Assembly: GCF_025136295.1 (NCBI RefSeq)
Contig: NZ_CP062788.1
Location: 2,621,588-2,685,587 of the forward strand
Direction: 5' to 3'
Length of the DNA stretch: 64,000 bases
Origin: Aestuariispira ectoiniformans
Lineage (GTDB): Bacteria; Pseudomonadota; Alphaproteobacteria; UBA8366; Aestuariispiraceae
Position numbers and translations under genes: made by a program. Below, piece after piece: positions 1 through 64,000 of this stretch (positions within the stretch are counted from its first letter, which is position 1; every line of letters begins with the position of its first letter). The notes beneath the pieces were generated by a model. The model was not told where the DNA came from. It made no database searches and saw only the letters and a list, made by a program, of their open reading frames with translations.

Positions 1-1
1 C

Positions 2-1327
2 ATTACCGTCGACTGCGGGATTACGGCGTTTGATGCGCTGGAAGGCGCCGCGGACGCCGGGCTGGACGTGGTCGTGGTCGATCATCATGTGGCCGAACCG
101 CGATTGCCAAAAGCCGCTGCCGTCATCAATCCGAACCGTCTGGATGACAATAGTCCACATGGGCATATGGCGGCGGTAGGCGTTACATTTCTGGTGATTG
201 TTGCCCTGAACAAGATGCTGCGGGAGAAGGGGTATTTTGACAACCGGCCTGCGCCTGACCTTCGTCTGCTTCTGGATCTGGTTGCCTTGGGAACGGTTTG
301 TGACGTGGTTCCTTTGATCGGAGTGAACCGGGCATTTGTCACGCAGGGGCTGAAAGTTCTGGCGCAACGCAGAAACGCCGGTCTGGCCGCACTGGCGGAT
401 GTGTCTGGCGTGGACCGCTATCCAGAGGCCTATCATCTGGGGTTCCAGATGGGGCCACGTGTGAATGCGGGTGGACGCGTCGGCGAGGCGGGACTTGGCG
501 CGCGCCTTCTTTCGACGAATGATCCAAAGGAAGCGCAGGCGATTGCCCAACGCCTGGATGAATTCAACCGCGACCGTAAGGAAATCGAAGCCGCTTGCCT
601 GGAACAGGCGATTGAGCAGGTGGAAAACCGGGGCATGCGGGATGGTCTCGTATATGCGGCTTCTGATGGCTGGCACCCCGGGGTGATCGGGATTGTCGCG
701 GGCCGTCTGAAAGAACGCTACAACCGCCCGGCCTGTGTTGTTGCCTTTGAAAACGGGATGGGCAAAGGGTCAGGACGCTCGATTGAAGGCGTAGACCTTG
801 GTGCCGCTGTCATTGCCGCGGGCCAGGCTGGACTTCTGGAGAATGGCGGCGGGCATAAAATGGCGGCGGGCTTTACTGTTGCTGAAGCCAACAGCGACGC
901 CTTCCACGACTATCTGACGGAACGTATAAGCAGCCAGATTTCTGCCGAAGGCATTGTCCCCAGCCTGAAACTGGATGGTGCGATTGCCGTGTCGGGGGCA
1001 ACCGTTTCCCTTATCCAGGCGCTTGAGAAATTGGGACCGTTCGGGGCAGGCAACCCGACGCCGCGTTTTGCCATCAAGGATGCACGAATTGAACGCGCCG
1101 ATGTTGTCGGGACGGACCATGTCCGCTGTCAGATTGTCAGCGGCGGCGGTACTACACGTCTGAAGGCCATCGCGTTCCGCTGCGCCGACCAGCCCTTGGG
1201 AGATCTGTTGTTGTCCGCACGGTCAGGCACACCTGTCCATGTTGCAGGAAAACTGCAAATCGACACATGGCAGGGAAGAGAAGCGGCGCAGCTAATCATT
1301 GATGATGCTGCAGCCGCCATCGGTTAA
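2..1327 (+). CDS. recJ: Single-stranded-DNA-specific exonuclease RecJ (C-terminal part)
   Basis: Partial gene: the frame is open from the first bases of the window, so the N-terminus is missing. RecJ is a 5'-3' single-strand DNA exonuclease in RecFOR recombination and mismatch repair. The visible part starts just before the DHH metal-binding motif (VVVVDHHV, about residue 27 of the fragment), then carries the rest of the DHH domain, the DHHA1 substrate-binding domain with its GGGHKMAAGF motif, and the C-terminal OB-like region. The visible 441 residues would be about three quarters of a normal 570-600 residue RecJ. It converges on the hook gene with only 8 bases between stops. Confidence 0.95.
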   Translation: MTVDCGITAFDALEGAADAGLDVVVVDHHVAEPRLPKAAAVINPNRLDDNSPHGHMAAVGVTFLVIVALNKMLREKGYFDNRPAPDLRLLLDLVALGTVCDVVPLIGVNRAFVTQGLKVLAQRRNAGLAALADVSGVDRYPEAYHLGFQMGPRVNAGGRVGEAGLGARLLSTNDPKEAQAIAQRLDEFNRDRKEIEAACLEQAIEQVENRGMRDGLVYAASDGWHPGVIGIVAGRLKERYNRPACVVAFENGMGKGSGRSIEGVDLGAAVIAAGQAGLLENGGGHKMAAGFTVAEANSDAFHDYLTERISSQISAEGIVPSLKLDGAIAVSGATVSLIQALEKLGPFGAGNPTPRFAIKDARIERADVVGTDHVRCQIVSGGGTTRLKAIAFRCADQPLGDLLLSARSGTPVHVAGKLQIDTWQGREAAQLIIDDAAAAIG

Positions 1328-1335
1328 TCCTACTT

Positions 1336-2655
1336 CTACTTCAGTTGCGTCGCCGTTTGGGACATCTCGTCGATCGTTCGAAGGGATGTTGCTGCGGATG
1401 AATAGGCACGCTGCGTCTGGATCATCAGTGAGACCTCATCTGTCAGGTTTGTCGCGGATGCTTCATAAGCCCCTCCGGTAATCGCAACACGGGTTGTCTG
1501 GTCCGGTCGGTAGAGGCTGATATCGCCGGACTCCTCTGTAACGGCGAAATGTGTATTGGATACCCGATCCAACAGGTTTTCAGCGCGAACATCTGCGACC
1601 GCCAGCATCGCAATCGGTCGGGACAATCCATTGGAGAAGGCCCCCTGCACAATACCGTCGTTGTCTACGCTGACATCCATAAGAAAGCCTTCCTCGATGC
1701 CGTTGCTGTCAACACTGCGCAGTTCAAATCCGCCGGCGTATTGGGTAATGCCGCTAAGATCGACGGACACCGTATTACTTGCACCGGCAGGAGTGGTCCA
1801 GCTAGCGGAAACGTCCACGTCATCGCCCAGAACTGTGCCGCCCGCCGTTGTCATCACGGGGTTCAAGCCGGTTGAATCGAAAGTGACAGAGATTGGAAAA
1901 TCCGCGGCTGCAGGTGAGGTGATCGTGCCATCGGTGGAGTTGATGTTAAGATCCCAGGTATTGGCCGCCGTTTTTGTCCAGTTGAACGTCATATTCTGTT
2001 TGTCACTGGACTGGATAACAAAGCCGTTTGCATCCCTTTCAACGCCGCTGCCGTCGAGCACATCGAGAGAATAACTTTGTGACGTGCCAATCGCCGCATC
2101 AGCGGAGAGGTTCGCGGCAATGCTGCCGGTTGTAGAGGGGCTGGCATTGAAAATAATGCCACCCTGATCAACGCGGATCGGTTGAAGAGAACTCTCGTTC
2201 GTCCCGACAGCAAATGAATCGCTGGCCGGTACATAGGGCCAGCCCATGACATAGTTGCCAAAGCCATCTGAAAGATAGGCATTGGTGGTAGTCGGATCTG
2301 AATCCTGAAGGCGCCCGAAATGACCGGCCTTAGTCAATAGCGTGTCGCCTGAATTATCAAGGGCCGAATTCGTATAGAAAAAGCCACGCCCAACCATTGC
2401 TGCATCAAGGTTGCGGTTGGTGTAAGCGACTTGGCCGTCACGGTTGATTAGGTTTCGCACCTGCGGCCCGGCGCCGTTCAGGTTTTGATACAGAGATCCC
2501 TTCTGGGATCTGCTGACCAGTGAGTCGAACTGGACCTGGGATGTCTTGTAACCGGCTGTGCTGATGTTGGAGATATTGTCACTGATGGCGGCGAAAGCTT
2601 GGCTTTGCGCGCGCATTGCTGACAAACTCGAGGAAAAGAAGTAGTTGGCAACCAT
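1336..2655 (-). CDS. flgE: Flagellar hook protein FlgE
   Basis: Rod/hook-family flagellar protein of 439 residues, exported through the flagellar type III apparatus to build the hook. The N-terminus has the family signature of alternating small and polar residues (SDNISNISTAGYKTSQVQFD at about 26-45), a central FlgE D2-like beta region, and the conserved C-terminal heptad region ending MIQTQRAYSSAATSLRTIDE. Length and the N-terminal VANYFFSSSLSAM fit hook FlgE or a close FlgE/FlgF/FlgG relative. GGAG lies 11 bases before the ATG. It stands alone, away from other hook genes, and has a near-perfect sigma-54 promoter about 50 bases upstream, the usual control of hook genes in alphaproteobacteria such as Caulobacter. 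Confidence 0.9.
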   Translation of the reverse strand: MVANYFFSSSLSAMRAQSQAFAAISDNISNISTAGYKTSQVQFDSLVSRSQKGSLYQNLNGAGPQVRNLINRDGQVAYTNRNLDAAMVGRGFFYTNSALDNSGDTLLTKAGHFGRLQDSDPTTTNAYLSDGFGNYVMGWPYVPASDSFAVGTNESSLQPIRVDQGGIIFNASPSTTGSIAANLSADAAIGTSQSYSLDVLDGSGVERDANGFVIQSSDKQNMTFNWTKTAANTWDLNINSTDGTITSPAAADFPISVTFDSTGLNPVMTTAGGTVLGDDVDVSASWTTPAGASNTVSVDLSGITQYAGGFELRSVDSNGIEEGFLMDVSVDNDGIVQGAFSNGLSRPIAMLAVADVRAENLLDRVSNTHFAVTEESGDISLYRPDQTTRVAITGGAYEASATNLTDEVSLMIQTQRAYSSAATSLRTIDEMSQTATQLK

Positions 2656-2702
2656 TCTCTAACGATCTCCGAACGAAAAATCTCAAAAAGTTGAGTTTTT
2701 CC

Positions 2703-2720
2703 AAGCAATTCATGTGCCAG
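2703..2720 (-). promoter_or_regulatory. Sigma-54 (-24/-12) promoter for flgE
   Basis: On the minus strand the sequence reads TGGCAC-ATGAA-TTGCT, a match to the RpoN consensus TGGCAC-N5-TTGCW with GG and GC separated by exactly 10 bases. It points at flgE; the -12 GC lies 50 bases from the ATG, giving an inferred leader of about 40 bases. Confidence 0.85.
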
Positions 2721-2904
2721 TGTAGGATTCCTGCGGAGTCGCGATTTAGTGCAAGAGATGGGGATGGGACAGGAGAGGGGAACTTGCCGTCCTCAAAGAG
2801 AAGGTCGGCGTATTTTGCCCAGTGATATTTTCAATTTTCTTTGTAAAGCCCCTTGACCCATCCGGGCGTGAACGATAAATCATGCCGCGTCGAAACGAGC
2901 GTAT

Positions 2905-2981
<77 letters not shown>

Positions 2982-3019
2982 CTTTCGTTCGTAATGGAAG
3001 ATGTTTTATTTGATGCTGT

Positions 3020-3053
3020 AAACCGGACCTGACAGATGGGCCCGGTTTTTTTG
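3020..3053 (+). terminator. Intrinsic terminator after tRNA-Glu
   Basis: AACCGG and CCGGTT arms around a short loop, followed directly by a run of seven T on the plus strand. Confidence 0.75.
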
Positions 3054-3112
3054 TTTGTCGATTTAGGTTTTCATCCGGATGAAAATATCCGGCCACGGTA
3101 AGGAGATTTCTT

Positions 3113-3433
3113 ATGGCTGATCAAGTCGGTGCGTCCCACATCCTGCTGATGTATGCGGGTTCCATGCGTTCCACGGCAACCCGTACCAAGGAAGAAGCCC
3201 AGGAGCTGATTCAGAAGTTGAAGACCGATGTCGAGGGCGGTGCGGATTTTGCCGACCTGGCGAAAGAATATTCCGATTGCCCGTCCGGCCAGAGCGGCGG
3301 CGAGCTGGGTGTTTTTGGTAAAGGCCAGATGGTTCCTGAGTTCGAAGATGCTGCATTCTCTTTGGATGTTGGTGCAGTCAGCGACGTCGTTGAAACGGCT
3401 TTTGGCTATCACCTGGTACAGCGTACTGCGTAA
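3113..3433 (+). CDS. Parvulin-type peptidyl-prolyl cis-trans isomerase
   Basis: A stand-alone 106-residue PpiC/rotamase domain with no signal peptide, so it should act in the cytoplasm on prolyl peptide bonds of folding proteins. Family landmarks: ASHIL near the start, the DFADLAKEYSDCPSG segment, the GGELGVFGKGQMVPEFEDAAF motif region, and the closing FGYHLVQR. It resembles E. coli PpiC in size. AAGGAG is 7 bases before the ATG, and a strong terminator follows, so it is probably a single-gene transcript. Confidence 0.92.
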   Translation: MADQVGASHILLMYAGSMRSTATRTKEEAQELIQKLKTDVEGGADFADLAKEYSDCPSGQSGGELGVFGKGQMVPEFEDAAFSLDVGAVSDVVETAFGYHLVQRTA

Positions 3434-3454
3434 GTCAAAATACGACTGAACGAG

Positions 3455-3489
3455 AAAGAGGGCGATCACCAGGATCGCCCTCTTTTTTT
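3455..3489 (+). terminator. Intrinsic terminator after the parvulin gene
   Basis: A 13-bp stem (AAAGAGGGCGATC with GATCGCCCTCTTT) with a 5-base loop, followed by a T run. Confidence 0.9.
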
Positions 3490-3517
3490 GTCTCTGTCTG
3501 ACAGAACAACCGAAGTC

Positions 3518-3892
3518 CTAATGTTGTTCATCTCCACGCATGCGCAGGGCCCACATCAGTCCCAGGCAGGTTCCTTTGGCAAAGGGGAGGAGGACAAGGC
3601 TCAGAACAATGACAAGCGGAATAAGGATGCTCATCAGGATGCCGAGAGGCGGTGCATAGGAGCGCTCGATCTCCAGCAGGATCGGTGCAATGATATGACC
3701 GACCACGAGGATGGTGAGCCAGGGAGCAAAATCGTCGGTACGGATGTGGGACAGGCTTTCACCGCAATGATCGCAATTGTCCGTAGCTTTGAGATAACGT
3801 TTGAAAATCGCGCCCTCGCCACAGTTGGGGCAGCGCTTTTTCAGGCCACGCAACAGCGAACGGCCCATGGGGCGTTGTGCTTCGGCTATCAT
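3518..3892 (-). CDS. DUF983 family membrane protein
   Basis: A 124-residue protein with an N-terminal zinc-ribbon-like pair of CxxC motifs (CPNCGEG and CDHCGE, about residues 21-44) followed by two hydrophobic membrane segments and a short polar tail. This layout is typical of DUF983, a common but uncharacterised alphaproteobacterial family. I chose the ATG at 3892 because AAAGGA stands 6 bases upstream; a GTG at 3928 would add 12 residues. Function is unknown; metal binding by the CxxC pairs is an inference. Confidence 0.85.
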   Translation of the reverse strand: MIAEAQRPMGRSLLRGLKKRCPNCGEGAIFKRYLKATDNCDHCGESLSHIRTDDFAPWLTILVVGHIIAPILLEIERSYAPPLGILMSILIPLVIVLSLVLLPFAKGTCLGLMWALRMRGDEQH

Positions 3893-4066
3893 TTTTTGTC
3901 CTTTCCCCGCCAAGCCTGAAATCCACACCAGGCCTCATTTTAACTTAATATTGGAGTTCCTTTGTAGGGTTTTCCCGCTCCCATGGCAATGGACTGATTG
4001 ACGCAGGCAAAAATTCACTTTACCTGCGCAGATAGTCTTTTCTCTTTTTTCGGCAAAGGTTTGGCC

Positions 4067-4960
4067 ATGTTGATTGCGGTTTTGGGCGCATTAGGCGCTG
4101 CTTCCTGCTGGGCAATCGGCAGTCTGGTGTCGGTTTACCCGGCGCAAATGTTGGGCGCTGCCGCTTTTAACAGGACGCGCATGTGCATCGTAGGGCTGAT
4201 GCTGATTGCCGCGGCAAGCGTACTGGGTACTTGGGCGAGCCTTGAACAAAGCTATTTCAGTGCCCTTATCCTGAGCGGGCTTGTCGGGATTTTTATTGGT
4301 GATACGGCCTTGTTCGCCACTTTGCGGCGGATGGGGCCCCGTCGTACGGCAATCCTGTTTGCGATGAATGCGCCAATCACAACAGTACTTGGCTATCTGT
4401 TCCTGCAAGAAAGACTGGCACCGTCTGCCTTGGCGGGATGTGCGCTGGTTCTTGGCGGTGTGGTTATGGCTATTGTCTACGGCAAGCGTAAGTCGCAATT
4501 GCACGATTGGGAGACTGTAAGGGGGGCGCTGCCGGTGGGAATCGCATTGGGGCTGACGGCGGCTACTGCACAGGCTGTAGGCCTTATTATTTCCAAGCCT
4601 GTCCTTGATGCAGGCGCGGACCCGGTCGCCGCTTCAGCGGTTCGGGTTAGTATCGCGGCTGTTGCGTTGGTTTGCGCCAACCTTCTTCCTATTCCGCAAT
4701 TCAAGGCACAGGCACCACTCACAAAGCCGTTGCTGGGCTGGATCGTGTTGAGTGGCCTCCTTGGAATGGGGGTGGGGATGACCCTGCTTATGGTGGCGCT
4801 GGCGCATGGTGATTCCGGCATTGTGGCCACCCTGGCTGCGACGCAGCCTGTTATGATGCTGCCGCTGATCTGGATCAGGACGAAGGAGTGTCCGGCGTTG
4901 GGGGCATGGCTAGGGGCCATTGCCGTTGTTGCCGGGACGGGTATGATCTTTAACGCTTGA
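4067..4960 (+). CDS. EamA/DMT-family transporter
   Basis: An inner-membrane protein of 297 residues with about ten hydrophobic segments arranged as two EamA repeats, the plan of drug/metabolite transporters that export amino acids or other small metabolites. The substrate cannot be read from sequence. The ATG at 4067 is preferred over an in-frame TTG at 3998 because AAAGG lies 8 bases before it and translation from it starts with the first membrane helix. The recO start follows 29 bases after the stop, so the two may be cotranscribed. Confidence 0.88.
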   Translation: MLIAVLGALGAASCWAIGSLVSVYPAQMLGAAAFNRTRMCIVGLMLIAAASVLGTWASLEQSYFSALILSGLVGIFIGDTALFATLRRMGPRRTAILFAMNAPITTVLGYLFLQERLAPSALAGCALVLGGVVMAIVYGKRKSQLHDWETVRGALPVGIALGLTAATAQAVGLIISKPVLDAGADPVAASAVRVSIAAVALVCANLLPIPQFKAQAPLTKPLLGWIVLSGLLGMGVGMTLLMVALAHGDSGIVATLAATQPVMMLPLIWIRTKECPALGAWLGAIAVVAGTGMIFNA

Positions 4961-4989
4961 CTAGGCATATAGAAGGCGGACCGTCACTG

Positions 4990-5703
4990 ATGGAATGGGT
5001 AGATGAAGGAATTGTACTGGGGCTGCGCCGTCACGGTGAAAGCAGTGCGATTCTGACTGCCTTCACAAGGCGGCATGGACGCCATACAGGACTTGTTCGC
5101 GGCGCAACCTCAAAAAGGCTTAGAGGGGTATTGCAGCCTGGCAACCGGTTGCAGCTTTCCTGGCGTGGGCGTCTGGAAGAACACCTCGGGCATTTCGAGG
5201 TAGAGTTGCTGGACAGTCATGCAGCGGCATTAATGTTGGATGCCGGGAAGCTGGCGGCCCTGACATCAGCCTGTGCCTTAATTGATTTCAGCCTGCCGGA
5301 GCGTGAGACCCATCCACAGCTCTATGAGACACTGAATTCACTGGCGATTGCCCTGGACCATGAAGCCTGGGCGGAAACCTATGTGAAATGGGAAATCGGC
5401 TTACTGGCAGAACTGGGATTTGGTCTGGACCTCAGCGCCTGTGCAGCAACCGGTCAGACAACCGATCTTGTTTATGTGTCGCCCAAAACCGCCCGTGCCG
5501 TAAGCAGGCAGGCGGGAGAGCCTTATCGTGATAAATTGTTGCCGCTTCCGGGCTTTCTTATCGGGGAAGGGGGGGCGGATGATCTGGCGCTTGCGAGTGC
5601 TTTGAAAATGACCGGTTATTTTCTGAACAGGCATGTTTATACGCTGCACGGTCGCAGTCTTCCCGACAGCCGGATGCGATTGTTACAAAGGTTTCTGCGC
5701 TAG
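4990..5703 (+). CDS. recO: DNA repair protein RecO
   Basis: RecO loads RecA on SSB-coated single-strand DNA with RecR. The 237-residue protein has the N-terminal OB-fold start typical of the family (MEWVDEGIVLGLRRHGESSAI), the basic RGATSKR segment, and an alpha-helical C-terminal domain with the FGLDLSACAATG region where many RecO proteins carry a zinc finger; here only one Cys of that finger is clear. The ATG at 4990 matches the family N-terminus and follows AAGGCGGA. It precedes parC, a common alphaproteobacterial order. Confidence 0.93.
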   Translation: MEWVDEGIVLGLRRHGESSAILTAFTRRHGRHTGLVRGATSKRLRGVLQPGNRLQLSWRGRLEEHLGHFEVELLDSHAAALMLDAGKLAALTSACALIDFSLPERETHPQLYETLNSLAIALDHEAWAETYVKWEIGLLAELGFGLDLSACAATGQTTDLVYVSPKTARAVSRQAGEPYRDKLLPLPGFLIGEGGADDLALASALKMTGYFLNRHVYTLHGRSLPDSRMRLLQRFLR

Positions 5704-5779
5704 AGTGTATGGCAATCTGTTGCGTTTTTGACCGCCACGATTACTATATTTGGTGCAGTAAATCAGTAAGGGCTTTTTC

Positions 5780-8008
5780 ATGACCGATCCAAAAGATGCC
5801 GCCGCCGAGATTCGCGTTGCGCCCTTGGCGGACGCGCTGAGCGAGCGCTATTTGGCCTATGCGTTGTCAACCATCACCTCGCGCTCCCTGCCGGATGTGC
5901 GTGATGGTCTGAAGCCGGTTCACCGGCGACTGCTGCATGCGATGCGTGAGTTGAAACTGAACCCTGATTCCGGTTTCAAGAAATGCGCGCGTATCGTCGG
6001 GGATGTCATGGGTAAGTATCACCCCCATGGCGACCAGGCGATTTACGATGCGATGGTCCGCCTCGCACAGCAGTTCGCCGTTCGCTATCCGCTGGTGGAT
6101 GGCCAGGGCAACTTCGGTAATGTGGATGGCGATAACGCCGCGGCAATGCGTTATACCGAGGCACGTTTGACGGAAGTCGCGCAGGCGTTGCTGGAAGGGA
6201 TTGATGAAAATGCCGTCGATTTCCGCTCAACCTACGACGGTGAGGGAGCGGAGCCGATCGTTCTTCCTGCGGCATTCCCGAATTTGCTGGCGAACGGCGC
6301 TTCCGGCATTGCCGTGGGGATGGCGACCAACATTCCGCCCCATAACGCGGGTGAGTTGTGCGATGCCTTACTGCATTTGATCAAATTCCCCAATGCGGGC
6401 ATGGACAAGCTGGTGGAAATGGTGCCCGGGCCGGACTTCCCAACCGGTGGGGAGCTTTGCGAAAGCCGGGAGGCGGTCAAGGAAGCGTATGCAACCGGAC
6501 GCGGCGGTTTTCGGGTGCGTGCGCGCTGGGAAGTGGAAAAACTGAAAGGTGGTACCTGGCAGGTAGTCGTTACCGAAATTCCCTATCAGGTTCAGAAAGC
6601 CAAGCTGATCGAGAAAATCGCGGAACTGATCTCCAATCGCAAAATTGCGATGTTGGACGATATTCGCGACGAGTCGGCGGAAGATATTCGTGTCGTTCTG
6701 GTTCCCAAATCACGGAACGTAGAGCCGGAAATGCTGATGGAATCGCTGTTCCGCCAGACGGACCTGGAAAACCGTGTTTCGCTGAATATGAACGTTCTGG
6801 CGGAGAACGGGCGTGTTCCGAAGGTGATGAACCTTCGGGAAGTCCTGCAGGCCTATCTGGATCATCGTCATGTGGTGCTGGTCCGTCGATCCGAATATCG
6901 CAAAAGTCAGATCGAACGCCGACTTGAAATCCTCGAGGGTTATCTGGCCTGCTATCTGAATCTTGATGAGGTCATTCGTATTATCCGTGAGGAAGATGAG
7001 CCGAAGAAAGAGCTGATGAAAGCCTTCTCGCTCACGGAACTGCAGGCCGAATCCATTCTCAACATGCGTTTGCGTTCCTTGCGCAGACTTGAGGAAATGG
7101 AAATCCGTAACGAACATACCAAGCTGAGTGAAGAGCTTGCCGGATTGAAAGAGCTGCTTTCAAGTGAAGATGCTCGTTGGAAGACAATCAGCGGTGAGAT
7201 AACGGAAACACGCAAGAAGTTCGGTCAGAATACCGAGCTGGGCCGTCGCCGGACGATTATCGGTGACGCACCGAGCGCTGTTGTTGTTCCGCTCGAGGCC
7301 ATGATCGAAAAAGAGCCGGTTACCGTGGTCTGTTCTCAGAAAGGCTGGGTGCGCGCCATGAAGGGCCACCTGTCTGATTTCAGCGATATCAAATACAAGG
7401 AAGGCGATGGCCCAGGCTGGATCATGCATGGCCAGACCACTGATAAATTGTTGATATTTGCCTCCAACGGTCGCTTCTACACCATCGGTGCTGACAAACT
7501 GCCGGGCGGCCGTGGTCATGGGGAGCCTCTGCGTCTGATGATTGATCTGCCCAACGAGGTAGATGTGGTTGAATTCCTGGTTCATAATCCGGAACGCAAG
7601 CTGCTTGTTGCGTCCAATGACGGACGCGGTTTCCTGGTGGCGGAGAAGGATGTTGTCGCGCAAACCAGAAATGGTAAGCAGGTCTTGAATGTCTCGGGAA
7701 GCAGTAAGGCCGAATATTGCGTGCCGGCAGATGGGGACATGGTTGCCGTGATTGGCCAGAATCGGAAGCTTCTGGTCTTCCCCTTGTCTGAAATGCCGGA
7801 AATGGCCCGTGGCAAGGGTGTTATCATCCAGAAATACCGTGACGGCCATATCTCCGATATCAAGGTCTTCCTGGAAGAGAGTGGTCTGACATGGGCGTCG
7901 GGTGAGCGTACCAGGACAGTGACCGATTTGACCGCCTGGATGGGTAAGCGGGCACAGGCAGGCCGTATGCCGCCTCCTGGTTTCCCGAGGAACAACAAGT
8001 TTAGCTGA
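5780..8008 (+). CDS. parC: DNA topoisomerase IV subunit A
   Basis: ParC, with ParE (not in this window), decatenates daughter chromosomes. The 742-residue protein has the breakage-reunion domain with the KYHPHGD helix (79-85), catalytic Tyr125 in the [10 protein letters not shown] motif, a coiled-coil gate region (about 390-490) and a C-terminal beta-pinwheel (about 500-730) lacking the GyrA-box, which separates it from GyrA. In the quinolone-determining helix the residue equivalent to E. coli ParC Ser80 is Gln86 and Glu84 is Asp90. Confidence 0.96.
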
Positions 8009-8119
8009 TTGCGTACCCGCACCTGTGGGGTGTTGGGCTTGAGTGACAGGTAATGACTTCAAGGCACAATTCATATATAAGATTGTGCAATGCAAAAGAT
8101 AAATGGGATTGTAGTGGCT

Positions 8120-8713
8120 ATGTCTGAAAATGTGGCTTTTGCACCGACACTGTCGGATGCGATCTGGAAAAACGAAGGAAGCAACCGTTTGCTGCGCGGC
8201 GTTGTACTGGCTGTGATTGGCTCCGCGTTGCTCGCGCTGTCCGCGAAAGTTCAGGTGCCATTTTATCCGGTACCGCAAACGATGCAGACATTGGTGGTTC
8301 TGATGATCGGCATGGCTTTCGGCAGCCGCCTGGGGCTGGCGACGGTTGCGCTCTATTTGGCGGAAGGGGCCGCAGGCCTCCCGATTTTCGCCGGAACGCC
8401 GGAAAAAGGTATCGGCCTGGCCTATATGATGGGGCCGACAGGCGGTTATCTTCTTGGCTTTGTACTGGCGGCGGCTGTGGTCGGCTGGCTGGCTGAACGT
8501 GGTTGGGACCGCGGTATTGTAACGACCGCTGCGGCGATGGCGATCGGCAATGTTGTGATCTATTTGCCGGGTATTGCATGGCTCAGTGCTGCCGTTGGCT
8601 TTGATAAAGCCGTTCTTTTCGGCATGCAGCCGTTCCTGCTGGGGGACGCGGCCAAGCTGGTGCTTGCAGCTCTTGCAATGCCGATGGCTTGGAAAATACT
8701 TAGACGCGGATAA
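8120..8713 (+). CDS. bioY: Biotin transporter BioY
   Basis: S-component of the biotin ECF transporter, an inner-membrane protein of about 197 residues with six hydrophobic segments. The BioY signatures are visible: the conserved AKVQVPFYPVPQTMQT segment, and a glycine-rich MMGPTGGYLLGF motif. No bioM/bioN genes are adjacent, as for many solitary BioY proteins that borrow a shared energising module. An ATG at 8090 would add ten residues; the family N-terminus and GGGA upstream favour 8120. A terminator follows. Confidence 0.93.
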   Translation: MSENVAFAPTLSDAIWKNEGSNRLLRGVVLAVIGSALLALSAKVQVPFYPVPQTMQTLVVLMIGMAFGSRLGLATVALYLAEGAAGLPIFAGTPEKGIGLAYMMGPTGGYLLGFVLAAAVVGWLAERGWDRGIVTTAAAMAIGNVVIYLPGIAWLSAAVGFDKAVLFGMQPFLLGDAAKLVLAALAMPMAWKILRRG

Positions 8714-8746
8714 TACTGTTTTTCGGCAGATATCCTGCGAACAGGG

Positions 8747-8780
8747 AAGGGCGCATCCTTATTGGATGCGCCCTTTTTCT
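8747..8780 (+). terminator. Intrinsic terminator after bioY
   Basis: A 12-bp stem AAGGGCGCATCC / GGATGCGCCCTT with a 5-base loop and following T run. Confidence 0.9.
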
Positions 8781-8804
8781 TTCGGATGACCGGTAGGCAG
8801 CCCT

Positions 8805-9185
8805 CTACATATCTGGATATTGCACCAGCGTTAATATATTGTCGTCCGGGTCGGCAAAGTTAGCCAATATACCGCCCCAGGGCTGTTCCTCCGGCTTGTC
8901 GATGACCGTCACCCCCTTTGCGCGGAGCTGGGCCACCTCAGCCTCAATATCGGATGTCACAAAAGATAGTCCGGCAAAGCGCCCGACAAGGACAGCGGCA
9001 TCCTCGCCATTGATCTCTTCCACAACCAGCATGATGCCATTCTGGTCCATGGTGAATACCGCAAAGCCGTGTTCTCCCGGCTCATAGGCAATATCGTCAA
9101 ATTCGAGAACGTCCCGATAGAAGCTGTAGGCGCGTTCGATACTCGAGACAAAGAGCCTGACGGCACCGAGCGTTTCAATAGCCAT
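8805..9185 (-). CDS. VOC-family (glyoxalase/bleomycin resistance-like) protein
   Basis: A 126-residue single vicinal-oxygen-chelate module pair (two beta-alpha-beta-beta-beta repeats). Visible family features include GAVRLFVSSIERAYSFYRDV at the start and DPDDNILTLVQYPDM at the end, where the acidic metal ligand usually sits. Members include lyases, isomerases and dioxygenases, so the reaction is not predictable here. It is transcribed away from bioY toward its terminator and lies downstream of the TRAP operon after that operon's terminator. Confidence 0.8.
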   Translation of the reverse strand: MAIETLGAVRLFVSSIERAYSFYRDVLEFDDIAYEPGEHGFAVFTMDQNGIMLVVEEINGEDAAVLVGRFAGLSFVTSDIEAEVAQLRAKGVTVIDKPEEQPWGGILANFADPDDNILTLVQYPDM

Positions 9186-9261
9186 GACCTCTCCATATAT
9201 CCTGTGCAGCCCCGATAAAGGATAAGGGCTTTCGAAGGTGGGCGCATCTGCAAATACAAAT

Positions 9262-9289
9262 AAGGCCGCTTCCCGGAAGAAGCGGCCTT
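9262..9289 (-). terminator. Intrinsic terminator of the TRAP transporter operon
   Basis: An 11-bp stem (AAGGCCGCTTC / GAAGCGGCCTT) just past the dctM stop; on the minus strand it is followed by a weak T-rich stretch. Confidence 0.7.
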
Positions 9290-9311
9290 ACATTTGAAGG
9301 TCTTGTCTGGC

Positions 9312-11114
9312 TTAGACGTAAGATGATCCGAAGACCACTGACGGCAGCCAGTTTGCCAGATCCGGGAACAGAGCCAGAAGGACCAGTGCCAGAATCTGAA
9401 TAAGGACGAACGGGATAACACCCTTGTAGATCTGCGTTGTGCGGACTTCCTCAGGCGCCACACCGCGCAGATAGAACAGGGCAAAGCCGAACGGCGGTGT
9501 CAGGAATGATGTCTGAAGGTTCATTGCCATCAGAACACCAAGCCATACCGGGCTTACCCAGTCGTTCTGCAAGAGGATCGGGGCGACAATTGGCACCACA
9601 ACGAAGGTGATCTCGATGAAGTCCAGGAAGAAACCCAGGAAGAACATGACGAGCATGACGACAACGATCATACCCCATTCGCCACCCGGCATACCGGTCA
9701 GGAAGTTCTGAACCGCTTCGTCACCGCCAAAGCCGCGGAAGACAAGGCTGAACATTGCTGCGCCGATCAGGATGGTGAAGACCATGGCAGAGATTTCCAT
9801 GGTGCCACGGTTGACCATTCGCAGAATGCCGGTTGACCATACGCGCCACAGGGCGACGAGAAGTCCCCATGCAACGCCCAGGCTGGCAATAGAACAGACA
9901 ACGATGCCGATCATATCGCCCGTCGGGATGTCATCGCGCAGGATACGCAAGTCCATGAAGTTGGAGATTACCAGCATGGAAAGCAGGCAGACTGCGGAGA
10001 TGTAAATCGGTGCGTTGGAATTGCTGTTCAGTGCGGACATGGCGTTGCGGAACAGACGAATGCCAACAACGACCACGCTGGCGACCATACCGATGAGGCC
10101 GACAGTCCACGGTGCTTCAAACAGGCTTTGACCCAACAGCATGAAGATCAGGAAGCCACCCAGTGCCGAGGCAATCAAACGGGCGAGGATGAGGCTGCCC
10201 TCCGGCTTTTCTTCGGTCATGACTGAGGGCATCCCCAGTTCCTGGACACGAATACCGGCGAGTAGCGTTGCACCCATCGCACCGACTGCAGCGGCCTCTG
10301 TCGGTGTGGCGACACCGGCGAGAATAGAGCCCAGAACAGCGATGATCAGAATGACCGGCGGGAGGAGGGCGTGCAGAATGCTGGCGCCCAAACCACGTTC
10401 GTCATCACCAGCCTGCGGAATCGGCGGAGAGCTTTCCGGACGCACAATGGCGACGAAAATCTGATAGAGGATATACATCCCCACCAGCATCAGCCCCGGA
10501 AGCAGTGCACCGGCGAACAAGTCACCAACGGAAACCGGTTCAGGAGACCAGTTGCCGATTTCGCGCTGTGCGTCGACATAGGCGTTGGAGATCTGGTCGC
10601 CCAGCAGGACGAGAACAATCGATGGCGGAATAATCTGCCCAAGTGTTCCCGCCGCGCAAATGGAGCCGCAAGCCAGGGACGGGTCATAACCGCGACGCAT
10701 CATGGTCGGGAGAGACAGCAGACCCATGGTGACCACCGTTGCCCCGACAATGCCGGTCGATGCGGCAAGAAGGGCGCCCACAATGGATACGGAAATGCCC
10801 AGACCACCACGCAGGGAGCCGAAAAGGCGCCCCATGGTGTCGAGGAGCTCCTCTGCAACCTTCGACCGTTCGAGCATGACACCCATGAAGACGAAGAGCG
10901 GAACCGCGATTAATACTTCGTTCCAGACCGCGTTACCGAAAATACGGCTTGGAATATTTGCGATGAAAGACAGATCGAAAATGCCGAGGCCATACCCGAT
11001 CATTGCGAAAATTAGAGCGACGCCCGCAAGGGTGAATGCGACCGGAAAGCCCAGCATCAGAACGACGCAGGCCACCGCAAACATCCCGACGTCGAGATAT
11101 TCTTGTAAAAACAT
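9312..11114 (-). CDS. dctM: TRAP transporter large permease (DctM)
   Basis: The 12-helix ion-coupled channel subunit of a tripartite ATP-independent periplasmic transporter. At 600 residues it is about 170 longer than a standard DctM. The N-terminal half is typical (GFPVAFTLAGVALIFAMIG; GIVGATVVTMGLLSLPTM; PTEAAAVGA near 280), the C-terminal half too (FFLDFIEITFVVVPIVAPIL; LQTSFLTPPFGFALFYLRGV). Between them, about residues 300-440, lies an insert with four or so extra hydrophobic segments. Such long DctM forms accompany TakP-like binding proteins. It starts 2 bases after dctQ ends, so the permease genes are translationally linked. Confidence 0.93.
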   Translation of the reverse strand: MFLQEYLDVGMFAVACVVLMLGFPVAFTLAGVALIFAMIGYGLGIFDLSFIANIPSRIFGNAVWNEVLIAVPLFVFMGVMLERSKVAEELLDTMGRLFGSLRGGLGISVSIVGALLAASTGIVGATVVTMGLLSLPTMMRRGYDPSLACGSICAAGTLGQIIPPSIVLVLLGDQISNAYVDAQREIGNWSPEPVSVGDLFAGALLPGLMLVGMYILYQIFVAIVRPESSPPIPQAGDDERGLGASILHALLPPVILIIAVLGSILAGVATPTEAAAVGAMGATLLAGIRVQELGMPSVMTEEKPEGSLILARLIASALGGFLIFMLLGQSLFEAPWTVGLIGMVASVVVVGIRLFRNAMSALNSNSNAPIYISAVCLLSMLVISNFMDLRILRDDIPTGDMIGIVVCSIASLGVAWGLLVALWRVWSTGILRMVNRGTMEISAMVFTILIGAAMFSLVFRGFGGDEAVQNFLTGMPGGEWGMIVVVMLVMFFLGFFLDFIEITFVVVPIVAPILLQNDWVSPVWLGVLMAMNLQTSFLTPPFGFALFYLRGVAPEEVRTTQIYKGVIPFVLIQILALVLLALFPDLANWLPSVVFGSSYV

Positions 11115-11116
11115 GA

Positions 11117-11659
11117 TTACAGCCCCTCGTGTTCCTCATCTGCGGGCGGTTGTTCCTGCCCCGTTAAGACGCGCAATGAATGGATTGCCATGGACAGGCC
11201 CTGCAACAGAATCAGGACAAGGAACGCGATCATGGCCGATTTCAGGACAAAGATTGCGGGAATCCCGCTGGTTTCCTTCGACGTTTCCAGGATTTCCCAG
11301 GAATTGGCGACATAGGACCAAGTATAGACCATCATACCGATGCAAACCGGCCCAAGCAGCGCGAATACGCCGAAAATGTCGACCATGGCTTTTTTGCGAG
11401 GACTGGCCTCACGATAAAAAATATCTACGCGCACGTGGCCGCCATGCAGCAACGTATATCCGGCTCCCAGCAGGAACAGGAAGCCGTGCATGTAGATAAT
11501 GGATTCTTGCATGAAAATTGATCCGTAGCCGAATACATAACGCAAAACGACCACAAGGAACTGGACAATCACCATGAACAACGCCAACCAGGCGACGGAC
11601 ATGCCGATCGTCTGATTTAGGCGGTCAATAGCGCGTGCCAAACAGGCGAGTGCTTTCAA
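11117..11659 (-). CDS. dctQ: TRAP transporter small permease (DctQ)
   Basis: The 4-helix small membrane subunit that pairs with DctM. It is 180 residues long, with hydrophobic segments near 18-40, 55-75, 95-115 and 137-158, and the family-typical MQESIIYMHGFLFLLGAGYT and HVRVDIFYREASPRKK motifs. The C-terminus is a charged cytosolic tail. It lies 206 bases after dctP, the gap holding a terminator hairpin, and 2 bases before dctM. Confidence 0.92.
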   Translation of the reverse strand: MKALACLARAIDRLNQTIGMSVAWLALFMVIVQFLVVVLRYVFGYGSIFMQESIIYMHGFLFLLGAGYTLLHGGHVRVDIFYREASPRKKAMVDIFGVFALLGPVCIGMMVYTWSYVANSWEILETSKETSGIPAIFVLKSAMIAFLVLILLQGLSMAIHSLRVLTGQEQPPADEEHEGL

Positions 11660-11813
11660 GAGACGCCTCCCAGTGACTTCTTTGGTTTTTAACCGTTAAC
11701 CCCAATATTGTTGCTTCGCATTATAGTTAACGAAATCGCTGTGCCCAGCAAAAATTGGGAAATATTATTGACCTAATTTCTCTGTAACGGCTTAGAAGAT
11801 TGCGAAAAAAGAA

Positions 11814-11841
11814 AAAGCCTGCGCCAGAAGGCGCAGGCTTT
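11814..11841 (-). terminator. Hairpin between dctP and dctQ
   Basis: A 12-bp perfect stem (AAAGCCTGCGCC / GGCGCAGGCTTT) with a 4-base loop, 25 bases after the dctP stop, followed on the minus strand by TTCTTTTTTCG. It looks like a true or partial terminator inside the TRAP operon. Confidence 0.85.
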
Positions 11842-11865
11842 CTTGTCTGACAAAAATGGTTGGGA

Positions 11866-12963
11866 TTATCCCAATACCATCTTGCGTTTTGCCATGTAGC
11901 CACCGTCGGCCAGTTCGGACCAACCCATGGACTTGCGACGGAATTCGATGAAGGATTCGTAGACCCGCTTTGCGATGTCATCGGTTTCACCGGTTTCTTT
12001 CAGGACTTCTTCGGACGCCTTGCCGAAAGCCTTGAAGATGTCGTCGCTGAATTCACGCAGCTGGACGCCGTGTTTCGTCAGAAGAGTGTCCAGAGAGTCG
12101 GAGTTGTTTGCGTTGTATTCAGCATACATGGAGTTGTTTTCCGCCAGCGCACAATTGGTGACCAACTGCTTGTCTGCATCGGAGAAGCTCTCCCAGACGT
12201 CCTTGTTGATGCCGGTGGCAAGTGTCGAACCCGGCTCATGGAAGCCCGGCCAGTAGTAGTATTTGGTCACTTTGTAGAAGCCAAAGGCCAGGTCGTTCCA
12301 CGGGCCAACCCACTCGGTAGCATCGATCGCACCGGACTGCAGGGCCGGGAAGATTTCGCCGCCCGGCAGGGCAACTGCGGATGCACCCAGGCGGCGAAGA
12401 ACTTCACCACCCAGACCCGGCATACGCATTTTCAGGCCCTTGAGGTCTTCTACGGAGTTGATTTCTTTGTTGAACCAACCGCCCATCTGGACACCGGTGT
12501 TACCGCACATCAGCGGCTTGATGTTGAAGCCGCCAGCCAGTTCGTCCCAAAGGGCCTGGCCGCCACCATGCTGAACCCAGGCGTCCATTTCGTTACCGGT
12601 CAGGCCAAACGGAACCGCTGTAAAGAAGTTGAAAGCTTTGTGCTTGCCCTGCCAGTAGTATTCGGCGGCGTGATACAGATCGGCGGCACCACTGCTGACA
12701 GCATCGAAGGATTCGAATGCCGGAACCAATTCGCCTGCTGCATAGAGTTTAACGGTCAGTCGACCATCGCTGGACTGCGTGACGCGGTCAGCAAAACGCT
12801 GTGCGCCGGTGCCAAGACCCGGGAAGTTCTTCGGCCAGGTCGTGACCATTTTCAGTTCGCGTTTATTCTGGGCAATTGCCGGGGCCGGAAAACTTGCTGC
12901 TGCCGTGGCAGCAGCGGCACCGGCGGCTACAGATGCGCCTTTCAAAAAGTCGCGACGTTTCAT
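11866..12963 (-). CDS. dctP: TRAP transporter substrate-binding protein (DctP, TakP-like)
   Basis: Periplasmic solute receptor, 365 residues, with a twin-arginine signal (MKRRDFLKGASVAAG ... AIAQ, cleavage near residue 32). The mature part resembles TakP, the alpha-keto-acid receptor of Rhodobacter: AGELVPAFESFDAV, GNTGVQMGGWFNKEINSVED, and DATEWVGPW are shared landmarks. A 2-oxo-acid or another small carboxylate is the likely ligand, but this is inference from family resemblance. It is first in the operon, and the hairpin behind it would allow more receptor than permease to be made. Confidence 0.92.
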   Translation of the reverse strand: MKRRDFLKGASVAAGAAAATAAASFPAPAIAQNKRELKMVTTWPKNFPGLGTGAQRFADRVTQSSDGRLTVKLYAAGELVPAFESFDAVSSGAADLYHAAEYYWQGKHKAFNFFTAVPFGLTGNEMDAWVQHGGGQALWDELAGGFNIKPLMCGNTGVQMGGWFNKEINSVEDLKGLKMRMPGLGGEVLRRLGASAVALPGGEIFPALQSGAIDATEWVGPWNDLAFGFYKVTKYYYWPGFHEPGSTLATGINKDVWESFSDADKQLVTNCALAENNSMYAEYNANNSDSLDTLLTKHGVQLREFSDDIFKAFGKASEEVLKETGETDDIAKRVYESFIEFRRKSMGWSELADGGYMAKRKMVLG

Positions 12964-13167
12964 TATGCGTCTCCCATGTTTGTTGTATTGGAGCCGCGTC
13001 CCCCAAAGTCATTCATATTGAAGAATGCAGACCCCTGTTTTGTTGCCCGAATTATTTGGTACCCCCTCCGGACAACTTACATAGGAGTCTTATAGCGCAA
13101 TTTTGCTACATCGCAACAGAGCAAATGAGCAAATAAGAACCAAGACTTAGCGGAAAATGGAAATGCT

Positions 13168-13926
13168 TCACAAAATTTCTGATTTCTCGGCAGGCAATCT
13201 TTTCCACCCATGATGACCGAAGACTTCAAGCGGTTTAAAGCGTTCCTTGTAGGCCATCTTTGGGCTGCCCGGCACCCAGAATCCAAGATAAACGTGGCTG
13301 ACATTTTGTTGCTGTGCCCACTGAATGAGGCTCAGGATGATGTAGCTGCCCAGGCTGTCTGCACCCAGGTCAGGATCGAAGAAACTATATACGGCCGACA
13401 GACCGTCGGTCATGAAATCCGCAAGGCAGGCGGCCTTTAGAATACCTTCCGAATCACGGAATTCGAACATGGACGAATCAACCGGGCTGGCGAGAACGAG
13501 GTTCAGATAGTCCCGCTCGGTCATTGATGCCATTTCGCCGTCACCGTGGCGGGATCGAATGTAGCGGTTGAAAAGCCTGTATTGCTCCGCCGATACTTTG
13601 AGGCCGACCTTGGCTATGGTCAGGTCGTCATTTTTTTTTAGGACACGTTTCCAGGATTTGGACCATTTGAAGTCGGTAACGGGAATGCGCACTGATTTAC
13701 AGGCGTCGCAGCCGGGGCAGGTCGGGCGATAGATAATCTGGTGAGACCGGCGGAAACCGGCATGGGAGAGGCGCTCGAACAGTTTTTGACTGTTCTTGCC
13801 TGAAAGTTCGGTGAAAAGCTGTTGCTCTCTATTGCCTTCGAGGTATGGACAATCCATGACCCCCGACCGATGGAATACCACAAGGCCTTTAGGGCGCTGA
13901 AACGACATGGCAGACGTGCTCCGCAT
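13168..13926 (-). CDS. bpt: Aspartate/glutamate leucyltransferase (arginyl-tRNA-protein transferase family)
   Basis: Transfers Leu (Bpt) from charged tRNA to N-terminal Asp/Glu of proteins in the N-degron pathway. The 252-residue protein has the N-terminal CPYLEG motif, the RPTCPGCDACKSVRIPV cysteine cluster and the C-terminal acetyltransferase-like domain with YLGFWVPGSPKMAYKERFKP. These residues are standard for bacterial Bpt/Ate. An internal ATG at 13908 is an alternative start. It is monocistronic or led from the region next to the RDD gene. Confidence 0.92.
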   Translation of the reverse strand: MRSTSAMSFQRPKGLVVFHRSGVMDCPYLEGNREQQLFTELSGKNSQKLFERLSHAGFRRSHQIIYRPTCPGCDACKSVRIPVTDFKWSKSWKRVLKKNDDLTIAKVGLKVSAEQYRLFNRYIRSRHGDGEMASMTERDYLNLVLASPVDSSMFEFRDSEGILKAACLADFMTDGLSAVYSFFDPDLGADSLGSYIILSLIQWAQQQNVSHVYLGFWVPGSPKMAYKERFKPLEVFGHHGWKRLPAEKSEIL

Positions 13927-14012
13927 AGCTCCAAGCCGAAACTGAAACTTATTGTGCCGTTATCAGGGGGCAGAGTGCAAACGGAAAGAGAGAAAATCCG
14001 TAGACGTCGGCG

Positions 14013-14465
14013 TTAAGCGAAGTCGTGGGTGGTTACTGTTCCGCTGAAAATTTCGTGCAGGCAGCGGCCTTTGTCGTCAAACAGGCACCAGAGCAATAAC
14101 AACCCGCCGGTAAAGCCGAGGGTGGCGTAGAACAAGACGACCTGGAGCAATGCCTGGAAAAAATCCACGTTACCGCCGTTGCGCAAGTTGGATACCCGCA
14201 ACCCCAAAAGGCGCTGTCCAAGGGTTGCGCCGCGTGGCGTGGCGATCAGGAGGGAATGATAGAGGAAAGGGATAATGGCCAGTACAAGGCCTACCAGTCC
14301 GGACAGAAGGCCGAGGCTTAAAAATGAAATCATCAGGCCGACAGGCACGGCCAGGGACAGAATGAAGGCATCGATGAGATAGGCGACAACACGCCGGGCG
14401 ACCACACCTTCACTAGCATGTTCGGAATGAATGCCGGTGCTGTCGTAACCGCTACTGTTTGTCAT
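14013..14465 (-). CDS. RDD family membrane protein
   Basis: A 150-residue membrane protein with the RDD layout: ARRVVAYLIDAFILS at the first helix, two further hydrophobic segments, GATLGQRLLGLRVSN in the loop, and the closing DDKGRCLHEIFSGT with the conserved acidic pair. The family is of unknown or varied function, sometimes sodium/proton antiport-like. The ATG at 14465 is chosen because AAGGA lies 9 bases upstream; a longer frame begins at 14501. Confidence 0.85.
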   Translation of the reverse strand: MTNSSGYDSTGIHSEHASEGVVARRVVAYLIDAFILSLAVPVGLMISFLSLGLLSGLVGLVLAIIPFLYHSLLIATPRGATLGQRLLGLRVSNLRNGGNVDFFQALLQVVLFYATLGFTGGLLLLWCLFDDKGRCLHEIFSGTVTTHDFA

Positions 14466-14540
14466 TTCTGTCGTTCCTTGGACCTTGGCTCTTGTCAGCA
14501 AATAGGGTCGCTTGCCCCATATTGCAAGTTGCAGCCTCCG

Positions 14541-15452
14541 TTAATCGAGAATCGAGGGAGGCACATCCGCGCCCTGGATGGTCCGCTTCCGGCTCTGGCG
14601 CAACAGCAGAATAACCATACGGCGGTTTTCAGCGGCATTGGGAGTTTCCGGTTTACTCGGTTGGGAATCGGCTTTCCCGACGATGGTTGAAAAGCGTGAC
14701 CAGGGCAGGCCTTCGTCTTCAAGGAAGCGCCTTGCGACAGCCGCGCGATTAAATGAGAGCTCCCAAGGCGAGCCCGTTGATTCTTCCGGCGTTGTATGGC
14801 CGGAGATCGAAATCTTGTTTGGGAGTGGTTCGATAAAGGCCCTGATAAATCTGAGTAGTTCCTTCCCGAGATCAGTCAGCTCCGCACTTCCGGGTTTGAA
14901 ATTTTCACGTTGTTGTTGATCAACGATTTCCAACTGCAAACCGTCTTTCGTCACGGAGACGCGAATCGATTGTTTAAGGTCTGCCAGTTCGGGAGGGAGT
15001 TGGTCCAGCGCCTGCTCCAGATTATTTTTTGTGGAGTAAAAGCGCTGGTTGTCCGACTGACGCTCCAATTCACCGACGTCGCCGGTGCTTTCCTGCTGGT
15101 CCGGTCCGCTGCCGCCGTCTTCCGCCTCCAGCTCACCTTTGGCGCTGGTCTGTCTATCCAGGGCTGCCGTATGCAGTTTGGTCTCACTTGGGCCTGGTTC
15201 ATTGGTTGTGATGCCGCCAAAAAGGCCGCCGCTGCCGCTGGCGCCGGATGTTGTTCGGGTTGTCGGTGTGAAGTAGTTGGAAATCCCTTCCAGGACTTCC
15301 TGCTCCGTAGCATTCAGCAGCCACAGCAGCAGGAAAAAGGCCATCATGGCAGTCACGAAGTCGGCATAGGCAATCTTCCAGGCCCCCCCATGGGCGCCTG
15401 CTTCCTGGACTTTCTTAACCTTGAAGATGACTTCCTGGTCTTCGTTTGCCAT
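14541..15452 (-). CDS. motB: Flagellar motor protein MotB (copy 1)
   Basis: Stator subunit that anchors MotA channels to peptidoglycan. The 303-residue protein has the single N-terminal membrane helix with the proton-carrying Asp in WKIAYADFVTAMMAFFLLLW (about 26-45), a low-complexity Ser/Gly/Thr linker (about 65-130), and a C-terminal OmpA-like peptidoglycan-binding domain with SISGHTTPEESTG and NRRMVILL. Its start shares one base with the stop of the upstream motB copy (TAATG on the minus strand), so the two are translated together. The proton Asp and the OmpA core are both intact. Confidence 0.92.
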   Translation of the reverse strand: MANEDQEVIFKVKKVQEAGAHGGAWKIAYADFVTAMMAFFLLLWLLNATEQEVLEGISNYFTPTTRTTSGASGSGGLFGGITTNEPGPSETKLHTAALDRQTSAKGELEAEDGGSGPDQQESTGDVGELERQSDNQRFYSTKNNLEQALDQLPPELADLKQSIRVSVTKDGLQLEIVDQQQRENFKPGSAELTDLGKELLRFIRAFIEPLPNKISISGHTTPEESTGSPWELSFNRAAVARRFLEDEGLPWSRFSTIVGKADSQPSKPETPNAAENRRMVILLLRQSRKRTIQGADVPPSILD

Positions 15453-16384
15453 TACTTGCCAGCCTCGTCAGTGCCTTGACTGGAGTCGCCTTTGGGAATC
15501 TCCAACAGGATGCTGATACGTCTGTTCCGGGGGGATTCGGGATTGCGCGGGTCGAGGAGTTCGGTATCCGCACGACCTTCTACTTCGACAACCCGTGCCG
15601 CAGGAAGGCCCGCATTGATCAGCCACTGCCGGGTCTGGATCGCGCGCATTCCGGACAGTTCCCAGTTCGTAAAGTCGTGACTTTTGCTGAAGCCATTCCG
15701 TTCGGTGTGACCGGTGATCGACACCTTATTCGGCAAGGTGGCGATGATGCTTCCGACCAATGCCAGCAGGCGTCTCGAATTAGACGTCAGTTTGGCGGAG
15801 TTTGGCCCGAACATGGGTTTTTTCTGCTGATCGAGAACCTGAATGAGCAAGCCTTCCGGCGTCATTTCGATTACAAGGCTGTCCTGTATTTCCTTGTAGT
15901 CGGGAAGTTCTTCAATCGACTGACGCAGTTGCTCCTTGGCCTTGTTCAGAAGTTCAATCTCTTCCTGTTGTTGTTGCGCCTTGGCTTCATTTGTATGGAC
16001 TTCTTCCTCGCTCTTGCGCTCGACCCCCGCTTCCTTGCCTTTGGCTTCTTCGCCATAAGTCGGGACAGCAACGGAGACTGACGGGCGGGCGCTGGCAGAT
16101 CTCATGGCGCCGTCGACGGCAAGGGCCAGCCCCTTCAGGGCTTCGCCGACTGCGGTTTCGTCTTCGGCAACGCTGGTTGGTGCAAAATACTGCGAGATTC
16201 CATACATCTGCTCTTCGGTGGTGGCATTAAGCAGCCAGAGCAACAGGAAGAAGGCCATCATGGCTGTGACAAAGTCGGCATAGGCAATCTTCCAGGCGCC
16301 GCCGTGACCTTCCGCCGGGATTTTTTTCTTTTTCGTCAGGATCAGCGGCGGTGAACCATCATCGCCTTCAAATGCGTCCGCCAT
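15452..16384 (-). CDS. motB: Flagellar motor protein MotB (copy 2)
   Basis: A second MotB-like stator protein, 310 residues, immediately after motA. It has the same HGGAWKIAYADFVTAMMAFF helix with the proton Asp (about 31-45), a longer coiled-coil-prone linker rich in Glu/Lys/Gln (about 115-150), and an OmpA-like domain with SITGHTERNGFS and NRRISILLE. The two MotB proteins are clearly paralogous around the helix but differ strongly in linker and ends, so this is an old duplication, not a recent copy. Nineteen bases separate it from motA. Confidence 0.92.
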   Translation of the reverse strand: MADAFEGDDGSPPLILTKKKKIPAEGHGGAWKIAYADFVTAMMAFFLLLWLLNATTEEQMYGISQYFAPTSVAEDETAVGEALKGLALAVDGAMRSASARPSVSVAVPTYGEEAKGKEAGVERKSEEEVHTNEAKAQQQQEEIELLNKAKEQLRQSIEELPDYKEIQDSLVIEMTPEGLLIQVLDQQKKPMFGPNSAKLTSNSRRLLALVGSIIATLPNKVSITGHTERNGFSKSHDFTNWELSGMRAIQTRQWLINAGLPAARVVEVEGRADTELLDPRNPESPRNRRISILLEIPKGDSSQGTDEAGK

Positions 16385-16403
16385 TACTCGTCTCGCTTAG
16401 CCG

Positions 16404-17264
16404 TTAGACCGACGGCAACTCGCCGCTGGCCTCTTCGACTTCCAGGAAAGTCGGGCGATTGTGAGGGGCAAGAGCCTTACGTGCAAATTCAACCGAGACC
16501 TGGGGGGCGTAGCCTTGCAAGTGGGCCAGGATGCCTGCCTTGAGACAGCCCAGATAGGTCGCTTCTTCCTCCATGATCTGCTTGGCGGTGCTGGCAAGCG
16601 GTGCAAACCAGCCGTAGCACAACAGAATGCCGGTAAAGGTACCAACCAGGGCGCCGGCGATAAGTCCACCCAGAATTTCAGGCGGTTCCGAAATAGAACC
16701 CATTGTATGAATCACGCCCAAGACCGCGGCGACAATACCCAGTGCCGGGAAGCTTTCCGCCATGTTGGTCAGGGCGTGGCCGATGGTGTGGTCCTCGTGG
16801 TGATGAACTTCCAGCTCCTGGTCCATCAGGGCTTCAACCTCATGCGGGTTGTCCGTGCCCAAGGTCATCAGGCGAAGATAGTCGCAGAAGAATTCAAGTG
16901 CGTGATGGTCATTGTAGAAGCGGGGGAATTCCTTGAATAACGTGCTGTCATGCGGGTTTTCCACATGCTGCTCCAAGGCAAGCGCCCCTTTTTGTTTCAT
17001 CGTCTTGAAGACCTGGTACTGCACCATAAGCAATTCCAGATAGTCGTCTTTCTTATATTTCGGGCCTTTGAAACATTGTCCGAGGCGTCCGAGGGCTTTC
17101 TTGACGACACCAATCGGGTTCGCGACGAGAAAGGCAGAAACGCCGGAGCCGAAAATGATAAGGAATTCGAAGGGCTGGTAAAGGACGTCGAGATGCCCAC
17201 CAGTAGCCATGAAGCTGCCGATCACGCAGACGACCACGAGTACCATGCCTACAATTACAAACAT
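16404..17264 (-). CDS. motA: Flagellar motor protein MotA
   Basis: Stator channel protein of 286 residues with four hydrophobic segments. Typical features include the N-terminal GMVLVVVCVIGSFMATGG, the cytoplasmic loop with charged residues that touch FliG, and the paired helices ESFPALGIVAAVLGVIHTMG and GGLIAGALVGTFTGILLCYG carrying the conserved prolines (Pro in SFPALG and in APLAST). It leads the motA-motB-motB operon on the minus strand. Confidence 0.95.
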   Translation of the reverse strand: MFVIVGMVLVVVCVIGSFMATGGHLDVLYQPFEFLIIFGSGVSAFLVANPIGVVKKALGRLGQCFKGPKYKKDDYLELLMVQYQVFKTMKQKGALALEQHVENPHDSTLFKEFPRFYNDHHALEFFCDYLRLMTLGTDNPHEVEALMDQELEVHHHEDHTIGHALTNMAESFPALGIVAAVLGVIHTMGSISEPPEILGGLIAGALVGTFTGILLCYGWFAPLASTAKQIMEEEATYLGCLKAGILAHLQGYAPQVSVEFARKALAPHNRPTFLEVEEASGELPSV

Positions 17265-17391
17265 AAGCTGAACTAACCCTTCTTACTCTTTCTCGCGGCC
17301 AAGAATAGAATGTTCAATGACTTAAAGTCTATCCCAATAGCCTCAAATACTTCTATAAACCTGTTCCAAGGGCAACATATTTGTATCGAAT

Positions 17392-18186
17392 TTATTTTTG
17401 ATCTGCTTGCCAGAGATAGAGAATTGTCTGGCGCTTATCGGTAACTTTTATTTCCCTGTCCGGTGAGACATCAGGAATTGTGAAGCTGTTACTGACCAGA
17501 ATCGTTCCTTGGGAAGCCTCTGCGCAGAATTTCTCGTAGAGTGCCTTCATCGGCGCGGGGGAAAGAAAGCAATAGAGAATATCGGTATTGGAAATATCGG
17601 CTTTCCAGATGTCACGGCGGTAGATTTTGATGTTGCCGAGCCCTGAGAGTTTCGCCCGAAGGACCGCTGTCAGCCACAACAGCGGGGCGGTCTCAATACC
17701 TACAAAAGTCCAGTCGGGATTTTTGCGTGCAAGTTGAAGAAGCAGGCCTGCGGGGCCGCATCCCATATCCATGAATGAACGGTCATGAGCGTGGCCTGTT
17801 TGTTTTGTCAGAATTTCTCTGGTGAGGACCTCGGCGGTGTCGCTGTTGGTAAGGTAGAGCGGGACACGGTCATCCGCGCTGTTCCAGTAAAACAGCAGCA
17901 GGAGCACAAAAACCAACAAATAGGTCCAGGCCGGTAGCCCGGCGATAATCAGGACATAACACGCAAAGGGAAGACCGGCCTGAATCCAGAGCCACCAGCG
18001 AGGTAGGCGGAAGATGTAGGATAGGCCCGCCGCAAGGCAGCTTTGCAGGACGAGTTTTGCCGTCAGGGAAATATCATAGGAAAATTCGCGCCATAACAGT
18101 TGTATGATTCCAACGAGAACAAGGGCGGCCACTGCCTGCGCAGCAATTGCCAATATGATGGGGTAAAGTCGTTTCGCGCGCTGCAC
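17392..18186 (-). CDS. Membrane-anchored class I SAM-dependent methyltransferase
   Basis: About 264 residues from the GTG at 18186. The first 110 residues hold three or four hydrophobic segments (for example PIILAIAAQAVAALVLVGII and PAWTYLLVFVLLLLFYW); the rest is a Rossmann methyltransferase with motif I MDMGCGPAGLLLQLAR, the acidic loop FVGIETAP, and SNSF near motif IV. Substrate unknown. The frame extends to 18363 but that would run under the divergent flavin reductase gene; the GTG at 18186 has GAGGA about 12 bases upstream. The combination of a membrane anchor and MTase is seen in scattered proteobacterial proteins. Confidence 0.75.
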   Translation of the reverse strand: MQRAKRLYPIILAIAAQAVAALVLVGIIQLLWREFSYDISLTAKLVLQSCLAAGLSYIFRLPRWWLWIQAGLPFACYVLIIAGLPAWTYLLVFVLLLLFYWNSADDRVPLYLTNSDTAEVLTREILTKQTGHAHDRSFMDMGCGPAGLLLQLARKNPDWTFVGIETAPLLWLTAVLRAKLSGLGNIKIYRRDIWKADISNTDILYCFLSPAPMKALYEKFCAEASQGTILVSNSFTIPDVSPDREIKVTDKRQTILYLWQADQK

Positions 18187-18323
18187 AGTGTTCTTTTTCC
18201 TCGCGTCAGCTTCCCGTGTGAGATAGACAGGACGCAGACAGAATTGCTGTTGCCGACGCGCAAGGCAAGAGCAGGTAAAACAAAAAGAAACGAATAAAAG
18301 GTTACAAGACAGAAGGCCGTCGG

Positions 18324-18806
18324 ATGGAAACTGATATTTCAACGAGAGAGCTTCGGGATGCATGCGGACAGTTCGCCACAGGGGTGACTGTTATTACCGG
18401 GCGTTTGGACAAGGGAACCCCGGTCGGGGTTACGGTAAATTCCTTCACGTCCGTTTCGCTCGAGCCGCCGCTGATTCTTTTTTGCCTGGATAAGCGGGCG
18501 TTGAGTTTTGATGCCTTTTCCCTGAACAGCAGCTTTGTCGTAAATATTCTGGCATCCGACCAGGAATGGTTGTCGAATCAGTTCGCACAGCAGGGCGGCG
18601 ACAAGTTTACCGGCGTCGACTACACAACCAATGCATTCGGTGTGCCGGTCCTGAGCGATTGTCTGACAACAATAGAATGCAGGATGCATGCTGTTCACGA
18701 GGGCGGTGATCATCAGATTATTGTCGGCGATGTCATTCGCATTGATAACCTGGGTGAGGGCGCGCCATTGCTCTATTTCAGAGGGGGCTACGAGCGCCTG
18801 GCTTAA
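18324..18806 (+). CDS. Flavin reductase family protein
   Basis: A 160-residue split-barrel flavin reductase/flavin-binding protein. It has the family pattern FATGVTVITG, VTVNSFTSVSLEPPLILFCL (FMN/FAD contact) and FVVNILASDQEWLSNQFA. Members supply reduced FMN/FAD to two-component monooxygenases. No monooxygenase lies beside it, so a partner, if any, is elsewhere. It ends before a strong bidirectional terminator. Confidence 0.88.
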   Translation: METDISTRELRDACGQFATGVTVITGRLDKGTPVGVTVNSFTSVSLEPPLILFCLDKRALSFDAFSLNSSFVVNILASDQEWLSNQFAQQGGDKFTGVDYTTNAFGVPVLSDCLTTIECRMHAVHEGGDHQIIVGDVIRIDNLGEGAPLLYFRGGYERLA

Positions 18807-18828
18807 GTATCAGGCCCGTTGGTTAAAG

Positions 18829-18857
18829 AAAAAGGCGCGAGAAACTCGCGCCTTTTT
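18829..18857. terminator. Bidirectional terminator between flavin reductase gene and sdaA
   Basis: Stem AAAAGGCGCGAG / CTCGCGCCTTTT with a 3-base loop, with T runs on both strands; serves both convergent genes. Confidence 0.9.
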
Positions 18858-18880
18858 GCATGTTCCACGATGCTAGGAGA

Positions 18881-20257
18881 CTAGCATTCCGTAACGTTTA
18901 CGGCCAAACCGCCCTGGCTGGTTTCCTTGTATTTGGAATGCATATCCAGTCCGGTCTGGCGCATGGTTTCAATGGCTGTATCAAGGAAGACAAAATGTTG
19001 GCCGTCGCCTTTAAGGGCGAGGGAGGCTGCGTTAATCGCCTTCACGGCACCCATTGCGTTGCGCTCGATGCAAGGCACCTGAACCAGACCTGCAACCGGA
19101 TCGCAGGTCATGCCCAGATGATGTTCCATGCCGATTTCCGCAGCATTTTCAATCTGTTCGTTGGTCGCCCCGAGCGCGGCTGCAAGCCCGGCTGCTGCCA
19201 TCGCGCAGGCGCTGCCAACTTCACCCTGACAGCCCACTTCAGCCCCGGAAATGGAGGCGTTGAGTTTGATCAGGGACCCGATCGCGGTTGCCGTCAGAAG
19301 GAAGGTACGCACCCCTTCTTCGTTGGAACTTGGAACAATGTCCTCGTAATAGCGCAGGACGGCGGGAATAATGCCGGCAGCGCCGTTGGTCGGCGCGGTG
19401 ACAATGCGCCCACCAGCAGCGTTTTCTTCATTGACGGCAATCGCAAACATACTCACCCAGTCCATGGATTCGTGGGGGGAGTATTCGTTTTTCATCCAGC
19501 TCTTCTTGAGCTTTTCATACATGTCTGGCGCGCGGCGCTTCACGTTGAGGCCGCCCGGCAGAATGCCTGGTTGCCGAAGCCCTCTGTCGATGCAATCGCG
19601 CATCGTCCTGTGAATCTTCTTCAGGCCACGGTTGATATCGGTTTCGCTGTATTTTGTTTTTTCATTCTCGAAGACCATTTCGGCGATGGTCTTGTTGTCG
19701 GCCTTTCCCATGTCCAGCATTTCGCGGGCCGTATTAAAGGGGAAGGGAACGTCGGTGTGGTCCATCGGGTTGCCCTGATTCAACTCTTCCACCGTCGCAA
19801 CGAAGCCGCCGCCGATTGAGTAATAGATGCCTTCATAAAGTTCGGATTCATTGGAATCGTAGGCGACAAACCGCATGCCGTTGGTGTGGCAGGGCAGCAG
19901 CTCGTCGAACTTGAATATCAGATCGGTGCTTTCGGTGAAATTAATCACCTTTTTCTTGTCGAGATTGATGCCGCGGGAACTGCGGATGTCTTCCAGAATG
20001 CCCGGGACGTTATCGGGATCGACATCGTCGGGAACTTCCCCGGCGAGACCCAGCATGACAGCGGTATCCGTCCCATGGCCCTTACCGGTAAGGGCGAGCG
20101 AGCCGTATAGTTCGATCAGAATGCGGCTTACGGCGTCGAATTTTCCTTCGGTCTGTAATTCATCAAGGAACCGACGCCCTGCAACCATCGGTCCGACTGT
20201 GTGAGAACTGGATGGCCCGATGCCGATCTTGAACAGTTCAAATACGCTAAATGGCAT
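18881..20257 (-). CDS. sdaA: L-serine ammonia-lyase (iron-sulfur, single chain)
   Basis: Converts L-serine to pyruvate and ammonia using a [4Fe-4S] cluster. The 458-residue protein joins the beta domain ([21 protein letters not shown] at 3-23) and the alpha domain carrying cluster cysteines in [25 protein letters not shown] and QVPCIERNA. The ATG at 20257 matches the family N-terminus and has AAAGGG upstream; the open frame extends a further 44 codons without support. It lies back to back with the decarboxylase gene over a 378-base region. Confidence 0.95.
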
Positions 20258-20635
20258 GTCGTGAAGCCCTTTACCTACATATTTTGTTATTTGTTTGCTT
20301 ATCTGTCCCCACAGTGTGCACACCATATATCTAGAATTCCGGGCGCGGAACCCCAAGCTGCGAGACATAATATTTTCCAATTGCGGCATTGTTTTGTAAC
20401 GCCGTTAACTCGGATTAAATTTATTTGTGCGAAACATAAGGAATACCCATATGTAGAACATGGCGTCTTCACTTGACGGGAAAGCCTAATCTGGCATGTT
20501 TGGCGCAGTTTCCCGGTATGTTCGGGAACCAATCGATAAGAAGAAAAGTATAAGGGATGCGGTTTCCCCTGCCCATAATTGGTGCAAGTACCTGCATATC
20601 GAACAAAAAAACAGAGAGTTAATGAGGGATAGCCA
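20258..20635. other. Intergenic region between sdaA and the decarboxylase gene
   Basis: 378 bases without a supportable gene. The left part should hold the sdaA promoter and contains a perfect 10-bp palindrome GTGTGCACAC at 20314-20323. The right part, about 20440-20635, looks like a structured leader of the decarboxylase mRNA (see separate entry). Confidence 0.7.
20440..20635 (+). promoter_or_regulatory. Structured mRNA leader of the ornithine-type decarboxylase gene (candidate speF-like element)
   Basis: Hairpin TTCCCG (20510-20515) with CGGGAA (20523-20528), extended by TTGG (20500-20503) with CCAA (20529-20532). An upstream CGGGAAA (20477-20483) could pair with the same TTTCCCG (20509-20515), and a second GGTTTCCC lies at 20561-20568, so alternative folds compete. 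An alphaproteobacterial leader called the speF motif is known in front of decarboxylases of this family; the position fits, but I cannot verify the match to that model by eye. Confidence 0.5.
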
Positions 20636-21880
20636 ATGAAGCGGGATAGCCATTTCAAAGATGTCGATTCCATGATCAAGGCACTCAAGCCGGGATATCC
20701 GGTTTATTGCCTTCGTCCGGACGAGTTGAAAAAGAACGCGAAGATGTTTTTGGACAATTTTCCGGGCCGGGTCATGTATGCGGTGAAGTGTAATCCGCAT
20801 CTATCTGTTTTAAAGGCATTTTATGAGGCGGGTATCCGGCATTTCGACACGGCGTCCCTGGCGGAAATTGCGACAATCCGTGAAAACTTCCACGATGCGG
20901 ACTGCTATTTCATGCATCCGGTCAAAGCCCGCAGCGCCATTCTTTCGGCAGACAAGGTCTACCGTGTCGACCATTATGTGATCGACCATGAGGCAGAGCT
21001 GAAAAAGATCGTTGATGTGACAGGTGGAGGTAATGGCCAGGTCGTTATCGTGCGCCTTGCGACCCCTCAGTATGACGCGGCTTTTGCCCTGTCGGAAAAA
21101 TTTGGGGCAACCCCGGATGAGGCGGTTGAGCTTTTGAAAAAGGTCGTGGCGGAAGGATGTCAGACGGGATTGGCGTTCCACGTCGGCTCCCAGTGCCGTG
21201 ACAAACAGGCATATGCGACGGCCATGGAAGTGGTGAAGGATGTGATCGAACGCGCGGGTGTGAACCTTCATTATCTGGACTGTGGTGGTGGCTTCCCCGC
21301 GCACTATGTGGAAGACCAGCCGGAACCGCTGATGAGTTATTTCCAGACGATCAAGGAAGAAGTCAGCAAGCTGCCGCTTCGCGGGGATTGTACATTGATG
21401 TGCGAACCGGGGCGCGCCCTGGTTGCCAGTGGTGTATCTCTCGTGGTTCAGGTGCATCTGCGCAAGGAAAACAGCATCTATATCAACGATGGTGTCTATC
21501 ACAGCCTGTCTGAGACCATGACAGCCAACGTGAAAATGCCGATGCGTGTCGTTCGGTTGGATGGGACGGTGTCGGACAAGAAGGCACCCTTCAAGATTTT
21601 CGGCCCGACCTGCGACTGCACGGATGTGTTGCCTTATGAAGTCATGCTGCCGGACGATGTGCAGGAAGGTGACTGGATCGAGATTGGCCAATGCGGTGCT
21701 TACTCCAACTCGATGTCGACCAAGTTCAACGGGTTTTTCCCCGAAACCTATGTAACTGTGGACGCACCGCCTTTGACACCGGACGCATTGGACAGCGATA
21801 TGTCGACCTCTGTTAAGGGGAAGAAAAAGAAAATCGCAGCAACTCCCGCAGAGGGCGAGGACGAGAAGCACGCTGCCTAG
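20636..21880 (+). CDS. Type III PLP-dependent ornithine/lysine-type decarboxylase
   Basis: Alanine-racemase-fold amino acid decarboxylase related to eukaryotic-type ornithine decarboxylase, making putrescine (or cadaverine) for polyamine supply. The 414-residue protein shows the PLP lysine Lys51 in YAVKCNPH, the HVGSQC segment, the GGGFP phosphate loop, CEPGRALVASG, the specificity and catalytic Cys region GPTCDCTD and the closing GAYS motif. The last 35 residues are an unusual charged tail with KGKKKKIAATP and EGEDEKH, making it longer than most bacterial members. Ornithine versus lysine preference is not settled. A long leader precedes it and a terminator follows. Confidence 0.9.
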   Translation: MKRDSHFKDVDSMIKALKPGYPVYCLRPDELKKNAKMFLDNFPGRVMYAVKCNPHLSVLKAFYEAGIRHFDTASLAEIATIRENFHDADCYFMHPVKARSAILSADKVYRVDHYVIDHEAELKKIVDVTGGGNGQVVIVRLATPQYDAAFALSEKFGATPDEAVELLKKVVAEGCQTGLAFHVGSQCRDKQAYATAMEVVKDVIERAGVNLHYLDCGGGFPAHYVEDQPEPLMSYFQTIKEEVSKLPLRGDCTLMCEPGRALVASGVSLVVQVHLRKENSIYINDGVYHSLSETMTANVKMPMRVVRLDGTVSDKKAPFKIFGPTCDCTDVLPYEVMLPDDVQEGDWIEIGQCGAYSNSMSTKFNGFFPETYVTVDAPPLTPDALDSDMSTSVKGKKKKIAATPAEGEDEKHAA

Positions 21881-21908
21881 CCAAGCGATGATTATTTTGT
21901 GACGAAGG

Positions 21909-21942
21909 AACCCGCGCTGTAGACGTCAGCGCGGGTTTTTTC
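21909..21942 (+). terminator. Intrinsic terminator after the decarboxylase gene
   Basis: An 11-bp stem AACCCGCGCTG / CAGCGCGGGTT with a 7-base loop followed by T6. Confidence 0.92.
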
Positions 21943-22000
21943 TATGAAGGGGGCAGTGTACCGGATGGTCACATGCACAATAGCCTGATTTGGGGGAAAG

Positions 22001-23553
<1,553 letters not shown>

Positions 23554-23647
23554 TTATGGTTGTGTTCAGTATGGCGCACGATCCTAATGCGCTTTCCGAG
23601 AGGGAACAATCCCATAGCGACGCAATGACGCTGTTCCGGAAATGAAC

Positions 23648-23676
23648 AAAAAGGGCCGGTTCAAAACCAGCCCTTC
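23648..23676 (-). terminator. Intrinsic terminator after metY
   Basis: Arms AAGGGCCGGTT and AACCAGCCCTT (one mismatch) just past the metY stop; on the minus strand they are followed by a T5 run. Confidence 0.75.
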
Positions 23677-23699
23677 TGGTCAGTCATCTGTTGTTTTCG

Positions 23700-24992
23700 T
23701 CAGGCGGCGTCCAAGGCCTGCTTCAGGTCGGCCAGGATATCGTCGATATGTTCGATCCCGATGGACAGGCGGACGTAGCTTTCGTTGACGCCTGCGGCTT
23801 CCTGTTCTTCTGCACTCAACTGGGAGTGCGTGGTTGTTGCAGGGTGAATTGCAAGCGAGCGTGCGTCGCCGATGTTAGCCACATGATAGAAGAGCTTGAG
23901 GCTATCGATGAACCGTGCGCCGGCCTCTTTGCCGCCCTTGATATGGAAGCCGACAAGCGCACCATGACCGCCGTTCAGGTATTTGTCTGCCCGTTCCTTT
24001 GCAGTGCCGGTTGCCAGGCTCGGGTGGATGACGTCTGTGACGGCCGGATGCCCGGAGAGAAACTCCGCAACAGCGGAAGCATTACGGTTATGTTCGCGCA
24101 TCCGCAACGGCAGGGTTTCCAGCCCCTGGATGGTCTGGAAAGCATTGAAGGGACTCTGCGCGCTGCCCAGGTCGCGCAACAGTGTTACCCGTGCCTTGAT
24201 GATATAGGCGATGGGTCCCAGAGGCTTGACCGCCTCGGTCCAGACAGCGCCGTGATAGCTCGGGTCTGCCTCATTGAGATAGGGCTGGCGGTCCTTGAGG
24301 TTTTCCCAGGGGAAATTGCCGCCGTCGACAATCATGCCGCCGATGGAAGTACCATGGCCGCCGATATATTTGGTGGTGGAGTAGATAACGATTGCAGCAC
24401 CATGATCCAGCGGACGGCACAGAACCGGTGCGGCCGTGTTGTCCATGATCAGGGGGATGCCGTATTCACGCCCGATATCCGCCACTTCCTGGATCGGGAA
24501 GACGTCCAGTTTCGGATTGGGCAGGGTCTCGGCATAGAAGGCACGGGTCCGGTCATCAATCGCGTTGCGGAAGTTTTCCAGATCACTGGGGTCGACGAAA
24601 CGGACTTCGATGCCCTGATCCTTCAGCGTATGGGCGAAGAGGTTCCATGTTCCGCCATACAGGTTGGTGGAACTGACGATATTGTCCCCGGCTTTGGCAA
24701 TATTCTGGACGGCAAAAGTGGATGCCGCCTGACCGGAGGCAACGGCCAGGGCTGCCACGCCGCCTTCCAGCGCCGCCACGCGCTTTTCCAGCACGTCGAC
24801 CGTAGGGTTCATGATCCGGGTATAGATATTCCCCAATTCCTCCAAAGCAAAAAGCTTGCGGGCATGTTCGGCGCTTTCGAACTGATAGGAGGTCGTCTGG
24901 TAGATGGGAACGGCAACGGAACCGGTTGTCGGATCCGCGCGATAACCGGCGTGCAGGGCGATGGTTTCCGGGTTCTTGCTTTCAAAGGTCAT
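23700..24992 (-). CDS. metY: O-acetylhomoserine sulfhydrylase (aminocarboxypropyltransferase)
   Basis: PLP enzyme that makes homocysteine from O-acetylhomoserine and sulfide (or methionine from methanethiol). The 430-residue length and the sequence TLALHAGYRADPTTGSVAVP-like start, the PLP lysine in YSTTKYIGGHG, and the long MetY-specific insertions separate it from the shorter MetB/MetC/MetZ enzymes. The C-terminal arginine region SYVRLSIGIEHIDD is typical of the Cys/Met metabolism family. It is divergent from the valine operon across 250 bases. Confidence 0.94.
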   Translation of the reverse strand: MTFESKNPETIALHAGYRADPTTGSVAVPIYQTTSYQFESAEHARKLFALEELGNIYTRIMNPTVDVLEKRVAALEGGVAALAVASGQAASTFAVQNIAKAGDNIVSSTNLYGGTWNLFAHTLKDQGIEVRFVDPSDLENFRNAIDDRTRAFYAETLPNPKLDVFPIQEVADIGREYGIPLIMDNTAAPVLCRPLDHGAAIVIYSTTKYIGGHGTSIGGMIVDGGNFPWENLKDRQPYLNEADPSYHGAVWTEAVKPLGPIAYIIKARVTLLRDLGSAQSPFNAFQTIQGLETLPLRMREHNRNASAVAEFLSGHPAVTDVIHPSLATGTAKERADKYLNGGHGALVGFHIKGGKEAGARFIDSLKLFYHVANIGDARSLAIHPATTTHSQLSAEEQEAAGVNESYVRLSIGIEHIDDILADLKQALDAA

Positions 24993-25192
24993 GATGTCTC
25001 CCCCACGGTGACGATTGGTGGTTGTTTTGAAATCTATCGCAAGGATGTCCTTAAAACGTTTAGTTCGTCAAGAAGAATTATTGTTCGTTTTAACGAATTA
25101 TGTGCGTTTGACTATACGATAAGAACAAATGAAGACGGCAGAAATTTGCTGCGCAATTGACAGGCAACAAATTCGCACTATCATTCCCTCCA

Positions 25193-25210
25193 CCATACGC
25201 ATGCGTATGG
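25193..25210. promoter_or_regulatory. Perfect 18-bp palindrome before the valine-degradation operon
   Basis: CCATACGCA followed directly by its reverse complement TGCGTATGG, 32 bases before the isobutyryl-CoA dehydrogenase start. Position and symmetry suggest a dimeric repressor site. A second weaker inverted repeat TTCGT-TTTA-ACGAA lies at 25084-25097, nearer metY. Confidence 0.7.
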
Positions 25211-25242
25211 ACGCTAAAAATTAACAAGCAAGGCGGGACAGG

Positions 25243-26382
25243 ATGCAGTTCGAGCTGACGGAAGATCAACGGGCCTTCCAGGATATGGCGCGAAATTTCG
25301 CGCAAAATGAGATGGCTCCATACGCAGGCGAATGGGACAGCAATTGCACCTTTCCGGAAGAGACCTTGCGCAGGGGGGCGGCGCTCGGCTTCGGTGGGAT
25401 CTACTGTCAGGCGGATCATGGTGGTTCCGAACTGACCCGTCTGGATGCGGCCATCATTTTTGAGGAATTGGCAGCAGCCTGTCCGTCAACCGCGGCCTAT
25501 ATCTCGATCCACAACATGGCCAGTTGGATGATCGACCGTTTCGGTGGAGATGACGTGCGGGCGCGCATGCTTCCGAAACTTATGACGATGGAGCATTTTG
25601 CGTCCTATTGTCTGACCGAACCAGGGTCGGGTTCCGATGCGGCTTCATTGAAGACGAGAGCGGATACTGATGGCGATCATTACATCCTGAATGGCACCAA
25701 GGCGTTTATTTCCGGTGGCGGGCGCAGTGATGTCTATGTGGTCATGGTGCGCACAGGAGAGGAAGGGCCGAAAGGCATTACCTGTCTTGCGGTAGAAAAA
25801 GACACGCCGGGACTGAGCTTTGGCGCCCAGGAACAGAAACTGGGTTGGAAATCACAGCCGACATCCACGGTTATTTTTGAAGACTGCCGTGTGCCGGTCG
25901 CCAATCGCATTGGCGACGAAGGGCTGGGCTTCAAGATTGCCATGGCGGGGCTTGATGGCGGTCGATTGAATATCGGGGCATGTTCTCTTGGCGGTGCGCG
26001 CGCCAGCCTGGAGGCTGCCAAGCAATATATGGCGGAACGTAAGCAGTTTGGAAAAACGCTCGACCAGTTTCAGGCGCTGCAGTTTAAATTTGCCGATATG
26101 GCGACAGACCTGGAAGCAGCGCGTTTGATGCTGCACCGCGCGGCGGATTCCCTAGACCGGAAAACGGCGGAGGCAACGACCTATTGTGCGATGGCGAAAC
26201 GACTTGCGACCGACATCGGTTTCCAGGTCGTCAATGATGCGTTGCAGCTTCATGGCGGATATGGATACCTGAAGGACTTCCCGCTAGAACGGTATATGCG
26301 AGACCTGAGAGTCCACCAGATTCTTGAAGGGACCAATGAAATCATGCGTGTCATCATCGCGCGTAAATTGTTAAGTGACTAA
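25243..26382 (+). CDS. Isobutyryl-CoA dehydrogenase (acyl-CoA dehydrogenase family)
   Basis: FAD enzyme that oxidises isobutyryl-CoA to methacrylyl-CoA in valine breakdown. The 379-residue protein has the acyl-CoA dehydrogenase signatures [18 protein letters not shown] and [20 protein letters not shown], and the catalytic-base region [12 protein letters not shown] with Glu present; these C-terminal residues closely resemble mitochondrial ACAD8. The identity is supported by the next two genes, which perform later steps of the same pathway. AAGGCGGGACAGG precedes the ATG. Confidence 0.9.
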
Positions 26383-26396
26383 TACAAGGCATTGAT

Positions 26397-27455
26397 ATGG
26401 AAGCGGAAATCCTGTTTGAAGAAAAAGGCGGCGTCGGCCTTATCACGTTGAACCGTCCCAAAGCGTTGAACGCGCTGACCCTGGGTATGATTCGGGAGAT
26501 GGACCCGAAACTGCAGGCTTGGGAAACGGACGATTCCATTAAGGCAATCGTGATTAAAGGCGCGGGTGAAAAGGCATTCTGCGCAGGCGGCGACGTGCGT
26601 GCCGTCTGGGATGCCGGTAAGTCCGGCGGTGACCTGACCAAGGAATTCTTCTATGAAGAATATATTCTGAACCGGCGCATTCACATGTTCCCAAAGCCCT
26701 ATGTTGCTTTGCTTGACGGGATCACGATGGGAGGGGGCGTCGGCCTTTCCGTTCACGGCAGTCACCGGGTCGTCTCAGATCGCCTTCTGTTTGCGATGCC
26801 GGAAACGGCGATTGGCCTTTTTCCCGATGTCGGCGGAAGCTGGTTCCTGAATAAATGCCCGGGTGAAAGCGGGATGTATCTGGCTTTGACCGGGGCCCGC
26901 CTGAAAGCGGCGGATGCAATGGCAGTCGGTATCGGTACGGAATATGTGCCGTCAGAGCAGGTCGCGGAACTGGAGCAGGCGCTGACATCTGCAGACTGGT
27001 CAACGGGCGACGCGCAGGCGGTCGTCGACAAAATCGTGGCAGGCTTTGCGCAGGACGCTGGGGCAGCGACCATTGATCAGAACTTCGATACGATCGACCG
27101 CTGCTTCGCCAAGGACAGTGTCGAGGAGATCCTGGCAACCCTGGAAAGCGAAGGTGGAGAATTCGCGGCGGAGACGCTGAAATTCCTGTCCAAGAAATCG
27201 CCCACTTCCATGAAACTGTCCTTCAAACAGTTGAGGGAAGGGCGCAAGCTGTCTTTCGATGACTGCATGACGATGGAGTATCGGTTGAGCCAGGCCTGTA
27301 TGGCTGGCCATGATTTCTATGAGGGGATTCGTTCCGTTCTCGTGGACAAGGACCACAACCCGGCATGGAACCCCGCAACGCTGGAAGATGTTAGCGATGC
27401 GGCCGTCGACGAGGCTTTCGAGAGCCTTGGTGATCGGGATTTGCGATTTAACTGA
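26397..27455 (+). CDS. 3-hydroxyisobutyryl-CoA hydrolase
   Basis: Crotonase-fold hydrolase that releases 3-hydroxyisobutyrate from its CoA ester. The 352-residue length and motifs AGGDVRAVWDAG, DGITMGGGVGLSVHGSHR and MPETAIGLFPDVGGSWFL are those of HIBCH and separate it from simple enoyl-CoA hydratases of about 260 residues. It starts 14 bases after the dehydrogenase gene. A hairpin with a T-rich tail follows it, before mmsB. Confidence 0.93.
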   Translation: MEAEILFEEKGGVGLITLNRPKALNALTLGMIREMDPKLQAWETDDSIKAIVIKGAGEKAFCAGGDVRAVWDAGKSGGDLTKEFFYEEYILNRRIHMFPKPYVALLDGITMGGGVGLSVHGSHRVVSDRLLFAMPETAIGLFPDVGGSWFLNKCPGESGMYLALTGARLKAADAMAVGIGTEYVPSEQVAELEQALTSADWSTGDAQAVVDKIVAGFAQDAGAATIDQNFDTIDRCFAKDSVEEILATLESEGGEFAAETLKFLSKKSPTSMKLSFKQLREGRKLSFDDCMTMEYRLSQACMAGHDFYEGIRSVLVDKDHNPAWNPATLEDVSDAAVDEAFESLGDRDLRFN

Positions 27456-27463
27456 TGTGACTT

Positions 27464-27501
27464 CAAGGGCCGGGACATAATAATATCCGGCCCTTTCTTT
27501 T
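27464..27501 (+). terminator. Hairpin between the hydrolase gene and mmsB
   Basis: Stem AAGGGCCGG (27464-27472) with CCGGCCCTT (27486-27494) and a T-rich tail, in the 63-base gap ahead of mmsB. Confidence 0.8.
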
Positions 27502-27518
27502 TCTACAGGGAGGAAAAA

Positions 27519-28400
27519 ATGGCTACGATCGGTTTCTTTGGTGTCGGACATATGGGGGGTCCGATGGCCCTTAATCTGCAGAAGGCCGGACATACGGTGA
27601 AGGCTTTCGACCTTTCGGCAGATCTGGTGCAGTTGATTGTGGACGCAGGCGGGCTGGCCGCCAAAGACGCGGCGGATACGGCGAAAGATGTTGATGTCGT
27701 TGTATCCATGTTGCCTGCAGGCCCGCATGTCAGTGCGGTCTATAATAAGGAAGTTCTGCCGAATGCGGCTCCCGGAACATTGTTGATCGATTGTTCCACG
27801 ATTGACGTGGATACCTCTCGTGCTGTTCACAAGGCGGCGGCAGAGAAGGGATTCGACATGGTCGACGCGCCGGTATCGGGGGGCGTTGGCGGTGCAGAGG
27901 CGGGAACGCTGACATTCATGGTCGGCGGTTCCGACAAGGCGTTTGAAGCCGCGCGCACTTATCTCGACATCATGGGCAAGAACATCGTTCACTGTGGTGG
28001 CGCCGGTAATGGCCAGGCGGCCAAAATCTGCAACAATATGATGTTGGGTATCCAGATGCTTTCTGTGGCGGAAGCCTTTGTTCTGGCGGAGAAGCTGGGC
28101 TTGGATCACCAAAAGTTGTTTGATGTGTCTTCCACGGCGTCAGGTCAGTGCTGGTCGCTGACAACCTATTGCCCGGTGCCTGGGCCAGTGCCGACGTCAC
28201 CTGCGAATCGGGACTATCAGCCAGGCTTTGCCGCTGCCATGATGTTGAAGGATTTACGCCTTGCGCAGGATGCTTCGGGAAGTGCAGGGGCTGTCACCGA
28301 AATGGGACAACATGCCGCGGATCTCTACACGCGTTTTGCGGAGAGCGGTAATGAAGGCGTGGATTTTTCCGGTATCATTAATATGATTCGTAATAGTTAA
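27519..28400 (+). CDS. mmsB: 3-hydroxyisobutyrate dehydrogenase
   Basis: NAD-dependent oxidation of 3-hydroxyisobutyrate to methylmalonate semialdehyde. The 293-residue protein has the N-terminal dinucleotide motif GFFGVGHMGGPMALNL, the substrate motif DAPVSGGVGGAEAGTLTFMV, and the catalytic Lys in GNGQAAKICNNMM. AGGGAGG is just before the ATG. The following enzyme of the pathway, methylmalonate-semialdehyde dehydrogenase, is not in this window. Confidence 0.95.
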   Translation: MATIGFFGVGHMGGPMALNLQKAGHTVKAFDLSADLVQLIVDAGGLAAKDAADTAKDVDVVVSMLPAGPHVSAVYNKEVLPNAAPGTLLIDCSTIDVDTSRAVHKAAAEKGFDMVDAPVSGGVGGAEAGTLTFMVGGSDKAFEAARTYLDIMGKNIVHCGGAGNGQAAKICNNMMLGIQMLSVAEAFVLAEKLGLDHQKLFDVSSTASGQCWSLTTYCPVPGPVPTSPANRDYQPGFAAAMMLKDLRLAQDASGSAGAVTEMGQHAADLYTRFAESGNEGVDFSGIINMIRNS

Positions 28401-28422
28401 CTCGCATCAAATATAATAAAAC

Positions 28423-28457
28423 TATAGACTTGCCGGTGAAAAGTCGGCAAGTCTATA
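28423..28457. repeat. Perfect 13-bp inverted repeat between mmsB and the LdtR-like gene
   Basis: TATAGACTTGCCG (28423-28435), a 9-base loop, then CGGCAAGTCTATA (28445-28457). There is no T run on either side, so it may be a Rho-assisted terminator of mmsB or an operator for the regulator that starts 43 bases later. Confidence 0.8.
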
Positions 28458-28500
28458 TGTGTATTGTTTGTTAGCCACAGTTAATAATGATAATTCAGCC

Positions 28501-28995
28501 ATGAGTGAACCGAACGATCAGACAGAGAACAATCAGGTGAAGGATGACTACTTGAATGCCATTCGCCTGATTGAGCGGCTGCACCGGCAATTCTTGGAGG
28601 TGGTCAAGGGGGAAATCGACCGCCTCGGCGTTCGAGACATCAATAACATACAGGCATTGATCCTGTATAATATTGGCGATGATGAACTGACCGTTGGTGA
28701 GTTGACCCATAGAGGCTACTACCTCGGTTCAAACGTGTCCTACAATGTCCGGAAAATGGTCGAAAACGGCTACCTGATTCAGGAGCGTTCAACGCATGAC
28801 CGTCGGTCGATCCGGGTCCGCCTCTCCGATAAGGGCAAGGATGTACGGGACAAGGTAAACGAAATTCTGGAATTTCAGGCCAGCAAACTGGGGGAGACCG
28901 GAATCAAATCCGAGCAACTTCAGTATACCGGCGCGGTGTTGAACCGTTTGGAGCGTTTCCTGCTGCATACATTCGGTTACGGGCCCGCTCGTTAA
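28501..28995 (+). CDS. ldtR: MarR-family transcriptional regulator, LdtR-like
   Basis: A 164-residue winged-helix regulator. The segment RGYYLGSNVSYNVRKMVENGYL and the wing STHDRRSIRVRLSDKG match the LdtR subgroup known from Liberibacter and rhizobia, where it controls an L,D-transpeptidase gene and osmotic stress response. No transpeptidase gene lies here. The ATG at 28501 is preferred over a GTG at 28459 that would fall inside the preceding inverted repeat's flank. A strong terminator follows. Confidence 0.82.
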   Translation: MSEPNDQTENNQVKDDYLNAIRLIERLHRQFLEVVKGEIDRLGVRDINNIQALILYNIGDDELTVGELTHRGYYLGSNVSYNVRKMVENGYLIQERSTHDRRSIRVRLSDKGKDVRDKVNEILEFQASKLGETGIKSEQLQYTGAVLNRLERFLLHTFGYGPAR

Positions 28996-29016
28996 TTAAC
29001 GAGGCCGAAGCAAAAA

Positions 29017-29055
29017 AAAAGCCCCCGACAAATTTTGTCGGGGGCTTTTTTGCGA
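29017..29055. terminator. Bidirectional terminator between ldtR-like gene and mlaC-like gene
   Basis: An 11-bp GC-rich stem AGCCCCCGACA / TGTCGGGGGCT with flanking A9 and T6 runs; works in both directions for convergent genes. Confidence 0.95.
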
Positions 29056-29069
29056 CCTTTTTTTGAAGG

Positions 29070-29690
29070 CTATTCTTTCTTTTCGTGCAGGCGGTCGATT
29101 TGCTGTTGCAGGGCTTTGACCAGGCCTGCGTGACCTTCCTTGCTCAGAACGGCCTGGAACTGGCTCTTTTCCGTCTGAACCATGCTCGATTTTTCGATTT
29201 TGACATCCAGAATGGCCAGCTTTGGGCCTTCTTCGGTGATGCGCCAGTCGACCGTGGCAGAGGTCTGACCGTCTTTCAGGATAGCTGTTCTGACGAGCGC
29301 ATCGCTGCGTCCTGCGGGCTGGCTGCCCATAACCTTAAAGGTTTCGCCGCTATAGCCGCCAATCAGGTAGGTGTATTTCGACAGAATATACTCATTGAAG
29401 AGCGACTGGTATTCCTTGCGCTCATCCTCGGTCGCACTGCGCCAGCCGCGACCATAGATGATCCGGCTGATCCGCTCCAGGGCAAGGTTGTCTTTGAGCA
29501 TATTGCGAATGGCAAGTTGTCGTTCGCCATTTTTGTCATCGCTTGCCTGCAGCAGGCCAACGGCCTCATTGCCAAGCGTACGAACATATTCTTCGGCCTG
29601 TTTGAGATTCGTTTCTGCCGATGATGCGGCGAAAGGCGCCATGACCATCATACAGAATGCGGCAAATACTATTTGGGCGGTTTTGCGCAC
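29070..29690 (-). CDS. MlaC/Ttg2D-like phospholipid-binding protein
   Basis: A 206-residue periplasmic protein with a signal peptide (cleavage near residue 25, ASSAET) and the MlaC/Tol-tolerance fold: RISRIIYGRGWRSATEDERKEYQSLF is the family core, followed by IGGYSGETFKVMG and VDWRITEEGPKLAILDVKIE. MlaC proteins shuttle phospholipids between outer and inner membrane. It is an orphan here: no MlaE, MlaF or MlaD gene is adjacent, so its partner transporter must be encoded elsewhere. Confidence 0.87.
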   Translation of the reverse strand: MRKTAQIVFAAFCMMVMAPFAASSAETNLKQAEEYVRTLGNEAVGLLQASDDKNGERQLAIRNMLKDNLALERISRIIYGRGWRSATEDERKEYQSLFNEYILSKYTYLIGGYSGETFKVMGSQPAGRSDALVRTAILKDGQTSATVDWRITEEGPKLAILDVKIEKSSMVQTEKSQFQAVLSKEGHAGLVKALQQQIDRLHEKKE

Positions 29691-29794
29691 TGCAGCCTCC
29701 GTCAGATACTAATGCAGTGAATATTTCCACTGGACAGGCTTCTGTCAATCCAATTCCATAGGGACAGCCTTGGTTGAACCCGCTTCGAAAGTAC

Positions 29795-29823
29795 AAAAAA
29801 AGAGGAGGCGTGATGCCTCCTCT
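29795..29823 (-). terminator. Intrinsic terminator after glutaryl-CoA dehydrogenase gene
   Basis: A 9-bp stem AGAGGAGGC / GCCTCCTCT with a 5-base loop; minus-strand continuation is T6. Confidence 0.9.
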
Positions 29824-29848
29824 TGTCGAAATACCTGATATCGTGGCG

Positions 29849-31039
29849 TCAGGCGGAAAATGCCTGAATGCCAGTCTGGGCACGGCCCAGGATCAGTGCA
29901 TGGACGTCATGCGTGCCCTCGTAAGTGTTTACAGCTTCGAGGTTCATGACGTGACGGATCACGTGGAATTCGTCGGAAATGCCGTTGCCGCCATGCATAT
30001 CGCGGGCGGTGCGGGCAACATCCAGGGCCTTGCCACAGGAGTTGCGCTTGATGAGGGAAATTGTCTCAACCGGGCATCGACCCTGATCTTTCAGGCGGGA
30101 GGCGGCGAGGCAACCCTGCAGGCCAAGGGCGATTTCAGTCTGCATATTGGCCAGTTTCAACTGAATGATCTGGTTGGCGGCAAGCGGCCGGCCAAACTGT
30201 TTGCGGTCCAATGTGTATTGGCGGGCGGCGTGCCAGCAGAATTCTGCAGCTCCCAACGCGCCCCAGGCAATACCGAAACGGGCGTTGTTCAGGCAGCCGA
30301 ACGGACCTTTCAGGCCCTGAACATTCGGCAGCAGGTTTTCTTCCGGCACTTCCACGTTATCCATGACGATTTCGCCGGTGATGGAAGCGCGCAGGGAGAA
30401 CTTCCCTTCAATCTTCGGTGCGCTGAGGCCTTTCATGCCTTTTTCAAGGATGAAGCCGCGGATAACACCGTCTTCGGTTTTCGCCCAGACAACGAACACA
30501 TCTGCGATCGGTGAATTGGTGATCCACATCTTTGCGCCGGTAAGGACGTAACCGCCGTCGACCTTCTTGGCGCGGGTCTTCATGCTGCCCGGGTCAGAAC
30601 CATGGTCCGGCTCGGTCAGACCAAAGCAGCCGACCCATTCACCGGTCGCAAGCTTGGGCAGATATTTCTGACGCTGTTCTTCGCTGCCATAGGCATAGAT
30701 AGGATGCATGACCAGGCTGCTCTGTACGGACATGGCAGAGCGATAACCGCTGTCGACGCGTTCCACTTCACGTGCGACCAGGCCGTAGGCGGTGTAGTTC
30801 ACGCCCGCACAACCATATTCTTCCGGGACAGTCATACCGAGAAGGCCCAGTTCGCCGAATTCGCGCATGATTTCGCGGTCGAAATTTTCATGGCGGTTGG
30901 CTTCCAGAACACGGGGCATCAGCTTATCCTGGCAGTAACCGCGTGCCGTGTCGCGGATCATCCGCTCTTCCTCGGTGAGTTGCTCTTCCAGTAGGAATGG
31001 GTCTTCCCAGTCGAAATGGGCGCGTGCTTCCACGGTCAT
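29849..31039 (-). CDS. gcdH: Glutaryl-CoA dehydrogenase
   Basis: FAD enzyme that oxidises and decarboxylates glutaryl-CoA to crotonyl-CoA in lysine and tryptophan breakdown. The 396-residue protein carries [21 protein letters not shown] with the GCDH-specific Arg, [19 protein letters not shown], and the catalytic Glu in [17 protein letters not shown]. The ATG at 31039 is chosen because GGAG lies 9 bases upstream and it gives the family length; longer starts at 31054 and 31141 lack a ribosome binding site. Confidence 0.95.
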
Positions 31040-31285
31040 GCCTCTTGTCTCCATAGCTATTATATTCGTTATAGGTTTCTTGTATCTTATTCTTATGTCG
31101 GGGCTATGCTGCATGAGCGAAGAACGACTTGCAAACCCCAACTATTTTAAGCGTAAAGGGGTTTATAGGCGTTTTTGCTATATGATTGAAGCCCCTGGAA
31201 AGAAAAAATTTTTTGCAGTTGCGAAAAACCTTGTGATCACAAATGTTTCGCGTTGGAGGGCAACTGACACCAATGCCGTATTTAT

Positions 31286-31555
31286 ATGGGTAAAGCCATG
31301 TCCGAAGACTATTCCGATATTCTGCCAAAGGGCGCCATCTTCGAAATGTTACCGCAGGGGGCCTATGTGAAGGTGAGCGCCGTTGACCCTGTGACGAGGC
31401 TTGAAGTGTCGATCGTGGGGGACCGTAGTGCGCGAATCGATGCTTTGAAAATTATCGTATTACGCAAATTGGCACGTACAGTGGAGAAGAGCCGCCAGTC
31501 TCCTGGCAAGGTGATGAAACGCCGAGATGATCCACCAAGTGGCTGGGATTTATAG
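31286..31555 (+). CDS. Small conserved alphaproteobacterial protein (DUF6898-like)
   Basis: An 89-residue cytosolic protein. The core FEMLPQGAYVKVSAVDPVTR followed by LEVSIVGDRSA resembles a small family of unknown function (DUF6898) found in many alphaproteobacteria; my family assignment is from memory of the pattern and is tentative. The C-terminus is basic. An ATG at 31298 is an equally possible start. It is divergent from gcdH and upstream of the PAP2 gene in the same direction. Confidence 0.6.
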   Translation: MGKAMSEDYSDILPKGAIFEMLPQGAYVKVSAVDPVTRLEVSIVGDRSARIDALKIIVLRKLARTVEKSRQSPGKVMKRRDDPPSGWDL

Positions 31556-31691
31556 GAAATTATATGCCTATCCGAGATGGTGAAGTTTTGTTCTTCATCG
31601 TTCAGGTTTTTGTCAGGTTTGTGAAATATCTTTTAAGGTTTTGCGTCTGATTTATGTTGCGCGGGTTGCAAAATTTATTAAATTGCCCGCC

Positions 31692-32459
31692 ATGACAGAT
31701 AGACACCTTGGTCGGGCATGGCGTCCGTATATATTCATTTCATGTTGGCTTATTGCCGGATTGCTTGTGGCAAGTTTTCTGGAAGGGCCTGTTGTAGGGT
31801 ACTGGCGAGCCTTTGATGAGAAGGTTTTCTTCGCGCTGAACGGCAGTTTGGATAGCGAGGGGCCATGGACCATTTTATGGGCATGGATGAATACACGGAC
31901 CCTTGATGTGACCTGGGCTGTTGTGATGGCGCTTCCGGCCCTGTGGGTCATTTTCTGTATGAAGGGCGTTCCGATTGAAACGCGTGTGGCAAAAATTCTT
32001 GCTATCGCGCTGGCGGTTGTTCTGGCTATTTCCCTCGCCAAGTCGGTTGGTGAGCATGTCGAGCGCGATAGCCCGTCTCGTGTTTTGTCCCCATTCCATA
32101 ATTTGAATGATTTTGTTCCGTCACTTAAGGTCAAAACGGAATCCGGTGAATCCTTTCCGGGGGATCACGGTGTTGCTGCCTTTGTTTATGCGTTCGGGTT
32201 TATCTTTTTGCTGCGCCACTCCGGACTGACGGTTATCGCGTTGTTTGTAACGGTCGCCAACACATTACCCAGATTGTTCGGCGGCGGGCACTGGGTAACC
32301 GACGTGATCGTCGGGGGAGGGGGCTTTGCGCTGTTGGTTATTCCACTGATGCTTGCCACGCCTGTTGTCAGTTGGCTTGAGCCGATTTCACGCATTCTGC
32401 TCGATCGATTTATGAAACCGATTTTGCGTCCGGTCGGTCTGGAAAACAGGTTGGTCTGA
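31692..32459 (+). CDS. PAP2-family membrane phosphatase
   Basis: A 255-residue protein with about six hydrophobic segments and the three phosphatase motifs of the type 2 phosphatidic acid phosphatase family: KSVGEHVERDSPSR (motif 1, slightly divergent), SFPGDH (motif 2, catalytic His), and RLFGGGHWVTDVIVGG (motif 3). Likely substrates are lipid phosphates such as undecaprenyl pyrophosphate or lipid A phosphates, an inference from family only. The ATG at 31692 is chosen over the frame opening at 31641 because the helical bundle starts right after it. Confidence 0.87.
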   Translation: MTDRHLGRAWRPYIFISCWLIAGLLVASFLEGPVVGYWRAFDEKVFFALNGSLDSEGPWTILWAWMNTRTLDVTWAVVMALPALWVIFCMKGVPIETRVAKILAIALAVVLAISLAKSVGEHVERDSPSRVLSPFHNLNDFVPSLKVKTESGESFPGDHGVAAFVYAFGFIFLLRHSGLTVIALFVTVANTLPRLFGGGHWVTDVIVGGGGFALLVIPLMLATPVVSWLEPISRILLDRFMKPILRPVGLENRLV

Positions 32460-32484
32460 TCGGAGGCCATCGTCCGGATCAAGA

Positions 32485-32514
32485 AAATGGGGTCGCTGTG
32501 CGGCCCCATTTAGT
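32485..32514 (+). terminator. Hairpin after the PAP2 gene
   Basis: AAATGGGG and CCCCATTT arms with a further partly paired interior (TCGC/GCGG), followed by a mixed T-rich tail; located between convergent PAP2 and mucR genes. Confidence 0.65.
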
Positions 32515-32561
32515 TTGTGGTCGTGCATTTCTGCACGATCCTCCCAAATCGAATTGACGTG

Positions 32562-32987
32562 CTAGGCTTGGGCGCGATTGCGTCCCAAACCGATTTTCTT
32601 GGCGAAGGCAGAACGCTGGGCCGCATAATTGGGGGCGACCATCGGGTAGTCGGCCGGCAGGCCCCACTTGTTGCGATATTCTTCCGGCGTCATATCGTAA
32701 TTGGTGCGGAGATGGCGTTTGAGCATTTTCAGCTTTTTACCGTCTTCAAGGCAGACGAGATAATCAGGCGTAACAGATTTCTTTACGGAAATTGCCGCCT
32801 TCCGCGATGGCGCGGAGCGGGACGCGCTGCTGCCGTTCAAGCGGTTGAAGGATGTGAACACCATTTCGATGAGCCCGGGAATGGCGTCACTGCTGGTCTT
32901 GTTGTTTCCAACATAGGCACCGACAATATCGGCAGTACAGCGGACAAGGTCTGCGCGCAAAGCGGCATCCTGCAACTGATCACTCAT
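32562..32987 (-). CDS. mucR: MucR/Ros-family zinc-finger transcriptional regulator
   Basis: A 141-residue global regulator of the alphaproteobacterial MucR/Ros family, which binds AT-rich DNA, silences many genes and usually represses itself. The single zinc-finger region reads YLVCLEDGKKLKMLKRHLRT, followed by the family block MTPEEYRNKWGLPADYPMVA. The N-terminus MSDQLQDAALRADLVRCTADI fits the oligomerisation region. GAAGGGGAA lies upstream of the ATG at 32987; the open frame extends further without support. Its AT-rich upstream region fits autoregulation. Confidence 0.93.
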   Translation of the reverse strand: MSDQLQDAALRADLVRCTADIVGAYVGNNKTSSDAIPGLIEMVFTSFNRLNGSSASRSAPSRKAAISVKKSVTPDYLVCLEDGKKLKMLKRHLRTNYDMTPEEYRNKWGLPADYPMVAPNYAAQRSAFAKKIGLGRNRAQA

Positions 32988-33411
32988 TCTGAGTTCCCCT
33001 TCTCTCCGCGGCGCATTGGCTGGGTGACCTTCTGCTCTCGCCCTGCGCCTAAGAATCCGTTTGCGAATCCCCAATAAATTCAACCCGATTCGCAAAACAG
33101 CAAAAATTTTTAACATCGGTAGGAAAGCACTCATACATTATAAATGCAATAATAAATCGAAAACTATGCATGAGGCGTAGTAAAATAACGCCTGGCGGCA
33201 AGGTATTGTTCGTCTCAGAACTTGGGGCTGGCGGCTTATTCAAATAATGTCGAAATGATAGGGGCCATTTTCTGTCACTCTTGTTGTGCACACTAATTGT
33301 GGTGGCTTGACCATTGCCGACGCCAAAATTTTGTGTGGCACTGGTATTTTAAAAGTGGCTGTGCTATGGGAATGCCGCTGCTTGCCATTACAATTCGAGG
33401 CTAGATTGATT
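32988..33411. other. Intergenic region between mucR and rpiB
   Basis: 424 bases with no convincing gene. The middle (about 33100-33260) is markedly AT-rich, as expected for a MucR-regulated or autoregulated promoter. A small hairpin AGGCGT (33173-33178) / ACGCCT (33188-33193) is present. Divergent promoters for mucR and rpiB are inferred. Confidence 0.6.
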
Positions 33412-33846
33412 ATGGCCGAACTTACTGTGGCTTTGGCGTCGGACCATGCCGGCGTAGAGCTTAAGGAAATATTCAGGGAAGAACTCACCTCAAAGGGGTT
33501 CAAGGTTCTGGATCTCGGAACAAATTCAAAGGATTCTGTCGACTATCCGGACTTCGCCGACAAAATGGCGTCGACCCTGGAAAATGCCCAGGCGGACCGG
33601 GGAATTCTCATCTGCGGAACAGGTATCGGGATATCCATCGCTGCCAACCGTCACAAGTCGGTTCGCGCCGCTCTGTGCCATAACAGCACCGATGCGAAAT
33701 TCTCCCGACTGCATAATGACGCAAACGTGCTCGCATTGGGCGCGCGTACGATGGGACCGGAAGTCGCTCTGGATTGTCTTAAGGTGTTCTTGGAGACCGA
33801 GTTCGAAGGCGGGCGGCATGCGGCCCGCGTGGCGAAGATGTCCTGA
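33412..33846 (+). CDS. rpiB: Ribose-5-phosphate isomerase B
   Basis: Interconverts ribose-5-phosphate and ribulose-5-phosphate. The 144-residue protein shows the RpiB/LacAB pattern ALASDHAGVELKEIF, DYPDFADKMA, the active-site CGTGIGISIAANR, and the LGARTMGPEVALDCL helix. The ATG at 33412 gives the family N-terminus; an upstream in-frame extension to 33286 is not conserved in type. It heads the rpiB-glyA-nrdR-ribD series typical of alphaproteobacteria. Confidence 0.95.
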   Translation: MAELTVALASDHAGVELKEIFREELTSKGFKVLDLGTNSKDSVDYPDFADKMASTLENAQADRGILICGTGIGISIAANRHKSVRAALCHNSTDAKFSRLHNDANVLALGARTMGPEVALDCLKVFLETEFEGGRHAARVAKMS

Positions 33847-33913
33847 GAAGAGGCTTCATTAATATCTCCGGTCGGAAAGACCGGGTAATTCTGTGTAGAA
33901 AGGTGGGACGACC

Positions 33914-35218
33914 ATGACCGAGTGGAGCGATCTCTTTGGCTTTAATGGGTTCTTTTCCGACGATTTGAAAGACGCGGATCCTGATATTTACAAGGCGCTT
34001 GATGGCGAACTGGAACGCCAGCAGGACGGTATTGAGTTGATCGCGTCTGAGAACATTGTCAGCCGCGCGGTAATGCAGACGATGGGCTCTGTTTTTACAA
34101 ATAAATATGCCGAAGGTTATCCGGGACGCCGTTATTACGGCGGCTGCGAAGTTGTTGACGTTGCCGAAGATCTGGCAATCGAACGCGCAAAGAAAATCTT
34201 CAACGCCGGCTTTGCCAACGTGCAGCCGCATTCCGGTGCGCAGGCAAACCAGGGCGTGTTTTTCGCTCTGCTGCAGCCGGGTGACACCTTCCTGGGCCTG
34301 AACCTGGCTTGCGGCGGCCATCTGACCCACGGTGCGGCGCCGAACCAGTCCGGTAAATGGTTCAAGGCGGTTCAGTATGATGTCCGCAAGGAAGATGCGC
34401 GCATTGACTTCGAGCAGGTCGAAAAGCTGGCGCAGGAACACAAACCGAAGCTGATCATCGCAGGTGGCTCCGCTTACCCGCGTGTTCTGGATTTCAAACG
34501 CTTCCGTGAAGTCGCGGACAGTGTTGGTGCCTATCTGATGGTCGATATGGCGCATTTCGCCGGTCTGGTTGCTGGTGGTCAGCATCCGAACCCGGTCGAT
34601 TTTGCCGATGTCGTGACCACGACCACCCACAAAACCCTGCGCGGCCCGCGTGGCGGCATGATCCTGACCAACGACGCAGCGATCGCGAAGAAGATCAACT
34701 CCTCGATCTTCCCGGGTCTCCAGGGCGGTCCGCTGATGCATGTCATCGCGTCCAAGGCTGTTGCCTTTGGTGAGGCGCTGCGTCCGGAATTCAAGGTTTA
34801 TGCGGAACAGGTCGTTAAAAACGCCCAGGTTCTGGCGGAAACCCTGATTGCTGGTGGTGTTGACATCGTTTCCGGTGGTACCGATACGCATCTGATGCTG
34901 GTTGACCTGCGCCCGAAAGGCCTGACAGGCAATATCGTCGAGAAGAGCCTGGAGCGGGCCGGTCTGACCTGCAACAAGAACGGTATTCCGTTTGACCCGG
35001 AAAAACCGATGGTCACCAGTGGTATCCGTCTGGGCACGCCGGCGGGCACCACGCGTGGCTTCAAGGAAGCAGAATTCAAGCAGGTTGGTGAGCTGATCAT
35101 CGAAGTGTTGGATGGCCTGGTTGCGAACCCGGATGACAACAGCGCCGCGGAAAAAGCGGTTCACGTGAAGGTCCAGGAACTATGTAAGGCCTTCCCGATC
35201 TATGACCGTTTGTTCTAA
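33914..35218 (+). CDS. glyA: Serine hydroxymethyltransferase
   Basis: PLP enzyme that transfers the serine hydroxymethyl group to tetrahydrofolate, giving glycine and 5,10-methylene-THF. The 434-residue protein has [30 protein letters not shown], and the PLP lysine in [15 protein letters not shown], all at expected spacing. AAAGGTGGGA precedes the ATG. The 67-base gap from rpiB holds a small hairpin CCGGTC/GACCGG (33868-33884). Confidence 0.97.
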
Positions 35219-35263
35219 GCTGTTATCAGACTGGAATAAATAAAAGCGAAAAGGGGGTTCCTG

Positions 35264-35728
35264 ATGAAGTGTCCGTTCTGCGGAAATGACGACACACAGG
35301 TCAAAGATTCTCGTCCGACCGAGGACAATGCCGCAATCAGACGGCGGCGCCTGTGTGGCAACTGCGGAGCCCGCTTTACCACTTTTGAACGCGTGCAGCT
35401 GCGTGAACTGACGGTGGTAAAGAAGAACAACACTCGGGAACCCTTTGATCGCGACAAACTGATGCGGTCCATGCAGATCGCGCTCCGGAAACGCAATATG
35501 GACCCGGAGCGTCTGGAACGGATCGTCAATTCCATCGTTCGACGTCTTGAGAGCAGCGGTGAAAGCGAAATCCAGGGTAAAACCATTGGTGAAATGATCA
35601 TGGAAGCCCTGCAGCAGCTCGATCAGGTTGCTTATCTTCGTTATGCCTCTGTTTATCGTAACTTCCGAGAGGTCAAAGACTTCGAAGACTTTATTGATCA
35701 GCAGGTACGTCCCGAAGGGGATGATTAA
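35264..35728 (+). CDS. nrdR: Transcriptional repressor NrdR
   Basis: Zinc-ribbon and ATP-cone repressor of ribonucleotide reductase genes. The 154-residue protein has the ribbon cysteines CPFCG (3-7) and CGNCG (about 31-35) and the ATP-cone region [19 protein letters not shown]. Its last codons overlap the ribD start (ATGATTAA), so ribD is translationally coupled. The glyA-nrdR-ribD order is standard in this class. Confidence 0.96.
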
Positions 35729-36866
35729 GGCCGCAGTGAAGACGATCGATACCGATATTCGCCACATGAAGGCCGCGCTGGGATTATCCCGGCGCGGCCT
35801 TGGCAATGTATGGCCCAATCCTTCGGTTGGCTGTGTGATTGTGAAAGATGGCCAGATCGTGGGGCGCGGCTGGACACAGCCAGGTGGCCGCCCTCATGCG
35901 GAAACCGAAGCATTGCGGCGCGCTGGCGAGGCGGTCCGGGGCGCAACTGCCTATGTGACGCTGGAGCCCTGCAGTCATCATGGCAAGGCCCCGCCCTGTG
36001 CGGATGCTTTGATCGCGGCTGGTGTTGCGCGGGTGGTGACGGCGCTTACAGATCCCGATGAACGCGTTTCGGGCAGGGGGCTCTCTAAATTGCGGGACGC
36101 CGGCATCGACGTGGTTGAAGGTGTTTGTGCCGATGAGGCCACTTCGATCAATGCGGGCTTTCTTATGAAAGTGGTTCAGGGACGTCCTCTGGTTACTCTG
36201 AAGACGGCGACTACCCTGGATGGCCGGATCGCGACATCGACTGGTGAAAGCCAATGGATTACGGGGGCGGAGGCGCGGCGCTTCGGGCATATGATCCGCT
36301 CAACCCACGATGCCATTCTGGTGGGGATTGGTACGGCCCTGGCTGACGACCCCATGTTGACCTGCCGACTGTCGGGAGATTCGCATCAGCAGCCTGTTCG
36401 TATTGTTTTGGATTCTTCTCTGAAGCTTCCCCACGACAGCAAGCTGGTGGAAAGCGCCAAGGAAGTTCCGTTGTGGATTTTCTGTCTGCCGGGCGTCAAT
36501 CCCGGGAAGCAGGCGATTCTGGAGGACATGGGCGCCAGGGTCATGCCTGTGCAGGCCGATGGCAATGGTCAGGTCGATGTTATGGTCGTGCTCCGTAAAC
36601 TGGGCGATGAGGGGATCACCCGTCTGATGGTTGAAGGGGGCGGGCAAACAGCCGCGTCCCTGTTCCGGGCTGACCGGATTGACCGCCTTGCATGGTTCCG
36701 GGCCGGTGGCGTGATGGGGGCCGATGGTATTGCCGGGATTGGCTCCTATGGCGTTGCCGATTTGTCGGCTATGAAGCGGTTCCGGCCTTGTGGTGTACGA
36801 GGCATGGCTGCAGACAGGCTGGAACTTTATGAGCGGCAGGACCTGTCGGACCTACTTCACGACTAA
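35721..36866 (+). CDS. ribD: Riboflavin biosynthesis deaminase/reductase RibD
   Basis: Bifunctional enzyme: deaminates the GTP-derived pyrimidine and then reduces its ribosyl side chain. The 381-residue protein has the deaminase zinc site HAETEAL and [15 protein letters not shown] (about 54-95) and the C-terminal reductase with [29 protein letters not shown], and [15 protein letters not shown] at 35721 overlaps the nrdR stop by 8 bases and follows GAAGGGG. The next riboflavin gene is displaced 2.4 kb downstream by a LysR/DMT pair. Confidence 0.95.
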
Positions 36867-36876
36867 CAACGTTGCA

Positions 36877-37797
36877 TTATTCCGCGGCCCGCGCCGATGG
36901 AGCGGGGGGCGGACTGCCGAGCAATATCTGGCTATGTAAACTGAATTGCTCAGCCAGAAAGGTCATTGCGTTGCGAATCAGGGGAGATTTACGCAAGTCG
37001 CGATGGACCAGCAGGTGCAGGACGCTACGCGCCTCGTCGATAGGCTCCGAAATGCGGATCAGGCTTGTATCCCTGTCACCCAGATAGCAGGGCAGGAGAC
37101 CCATTCCAATGCCGCTTCGCAGGGACTCTTGTAGCAGATGAAGGTTTGATACCCGTAAAATTGCGTTGCTCTTGAGCGTCCGCGCCAGCCATTTCTCACC
37201 GGGTTCGGTGAGGTGGTCTGCATCGAAATGAACCCATTCCGCCATGCCGTAGCGTTGTTCTGTCAGGCAGGCAGGGTGCGCCTCAACAAACTCTGAATGG
37301 GCGTATATCGCAAATTCCATGACAGCCAGCTTGCGCGCAATCAGATCGCCAAATTCGGGAATGCAAAACCGGATGAGGAGGTCGGCTTCCCGTTGACTGA
37401 GATTAGCGTCGCGCTGTGAGGCGAGGAATTCCAACTCCACATTGGGAAAATTTGAGAAAAAGGCGGGGGCGATCTGGGTGATGAAAGGCGCGCACTGATG
37501 GTTGCTGGAAAGGCGGAGACATCCGTTCAACTCTGCCAGTCCTGCCTGCCGTATGTTGAATTCCGCCGCCGCATCCGACATTTTACGGGCCACGGCAAAA
37601 AGGTCGTTTCCGGCCTCTGTCAGGCGGAAACCGTCATTGAAACGGTCGAAAAGCCGTAACTCCGTGGCGTCTTCCAGGGCATTGATATGCCGACCGACCG
37701 TCGGCTGTGTGCTGCCCAGCTTTCGGGCCGCGCCCGAGAGACTGCCCGTGTCAGCGACGGCGAGGAAGAAACGTATGTTGTCCCAACTGTATTTCAT
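36877..37797 (-). CDS. LysR-family transcriptional regulator
   Basis: A 306-residue regulator with the N-terminal winged helix-turn-helix (DNIRFFLAVADTGSLSGAAR and LGSTQPTVGRHINALED) and a type-2 periplasmic-binding-like effector domain. Such proteins usually control the divergent neighbour, here a DMT exporter gene, and a good inverted repeat sits between them. The effector is unknown. The pair is inserted between ribD and ribE. Confidence 0.9.
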   Translation of the reverse strand: MKYSWDNIRFFLAVADTGSLSGAARKLGSTQPTVGRHINALEDATELRLFDRFNDGFRLTEAGNDLFAVARKMSDAAAEFNIRQAGLAELNGCLRLSSNHQCAPFITQIAPAFFSNFPNVELEFLASQRDANLSQREADLLIRFCIPEFGDLIARKLAVMEFAIYAHSEFVEAHPACLTEQRYGMAEWVHFDADHLTEPGEKWLARTLKSNAILRVSNLHLLQESLRSGIGMGLLPCYLGDRDTSLIRISEPIDEARSVLHLLVHRDLRKSPLIRNAMTFLAEQFSLHSQILLGSPPPAPSARAAE

Positions 37798-37859
37798 GAA
37801 TATGGCCCGAAAGTCATAAGATTTACGCTATTCATATGTATATACCAAGTATGCACTTT

Positions 37860-37883
37860 TTGAAAATTACTAAAAGTTTTCAA
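37860..37883. promoter_or_regulatory. Inverted repeat in the LysR/DMT divergent promoter region
   Basis: TTGAAAA (37860-37866) and TTTTCAA (37877-37883) with a 10-base AT-rich spacer. The size and position match a LysR-type dimer site controlling both genes. Confidence 0.65.
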
Positions 37884-37928
37884 ATGGGTTGATACTGCAA
37901 GCCAATCATACATCGAGTGAGCTTGGCT

Positions 37929-38834
37929 ATGATGAAAAGCCCGCTATTGATTGCATGGGCCTGTGTGCTTTCCGCATCCTTATGCTTTGCCGTTTTGTTC
38001 GCGATGCCCCGTTTTGCGAATGCGGATTTAAGTTGGGCTCAAATTGCATTTGTTCGCTACCTTGGCGGTTTTGTCTGCGTAACTTTCTATGGGCTGATTT
38101 CCGGCAGGTGGCGGCGACAGGTGACCCGGAATTATTGGCATATCCATGTGCCCAGGGCTTTGTTCGGGATCGGGACGGTTGGTTGCATCGTCTATGCCAC
38201 ACGGTCACTGGCTTATTCCGATGCGATTGCGGTCGGTTTCTCGAAGGGTGGTTTTGTCCTGCTTTTTTCCGCTCTGCTGCTGAGGGAGGCGGTAGGAGCG
38301 GTGAGATGTGTTGGCCTATGCCTCAGTTTTGCGGGGGCGCTCGTAATCTTATCCAACGAGCAGGGCGGTCTTTCAATGGACATTTTTTCCGGAGCTGGTG
38401 GGATCGCGTTGCTTGGCGCCATATTTATGGCGGGTGAAGTCGTATTGTTGAAAATGGCGACATTGAAAGACAATGCGCTTGGTATGCTTGCCTGGGTAAA
38501 CGGCACAGGGATGATCGTTGCGTTGTGCCTGTCGCTGCCGGACGGGATGCCGGATATGAATTGGTCGCTTCTACCGGTGATCCTGATGGGGCCGATTGCC
38601 GTCTTTGGACAGATGTTGAACTACTTCGGGCATCGGCAGGCAGATGCGTCTTTCCTGGCGCCTCTGGGCTATACAACAATTGTCTATTCCATTGTCATTG
38701 GCTGGGTGGCGTTTTCAGAAAGCCTGTCCTTTGTGGGGGCGGTCGGCGCATTTCTTGTCATCGCAGGCGGGGCGATTTCGGCGCGTACCCCGTTAAACAC
38801 TCTGGTATCACCGGTGCGGATCGGACGAGTATGA
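37929..38834 (+). CDS. EamA/DMT-family transporter
   Basis: An inner-membrane protein of 301 residues with ten hydrophobic segments in two EamA repeats (PLLIAWACVLSASLCFAVLF at the start; second repeat from about residue 150). The substrate is unknown; its control by the divergent LysR gene is inferred from arrangement. A GTG at 37917 would add four residues. It resembles the other DMT protein in this window only at the level of family. Confidence 0.88.
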   Translation: MMKSPLLIAWACVLSASLCFAVLFAMPRFANADLSWAQIAFVRYLGGFVCVTFYGLISGRWRRQVTRNYWHIHVPRALFGIGTVGCIVYATRSLAYSDAIAVGFSKGGFVLLFSALLLREAVGAVRCVGLCLSFAGALVILSNEQGGLSMDIFSGAGGIALLGAIFMAGEVVLLKMATLKDNALGMLAWVNGTGMIVALCLSLPDGMPDMNWSLLPVILMGPIAVFGQMLNYFGHRQADASFLAPLGYTTIVYSIVIGWVAFSESLSFVGAVGAFLVIAGGAISARTPLNTLVSPVRIGRV

Positions 38835-38924
38835 GGCTGGTTGAGCGCAGTATCTTAATGGTAGAAATAATGCTAATTATTCAATTAGATTATTTTTCCT
38901 TGCTCCGTTAGTATCCTTCAATCC

Positions 38925-39050
38925 CACATCCACCTACGCGCATTTGGTGGGTGCGGCCGTAACGGGCCGTCTTTGTGGGGGGATTCCCCAAATCTCGGAT
39001 TAATGCCGGGACAGAAGCGCCTCAAGTGTTGAGGCGCTTCTGTTGTGTAT
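38925..39050 (+). ncRNA. Candidate structured noncoding RNA or leader with terminator hairpin
   Basis: Predicted by eye: an outer helix AATCCCACA (from 38930) with TGTGG...GGGATT, enclosing hairpin CATCCACC / GGTGGGTG (38936-38953) and hairpin CGGCC / GGCCG (38954-38969); then TCTCGG / CCGGGA (38993-39011), then a perfect 14-bp hairpin at 39011-39043 with a 5-base loop. Dense nested pairing with no coding signal suggests an independent small RNA or a regulatory leader of ribE. No family was recognised. Confidence 0.5.
39011..39043. terminator. 14-bp hairpin upstream of ribE
   Basis: ACAGAAGCGCCTCA with TGAGGCGCTTCTGT around a 5-base loop; the plus-strand tail GTTGTGTAT is only modestly T-rich, so termination may be partial. 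Confidence 0.7.
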
Positions 39051-39265
39051 GGCAGGATTATTTACTCAGGCCCGTGTCGCCGGGGTATAAGTGTTTCCCT
39101 GGATGGGGCCGATATGTTCAGGGCTGGGCAGGCTTTATCTTCTTGTTCTTCGGTGGAAACCCTATGTTGCCGCAAATCGAAGAAAAATGTCCATTTTTTG
39201 TTAGAATTGTCCGGTCGAAACTCGTAAAAACCGGGCAGGAATGAATGACGATTGGGGCAGGCAAA

Positions 39266-39892
39266 ATGTTTACCGGAATTGTGTCGGACATCGGTCAGAT
39301 CAGCGGTGTCGAAAAACGGGGCGACACACGCTTTGTTATCGAGACTTCGTATGACCCGGATACCATTGATCTTGGGGCGTCCATCGCTTGTTCCGGCGTC
39401 TGTCTGACAGTTGTCGAAAAGGGAACGGACGATGCCGGACAAAACTGGTTTGCGGTTGATGCCTCTGAAGAAACATTAAGCCTGTCTTCTTGCCGCAACT
39501 GGGATATCGGCACCAAGGTCAATCTGGAACGGGCATTGCGGTTGGGCGATGAACTGGGCGGCCACTTTGTTCTGGGCCATGTTGACGGATTGGCCAAAAT
39601 CGCATCGCGTGAAGCAGAAGGCGATAGCCATCGCTTCACCTTTGAGGTGCCCAAAGACCTGATGAAGTTTATTGCGCCCAAGGGATCGGTGGTCCTGAAC
39701 GGTGTGTCGTTGACAATCAACGAAATCTACACCCCTGAAACCGGTCAGAATTTTGTTGGATTTGGGGTTAATATCATCCCTCACACCGCAGAACATACCA
39801 CCTTTGGCGACGCAAAACCGGGTGATCCGGTAAATATCGAAGTCGACTCAATGGCGCGCTATGTTGCGCGTCTCATGGAACATAAGGACTGA
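39266..39892 (+). CDS. ribE: Riboflavin synthase alpha chain
   Basis: Dismutates two 6,7-dimethyl-8-ribityllumazines to riboflavin. The 208-residue protein starts with the MFTGIV motif and contains two lumazine-binding repeats: residues 1-95 with CSGVCLTVV and repeat 2 from [11 protein letters not shown] with [12 protein letters not shown] at 39266 is set by the family N-terminus. It is 5 bases before ribB. Confidence 0.95.
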
Positions 39893-39897
39893 GTGCC

Positions 39898-41070
39898 GTG
39901 GCTGACAAAGTAAGTTTGAAGACCGTATCCAAACAGGATGTAGAGCGCGCGGCAGAAGACCTGGCATTCCTGTCGCCGATTGAAGATATTATTGAAGACG
40001 CGCGAAATGGACGCATGTTCATTCTGGTCGATGACGAAGATCGTGAGAATGAAGGCGATCTTGTCATCCCCGCCCAGATGGCAACGCCGGATGCCATCAA
40101 TTTCATGGCAAAACATGGCCGCGGTCTTATCTGTCTCGCGATGACGCAGGAGCGTTGTGACCGTCTGGGGCTGCATCTTATGCCGCAGACCAATTCGAGC
40201 CGTTTTGGAACGGCCTTCACCGTTTCCATCGAAGCCCGCGAAGGGGTGACGACGGGCATTTCCGCGCCGGATCGGGCCCGAACCATTGCGGTTGCCTGCG
40301 ACCCGAATGCAACGGATAGTGATATCACGACGCCAGGGCATGTCTTCCCGCTTGTAGCGCGTGACGGTGGCGTTTTGGTCCGCACCGGCCACACCGAGGC
40401 GGCGGTTGATATTTCCCGCCTCGCCGGGATGAGCCCGGCCGGTGTCATTTGTGAAATCATGAATGACGACGGTGAAATGGCCCGTTTGCCGGACCTGATC
40501 AAATTCGCCCAGTACCATGGATTGAAAGTGGGGGCGATTGCGGATCTGATTGCTTACCGCCGACGCTATGACCACATGGTAAAGCGTGTGGAGGAAATGC
40601 CCTTCACATCGAAGCATGGGGGCGAATTCAAGCTTTGCGTTTATGTGAACGAGTTGAGTTATGCGGAACATGTTGTCCTGGTTAAAGGTGACATTACCCA
40701 TGGCGGTCCGGTTCTGGTCCGTATGCATGCCATGCATGTCCTGGAGGATGTGCTGGGTGACGTGTCTACGGGCAAGGCCGGGGATCTGCAGCGGTCGTTG
40801 GAGATCATCGGTGAGGAAGGCCGTGGTGTTGTCGTGTTGATCCGCGAGCCACATGCCAAATCCCTGTCGGATCAGGTGAAGCAGCGCCTGGACAAACCGA
40901 CCTCGCGTGAAGAGGATGGTCACCATGAACTCCGCGACTATGGCGTTGGCGCCCAGATTCTTCTGGACCTCGGCATCAGTGAAATGGAGTTGCTGTCCAA
41001 CACGGATAAGACCATCATTGGTCTGGATGGCTATGGCCTCACAGTCGTTGGGCGTCGTCCGATCGACTAA
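39898..41070 (+). CDS. ribB: 3,4-dihydroxy-2-butanone 4-phosphate synthase with degenerate GTP-cyclohydrolase-II domain (RibBX)
   Basis: The N-terminal half (about 20-225) is an intact RibB, with [15 protein letters not shown]-type substrate contacts, [13 protein letters not shown] and the [13 protein letters not shown] block. The C-terminal half resembles GTP cyclohydrolase II but lacks its three zinc cysteines (the region reads [19 protein letters not shown]) and its QEGRGIGL loop ([13 protein letters not shown]). This is the RibBX arrangement described in proteobacteria, so the protein should make only the butanone phosphate, and a separate RibA is needed elsewhere. GTG start, 5 bases after ribE. 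Confidence 0.92.
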
Positions 41071-41169
41071 GGGGCTTGATTGATGAGCCGCAATCGTTGA
41101 TAACCCAGCCTCTTTCCGGCAGGGCTGAAAATGCCGGGACAGATATTATTTGAAATGGAAAGACGGAAG

Positions 41170-41625
41170 ATGGCTGATAAGAAACCGCATATAATGATCG
41201 TAGAAGCGCGTTTTTACGACGACATTGCCAATGAATTGGCAAATGGTGCGATTGAGGCTCTCGAAGCGGCTGGCGCGACATATGAGCGGTTCGAGGTTGC
41301 CGGGGCCTTTGAAATTCCCTCTGCCATTTCCTATGCTCTGATCCACGAAGAGATGGAAGACAAACAGCGTTTCGACGGATACATCGCGCTTGGTTGTGTT
41401 ATTCGCGGTGAAACGTCGCACTATGACTATGTTTGTGGCGAAAGTGCCCGCGGCCTGATGCAGCTTTCCATGGATTATGGTTTGGCTGTGGCGAATGGCA
41501 TTCTCACTGTTGAGAACAGCGATCAGGCCTGGGCCCGCGCGGCGCGCGACCAGAAGAACAAAGGTGGCGAGGTGGCAAAAGCCTGCCTCGGTATGATTGA
41601 CTTGAAGCGGCAATTTGGGTTGTAA
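41170..41625 (+). CDS. ribH: 6,7-dimethyl-8-ribityllumazine synthase
   Basis: Condenses the RibD and RibB products into the lumazine. The 151-residue protein has VEARFYDDIANELANGA, FEVAGAFEIPSAI, GCVIRGETSHYDYVCGESA with the catalytic His, and NGILTVENSDQAWARA. ATG at 41170 follows GGAAAGACGGAAG; an upstream frame to 41131 is not supported. It sits before nusB, the usual partner. Confidence 0.95.
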   Translation: MADKKPHIMIVEARFYDDIANELANGAIEALEAAGATYERFEVAGAFEIPSAISYALIHEEMEDKQRFDGYIALGCVIRGETSHYDYVCGESARGLMQLSMDYGLAVANGILTVENSDQAWARAARDQKNKGGEVAKACLGMIDLKRQFGL

Positions 41626-41630
41626 GCGGG

Positions 41631-42164
41631 ATGAGTGTACCGAAAGGAAAAGGTAAGCGTCGGCGCGCGGCCAGATTGGCGGCGGTCCAGGGACTTTATG
41701 AAATGGACCTCGTCGGGCATAGCCTGATTGAAGTCTTGGGCGCATTTTCTACCCGTGGCGCCACGGCGGACCTGGATGGTCAGGAAGTGGCCGCGGATAG
41801 CAGTCTGTTCCAGGATCTGGTGAAGGGTGTTACCGAGAGAAAAGACGATCTGGACCGGGTCCTGAACGAAGCGATGTCCGGCCGGACGGTAGACCGTCTG
41901 GAAGTGCTGATGCGCTCCATCCTGCGCGCAGGCGCCTATGAGATCATCAGCCGTTCCGACATTGACCCGCCTCTGACCATCAGTGAATACCTGACGGTAA
42001 CCTCCTCATTTTATGGCGGCGGCGAACCGGCCTTTGTGAATGGCGTATTGGACCGGTTGGTCAAGACCGTCGATGCGGATGACTTCGGCATTGAGGATGT
42101 CCCCAATCTGGTTGGTGACGAAGACACTGCGCCGGATGACGCCGACGAAAGTTCCGATGACTAA
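41631..42164 (+). CDS. nusB: Transcription antitermination factor NusB
   Basis: RNA-binding protein of rRNA antitermination. The 177-residue helical protein has the N-terminal RRRAARLAAVQGLYEMDL (arginine-rich RNA contact) and the C-terminal LRAGAYEIISRSDIDPPLTISEYL and FVNGVLDRLVK of the family. A long acidic C-terminal tail (DEDTAPDDADESSDD) is an addition beyond the fold. Its stop overlaps the thiL start by 8 bases. Confidence 0.95.
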   Translation: MSVPKGKGKRRRAARLAAVQGLYEMDLVGHSLIEVLGAFSTRGATADLDGQEVAADSSLFQDLVKGVTERKDDLDRVLNEAMSGRTVDRLEVLMRSILRAGAYEIISRSDIDPPLTISEYLTVTSSFYGGGEPAFVNGVLDRLVKTVDADDFGIEDVPNLVGDEDTAPDDADESSDD

Positions 42165-43149
42165 GAAAGCCGGCAAAGGAGAGTTTGGCCGCATCCGGGA
42201 CTACTTCGCACCGCTGACTGAAGGGCGTGCAGGTAGTTTCAACTTGAAGGATGACGCCGCCTGGCTCGACTTTCCGACATCGGAACATCTAGTGATCACC
42301 ACGGACATGCTTGTTCGTGGTGTTCATTTTCTGGGGGATGAGACACCGGCGGCGATCGCGGCAAAAGCCTTGCGGGTAAACCTCTCCGATCTGGCAGGAA
42401 AGGGGGCTTGTCCGCTCGCCTATTCTTTGGGGTTGGCACTGCCGTCTGATGTTGAGGACGCATGGGTCGAACAGTTTGCCGCGGGCCTGGCGGAAGACCA
42501 GAAACGATATGGGCTGTATCTTTTAGGCGGCGACAGCGTTTCGACGCCGGGCCCGATTACCATATCAATCACGACATACGGCACCATTCCCAAGGATTGC
42601 TATCCCAGCCGCACAGCGGGACGGGTCGGTGACCATCTATATGTTAGCGGTACAATAGGGGATGGTGCCTTGGGCTTGCTGGCCGCCAGGGGGGTGTTCG
42701 GCCAGTCCGGGATTTCTGATCGATTGGTGGAGCGCTATCGCTATCCACAGCCTCGGATTCAGTTAGGGCAGCTACTGCGGGGTAAGGTCTCGGCCTCAAT
42801 GGATATTTCCGATGGGCTGGTGGGGGATTTGAGTGCCCTTGCGAAAGCATCCGGCTGCTGTGCCGGAATAAACAGCTTTGATGTCCCATTGTCCGAGTCG
42901 GCTGCTGCTCTTATCGCAGAGGAGCCGAGCCTGCTGGAAACGGCTCTTACTGGCGGCGACGACTATGAGTTGCTGTTTGCTGTTCCTCCACGCTCCGTGG
43001 AGGCGGTGAAACAGGCGGCAAGTCTGGCGAATACACCGATCCAACAAATCGGGATGCTACGCGCGGGGGATCCTTCCGGTGATGTCTTTGTTTCCGACCG
43101 TGAAGGAAAGCGGCTGGAATTTATCCAGGAAAAATATACACATACTTGA
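42157..43149 (+). CDS. thiL: Thiamine-monophosphate kinase
   Basis: ATP-dependent step from thiamine phosphate to thiamine diphosphate. The 330-residue protein shows LKDDAAWLDFP, TTDMLVRGVHFLGDE, ALRVNLSDLAGKGACP, and GLYLLGGDSVSTPG, with the second metal motif SMDISDGLVGDLS and GGDDYELLF. The ATG at 42157 overlaps the nusB stop (ATGACTAA), implying coupled translation, as usual for nusB-thiL. Confidence 0.96.
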   Translation: MTKKAGKGEFGRIRDYFAPLTEGRAGSFNLKDDAAWLDFPTSEHLVITTDMLVRGVHFLGDETPAAIAAKALRVNLSDLAGKGACPLAYSLGLALPSDVEDAWVEQFAAGLAEDQKRYGLYLLGGDSVSTPGPITISITTYGTIPKDCYPSRTAGRVGDHLYVSGTIGDGALGLLAARGVFGQSGISDRLVERYRYPQPRIQLGQLLRGKVSASMDISDGLVGDLSALAKASGCCAGINSFDVPLSESAAALIAEEPSLLETALTGGDDYELLFAVPPRSVEAVKQAASLANTPIQQIGMLRAGDPSGDVFVSDREGKRLEFIQEKYTHT

Positions 43150-43188
43150 CGGCGCGATTGCCTTCATGGCCACATAGGTGCCGGAATC

Positions 43189-43635
43189 ATGAAAAAACTT
43201 ATCCTTTTACTTATTGTATTACTCTTGTTGCTGGGGGCCATCGGTGGTGGCGCCTACTACTATTTCTTCAAACGACCAACGGACGAGACGGCGACCGAAG
43301 AAGTTGTCAGTGAACCGCTGCCGGAATTTGAAGAAATTGATTCACTGTCAATTCCGGTCATCCGCAATGGCAGTGTGAAGAAATTTGTGCTGTTGAAAGT
43401 TGCTGTTGAGTTGACGGATGGTGATTATAGAACAAGAGTGCAGTCCTATATGCCACGTCTCAAAGATGCCTACCTGCGCGAATTGCATGGTTATTTTGCA
43501 ACGGTACCTGTCGATGACCCGGTAAACGTTCGTGCAGTTGCGACCCGATTGATGAAGGCAAGCGCCCGTGTATTGGGGAAAGGTGTCGTGAAAGATATCC
43601 TTGTGCAAGGGGTCTATGAGCGTAAAAGCAGCTAA
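43189..43635 (+). CDS. fliL: Flagellar basal body-associated protein FliL-like
   Basis: A 148-residue protein with one strong N-terminal membrane helix (LILLLIVLLLLLGAIGGGAYYYF), a short acidic linker, and a periplasmic domain with FVLLKVAVELTDGDYRTRVQSYMPRLKDAYL, which matches the FliL/stomatin-like fold. FliL assists stator function at the flagellar motor. It follows thiL by 39 bases and is followed by an MFS gene, away from other flagellar genes in this window. Confidence 0.82.
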   Translation: MKKLILLLIVLLLLLGAIGGGAYYYFFKRPTDETATEEVVSEPLPEFEEIDSLSIPVIRNGSVKKFVLLKVAVELTDGDYRTRVQSYMPRLKDAYLRELHGYFATVPVDDPVNVRAVATRLMKASARVLGKGVVKDILVQGVYERKSS

Positions 43636-43673
43636 GACGTTATACAATCATTCGCTAAAAGGACAGTCTGTGT

Positions 43674-44888
43674 ATGACACACACGATAGTGGATAGAGGG
43701 CCGATGAAGCGCAATGTGGCGCTGCTTTCTGCGTGTCTCGCTCTTTCGACGACCGGCGTGACGGTGACCGCGGTTGTGTCTGCACTTGCTGGCAAGATGC
43801 TTGCGCCGGACGGGATGTGGACATTGCCACTGGCGCTGCAGTTCATTGGGATGACCGTGATGGCCATTCCCGCCAATACGATCATGAACTGGATTGGCCG
43901 ACGTGCCGGGTTCACCCTGGGACAGCTTATCGGGATTGGTGGCGCCTTTCTGTCCTACTATGCAATCATCGAGCTTGATTATGAGTTGCTCTGTGTCGGT
44001 GGGCTGTTGCTGGGCTTCCATAATGCTTTTTGGAATGGCTTTCGCTTTGCTGCGACGGAAACGGCCACGGAAAGCTTCAAGAACAAGGCTATTTCCTATG
44101 TCCTTGCCGGTGGTGTTATTTCGGCAATCATCGGGCCTGAGATAGCAAAATTCAGCAAGGATTTGATGGCGCCTGCCACTTATGCCGGTTCCTATCTGGT
44201 GATTGTCCTGCTGTGTTGCATCACAATTGCGATTTTGCAGTTCATCCGTATTCCCCGGCCCAAGCGTCATGAGCTCAAGGATACCGGCAGGCCGCTTGGG
44301 CAAATCATCAAGCAGCCGACATTTATCGCGGCGGCATTGGCGGCGGCAATCGGTTACGGCAGCATGTCGCTGATCATGACGGCAACCATGCCGGCCATGG
44401 AAATCTGCGGTTTCGGCTTTGACGAATCGGCCTTTGTCATCCAATGGCACGCCATTGCCATGTTTGCCCCAAACTTTTTCACGGGAAGCCTCATTCAGCG
44501 CTTTGGGGTCTTGAATGTTATCACGACAGGGATCGTCCTGATGTTTGCCTGTATTGCGGTTAACCTCAGTGGCATCGAATACCTTCAGTTCCTGAGTGGG
44601 CTGGTCGCCCTCGGTCTGGCGTGGAACTTTATGTTCGTAGGCGGCACCACCTTGCTGACGGAATGCTATCGCAGTGAAGAGCGGTTCAAGGTCCAGGGTC
44701 TGAATGACTTTATCGTCTATGGGATGATGTCGTTATCCAGCCTGAGTTCGGGGATATTGTTGCAGAAGTTTGGATGGGTAGCGGTGAACACGGCTGTTAT
44801 CCTGCCGATATTGGTTGTGACGGGGGTTATGATCTGGGTGCGGGTGCTCCGGAACCGTCAGGCCCGGAGCTTGTCCGCGGCAGAATAA
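43674..44888 (+). CDS. Major facilitator superfamily transporter
   Basis: A 404-residue inner-membrane protein with about twelve hydrophobic segments. The loop between helices 2 and 3 carries NWIGRRAGFTLGQLIGIGGA, the MFS motif A variant. The family branch and substrate cannot be assigned. AAAGGA lies 9 bases before the ATG at 43674. The terminator behind it belongs mainly to the opposite-strand bamE. Confidence 0.87.
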   Translation: MTHTIVDRGPMKRNVALLSACLALSTTGVTVTAVVSALAGKMLAPDGMWTLPLALQFIGMTVMAIPANTIMNWIGRRAGFTLGQLIGIGGAFLSYYAIIELDYELLCVGGLLLGFHNAFWNGFRFAATETATESFKNKAISYVLAGGVISAIIGPEIAKFSKDLMAPATYAGSYLVIVLLCCITIAILQFIRIPRPKRHELKDTGRPLGQIIKQPTFIAAALAAAIGYGSMSLIMTATMPAMEICGFGFDESAFVIQWHAIAMFAPNFFTGSLIQRFGVLNVITTGIVLMFACIAVNLSGIEYLQFLSGLVALGLAWNFMFVGGTTLLTECYRSEERFKVQGLNDFIVYGMMSLSSLSSGILLQKFGWVAVNTAVILPILVVTGVMIWVRVLRNRQARSLSAAE

Positions 44889-44922
44889 AGAAAAGGCGCA
44901 GCCGCGTCTGGCGGTTGCGCCC
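44889..44922 (-). terminator. Intrinsic terminator after bamE
   Basis: Stem GGCGCAGCCG / CGGTTGCGCC (one G-T pair) with T-rich continuation on the minus strand. Confidence 0.8.
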
Positions 44923-44949
44923 CATCACAAAGCGGCAGAATAACAGGTG

Positions 44950-45444
44950 TTATTTTGAACCCTGCCCAGGGCTAAAGCGCCCGACGTTGCCCAGTAGCTG
45001 CTCTATAAAGCCCAGGCTATGTCCCGACGTCGGCGTAACGCGCTCCTGCAGGGCAATCTTGCGAAGGTCGTCTTTCGTGTAGTGCTGCATCTGCTGAAGA
45101 ATACCGCGATCATCGAAATAAAGCACCAGCACCTGATGATCGACGATTTCAGGCTCGAAAAAGGCCCATTGTTCCTTCCGCTGGCTCATATAATACCAGG
45201 TCTGCGAATCAAAGGTGCCGACCGTTGAAGGGGAGCCGAGCAGGCGCTGTACTTCAGCTTTATTGGAAGAGCCGACGTGAACCTGTTCCATTTGGGACGG
45301 TAAGGGGAGGTTGCCACGAATAGCAACCTTCGGGGAGCAGCCCGCAACGGCGAGGGCAAGGCCCGTTGCCGCAACAAATGCTTTCAATGCCTGTTTGGGA
45401 CCACAGGTGTATGTCTTGTCGGTGAGGGGGCTCATCTTACCCAT
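44950..45444 (-). CDS. bamE: Outer membrane protein assembly factor BamE
   Basis: Small lipoprotein of the beta-barrel assembly machine. The 164-residue protein has a lipobox AVAGC with Cys36 as the acyl site and a SmpA/OmlA domain (SSNKAEVQRLLGSPSTVGTFDSQ, TWYYMSQRKE). The C-terminal extension RVTPTSGHSLGFIEQLLGNVGRF is typical of alphaproteobacterial BamE. It is divergent from the cytochrome c chaperone gene, a conserved arrangement in this class. Confidence 0.93.
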   Translation of the reverse strand: MGKMSPLTDKTYTCGPKQALKAFVAATGLALAVAGCSPKVAIRGNLPLPSQMEQVHVGSSNKAEVQRLLGSPSTVGTFDSQTWYYMSQRKEQWAFFEPEIVDHQVLVLYFDDRGILQQMQHYTKDDLRKIALQERVTPTSGHSLGFIEQLLGNVGRFSPGQGSK

Positions 45445-45668
45445 TTACCATGCCTTACTGGACTAATTCGATATTCATCAACAGGCTGTATTAACGCCTT
45501 TTCAAATGGTGACAGTGTTGATAAGTCCTGCGCTGTCGACCAAGTTGTGGCAAAATTACACTGGTGGCCCGTTCTGTCAATGGAACCCTGTGCGGGGAGA
45601 GCGGCAAGCGGACCTCGGCCGCGTCAGAATTGTCGATTGTTCCGGCTACTAATCCAGATAGGTGACGC

Positions 45669-46220
45669 ATGGTATTTAAATGGGCAAAGCGGGTCTTTAC
45701 CGCATCTTCAGACGAGGTGACTGCCGAACGCCTGTATTTGGCACTTGTCGAACAATCCCGACAGCATGCCTTCTATGCGGAATATGGTGTATCCGATTCG
45801 GTTGATGGCCGGTTCGATATGATTGCCGTACACCTTTTCCTTATTCTCGACAGACTGCATGATGAGGCCAAGGCCGCCGGTGCTTCCCAGGCGCTGGTCA
45901 ACCGGGTAGTTGCGGATATGGACAACAGCCTGCGTGAAATGGGTGTTGGCGATATGAGTGTGGGCAAGAAAGTCCAGACCATGGCCAAGGCCCTGTATGG
46001 TCGACTGGAGGCTTATAGTCAGGGGTTTGATGAAGAGGATAACGAGAGCCTGGTAAAGGCGCTGGAACGCAATGTCTATCGCTCTGAAAAGCCTGTCGGG
46101 GCGAATGCGGTGCGGTTGGCGGCATATATGCGCAGACAGGCCGCTGTTCTTGCGGAACAATCCGTTGAAGAATTCCTGGCGGGCCATGTTCAATTTGCTG
46201 ATGAAGGAGAAGCCGAATGA
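45669..46220 (+). CDS. Ubiquinol-cytochrome c chaperone family protein
   Basis: A 183-residue helical protein with the CBP3/UQCC1-like domain: ALVEQSRQHAFYAEYGVSDSVDGRFDMI, HLFLILDRLHDE, and the DNSLREMGVGDMSVGKKVQTMAKALYGR block. Relatives help assemble cytochrome bc1 in mitochondria and are widespread in alphaproteobacteria. Its stop overlaps the next gene's start (ATGA), so it is coupled to the DUF177 gene. Confidence 0.9.
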   Translation: MVFKWAKRVFTASSDEVTAERLYLALVEQSRQHAFYAEYGVSDSVDGRFDMIAVHLFLILDRLHDEAKAAGASQALVNRVVADMDNSLREMGVGDMSVGKKVQTMAKALYGRLEAYSQGFDEEDNESLVKALERNVYRSEKPVGANAVRLAAYMRRQAAVLAEQSVEEFLAGHVQFADEGEAE

Positions 46221-46789
46221 CCCATAGTGAAGAGGCAGAACACCTGGTCGGCGAATATCATGTTGAGGTTGTCGTGGAGGAATTGCCCCGGACAGGGCGT
46301 CATTTCATCCTTGAACCCGATTCGGAGATACGCGACGCCCTGGCGGAGCGATTTGGTTTGCTGTCCTTGTCCGCTTTGCGTGGGGAGATGCATGTAAAGG
46401 CCCTGGCGGGGGCGCCAATCTATCGCGTTACAGGCCGTATCGAGGCTGCCTGTGAGCAACCTTGTGTCGTGACCTTGAGGCCTGTTGAACAAAGCATCAA
46501 TGAGGAGTTTGAGCTGGAGTTTGCGCCGGGGGTTGATCTGCCGGACGAACTTGATCTGACTCTGGAGGATGATGATCCATGCGAACCGATCATCAACGGC
46601 AAGATCGACCTCGGTGAGTTGTTGGCTCAACAGCTCGCCTTGGCGCTGGATCCCTATCCTCGTGCCTCCGATGCAGATCTGGAGAAAATTTGCGATGAAG
46701 CCGCGAAAAGTGGCCGTGAGTTTGAGGTTAATGCCGGAAAAGCGAGCCCGTTCGGAGCCCTTTCCAAGCTGAAAACAGAGAAAAAGTGA
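46217..46789 (+). CDS. DUF177/YceD family protein
   Basis: A 190-residue protein of the YceD family, which lies upstream of rpmF in most bacteria and affects 23S rRNA in plants and bacteria. Features: VTGRIEAACEQPCVVTLRPVEQ with a Cys pair, the acidic LELEFAPG-like region, and the closing SPFGALSKLK motif. It overlaps the chaperone gene by 4 bases and is 120 bases before rpmF. Confidence 0.9.
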   Translation: MTHSEEAEHLVGEYHVEVVVEELPRTGRHFILEPDSEIRDALAERFGLLSLSALRGEMHVKALAGAPIYRVTGRIEAACEQPCVVTLRPVEQSINEEFELEFAPGVDLPDELDLTLEDDDPCEPIINGKIDLGELLAQQLALALDPYPRASDADLEKICDEAAKSGREFEVNAGKASPFGALSKLKTEKK

Positions 46790-46909
46790 GGATTTCCGTA
46801 ATAGTGTCTTGCGGTATCCCTGCTTTTTCGTTATTTACCCTCCCGTTTCGCGGGTTTGCTTTCGGGCGGCCCGGGGAAATCGGATTTCACTCTAGTACGA
46901 GTAGTTAAG

Positions 46910-47089
46910 ATGGCTGTTCCTAAGAGAAAGGTGAGCCAGTCGCGCCGCGATATGCGCCGGGCTCACGATGCGTTGAAAAACAATGCTTACCAGGAATGTG
47001 CAAACTGTGGCGAGCTGAAACGCCCGCACCACGTTTGCGGTTCCTGTGGTCACTACGGCGACCGCGAGGTTGTTGAGGCCTCTGCGTAA
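46910..47089 (+). CDS. rpmF: 50S ribosomal protein L32
   Basis: A 59-residue protein: [20 protein letters not shown] at the start, then two CxxC pairs ([20 protein letters not shown]) that form a zinc site in many L32. ATG at 46910 is the family start. It sits between yceD and plsX as usual. Confidence 0.97.
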
Positions 47090-47119
47090 TCCTTGTGATC
47101 ACGACAGTTGAAGGCATCG

Positions 47120-48178
47120 GTGAATAAGTCACTGGTCATTTCACTTGACGGCATGGGGGGCGATAACGCCCCCGATATTGTCGTTAAGGGGGCGGCGCTG
47201 GCCCGGGAGAGACTTCCCCAGGCCAGCTTTCTGCTTTATGGCGACCAAAAACGTTTAAAACCGCTTGTCGATGCACAGCCGCATCTAAAAGGTTGTGTTG
47301 ATATTCGCCATACCGACCAGGTTGTGGCGAATACGGACAAGCCTTCGGTGGCGCTTCGCAAAGGCAAGCAGTCCAGCATGCGGCTGGCTATTGACGCCGT
47401 CAGGAACGGTGAGGCCTCAGGTGTGGTCTCTGCCGGGAATACAGGCGCGTTGATGGCTATGGCCATGTTTGGTTTGCGTACGCTTGCGGGCGTGGACCGT
47501 CCTGCGATCACGTCGATCATACCAACATTGCGTGGGGCAAGCTGCATGCTTGACCTGGGCGCTAATGTTGAATGCGACGCGGATAACCTTGTTCAGTTTG
47601 CCGTTATGGGAGAAGTTTTCGCCCGGACGGTAATGGGACTGAACCAGCCTACCATCGGCCTGCTCAATGTCGGGGTAGAGGAGCTGAAGGGCAAGGACGA
47701 GGTCAAGCTTGCGGCGGCGATGCTTCGCGATACCAATCTGCCGATTGAATTCAAAGGCTTTGTGGAAGGCGATGATATTGCCAAGGGAACGGTGAATGTC
47801 ATCGTGACCGACGGCTATACAGGTAATATCGCACTGAAAACCGCGGAAGGGACGTCCAAGCTCGTCAGCGGCTATCTGCGCGAGGCCTTTTCCAGCAGCC
47901 TGATTTCGAAAATCGGTTATCTGTTTGCCAAGCGCTCTATCGACAAGATGCGCCTGCGTGTTGATCCGCGTCAGTACAATGGTGCGGTGTTCTTGGGGCT
48001 AAACGGCATCTGCGTCAAAAGCCATGGCGGGACAGACGAGGTTGGTTTTGCCAATGCGATCGGAGTCGCGGCTGATATGGCCAGCAATGATTTCATTTCG
48101 AAAATGCGGGATGACTTCGAAAGCCTGAAGTCCGAAACGCCTTTTGAACAAGAACACGAAAAAACGGTGAGTAACTGA
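47120..48178 (+). CDS. plsX: Phosphate acyltransferase PlsX
   Basis: Makes acyl-phosphate from acyl-ACP for phospholipid synthesis. The 352-residue protein has ISLDGMGGDNAPDIVVKGAA, VSAGNTGALMAMAMFGLRTL, GASCMLDLGANVECDADNL and VTDGYTGNIALKTAEG. The GTG at 47120 has GAAGG upstream and gives the normal N-terminus; a TTG at 47108 is possible. Its stop shares one base with the fabH start (TGATG). Confidence 0.95.
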   Translation: MNKSLVISLDGMGGDNAPDIVVKGAALARERLPQASFLLYGDQKRLKPLVDAQPHLKGCVDIRHTDQVVANTDKPSVALRKGKQSSMRLAIDAVRNGEASGVVSAGNTGALMAMAMFGLRTLAGVDRPAITSIIPTLRGASCMLDLGANVECDADNLVQFAVMGEVFARTVMGLNQPTIGLLNVGVEELKGKDEVKLAAAMLRDTNLPIEFKGFVEGDDIAKGTVNVIVTDGYTGNIALKTAEGTSKLVSGYLREAFSSSLISKIGYLFAKRSIDKMRLRVDPRQYNGAVFLGLNGICVKSHGGTDEVGFANAIGVAADMASNDFISKMRDDFESLKSETPFEQEHEKTVSN

Positions 48179-49149
48179 TGCGTCGATCCATTGTCAAAGG
48201 CGTCGGAGCCTATCTTCCAGAGAAGGTTCTAACCAACGACGATTTATCCCAGTTGGTCGAGACGTCAGATGAATGGATTAAGCAGCGCACAGGCATCGAG
48301 CGTCGTCACATTGCCGCTGATGGGGAACTGACTTGCGATCTGTCGGCCAAGGCAGCTTTGGCGGCAATGGATAATGCGGGCGTTACCGCCGATGATATTG
48401 ATCTTGTTATTCTGGCCACCACCACACCGGACAATACCTTTCCCGCCACGGCAGCGCGTGTGCAGGCGAAACTGGGCGTAAGCAAAGGTCCCGCCTTCGA
48501 TGTCCAGGCCGTTTGCAGCGGGTTCATCTTCGCATTGACTCAGGCTGACAATATGATCCGCCTGGGACAGGCAAAGCGTGCACTGGTAATTGGTGCGGAA
48601 ATCTACAGTCGCATTCTGGATTGGCAGGACCGTTCGACCTGTGTGTTGTTTGGTGACGGTGCCGGGGCAATTGTTCTTGAAGCGGCTGAAGGTGAGGGAA
48701 GCAACACCGATCGCGGTGTTCTGGCGACATCCCTTGGAACCGACGGGCGTTGCTATGATCATCTGTATGTGGATGGTGGGGTTGCGAGTACCCAGACGGC
48801 TGGCGTCGTGAAAATGGCTGGTAAAGAGGTTTTCCGGCAGGCTGTCTCGCGGATGTGCGAATCAGTCGAGCAGGTTCTGGCGGATTGTGATCTGTCGAAG
48901 GAAGACCTGAACTGGCTCATTCCCCATCAGGCCAACATCAGGATTATCAATAAGGTTGGCGATAAGCTGGGGCTGGATGGCAGCAAGGTGATTGTAACCG
49001 TCCAGGATCACGCCAATACTTCCGCGGCAACTATTCCTCTCGCCCTGACGCATGGGGTGAAAAAGGGCCTGTTTAAGCCGGGTGATGTTATTGCTTTGAC
49101 CGCCATGGGCGGCGGGTTCACCTGGGGTGCTGCCCTCCTGCGCTGGTAA
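48178..49149 (+). CDS. fabH: Beta-ketoacyl-ACP synthase III
   Basis: Starts fatty acid synthesis by condensing acetyl-CoA with malonyl-ACP. The 323-residue protein shows the catalytic Cys in DVQAVCSGFIFAL, His in LIPHQANIRI, and Asn in DHANTSAATIPL. Coupled to plsX by TGATG overlap; ihfA and the MerR gene follow, a standard alphaproteobacterial order. Confidence 0.97.
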   Translation: MRRSIVKGVGAYLPEKVLTNDDLSQLVETSDEWIKQRTGIERRHIAADGELTCDLSAKAALAAMDNAGVTADDIDLVILATTTPDNTFPATAARVQAKLGVSKGPAFDVQAVCSGFIFALTQADNMIRLGQAKRALVIGAEIYSRILDWQDRSTCVLFGDGAGAIVLEAAEGEGSNTDRGVLATSLGTDGRCYDHLYVDGGVASTQTAGVVKMAGKEVFRQAVSRMCESVEQVLADCDLSKEDLNWLIPHQANIRIINKVGDKLGLDGSKVIVTVQDHANTSAATIPLALTHGVKKGLFKPGDVIALTAMGGGFTWGAALLRW

Positions 49150-49267
49150 ATGATGACAAATTGTTGATCGTGAACGAAAAGGTTGCTGCTCGGCATTGAC
49201 CTCAGGTTCACTTGACGGTACCGTTCTAAGTCTATCAAAACACTGAGGAACTTCCGGGAGGTTCGAT

Positions 49268-49558
49268 ATGGCGGGCAAAACCGTTACTCGTGCCGAGTTG
49301 TCTGAAGCGGTATATCAGGAAGTTGGTTTGTCCAGAAACGAATCTGCCGACCTGGTGGAATCCGTACTTTCCGAGATGTCAGATGCTTTGGTGCGCGGCG
49401 AGACTGTAAAGGTGTCTTCATTTGGCAGCTTTTCGGTGCGATCTAAGGGCCAGCGCATTGGCCGTAACCCCAAAACCGGGGAAGAGGTTCCTATTCTTCC
49501 GCGCAAGGTGCTGGTCTTTCGTCCCAGCCATGTGCTGAAAGATAGGATTAACGATTAG
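49268..49558 (+). CDS. ihfA: Integration host factor alpha subunit
   Basis: A 96-residue DNA-bending protein, with [44 protein letters not shown] (the DNA-contact loop with RNPKTGE) and [15 protein letters not shown]. The Pro in the beta-arm is present. It has its own 118-base upstream gap from fabH, where a TTGAC-type promoter may lie, and is followed 23 bases later by the MerR gene. Confidence 0.96.
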
Positions 49559-49581
49559 TAGAGTTGATTTTAGAGTGTCCT

Positions 49582-50067
49582 ATGGGTGCTGACGCAACCG
49601 CCGGAAAACGCGGCGGCAAATCCGCGAACGCGTTTCGAACGATATCAGAAGTTTCCAAGGATTTGGATGTGCCCCAGCATGTCCTGCGCTTTTGGGAGGG
49701 GAAATTCTCTCAATTGCGCCCGATGAAGCGTGCCGGGGGGCGGCGGTATTACCGGCCCGAAGATATCCTTCTGCTGACCCGCATCCGCGATTTTCTCTAT
49801 TCCGAAGGCTATACGATTCGCGGCGTCCAGAAGCTGTTGCGCGAGAAAGGGATCAAGAAGATCCTTGCAGAGCTGGAACAGGGCGCTGTTTCTGTGGAAG
49901 AAGACTTCGACGATGACCAGACCGATCTGATCGCGGCCATTACGGACGCTGGTGGTCACGCGGGTGGTGAGCGTGCTATGACGCCGACGGACCGAATGGA
50001 ACTGGTCTCTATTTTTGAGGAATTGAAGGCCATCCGCGACCTTTTGCAAAGCGGCCTGAAAGCCTAG
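49582..50067 (+). CDS. MerR-family transcriptional regulator
   Basis: A 161-residue protein with an N-terminal MerR winged helix: [25 protein letters not shown] and [39 protein letters not shown]. The C-terminal half is acidic and lacks the cysteines of metal-sensing MerR proteins. This gene follows ihfA in many alphaproteobacteria; its target is not known to me. The ATG at 49582 is preferred to a TTG at 49564. Confidence 0.88.
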
Positions 50068-50158
50068 CCTGTGGCATGAAAAATTCTTTAAATTGGGTGC
50101 TTGCCTCTACCGAAAGTGCAGAGTATTGTGCGCCCGCTTGAGAGGGGAGCCTCAACGA

Positions 50159-50235
<77 letters not shown>

Positions 50236-50241
50236 AAATAA

Positions 50242-50274
50242 AAAAAGCCGATGACATTGTCGTCGGCTTTTTTC
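50242..50274 (+). terminator. Intrinsic terminator after tRNA-Pro
   Basis: Stem GCCGATGAC / GTCGTCGGC with a 3-base loop and T6 tail. Confidence 0.9.
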
Positions 50275-50373
50275 TTTGCCTGCTTACCCGGAAAATGGGC
50301 TCATGGATGAGTTGGAACGATAATGCCGTTATATAAAGTGTACTGGCTGCATCGTTTAGGGGAGACGACCATA

Positions 50374-50772
50374 TTGAAGTATATAACTTGGGGCTTCGTT
50401 GTCGGGCTATTCGCTCTTTTGGCACTTCACCCGGTTCGTCAGGCGGTCGCAGATGACTGTGGGGCCGGGCTGGTTACACAGGCAATGGTCGACCGGGTTT
50501 TTGAGGAAGTCTTGCGTGCGAATCGCGAGAATGATCTGCTGGTAGACAAGCTGAAGCATTCTCAGGAGGCATGGTTGGCGTTCAAGAAAGCGCATATCGA
50601 GGCGATCTTTCCGGAACAGGATGTTCTTGCCAACTATGGGTCGGTTTACCACGACTGTGTTCAGGTCATTGCCAGCGACCTGAACTGTCGCCGCATATCA
50701 CAGCTGCAAACCTGGATTGATGGCTTCCCGGAAGGCGAGACCTGTTCCGGATCGAGACCGCTCAGCAATTAG
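50374..50772 (+). CDS. Hypothetical secreted protein, LprI/DUF1311-like
   Basis: A 132-residue protein with a signal peptide (YITWGFVVGLFALLALHPVR ... VADD) and a helical Cys-containing mature domain with LKHSQEAWLAFKKAHIEA and later Cys residues, vaguely like the lysozyme-inhibitor LprI N-terminal domain. That likeness is weak. The TTG at 50374 has an excellent ribosome site (AGGGGAGA, 9 bases upstream); an ATG at 50323 would add 17 residues. The stop overlaps the thiolase stop by 4 bases. Confidence 0.6.
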   Translation: MKYITWGFVVGLFALLALHPVRQAVADDCGAGLVTQAMVDRVFEEVLRANRENDLLVDKLKHSQEAWLAFKKAHIEAIFPEQDVLANYGSVYHDCVQVIASDLNCRRISQLQTWIDGFPEGETCSGSRPLSN

Positions 50773-51974
50773 ACACGCTCAATGACCATCGCAATACCCT
50801 GGCCGACACCGATACACATGCTGCAGAGGGCGTAGCGGCCGCCATTTGTCTCCAGTGCATTCGTGGCTGTGGTGACGAGCCTTGCCCCACTCATGCCCAG
50901 AGGATGGCCAAGGGCGATCGCACCGCCGTTGGGATTTACGCGGGCATCGTCGTCGAATATGCCTAATTGCCGCAAAACCCCCAAAGCCTGCCCAGCGAAG
51001 GCCTCATTCAGTTCAATCACATCCATGTCGTTCAGGGCGAGTCCACACCGTTGCATGACCTTTGTGATTGCCGGAACAGGGCCCAGGCCCATCACACGTG
51101 GTTCGACGCCCGCAACGGCAGAGGCAATAATGCGTGCCCGTGGCTTGAGTGTGAATTTATGAACCATGTCTTCGGAGGCTAGTAGAACCGCACAGGCTCC
51201 GTCATTCACGCCTGCGGCGTTCCCTGCAGTGACCGATCCACCCTCACGGAAGGGAGCTGGCAATTGGGCCAGTTTCTCAAGGCTGGTGTCAGCGCGAGGA
51301 TGTTCATCCTTAGTGACAACAATAGCCTCTTTCTTGCGCTGAGGTATGGTGACCGAAACGATCTCTTTGTCAAAGAAACCACTTTTCTGTGCCTCAACAG
51401 CTTTTTGGTGGCTGCGGAAAGCAAAGAGGTCCTGGTCCTCGCGGGAGATGCCCATTTCCTCGGTGATATTTTCGGCGGTCTCCGGCATGGATTCGATACC
51501 GTATTGCGTCTCGATCACTTTGTTGACGAAACGCCAGCCGATTGTTGAATCGTAAATTTCTGCGTTTCGGGAGAAAGCCGTCGTAGCCTTGGCAATGACC
51601 ATGGGGGCACGCGACATGCTCTCCACGCCCCCTGCAATCAGGAGGTCGCCTTCGCCGCAACGGATGGCGCGTGCGGCCTGACCGATAGCGTCCATGCCCG
51701 AACCGCAGAGGCGATTTACAGTGGCCCCGGCAACCGATATCGGCAATCCTGCCAAAAGTGTTGCCATCCGTGCGACGTTGCGATTGTCCTCGCCTGCCTG
51801 GTTTGCACAGCCATAGATTACGTCCTCAATCTGTGCCCAGTCGATATTAGGGTTACGGTCGATCAGGGCCTTGATCGGTATGGCGGCAAGGTCATCCGTT
51901 CTTACCGCAGACAGAGAACCTGCATAGCGTCCAATAGGGGTGCGGACAGCATCGCAAATAAAAGCGTTTTTCAT
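50769..51974 (-). CDS. paaJ: 3-oxoadipyl-CoA/3-oxo-5,6-dehydrosuberyl-CoA thiolase
   Basis: Last thiolytic step of phenylacetate breakdown, giving acetyl-CoA and succinyl-CoA; the beta-ketoadipate enzyme PcaF is nearly identical in type. The 401-residue protein has the active-site Cys in TVNRLCGSGMDAI, His in GGAIALGHPLGMSGAR, and Cys in ALCSMCIGVGQG. The position at the end of paaF-paaG-paaH favours PaaJ, but PcaF is possible. Confidence 0.9.
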   Translation of the reverse strand: MKNAFICDAVRTPIGRYAGSLSAVRTDDLAAIPIKALIDRNPNIDWAQIEDVIYGCANQAGEDNRNVARMATLLAGLPISVAGATVNRLCGSGMDAIGQAARAIRCGEGDLLIAGGVESMSRAPMVIAKATTAFSRNAEIYDSTIGWRFVNKVIETQYGIESMPETAENITEEMGISREDQDLFAFRSHQKAVEAQKSGFFDKEIVSVTIPQRKKEAIVVTKDEHPRADTSLEKLAQLPAPFREGGSVTAGNAAGVNDGACAVLLASEDMVHKFTLKPRARIIASAVAGVEPRVMGLGPVPAITKVMQRCGLALNDMDVIELNEAFAGQALGVLRQLGIFDDDARVNPNGGAIALGHPLGMSGARLVTTATNALETNGGRYALCSMCIGVGQGIAMVIERV

Positions 51975-52001
51975 ATTGGTTTACCGTAAACTTCTCATAA
52001 C

Positions 52002-53534
52002 TCAGGACATGTGGAACGGTTGGTTTGCGGCAACCTTCCGACGTAGCAGGCTGGACGCACGATATCGGTCTTCCGCGTAATGCAGACAAAGTCCCTCCAA
52101 CATATTCAAGATTGTATCGGCGCCGACCGTGTCTGCCAGCGCAAGCGGACCGACTGGGTAGTTGACGCCTAGACGCATTGCCGTGTCGACCGCCTTAACG
52201 TCGGCTACGCCCCAATGGACTGCATCGGCGGCTTCATTTGCCAGCATGGCAAGAATACGCATCACGATAAGGGCGGGCGTATCATCGACGATACAGACGG
52301 ATTTTTGTAGAGCTTGAAAGAGACCTGTTGCTTCCGACAGGGCGACTGTATCCGCCTGGTCTGCCTTTGCGATTGCAAGACATGATGCGGTCTTATAGTC
52401 GCGGCAGAAGTCAAAGGTGACGACGTCAATCAGGCCGGTTTCACTGGCGATTTCTGTCGCGGACAAGCCACATGCCGGGAACAGGCGGGTCTCGCCGACG
52501 CGGATTGCGCCACCCCCGTCGACTTCTTCCACGGGGATATCTGCCTGGCGAATCAGGTCAACCAGTTGTCTCGCGTAACCGAGGTCACCTTCCACTGTTA
52601 CCGATGCTGGCTTGTCTCCCTTTGATGCCATGACCGGGGAAGGGTGGACTGCCCCGTTTTGATAGTCGTAGACACCCTTGCCGCTTTTACGACCAAGGAA
52701 TCCCGCGGCGACCAATTCTTCCTGGGACAGGCTGGGACGGTAACGGGGATCTTGATGAAAGGCGTTATAGACTGTGTTTGTAACGGACAGGCTGACGTCG
52801 TGACCGATCAGATCGATCAATTCGAATGGTCCCATGCGAAAACCGGCACATTCCCGCATCAAGGCATCAATCGTTGTGGCATTGGTGACGCCTTCTTCCA
52901 ACAATCGCCATGCTTCGGAATAGTAGGGGCGGGCGACGCGATTGACGATAAAACCGGGGGTGGATTTGGCGTAGACCGGTGTTTTGCCCCATGACTTCGC
53001 CGTTTCGAAGACAGTTTCCGCAACTGCCTCGTCGGTTGCCAGGCCACGGATGACCTCTACCAGCTTCATAACGGGAGCCGGGTTGAAGAAATGCATTCCA
53101 ACAACATTTTCGGGCCGCCGCAGGGCGGCCGCGACGGCCGTAACCGATATGGACGATGTGTTGGTCGCAAAAATTGTATCTGGCCGGCAGATGTCTTCGA
53201 GTGTGCTGAAAACATCCTGTTTGATTTTTAAGTCTTCGATGACAGCTTCGATTACGAAAGCGGCGGGCGCCAAATCGGCCAGGCCGGAGACAGGATGGAT
53301 ATTGTCGATAATGGCATCCACCTGATCCTGGCTGACTTTACCTTTGGATACCAGTTTCTCCAGACCTTTCCCTATCAGGTCCCGGGCTTTGGCTGCCACA
53401 CCATCCATGGCATCGAAGAGACAAACCTTGTGGCCTGCCTGGGCTGCAACCTGGGCAATCCCCCGGCCCATGGCACCAGCGCCGATTACACCAATGACCG
53501 AATTTTTTGATATCGCTGTCGCTGTCATGGTCAT
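52002..53534 (-). CDS. paaH: 3-hydroxyadipyl-CoA dehydrogenase
   Basis: NAD-dependent oxidation of 3-hydroxyadipyl-CoA. At 510 residues it is the long PaaH type: N-terminal Rossmann domain with GVIGAGAMGRGIAQVAAQAG, the catalytic His in VVGMHFFNPAPVMKLVEVI, a 3HCDH C-terminal domain with GFIVNRVARPYYSEAWRL, and a second degenerate C-terminal 3HCDH repeat (about 400-505). Its ATG overlaps the paaG stop by 4 bases (ATGA). Confidence 0.93.
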   Translation of the reverse strand: MTMTATAISKNSVIGVIGAGAMGRGIAQVAAQAGHKVCLFDAMDGVAAKARDLIGKGLEKLVSKGKVSQDQVDAIIDNIHPVSGLADLAPAAFVIEAVIEDLKIKQDVFSTLEDICRPDTIFATNTSSISVTAVAAALRRPENVVGMHFFNPAPVMKLVEVIRGLATDEAVAETVFETAKSWGKTPVYAKSTPGFIVNRVARPYYSEAWRLLEEGVTNATTIDALMRECAGFRMGPFELIDLIGHDVSLSVTNTVYNAFHQDPRYRPSLSQEELVAAGFLGRKSGKGVYDYQNGAVHPSPVMASKGDKPASVTVEGDLGYARQLVDLIRQADIPVEEVDGGGAIRVGETRLFPACGLSATEIASETGLIDVVTFDFCRDYKTASCLAIAKADQADTVALSEATGLFQALQKSVCIVDDTPALIVMRILAMLANEAADAVHWGVADVKAVDTAMRLGVNYPVGPLALADTVGADTILNMLEGLCLHYAEDRYRASSLLRRKVAANQPFHMS

Positions 53535-54322
53535 TTCCCTGAGAATTCCGCGGGGCGCTTGTTGAGGAAGGCATCAACGCCTTCGTGATAGTCGCTCGTC
53601 CGTCCTGCAATGGTCTGCAGATCACGTTCGAGGTCCAATTGCTGGTCGAGTGTGTTCGATGTCGAGGCGTTGAAGGCACGTTTGATCAGCGCGAGTGCCT
53701 GGGTCGGTTGCGTTGCCAGATGCAACGCCATTCCCTGGGCTTCCGGCATGAGGGTTTCATCGTCGAAGGTCTTCCATATCATTCCCCAGTCATGGGCTTC
53801 CTCGGCGCTGATTTTATCACCCAGCATCGCCAATGCGAGCGCACGGGCGCTGCCGACCAACCGGGGCAGGGTCCAAGTCCCCCCGGCATCAGGTATCAGG
53901 CCAATTTTGCAAAAGGCTTGAATGAAGCTGGCAGAACAGGCGGCCAGCACAATATCGCAGGCCAGGGCCAAATTTGCTCCGGCTCCGGCTGCAACTCCGT
54001 TGACGGCACAGACAACGGGCTTTGGAAGGGACCGTATGGTGCGGATCAAACGGTTGTAGTTTTTGTCGAGGGTTTCACCCAGGTCCTGTTCGGCTCGGGC
54101 ATCTTCGGAGGCGAGATGGGACAGGTCCTGACCGGCGCAGAAACCGCGCCCGGCACCCGTAATCAGGACACAACGTATGGTTTCGTCTTTTGCGATTGTC
54201 TTGAAGGCATCCCGTAGCTCGCCATGCATCTCGTCGGTAAAACTGTTCAGCTTGTCCGGACGGTTAAGGGTGATCGTTGCCACGCCTTTATCAGCCGAAA
54301 AGAGGATTGATTGATAGTTCAT
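53531..54322 (-). CDS. paaG: Ring-1,2-epoxyphenylacetyl-CoA isomerase (PaaG)
   Basis: Crotonase-fold isomerase (263 residues) that turns the phenylacetyl-CoA epoxide into the oxepin form. Landmarks: LNRPDKLNSFTDEMHGEL, GRGFCAGQDLSHL, VNGVAAGAGANLALACDIV, and SFIQAFCKIGLIPDAGGTWT, close to E. coli PaaG. ATG at 54322 follows AAAGGGA. It shares a 4-base overlap with paaH. Confidence 0.92.
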   Translation of the reverse strand: MNYQSILFSADKGVATITLNRPDKLNSFTDEMHGELRDAFKTIAKDETIRCVLITGAGRGFCAGQDLSHLASEDARAEQDLGETLDKNYNRLIRTIRSLPKPVVCAVNGVAAGAGANLALACDIVLAACSASFIQAFCKIGLIPDAGGTWTLPRLVGSARALALAMLGDKISAEEAHDWGMIWKTFDDETLMPEAQGMALHLATQPTQALALIKRAFNASTSNTLDQQLDLERDLQTIAGRTSDYHEGVDAFLNKRPAEFSGK

Positions 54323-54326
54323 ATCG

Positions 54327-55121
54327 TTATTTCCCTTTGAAATGCGGCTTTCTTTTTTCCGTAAAGGCGGCAATTCCTTCCAGTCGGTCTTCCGTGTCGA
54401 AAAGAGCGCAGAAATTTTCCCGTTCGAAACGCAGCCCGTCCGCCAGAGGCAGTTCGTAGGCCTGCAGAATGGATTGTTTTGCCCGCTGAACCGCCAAAGG
54501 TGGTTTTGACGCAATTCTGGTTGCGAGCTTAACAGCACGTTCCACACAAAGCTCTGCAGGGACGACCTCAGAGACCAGACCATATTGCTGTGCCTCTTGC
54601 GCTGTGATTCGCTCGTCAGCCAGGATCATCTGCATTGCCCGGGATTTACCAACCGTCCTGAGCAGTCGCTGTGTGCCGCCAGCCCCGGGGATAATCCCCA
54701 GGTTGATTTCCGGTTGTCCGAATTCTGCATTATGGCCGGCGATTATGATATCTGCATGCATGGCCAGTTCATTGCCACCACCCAGACAAAATCCGTTCAC
54801 TGCTGCGATAATGGGTTTGGAGAAATTCCGCACGACCGCCCAATAGCCTGCGCGGCTGTCTTCTTTGACTGTGGTCGCGGTATGGTCAGCCATTTCCTTG
54901 ATGTCGGCACCGGCGGCGAAGACGATCGGTCCACCGGTGAGAACAACGGCGCGGATAGATGGATCGTCTGTTGCTTTTTCCAGGACGTCGGCAAGTTCAT
55001 GCAGGAGATTGCTACACAAAGCGTTGTAGGCTTTGGGCCGGTCGAGCGTGACTTGCAGGACGTGCGGGGCCGGTGTTGTTACAATTAGGTCCGTGTACTC
55101 TGGCTGATTCTGGACGGGCAT
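54327..55121 (-). CDS. paaF: 2,3-dehydroadipyl-CoA hydratase
   Basis: Enoyl-CoA hydratase (264 residues) adding water to 2,3-dehydroadipyl-CoA. Signatures: VTLDRPKAYNALCSNLLHEL, FAAGADIKEMADH, AVNGFCLGGGNELAMHADI, and FGQPEINLGIIPGAGGTQRL, with both catalytic Glu residues. First gene of the operon; the 279 bases upstream hold a perfect palindrome. The ring-oxygenase genes paaABCDE and the ligase paaK are not in this window. Confidence 0.93.
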   Translation of the reverse strand: MPVQNQPEYTDLIVTTPAPHVLQVTLDRPKAYNALCSNLLHELADVLEKATDDPSIRAVVLTGGPIVFAAGADIKEMADHTATTVKEDSRAGYWAVVRNFSKPIIAAVNGFCLGGGNELAMHADIIIAGHNAEFGQPEINLGIIPGAGGTQRLLRTVGKSRAMQMILADERITAQEAQQYGLVSEVVPAELCVERAVKLATRIASKPPLAVQRAKQSILQAYELPLADGLRFERENFCALFDTEDRLEGIAAFTEKRKPHFKGK

Positions 55122-55150
55122 TTCTGTCCCTGTTCTATGGTCGTTTATCT

Positions 55151-55172
55151 ATTATTTTAATCTTAAAATAAT
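55151..55172. promoter_or_regulatory. Perfect 2 x 10-bp palindrome before paaF
   Basis: ATTATTTTAA (55151-55160), TC, then TTAAAATAAT (55163-55172), 29 bases before the paaF start. Likely operator of the paa operon; PaaR/PaaX-type repressors are known for such operons but the match to their sites is not shown here. Confidence 0.75.
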
Positions 55173-55400
55173 TGTTTCCCGGGGTAAAGGCTGACGATTT
55201 TTTTCAAGGAAATCGTCATTGCTATATGGCGGCAAGGGAAAATTGACTGGAATCAGGTCGGCCAATCCCCGAGTATGCGAGATAGAGGCTAGGTTTTAAC
55301 GTCGCCTTGTGGCTGCACCCGGTGTGACACCAGACCACAGTGGTTCCAAGGTGATTTTATGCATAATCCACCCGCCTTTAGGACAAGGACATAAGGGAGA

Positions 55401-55790
55401 ATGAAAATGGTAAAGCGCACCGCTATGTTGTTTGCTGGCGCTGTTTTAGGCACCGTTGTTGCTGTTGGTACTGCCAGTGCCGATGATGCAGCTAAGGGTG
55501 AAAAGATCTTCAAATCCAAGTGCCGGACCTGTCATGTGATTGACAATGGTAGCAAGCACAAAGTGGGCCCCGATCTTGCCGGAGTGTTGAGCCGTGGCGC
55601 TGGTAAGGCGGATGGTTATAAATACTCGAAGAACCTGGCGAAGGCGGACTTTAACTGGGATGAAGAGAAGCTGGATACCTGGCTGTCCAATCCCAGAAAG
55701 TTCATCAAGGGAACAAAGATGACGTTCAAGCTGCGTAAGGAAGATGACCGGGAGCATGTCATCGCCTACCTGATGAAAGTCGCAAAATAA
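55401..55790 (+). CDS. Periplasmic class I cytochrome c
   Basis: A 129-residue mono-haem cytochrome c. It has a signal peptide (AMLFAGAVLGTVVAVGTASA, cleavage near residue 28), the haem site CRTCH (about residues 41-45), and an axial Met in GTKMTFKL. It resembles small soluble c550-type cytochromes that carry electrons between complex III and oxidases. AAGGGAGAATG precedes the gene and a terminator follows. Confidence 0.9.
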   Translation: MKMVKRTAMLFAGAVLGTVVAVGTASADDAAKGEKIFKSKCRTCHVIDNGSKHKVGPDLAGVLSRGAGKADGYKYSKNLAKADFNWDEEKLDTWLSNPRKFIKGTKMTFKLRKEDDREHVIAYLMKVAK

Positions 55791-55817
55791 GCTTTCTGGC
55801 AGACTAACCTTTGGAAG

Positions 55818-55845
55818 AGGCGGCCCTGACTGGGGCCGCCTTTTT
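55818..55845 (+). terminator. Intrinsic terminator after the cytochrome c gene
   Basis: A 9-bp stem AGGCGGCCC / GGGCCGCCT with a 6-base loop and T5 tail. Confidence 0.9.
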
Positions 55846-55850
55846 CATGC

Positions 55851-56660
55851 CTATTCTACAGATTTTCGGATGTGCTGAGCATTGGCAAACAGCAGGCTGA
55901 TTGCAAAAAGGATCGTCGCAGCAACGACGACGCTTGGGCCAGAGGGAGTATCCCAGGTCAGGGAGGTAAACAGCCCGCTGCAGACGGCGACAATGCCGAA
56001 TACCATGGAAACAATCGCCATCTGTTCCGGTGATCTGGAAAAGCGCCTTGCCGCCGCAGCCGGTATAATCAACAGGGAGGTGATCAGGAGGATACCGATG
56101 ATTTCCATGGCAAGGGCGATTACGGCAGCGACAAGAAGCATGAAAGCGATTCGGGTTGCGGTTACCGGCAGGCCCTCAGCACGGGCCATCGGCTCATTAA
56201 TTGTCAATGCGATGAGGGGGCGCCATAGCCGCGCCAGAATAAGAAGGACAGCCGCGCCGCCCGCATATATCCAGAGAATGTCCATCTTCGATACCGCGAG
56301 GATATCGCCAAACAGATACCCCAGGAGATCAACCCGGACCCAGTCCATGAAACTGATTGCCACCAGACCAAAGGCCAGGGTGCCATGCGAAAGGATGCCC
56401 AGTAATGTATCGGCGGCGATATGTCGATGGCGCTGCATAAGAAACAGAATCAGGGCTACGGCGATGCAAGTGGCCAAAACACCAACACGGGGCGATACAC
56501 CCAGCAACAGCCCCAGGGAAACTCCCAGGAGGCCGGTGTGCGCCATTGTATCGCCGAAATAGGCCATGCGCCGCCAGACGATAAAACAGCCGACGGGGGC
56601 GGCTATCGCAGCGACGCCAATTCCGGCGACGAACGCGCGGACTACAAAGTCATCAAGCAT
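55851..56660 (-). CDS. znuB: Zinc ABC transporter permease ZnuB
   Basis: Inner-membrane permease of the high-affinity zinc importer, 269 residues with about seven hydrophobic segments; typical segments are IAAPVGCFIVWRRMAYFGDT and AHTGLLGVSLGLLLG. It is third in the zur-znuC-znuB operon, 26 bases after znuC. Confidence 0.94.
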   Translation of the reverse strand: MLDDFVVRAFVAGIGVAAIAAPVGCFIVWRRMAYFGDTMAHTGLLGVSLGLLLGVSPRVGVLATCIAVALILFLMQRHRHIAADTLLGILSHGTLAFGLVAISFMDWVRVDLLGYLFGDILAVSKMDILWIYAGGAAVLLILARLWRPLIALTINEPMARAEGLPVTATRIAFMLLVAAVIALAMEIIGILLITSLLIIPAAAARRFSRSPEQMAIVSMVFGIVAVCSGLFTSLTWDTPSGPSVVVAATILFAISLLFANAQHIRKSVE

Positions 56661-56686
56661 CAGGTAACTTTCTGCAGCATCATCAC

Positions 56687-57496
56687 TTAGTGGTGGTCAC
56701 AACTTGGGCCATGAACGTGACCTACGCCTTCCCCCTTGGGAACGATGGCGCCGTTGATGTCATGGTCGTGATCGTGGTGATGGGTATAAATCCCAAGATT
56801 GGACGCCGCCCGATGGCCGAAAAGCGCCACATATTCCGGGTTTTGACTGACGGTTTCCGGTAGGCCTTCACAACAGATATGCTTGTTCAGGCAGACGACA
56901 CGGTCCGTGGCGGCCATCACAATATGTATATCGTGAGAAATCAATAAGATACCACAGTTAAGTTCATCGCGTATCTGAGAAATGAGCTGATAGATTTCCG
57001 CCTCACCGACATAGTCTACTCCCTGTGTTGGCTCGTCCAGGACAAGGATGTCCGGATTGCGTAACATGGCGCGGGCCAGGGATACCCGCTGCATCTCCCC
57101 GCCGGAGAGATTAGCTACCATTTTATGATAGAGGTGATCGGCTTTTACCCGTGCCAATGCCTTCCTGATGTCCTCAGGTTTCGCCCTTTGAGTAAGGGTC
57201 ATCAGGCGATAGACGGGGAGCGGCATGACCGGGTCTATATTCATGCTTTGCGGGACATAGCCGACACGTAACGACGGTGTTGTATTCACTGTTCCGCTGT
57301 CAGGCTGCACCAGGCCCAGGGCGATCTCCACCAACGTGGATTTTCCGGCCCCGTTCGGGCCGATCAGGGTCACGATTTCTCCGCGATAGACTTGCAGGGA
57401 AATCGACTGCAGTATCTGTTTTTCCTGTCGCCGCAACGAGATTTCCTGCAAATCGACAAGTAATTCCCCGGATTGTTTTGGAAGAACACCGGTCAT
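56687..57496 (-). CDS. znuC: Zinc ABC transporter ATPase ZnuC
   Basis: ATP-binding subunit, 269 residues: Walker A GPNGAGKST, signature LSGGEMQRVSLARAML, Walker B ILVLDEPTQGVD, and switch His in LLISHDIHIVM. The C-terminal tail is His/Asp-rich (THHHDHDHDINGA and HVHGPSCDHH), as often seen in ZnuC. ATG overlaps the zur stop by 4 bases. Confidence 0.95.
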   Translation of the reverse strand: MTGVLPKQSGELLVDLQEISLRRQEKQILQSISLQVYRGEIVTLIGPNGAGKSTLVEIALGLVQPDSGTVNTTPSLRVGYVPQSMNIDPVMPLPVYRLMTLTQRAKPEDIRKALARVKADHLYHKMVANLSGGEMQRVSLARAMLRNPDILVLDEPTQGVDYVGEAEIYQLISQIRDELNCGILLISHDIHIVMAATDRVVCLNKHICCEGLPETVSQNPEYVALFGHRAASNLGIYTHHHDHDHDINGAIVPKGEGVGHVHGPSCDHH

Positions 57497-57945
57497 TGTG
57501 CGCCATCCGCGCCCTGACAGTCAGAGCATAGACCTGTTACCTCGACGGCTGCGTTGGCGATTTTGAAGCCCTCATGGCTGGCTTGCTTTTTAATGGCATT
57601 TTCCAGTTTGGGGTCTGATGTTTCCACAACATGCCCGCATTGTCCGCATACCAGAAGCTGATAGCCATGCTCATCGCCGGGATGCGTACAGGCAAAGTAG
57701 GCGTTCATGCTTTCCACCTTGTGGACCAGTCCGTTGTCCATCAGAAAATCAAGTGCACGGTAGACTGTCATCGGTACCGCGTTGTTTTTGCTTTCAGACA
57801 GGCGGTTCAATATTTCGTAGGCACCAAGAGGCGTATCACTTTCCAGGATAATTTCAAGAACCTGGCGACGTGTGTCCGTCAGGCGAATGCCTTTGGCCGA
57901 ACATATTTCTTCAATGTTTTCTAATGTAGTCGGAGTGCTTGTCAT
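57493..57945 (-). CDS. zur: Zinc uptake regulator Zur (Fur family)
   Basis: Zinc-dependent repressor of 150 residues. It has the Fur winged helix (RLTDTRRQVLEIILES and YRALDFLMDNGLVHKVES), and the structural zinc cysteines CGQCGHVVE and CSDCQG at the C-terminus. ATG at 57945 is family-like; a longer frame begins at 58020. Its operon with znuCB and divergent znuA implies control of both by the boxes between. Confidence 0.92.
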   Translation of the reverse strand: MTSTPTTLENIEEICSAKGIRLTDTRRQVLEIILESDTPLGAYEILNRLSESKNNAVPMTVYRALDFLMDNGLVHKVESMNAYFACTHPGDEHGYQLLVCGQCGHVVETSDPKLENAIKKQASHEGFKIANAAVEVTGLCSDCQGADGAQ

Positions 57946-58004
57946 TGGATGCGACTGGCCATTTGTATTTCGCAAAGCTGATAAATCTATATCGAAAGCG
58001 AGAA

Positions 58005-58046
58005 TGTTATACCATAACAATTTTGTATGGACAAATGTTATAACAT
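58005..58046. promoter_or_regulatory. Two Zur-box-like palindromes in the zur/znuA intergenic region
   Basis: Site 1: TGTTAT-ACC-ATAACA at 58005-58019. Site 2: ATGTTATAACAT, a perfect 12-bp palindrome at 58035-58046. The TGTTATxxxATAACA pattern resembles known alphaproteobacterial Zur boxes, and the sites lie between divergent zur-znuCB and znuA. Confidence 0.85.
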
Positions 58047-58118
58047 CACATACCTATCAACGCGGAAACCAAACCTGCTATTAGAACATCCTGACGGAAA
58101 GGAAGCGGTGAAAGCGCA

Positions 58119-59078
58119 ATGGTAAAAATGTTGAATAGACTGATAACCGGGATTTCGGCTTTGACGCTTTTCGCAGGCGGAGCGATGGCGGAGCCCAAGG
58201 TTGTTGCAAGTATCCAACCAATTCACTCCCTTGTCGCAGGTGTTATGGCCGGTGTTGGCTCTCCAACCCTGCTGGTTAAGGGAGGAGGATCACCGCACAG
58301 CTATTCTCTCCGTCCCTCCGAAGCACGGGCGTTGGCGGATGCTGATGTTGTGTTCTGGGTTGGGGAAGGTCTGGAAACCTTTTTGAGAAAGCCCATAAAG
58401 ACGCTGGGAAGTAATGCTAGGGCTGTGGAATTACTCCATGCCCCGGGGGTGTTGAAAATTGCCTATGGCCCGGATGAAGAACATCATGATGACGATGCTC
58501 ACGAGCACGAGCACGAGCACGATGAGGTTCATGACGAGGGACATCATCACGGTGCCTTTGACCCGCACATCTGGTTAGACCCCCGGAATGCAGAGGTGCT
58601 GGTGAATACTATCGCGGCGGAACTGGAAGCCGCGGACCCGGCAAACAAGGATGCTTATGAAGCGAATGCAAACAGACTGGCTGAGCGTCTGCGTGCCCTT
58701 GACCATGCGCTTTCTGAGCGACTGACGCCGGTTGAAAAGAGCCCCTATGTCGTCTTCCACGAGGCATATAGCTATTTCGAAAAGCGATATCATTTGAATC
58801 AGGTTGCGTCAGTCACGGTTAGTCCCGATCGAAAACCGGGGGCCGCGCATCTCAAGGAGATACGTCAGAAAATAGCCGAAAGCGGTGCTATGTGCGTATT
58901 CACGGAACCTCAGTTCGAACCCAAGGTTGTTCAAACAGTAGTTCAGGGGATGGATGTCGGGACAGGCGTGATGGACCCGTTGGGCGCATCGCTGGTCCCG
59001 GGTGAGGATGCCTATTTCAAACTGATGGAAAGTCTTGCTGCCGGGCTGACTGATTGCCTGACAGGCAAGGGTAATTAA
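58119..59078 (+). CDS. znuA: Zinc ABC transporter substrate-binding protein ZnuA
   Basis: Periplasmic zinc receptor of 319 residues, signal peptide to about residue 24 (GGAMAEPK). Zinc ligands are visible in QPIHSL, the SPHSY loop, and FHEAYSYFEKRYHL; the disordered His/Asp/Glu-rich loop (about residues 122-148, HHDDDAHEHEHEHDEVHDE) is the usual zinc-capture arm. It is opposite zur-znuCB. The stop overlaps the convergent GlxA gene by 4 bases. Confidence 0.95.
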   Translation: MVKMLNRLITGISALTLFAGGAMAEPKVVASIQPIHSLVAGVMAGVGSPTLLVKGGGSPHSYSLRPSEARALADADVVFWVGEGLETFLRKPIKTLGSNARAVELLHAPGVLKIAYGPDEEHHDDDAHEHEHEHDEVHDEGHHHGAFDPHIWLDPRNAEVLVNTIAAELEAADPANKDAYEANANRLAERLRALDHALSERLTPVEKSPYVVFHEAYSYFEKRYHLNQVASVTVSPDRKPGAAHLKEIRQKIAESGAMCVFTEPQFEPKVVQTVVQGMDVGTGVMDPLGASLVPGEDAYFKLMESLAAGLTDCLTGKGN

Positions 59079-60037
59079 ACGCGTCTGTCCTGGCTGGGGG
59101 GGTGGCCATAGCGGTCCTTGTAGGCTCTGGAAAAATGGGCTGACGAGGAAAAGCCGCTGGCCACCGCCACTTCCATGATCGACATATCGGTCTGTTGCAG
59201 CAGCGCACGAGCCTTTTCCAGGCGCAGCATGCGATAATAAGCGCCGGGAGAGGAGTGCAAAGCCTTTCTGAAGGACCGCTCCAGTTCCCGTAGGGATATG
59301 TCGAGCATATCGGCGATATCGACGGGACGAAGCGGGTCTTCGAGGTGGCTTTCCATTAGGTCAACGGCCCCCAATACCTTTCGATTGACGGTGAACAACC
59401 GCTGGCGCAACTCGCTTCGCTGAGGCGCATGGCCCTCGCGTATCCTGCCATAGGTGAACTGATCCGCGACCGCCACGGCGAATTCCCGTCCATGCTGTGC
59501 CTGGATCAGATGTAACATCATATCCATGGCGGACGCGCCGCCCGACGACGTAAAGCGGTCCTTGTCCACCACATAGATATCGGGCACAAGCCAGACCTCG
59601 GGAAAAGACTCGGCGAATGCAGCCTGGTGGACCCAGTGTATGGTTGCCTGATATCCGTTCAGAAGTCCCGCACTTGCCAAAACATGCGCGCCCGTATCAA
59701 CGGCCCCAAGAATGCTTCCGCGCCGCTCCTGTCGCCGCAACCAGTTCATAACTTTCGGTGTCGTAACCTTTTCTGGACTGAAACTGGTGCAGACAACGGT
59801 CATTGGGAAAAAATCGTCATCTGAAATCGCTGCATCGGCAACAGCCTGCATGTTGTTGCTTGCAATGGCCGGCGCACCGTCCACCGTCAGCAATGTCCAG
59901 TCATAGAGCTGCTTACCTGCAAGCCAGTTGGCAATTCGCAAGGGTTCCGAGGCGGATGAGAAGGCCATCAGCGAAAATCTGTCCAGAAGAAGAAACGCCA
60001 GCTTTTGTGGGCCAGATAGGGGAGGCTGTCCGAACAT
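59075..60037 (-). CDS. GlxA-family AraC-type transcriptional regulator (CdhR-like)
   Basis: A 320-residue regulator: an N-terminal DJ-1/PfpI-like domain (residues about 12-170, with GAVDTGAHVLASAGLL) and a C-terminal AraC helix-turn-helix pair (LEDPLRPVDIADMLDISLRE and MEVAVASGFSSSAHFSRAYK). This architecture is shared by GbdR, CdhR and ArgR, which control catabolism of quaternary amines and amino acids. It is divergent from the carnitine-dehydrogenase-like gene, which supports CdhR-like control. The effector is inferred only. Confidence 0.88.
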   Translation of the reverse strand: MFGQPPLSGPQKLAFLLLDRFSLMAFSSASEPLRIANWLAGKQLYDWTLLTVDGAPAIASNNMQAVADAAISDDDFFPMTVVCTSFSPEKVTTPKVMNWLRRQERRGSILGAVDTGAHVLASAGLLNGYQATIHWVHQAAFAESFPEVWLVPDIYVVDKDRFTSSGGASAMDMMLHLIQAQHGREFAVAVADQFTYGRIREGHAPQRSELRQRLFTVNRKVLGAVDLMESHLEDPLRPVDIADMLDISLRELERSFRKALHSSPGAYYRMLRLEKARALLQQTDMSIMEVAVASGFSSSAHFSRAYKDRYGHPPSQDRRV

Positions 60038-60060
60038 GAATACATGCCTGTTTTGTGTGG

Positions 60061-60088
60061 TCGAAAAACATCATTCTTCTGTCGAAAA
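60061..60088. promoter_or_regulatory. Direct repeats in the GlxA-regulator/fusion-gene intergenic region
   Basis: Two copies of TCGAAAA at 60061-60067 and 60082-60088, 21 bases apart (two helix turns), the spacing expected for an AraC-family dimer. Confidence 0.5.
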
Positions 60089-60133
60089 TTGTCAAATTAT
60101 CTTTCTGATCGGGCGTAGAGTCCAACTTTAGAA

Positions 60134-61480
60134 ATGCGGTTTGCAATTATGGAGTTGGCGAAGACGATGCGGGAAGTCCGAACTGTAGGGATTGTTGGTG
60201 CAGAGGCTGTCAGCGCCGAGTGGTGCGCACGCTTTCTTGCGCGTGGTTTGGATGTTGTCCTATGGGCTCCCGGCGATGACCGGCATAGCGACGTATCGGC
60301 GTGCGTGATGCGTGCATGGCCCGCCTTGTCGAAACAAGGATTGTTCCCGGGGGCGTCACCGGAGCGGCTCCGTTTTGCAGACTCATTGGAAAGCCTCGTT
60401 GAGCAATCGGACCTGATCCAGAACACCCTGGGCGAAGATGGAGAAACGGACGGCCTGATTAGTGAAATGGCCGGCCAGGACGTCATAATTTCAACGTGCA
60501 GTCTGAACCGGGCGAGGGGGGCTCGTCATTCCGAACGTGTGCTGTCTGTCTGCGTTGAGCGGCCGGTTTATCTGTTGCCCGTACTGGAGATCATCCGGGG
60601 GCAGGAAACCTCAGAGGAAGTTGTTGCGCAGGCACGTGAGTTTTATGGTTCGGTCGGCTTCAAACTCTTCGAAACGCAAGGACCAGTAACGGGTCGCCTG
60701 TCAGAAGCCCTCCGGCGGGAAGCGCGTGCGATTAAAGACGGTGGTACTGTCGCCGCGCAGGATCTTGATGATCTTTATCTGCATGGCAGTGGGCTGCTTT
60801 CTGCTGTTCTGGGGCCCCTGGAGCAGGTTGAAAGTGTTTCCGGCGATAAGGACATTGAACTCCAGGTCATTCGTGACGAATGTATTGTCGCGGTCATGCA
60901 GGCGTTGCGGGCTTTCAAGCGAGGCGCGGGAGCCTTACTTCAGGAAGATGAAAGCCGCAGAATTCAGGCTGGACAGGCGTTTGCCCGTTGGCATGATGGC
61001 GATTGTGTGAAGGCCCCGCTTGCGCTTTACCAATCAACAGTTTTGCCGGAATGGGTTGATTATAACGGTCATATGACAGAGGCAGCCTATCTCACTGCCT
61101 TCGGTTGGGCGTCGGATGCCCTGTTCCGCTATGTCGGTGATGACGAGGCTTATCGCGAGTCGGGGCTGTCTTTTTATACGGTTGAGACGCATATCAACTA
61201 TTTCCAGGAATGTAGTACCGGCGACCCCTTGCGCTTCACAACCCAGATTCTCGGGTTGGATGAGAAGCGCATGCATATTTTCCATTCCATGTATCACGGC
61301 CATAGCGGAGAGCTTCTGGCCACGACAGAGCAGATGCTGTTGCACGTCGATATGAAGGCGGCACGGGCCTGCCCGATTCGTGAAGACGTCTATGAGGCGC
61401 TGGCCGCGGTCAGGGCCGTTCATCAGGACATGGAAATGCCGAAGCAGGTTGGCCGGCAGATGGCGATCAAAAAGCGCTGA
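60134..61480 (+). CDS. Carnitine-dehydrogenase-like domain fused to thioesterase (degenerate CdhA-CdhB fusion)
   Basis: A 448-residue two-domain protein. Residues about 17-310 resemble L-carnitine 3-dehydrogenase / 3-hydroxyacyl-CoA dehydrogenases (ARFLARGLDVVLWAP near the start), and about 325-440 is a 4HBT thioesterase (STVLPEWVDYNGHMTEAAYL and EQMLLHVDM), like betainyl-CoA thioesterase. The usual GxGxxG loop reads GIVGAEAVSAEW and the catalytic His motif HPFNP is replaced by ERPVYLLP, so dehydrogenase activity is doubtful. Alternative starts at 60149 and 60167. It stands first in a run with an acyl-CoA dehydrogenase and acyl-CoA synthetase. Confidence 0.82.
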   Translation: MRFAIMELAKTMREVRTVGIVGAEAVSAEWCARFLARGLDVVLWAPGDDRHSDVSACVMRAWPALSKQGLFPGASPERLRFADSLESLVEQSDLIQNTLGEDGETDGLISEMAGQDVIISTCSLNRARGARHSERVLSVCVERPVYLLPVLEIIRGQETSEEVVAQAREFYGSVGFKLFETQGPVTGRLSEALRREARAIKDGGTVAAQDLDDLYLHGSGLLSAVLGPLEQVESVSGDKDIELQVIRDECIVAVMQALRAFKRGAGALLQEDESRRIQAGQAFARWHDGDCVKAPLALYQSTVLPEWVDYNGHMTEAAYLTAFGWASDALFRYVGDDEAYRESGLSFYTVETHINYFQECSTGDPLRFTTQILGLDEKRMHIFHSMYHGHSGELLATTEQMLLHVDMKAARACPIREDVYEALAAVRAVHQDMEMPKQVGRQMAIKKR

Positions 61481-61524
61481 CACAGATTCAGGGGCTGTTG
61501 CAGCCTTATTCAGGGAGACAAGAG

Positions 61525-62685
61525 ATGGATTTTTCTTTGACCGATGAGCATCGGCTCATCATCGAGAGCGTTCGCAGTTTCGTGGAAACGGAACTCTACC
61601 CCTACGAAGAGGAAGTAGAGAAGACGAACCAGATTCGTCCCGATCTGCACGAACAGATCAAAAATAAAGCGAAAGAGTATGGCTTTTACGCTGCCAATAT
61701 GCCCGAAGAGCTGGGTGGAGGCGGTCTGGATACCGTCTCGTTGACCCTTATGGAAAAAGAGTTGGGCAAGGCGAATTTCGGTCTGCAATACACTGTGGCG
61801 CGCCCCAGCAATATTCTGCAGGCCTGCCGTGGCGACCAAATCGAAAACTATCTTCTGCCGACGATCCGGGGGGACAAGGTTGACTGTCTTGCGATGACAG
61901 AGCCTAACGCCGGGTCGGATGTCCGGTCGATGCAGTGCCGTGCGGAGCGCGATGGCGATCATTATGTTATTAACGGAACCAAACATTTCATCAGCCATGC
62001 CGACGTCGCGGATTATGTAATCCTTTTTGCAGCAACCGGTGTGGAAGAGACCCCTCGCGGGCCAAAGAAAAAGATCACGACATTCCTGGTCGATGTAGGG
62101 ACACCCGGTTTCACAGTAGATGATGGCTATAACAGCGTTTCGCACCGCGGCTATCACAACTCGATACTGAATTTTGATAACTGCCGTGTTCACGAGTCTC
62201 AGATTCTGGGCGAGGAACATAAAGGCTTTGACGTCGCCAACGATTGGTTGGGCGCAACCCGTCTGTCTGTTGCCGCAATGTGCCTGGGCCGTGCGGAGCG
62301 GGCCCTTGAGATTGCCGCTGACTGGGCAGCCAGCCGTAAACAGTTTGGGCAATCGATCGGAAAATTCCAGGGCGTGTCGTTCAAGCTGGCCGACATGGCG
62401 ATGGAATTGAAGGCCGCAGAACTTCTGACACTTTATGCGGCATGGAGGAATGACCAGGGGCAGATGACCGATAGCGATGCGGCGATGGCAAAGCTGAAGT
62501 CGACTGAGATGCTGGCTATGGTTTCCGATGAAGCAATCCAGATTCTGGGTGGCATGGGCCTCATGGACGAATTGCCGCTGGAAAGGATTTGGCGCGATCA
62601 CCGTGTTGAGCGTATCTGGGATGGTACGAGTGAAATCCAGCGCCATATCATCTCGCGGTCCTTGTTGCGTCCTCTGGAAGGGTGA
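61525..62685 (+). CDS. Acyl-CoA dehydrogenase (CaiA-like context)
   Basis: A 386-residue FAD-dependent acyl-CoA dehydrogenase: CLAMTEPNAGSDVRSMQCRA, GRAERALEIAADWAASRKQF, and IQILGGMGLMDELPLERIWRD. The residue at the usual catalytic Glu (xEGT) position is Asp in RIWDGTSEIQ. The next gene is an acyl-CoA synthetase and the preceding one a betainyl-thioesterase fusion, so a substrate such as gamma-butyrobetainyl-CoA is possible, but this is inference. ATG at 61525 follows AGGGAGACAAGAG. Confidence 0.9.
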   Translation: MDFSLTDEHRLIIESVRSFVETELYPYEEEVEKTNQIRPDLHEQIKNKAKEYGFYAANMPEELGGGGLDTVSLTLMEKELGKANFGLQYTVARPSNILQACRGDQIENYLLPTIRGDKVDCLAMTEPNAGSDVRSMQCRAERDGDHYVINGTKHFISHADVADYVILFAATGVEETPRGPKKKITTFLVDVGTPGFTVDDGYNSVSHRGYHNSILNFDNCRVHESQILGEEHKGFDVANDWLGATRLSVAAMCLGRAERALEIAADWAASRKQFGQSIGKFQGVSFKLADMAMELKAAELLTLYAAWRNDQGQMTDSDAAMAKLKSTEMLAMVSDEAIQILGGMGLMDELPLERIWRDHRVERIWDGTSEIQRHIISRSLLRPLEG

Positions 62686-62693
62686 GGCGTCCC

Positions 62694-64000
62694 ATGATCA
62701 GTCGTGAAGGGTTCAAGAGGTTGCTGTCACCGGCCTCCATCGCCGTGATCGGCGGCAGGGCTGCCGAAGCAGCGATTCGGGAGTGCAGGCGTTTCGGGTA
62801 TGACGGCGAAATCTGGCCGGTAAACCCAAAGCGCGCCGAGATGGCGGAATTGCCATGCTACGGATCGCTTGATGATTTGCCGGGTATTCCTGATGCGGCT
62901 TTCCTTGCCATTAATGCGGATCTGTCGATAGAGGCTGTTTCGCAATTGGCTGCAATGGGGTGCGGCGGCGTTGTCTGCTATGCCTCTGGTTTCAAGGAAA
63001 GCGGGGGAGACGGCATCGCCCGGCAGGAGGCACTTGTTGAGGTTGCGGGCGATATGCCTGTGATCGGGCCGAATTGTTACGGCGTATTAAACGCACTGGA
63101 CGGTGTTGCGCTATGGCCGGATCAACATGGTTGCCAGCGTCAGGAGCGGGGCGTTGCAATTGTAACCCAAAGCGGCAATATTGGCCTGAATATGACGATG
63201 CAACGTCGTGGTCTTCCATTGGCTTATATGATTGCCGTGGGCAATCAGGCCCAGATTGGGTTGGACGACTGTGTGGATATGCTGCTCTATGATCCGCGTG
63301 TGACGGCCATTGGTCTGCATATCGAAGGGCTCGATGATTTCCCCAATTTTGATCGTGTCGCGCGCCGCGCCCTGGAGAAAAAAGTCCCCATCCTTGCCTT
63401 GAAGGCCGGGCGTTCGGAAACCGGCGCGAAACTGGCGATGAGCCACACAAGTTCTATGGCAGGTTCCGACCAACTTTACGATGCGATGTTCGACCGGTTG
63501 GGAATTGCCAGATTGCATTCTGTGACGGCATTTCTGGAGACATTGAAGCTGCTGTCCGTGATCGGCCCTTTGACTGGAAACAGCATTGCCTCGATGAGTT
63601 GTTCCGGTGGCGAGGCTTCTCTCATGGCTGACCTGTTTGAGAATAGGGCAGTTTGCTTTACCGAGATGGACGAAGACCATTGTCGTCAGGTACAGGCAAC
63701 GTTATCGGAAATGGTTTCCGTATCGAACCCGCTCGATTATCACACCTTCATCTGGGGTGATGAGGACAGGTTGGCGCAGACATTTTCTGCAATGATGGCT
63801 GCGGCCTATGATGCCACGATGCTGGTTCTCGACTGGCCCAGCACAAGCGGTGCTGACTTCAGCGACTGGAATGCATCCATGAGGGGGCTCATACGGGCGT
63901 CTCAGGAGACTGGACACAAAGCCATCGTCGTGTCCTCAATGCCGGAATGCCAACCGAGCGAAGTGACCGCTGAAATGATTGAGGCAGGGGTTGTGCCCAT
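62694..64000 (+). CDS. NDP-forming acyl-CoA synthetase (partial, 3' end outside window)
   Basis: Open to the end of the window, at least 435 codons. The N-terminal CoA-binding domain (SPASIAVIGG, NPKRAEMAELPCYGSLDDLP), the succinyl-CoA-ligase-like flavodoxin domain (TQSGNIGLNMTMQRRG, SVGNQ-type AVGNQAQIGLDDCVD) and the phosphohistidine motif SHTSSMAGSDQLYDAMFDRL are visible; the ATP-grasp part would follow outside. It starts 8 bases after the dehydrogenase gene, so coupled. Acid substrate unknown; likely a carboxylate (for example a betaine) to be activated for the same pathway. Confidence 0.87.
   Translation, partial: MISREGFKRLLSPASIAVIGGRAAEAAIRECRRFGYDGEIWPVNPKRAEMAELPCYGSLDDLPGIPDAAFLAINADLSIEAVSQLAAMGCGGVVCYASGFKESGGDGIARQEALVEVAGDMPVIGPNCYGVLNALDGVALWPDQHGCQRQERGVAIVTQSGNIGLNMTMQRRGLPLAYMIAVGNQAQIGLDDCVDMLLYDPRVTAIGLHIEGLDDFPNFDRVARRALEKKVPILALKAGRSETGAKLAMSHTSSMAGSDQLYDAMFDRLGIARLHSVTAFLETLKLLSVIGPLTGNSIASMSCSGGEASLMADLFENRAVCFTEMDEDHCRQVQATLSEMVSVSNPLDYHTFIWGDEDRLAQTFSAMMAAAYDATMLVLDWPSTSGADFSDWNASMRGLIRASQETGHKAIVVSSMPECQPSEVTAEMIEAGVVP

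Follow-up and report, generated by a model that had tools for sequence, protein, structure and literature searches.

Lineage-restricted small RNAs are common. For the element described here the closest parallel is GsrN of Caulobacter crescentus, an Hfq-dependent small RNA of roughly 100 nt from an alphaproteobacterium, which has an intrinsic terminator, uses a C-rich 5' loop for pairing and stands under the general stress sigma factor; its BLASTn homologues are confined to one family (PMC5869019). Two other known RNAs offer partial parallels, the FMN riboswitch (RF00050), a non-coding RNA near riboflavin genes, and 6S RNA (RF00013), which is short, structured and stand-alone. The riboflavin operon of Caulobacter is described as having no FMN riboswitch and being under IscR and Fur (PMC11475020), which suggests that control of a riboflavin operon by other means is not unusual in the class.

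The element lies in Aestuariispira ectoiniformans, between a transporter gene and the riboflavin synthase gene ribE. By description, and not by homology, it is like GsrN in its similar size, predicted build and narrow range, but differs in that the GsrN loop is C-rich while the conserved core of the element is G-rich. Judging by GsrN, a lineage-restricted small RNA of this build would be ordinary (PMC5869019). We read the element as a candidate for a stand-alone, lineage-restricted small RNA gene, a reading to which we give a probability of roughly 0.55, and as a candidate it is probably an ordinary one. If transcribed, it would represent a small RNA family absent from Rfam release 15, found in two genera only and placed together with a lysR-eamA pair within a riboflavin gene cluster. 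This would be a modest addition, with greater weight if the element regulated flavin supply.

The eamA-ribE gap and its counterpart in Aestuariispira insulae

The window, that is, the whole stretch of 64,000 nucleotides analysed (G000:C1:2621588-2685587 of a 4.36-Mb genome, GC 0.543), contains a lysR-family regulator gene on the minus strand (36877-37797; PF00126 and PF03466), followed on the plus strand by an eamA-family transporter gene (37917-38834; PF00892, E 2.1e-21) and ribE (39266-39892; NF006767, 229.7 bits against a cut-off of 155), with ribBA and ribH downstream of the latter. The gap measures 431 bases, as given in the initial annotation, with the eamA stop at 38834 and the usual start of ribE (MFTGI) at 39266; a second in-frame ribE ATG is found at 39245. 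As to a coding signal, an 89-aa GTG frame (38975-39244) matched nothing in Pfam at an E-value of 10 or below, and the corresponding frame of A. insulae hits a TGA at codon 4.

The proposed small RNA occupies about 130 nt of this gap (38917-39046, plus strand), both ends being predicted positions. A copy is present inside the 417-bp eamA-ribE gap of A. insulae CECT 8488 (Aestuariispiraceae, Rhodospirillales, Alphaproteobacteria in the NCBI taxonomy), and both genomes have the gene order nrdR-ribD-lysR(-)-eamA-element-ribE-ribBA-ribH-nusB, with glyA also beside nrdR. The local alignment of the element with the A. insulae gap scored 51, against a maximum of 29 over 1000 shuffles. Taken separately, the core part (38916-39010, score 35, shuffle maximum 29) and the hairpin part (39011-39046, score 33, shuffle maximum 24) were each reached by none of 1000 shuffles, and the upstream flank (38835-38915) was not above chance, its score being reached by 39 of 1000. 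Non-coding conservation is thus higher in the element than in its flanks. When 38840-39060 was run by BLAST against 39 genomes, its own among them, the A. insulae gap came up amid many short chance hits, at 71% identity over query positions 121-205, which are the 3' 85 nt of the element (E 0.011 for the whole genome).

Good alignment is limited to the 3' two thirds of the element, and the hairpins at its 5' end differ. A conserved core, GGCCGTCTTTGTGGGGGGAT (38965-38984, plus strand), is identical at 18 of 20 positions in A. insulae. Of the 43 genomes of the order, none but these two has the core GGCCGWCTYTGTGGGGGGAT without a mismatch to the two-genome consensus; the same pattern with up to three mismatches appears in 19 of the 43, much like a reversed control. 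Beyond the hairpin, 39047-39180 gave a marginal score of 28, reached by 1 of 1000 shuffles, with mild conservation at 39081-39128 (also score 28, 1/1000), so that the conserved unit may extend past the hairpin.

Fold and flanking promoter-like signals

The segment is real and conserved, and its anatomy is unlike the one first described. The fold of 38918-39049 came to -64.9 kcal/mol, where shuffles averaged -45.1 (z -5.5, no shuffle of 200 as good), and the A. insulae copy behaved similarly (z -6.25, again 0/200). The dominant feature is a perfect 15-bp hairpin at 39011-39043, which is the source of most of this excess; the remaining 38916-39010 folds with a z of only -1.8, and the fold of the core by itself is weak (z -1.8 and -2.7). 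To call the segment densely structured was therefore an overstatement. The minus strand of 38916-39046 folds about equally well (z -5.2), and the fold thus gives no indication of the strand.

The hairpin itself had been reported with 14 bp and is slightly longer, its arms (39011-39025 and 39029-39043) being 15 nt each, 100% complementary and 3 nt apart. Together with an imperfect T-rich tail it forms a terminator-like structure (39011-39046, plus strand), although a strict terminator scan of 38700-39300 found none; the T tail is interrupted. Between the two genomes the stem has undergone five substitutions with 15 of 15 pairs kept (two pairs changed on both sides, one on one side), and the loops differ in length. 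Keeping all the pairs happens in 0.14% of random placements and in 6.9% under a transitions-only null, which is not rejected, so we count the retention as support and not as proof; the covariation rests on few changes because there are just two homologues.

For the hairpin placed at 38936-38953, the likelier pairing is of 38927-38934 with 38946-38953 (5' hairpin, 38927-38953, plus strand). Six of its eight pairs have probabilities of 0.59-0.70, the two outermost reach 0.49 and 0.20, and a competing register is at 0.25-0.30; in A. insulae a hairpin of other sequence occupies this position. The next hairpin, CGGCC/GGCCG at 38954-38969 (plus strand), was confirmed in the window, with five pairs at 0.98-1.00, and is not formed in A. 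insulae, where its 5' arm is absent. Further downstream, the helix drawn at 38993-39011 keeps five pairs (38994-38998 with 39006-39010, at 0.77-0.81) but hardly its outermost one (0.29), and the outer helix, 38923-38928 with 38974-38979, is weak (0.18-0.35) and not common to A. insulae. Both genomes have a G-rich hairpin, GGGG/CCCC, at 38977-38989 (plus strand; 38977-38980 with 38986-38989), at 0.51 in the window, where a rival register has 0.27, and at 0.98-0.99 in A. insulae.

Upstream of the element there is an AT-rich trough (38861-38901, plus strand, GC 0.20 versus 0.543 for the window), possibly upstream promoter DNA. The lowest 40-mer of the gap (38855-38894) has a GC of 0.175, equalled or beaten by 0.016% of the 40-mers in the window; the trough is milder in A. 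insulae (0.34). A -10-like box, TAGTAT, of a putative promoter follows at 38909-38914 (plus strand), with TATCAT at the corresponding position in A. insulae. A strict sigma-70 scan of 38700-39300 returned no promoters. Some 145 nt downstream of the hairpin comes a second conserved stretch (39188-39241, plus strand), with TTTTTTGTTAG at 39194-39204, which scored 39 against the A. insulae gap (maximum of 1000 shuffles 26, none reaching it; 39181-39244 likewise 39 and 0/1000). We read this promoter-like block as the putative promoter of ribE. Of the 14 family genomes, own included, three have the exact 11-mer TTTTTTGTTAG ahead of ribE, namely the two with the element and a third (G005) that is without it. 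An exact match to TTTTTTGTTAGNATT occurs once in the window, in this block.

Distribution and known RNA families

A covariance model built on both copies found clear copies (at least 146 bits) in 2 of the 43 genomes of the order and in the same 2 of 385 genomes sampled from the class. With this full model, E-values of 1 or below turned up in 10 of the 43, and nothing except the two known copies exceeded 29 bits; the next best (G042, 23.5 bits, E 7e-4) reads as a gene end with an unrelated terminator. In the class sample four of 385 had matches at E 0.01 or better, among them G302 (23.4 bits) and G105 (19.6 bits), both without the core. A model free of the hairpin again singled out the same two genomes (at least 91 bits, the next at most 20.9). 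At E 0.05 or better it matched 9 of 385 genomes, seven of them at 18-21 bits and without the GTGGGGGGA core. Within the family, 8 of 14 genomes gave matches with E-values of 1 or below; after the known copies the highest score was 20.9 bits, and the weaker matches that were inspected are without the core as well. Inspection covered 12 and 6 weak loci, the weak L106-L113 of the family search being left out. Because the large searches ran with the stricter filters of Infernal, and the class was represented by a sample, distant copies may have escaped them.

Comparison of the regions upstream of ribE, proposed in the initial annotation as a check, was positive for A. insulae and negative for the other 12 family genomes, whose 600 bases before ribE (267 in G008) scored 14-21 against the element, versus 51 for A. 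insulae. Based on these sequence comparisons, the element seems so far restricted to two related genera. It has one full copy per genome. A repeat or mobile element was considered and set aside, the own genome having a single full copy and the second match there being the palindrome on the other strand; a search of viral contigs did not find the exact core.

One part of the element is a trap for conservation searches based on BLAST. In the search of 39 genomes, 24 (own included) had some match at E 1 or better, many of them at query 97-120, and on the minus strand 38936-38959 resembles coding DNA of many relatives at 88-96% across some 24 nt, in a chance-like way. Nine of these matches were inspected and seem to encode a Gly-Arg-Thr-His-Gln motif, presumably that of pseudouridine synthases. 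The minus-strand frame of the window at 38936-38959 had no Pfam match, and we take the apparently wide conservation of this stretch as coincidence and not as a conserved RNA.

That the segment matches no RNA family was borne out, as none of 4227 Rfam families reached its gathering score in the element (two tRNAs were the only hits in the window), and under permissive settings the two gaps shared no family, nor did any family come close to its gathering score. Nor did the covariance models of the FMN riboswitch, whose core had likewise been reported as absent, or of 6S RNA match the element, so riboswitch, 6S and other Rfam identities are ruled out by these scans. Both RNAs are encoded elsewhere in both genomes, the FMN riboswitch at 118 and 110 bits and 6S RNA at 59.7 and 62.8 bits; the riboswitch of A. 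ectoiniformans (1529789-1529941, 118 bits) has a lumazine-synthase-like frame downstream. Both genomes also encode Hfq (PF17209, 113.3 and 112.5 bits). Our literature search found no paper on the element.

A proposed separate gene and its alternatives

The simplest reading is a separate gene between two transcription units. With the AT-rich trough and TAGTAT box just upstream, transcription would begin at about 38917-38926 and end at the 39011-39043 hairpin, ahead of a separate ribE promoter. The product would be an RNA of about 120-130 nt composed of the 5' hairpin, the core GGCCGWCTYTGTGGGGGGAT with its G-rich hairpin and the strong 3' hairpin, and it may act in trans as a base-pairing regulator through the conserved core, probably assisted by Hfq. 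Of the two possibilities first raised, a stand-alone small RNA with its own terminator and a new type of ribE leader, the former is favoured by the synteny in a second genus, the trough with its -10-like box and the kept stem, and because a separate conserved promoter-like block precedes ribE we read the element as a stand-alone gene and not as the leader of ribE. Against the start regions of neighbouring genes, 8 to 10 of them, pairing was in either genome no better than with shuffles (for the best, 19 of 200 shuffles were as good), so that a target is probably to be sought elsewhere.

Chief among the rivals is a conserved 3' UTR of eamA, in which the element would be the end of the eamA transcript with its terminator, perhaps cut out as a small RNA. 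We consider it unlikely, if worth serious attention. In its favour, the element lies 80-90 nt past the eamA stop on the same strand, eamA is orthologous in both genomes, a terminator is expected behind this gene and the strict scan provided no promoter specific to the element. Against it, the 20% GC trough and the -10-like box separate eamA from the element, the 81 nt from the stop to the element stay within the shuffles (39/1000 reach the score), and a simple terminator would not need the conserved 20-nt core. A purely DNA-level role, as a bidirectional terminator or a protein-binding palindrome insulating eamA from ribE with no functional RNA, would explain why the perfect palindrome is the most conserved structure and why the minus strand folds like the plus strand; against it, the conserved 20-nt core is outside the palindrome and the palindrome loops are unequal in length between the genomes, and we regard it as improbable.

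A leader or attenuator of ribE-ribBA-ribH, in which a ligand or protein sets the choice between a stop at 39011-39043 and read-through, would fit the position of the element beside ribE in both known cases, the strong hairpin ahead of a biosynthetic operon and the mild conservation at 39081-39128 after it. This possibility is doubtful, since the core is separated from ribE by the strong hairpin and by the conserved promoter-like block at 39188-39241, whose TTTTTTGTTAG is present also in the element-less G005. There is, moreover, no conserved antiterminator pairing, the outer helix (0.18-0.35) being absent from A. insulae, and in both genomes the FMN riboswitch stands at another locus. It would be quite surprising, too, if the element proved either a new cis-acting leader, regulating an operon without FMN riboswitch by hairpin read-through, or a small RNA linking the lysR-eamA cassette to flavin supply.

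Two further observations concern the neighbourhood of ribE in relatives. One genus (g5; loci L034 and L037) has a different common leader-like stretch directly before ribE, GGGTTTGCCTTATCGGCTGAGAAGCGTAAATAC ... GGATAAGG, which may represent a separate promoter or leader. In G007 (L041) an independent, distant eamA-family gene (26% identity) directly precedes ribE; the gap between them is short and does not contain the element. Members of this transporter family thus adjoin ribE in more than one instance.
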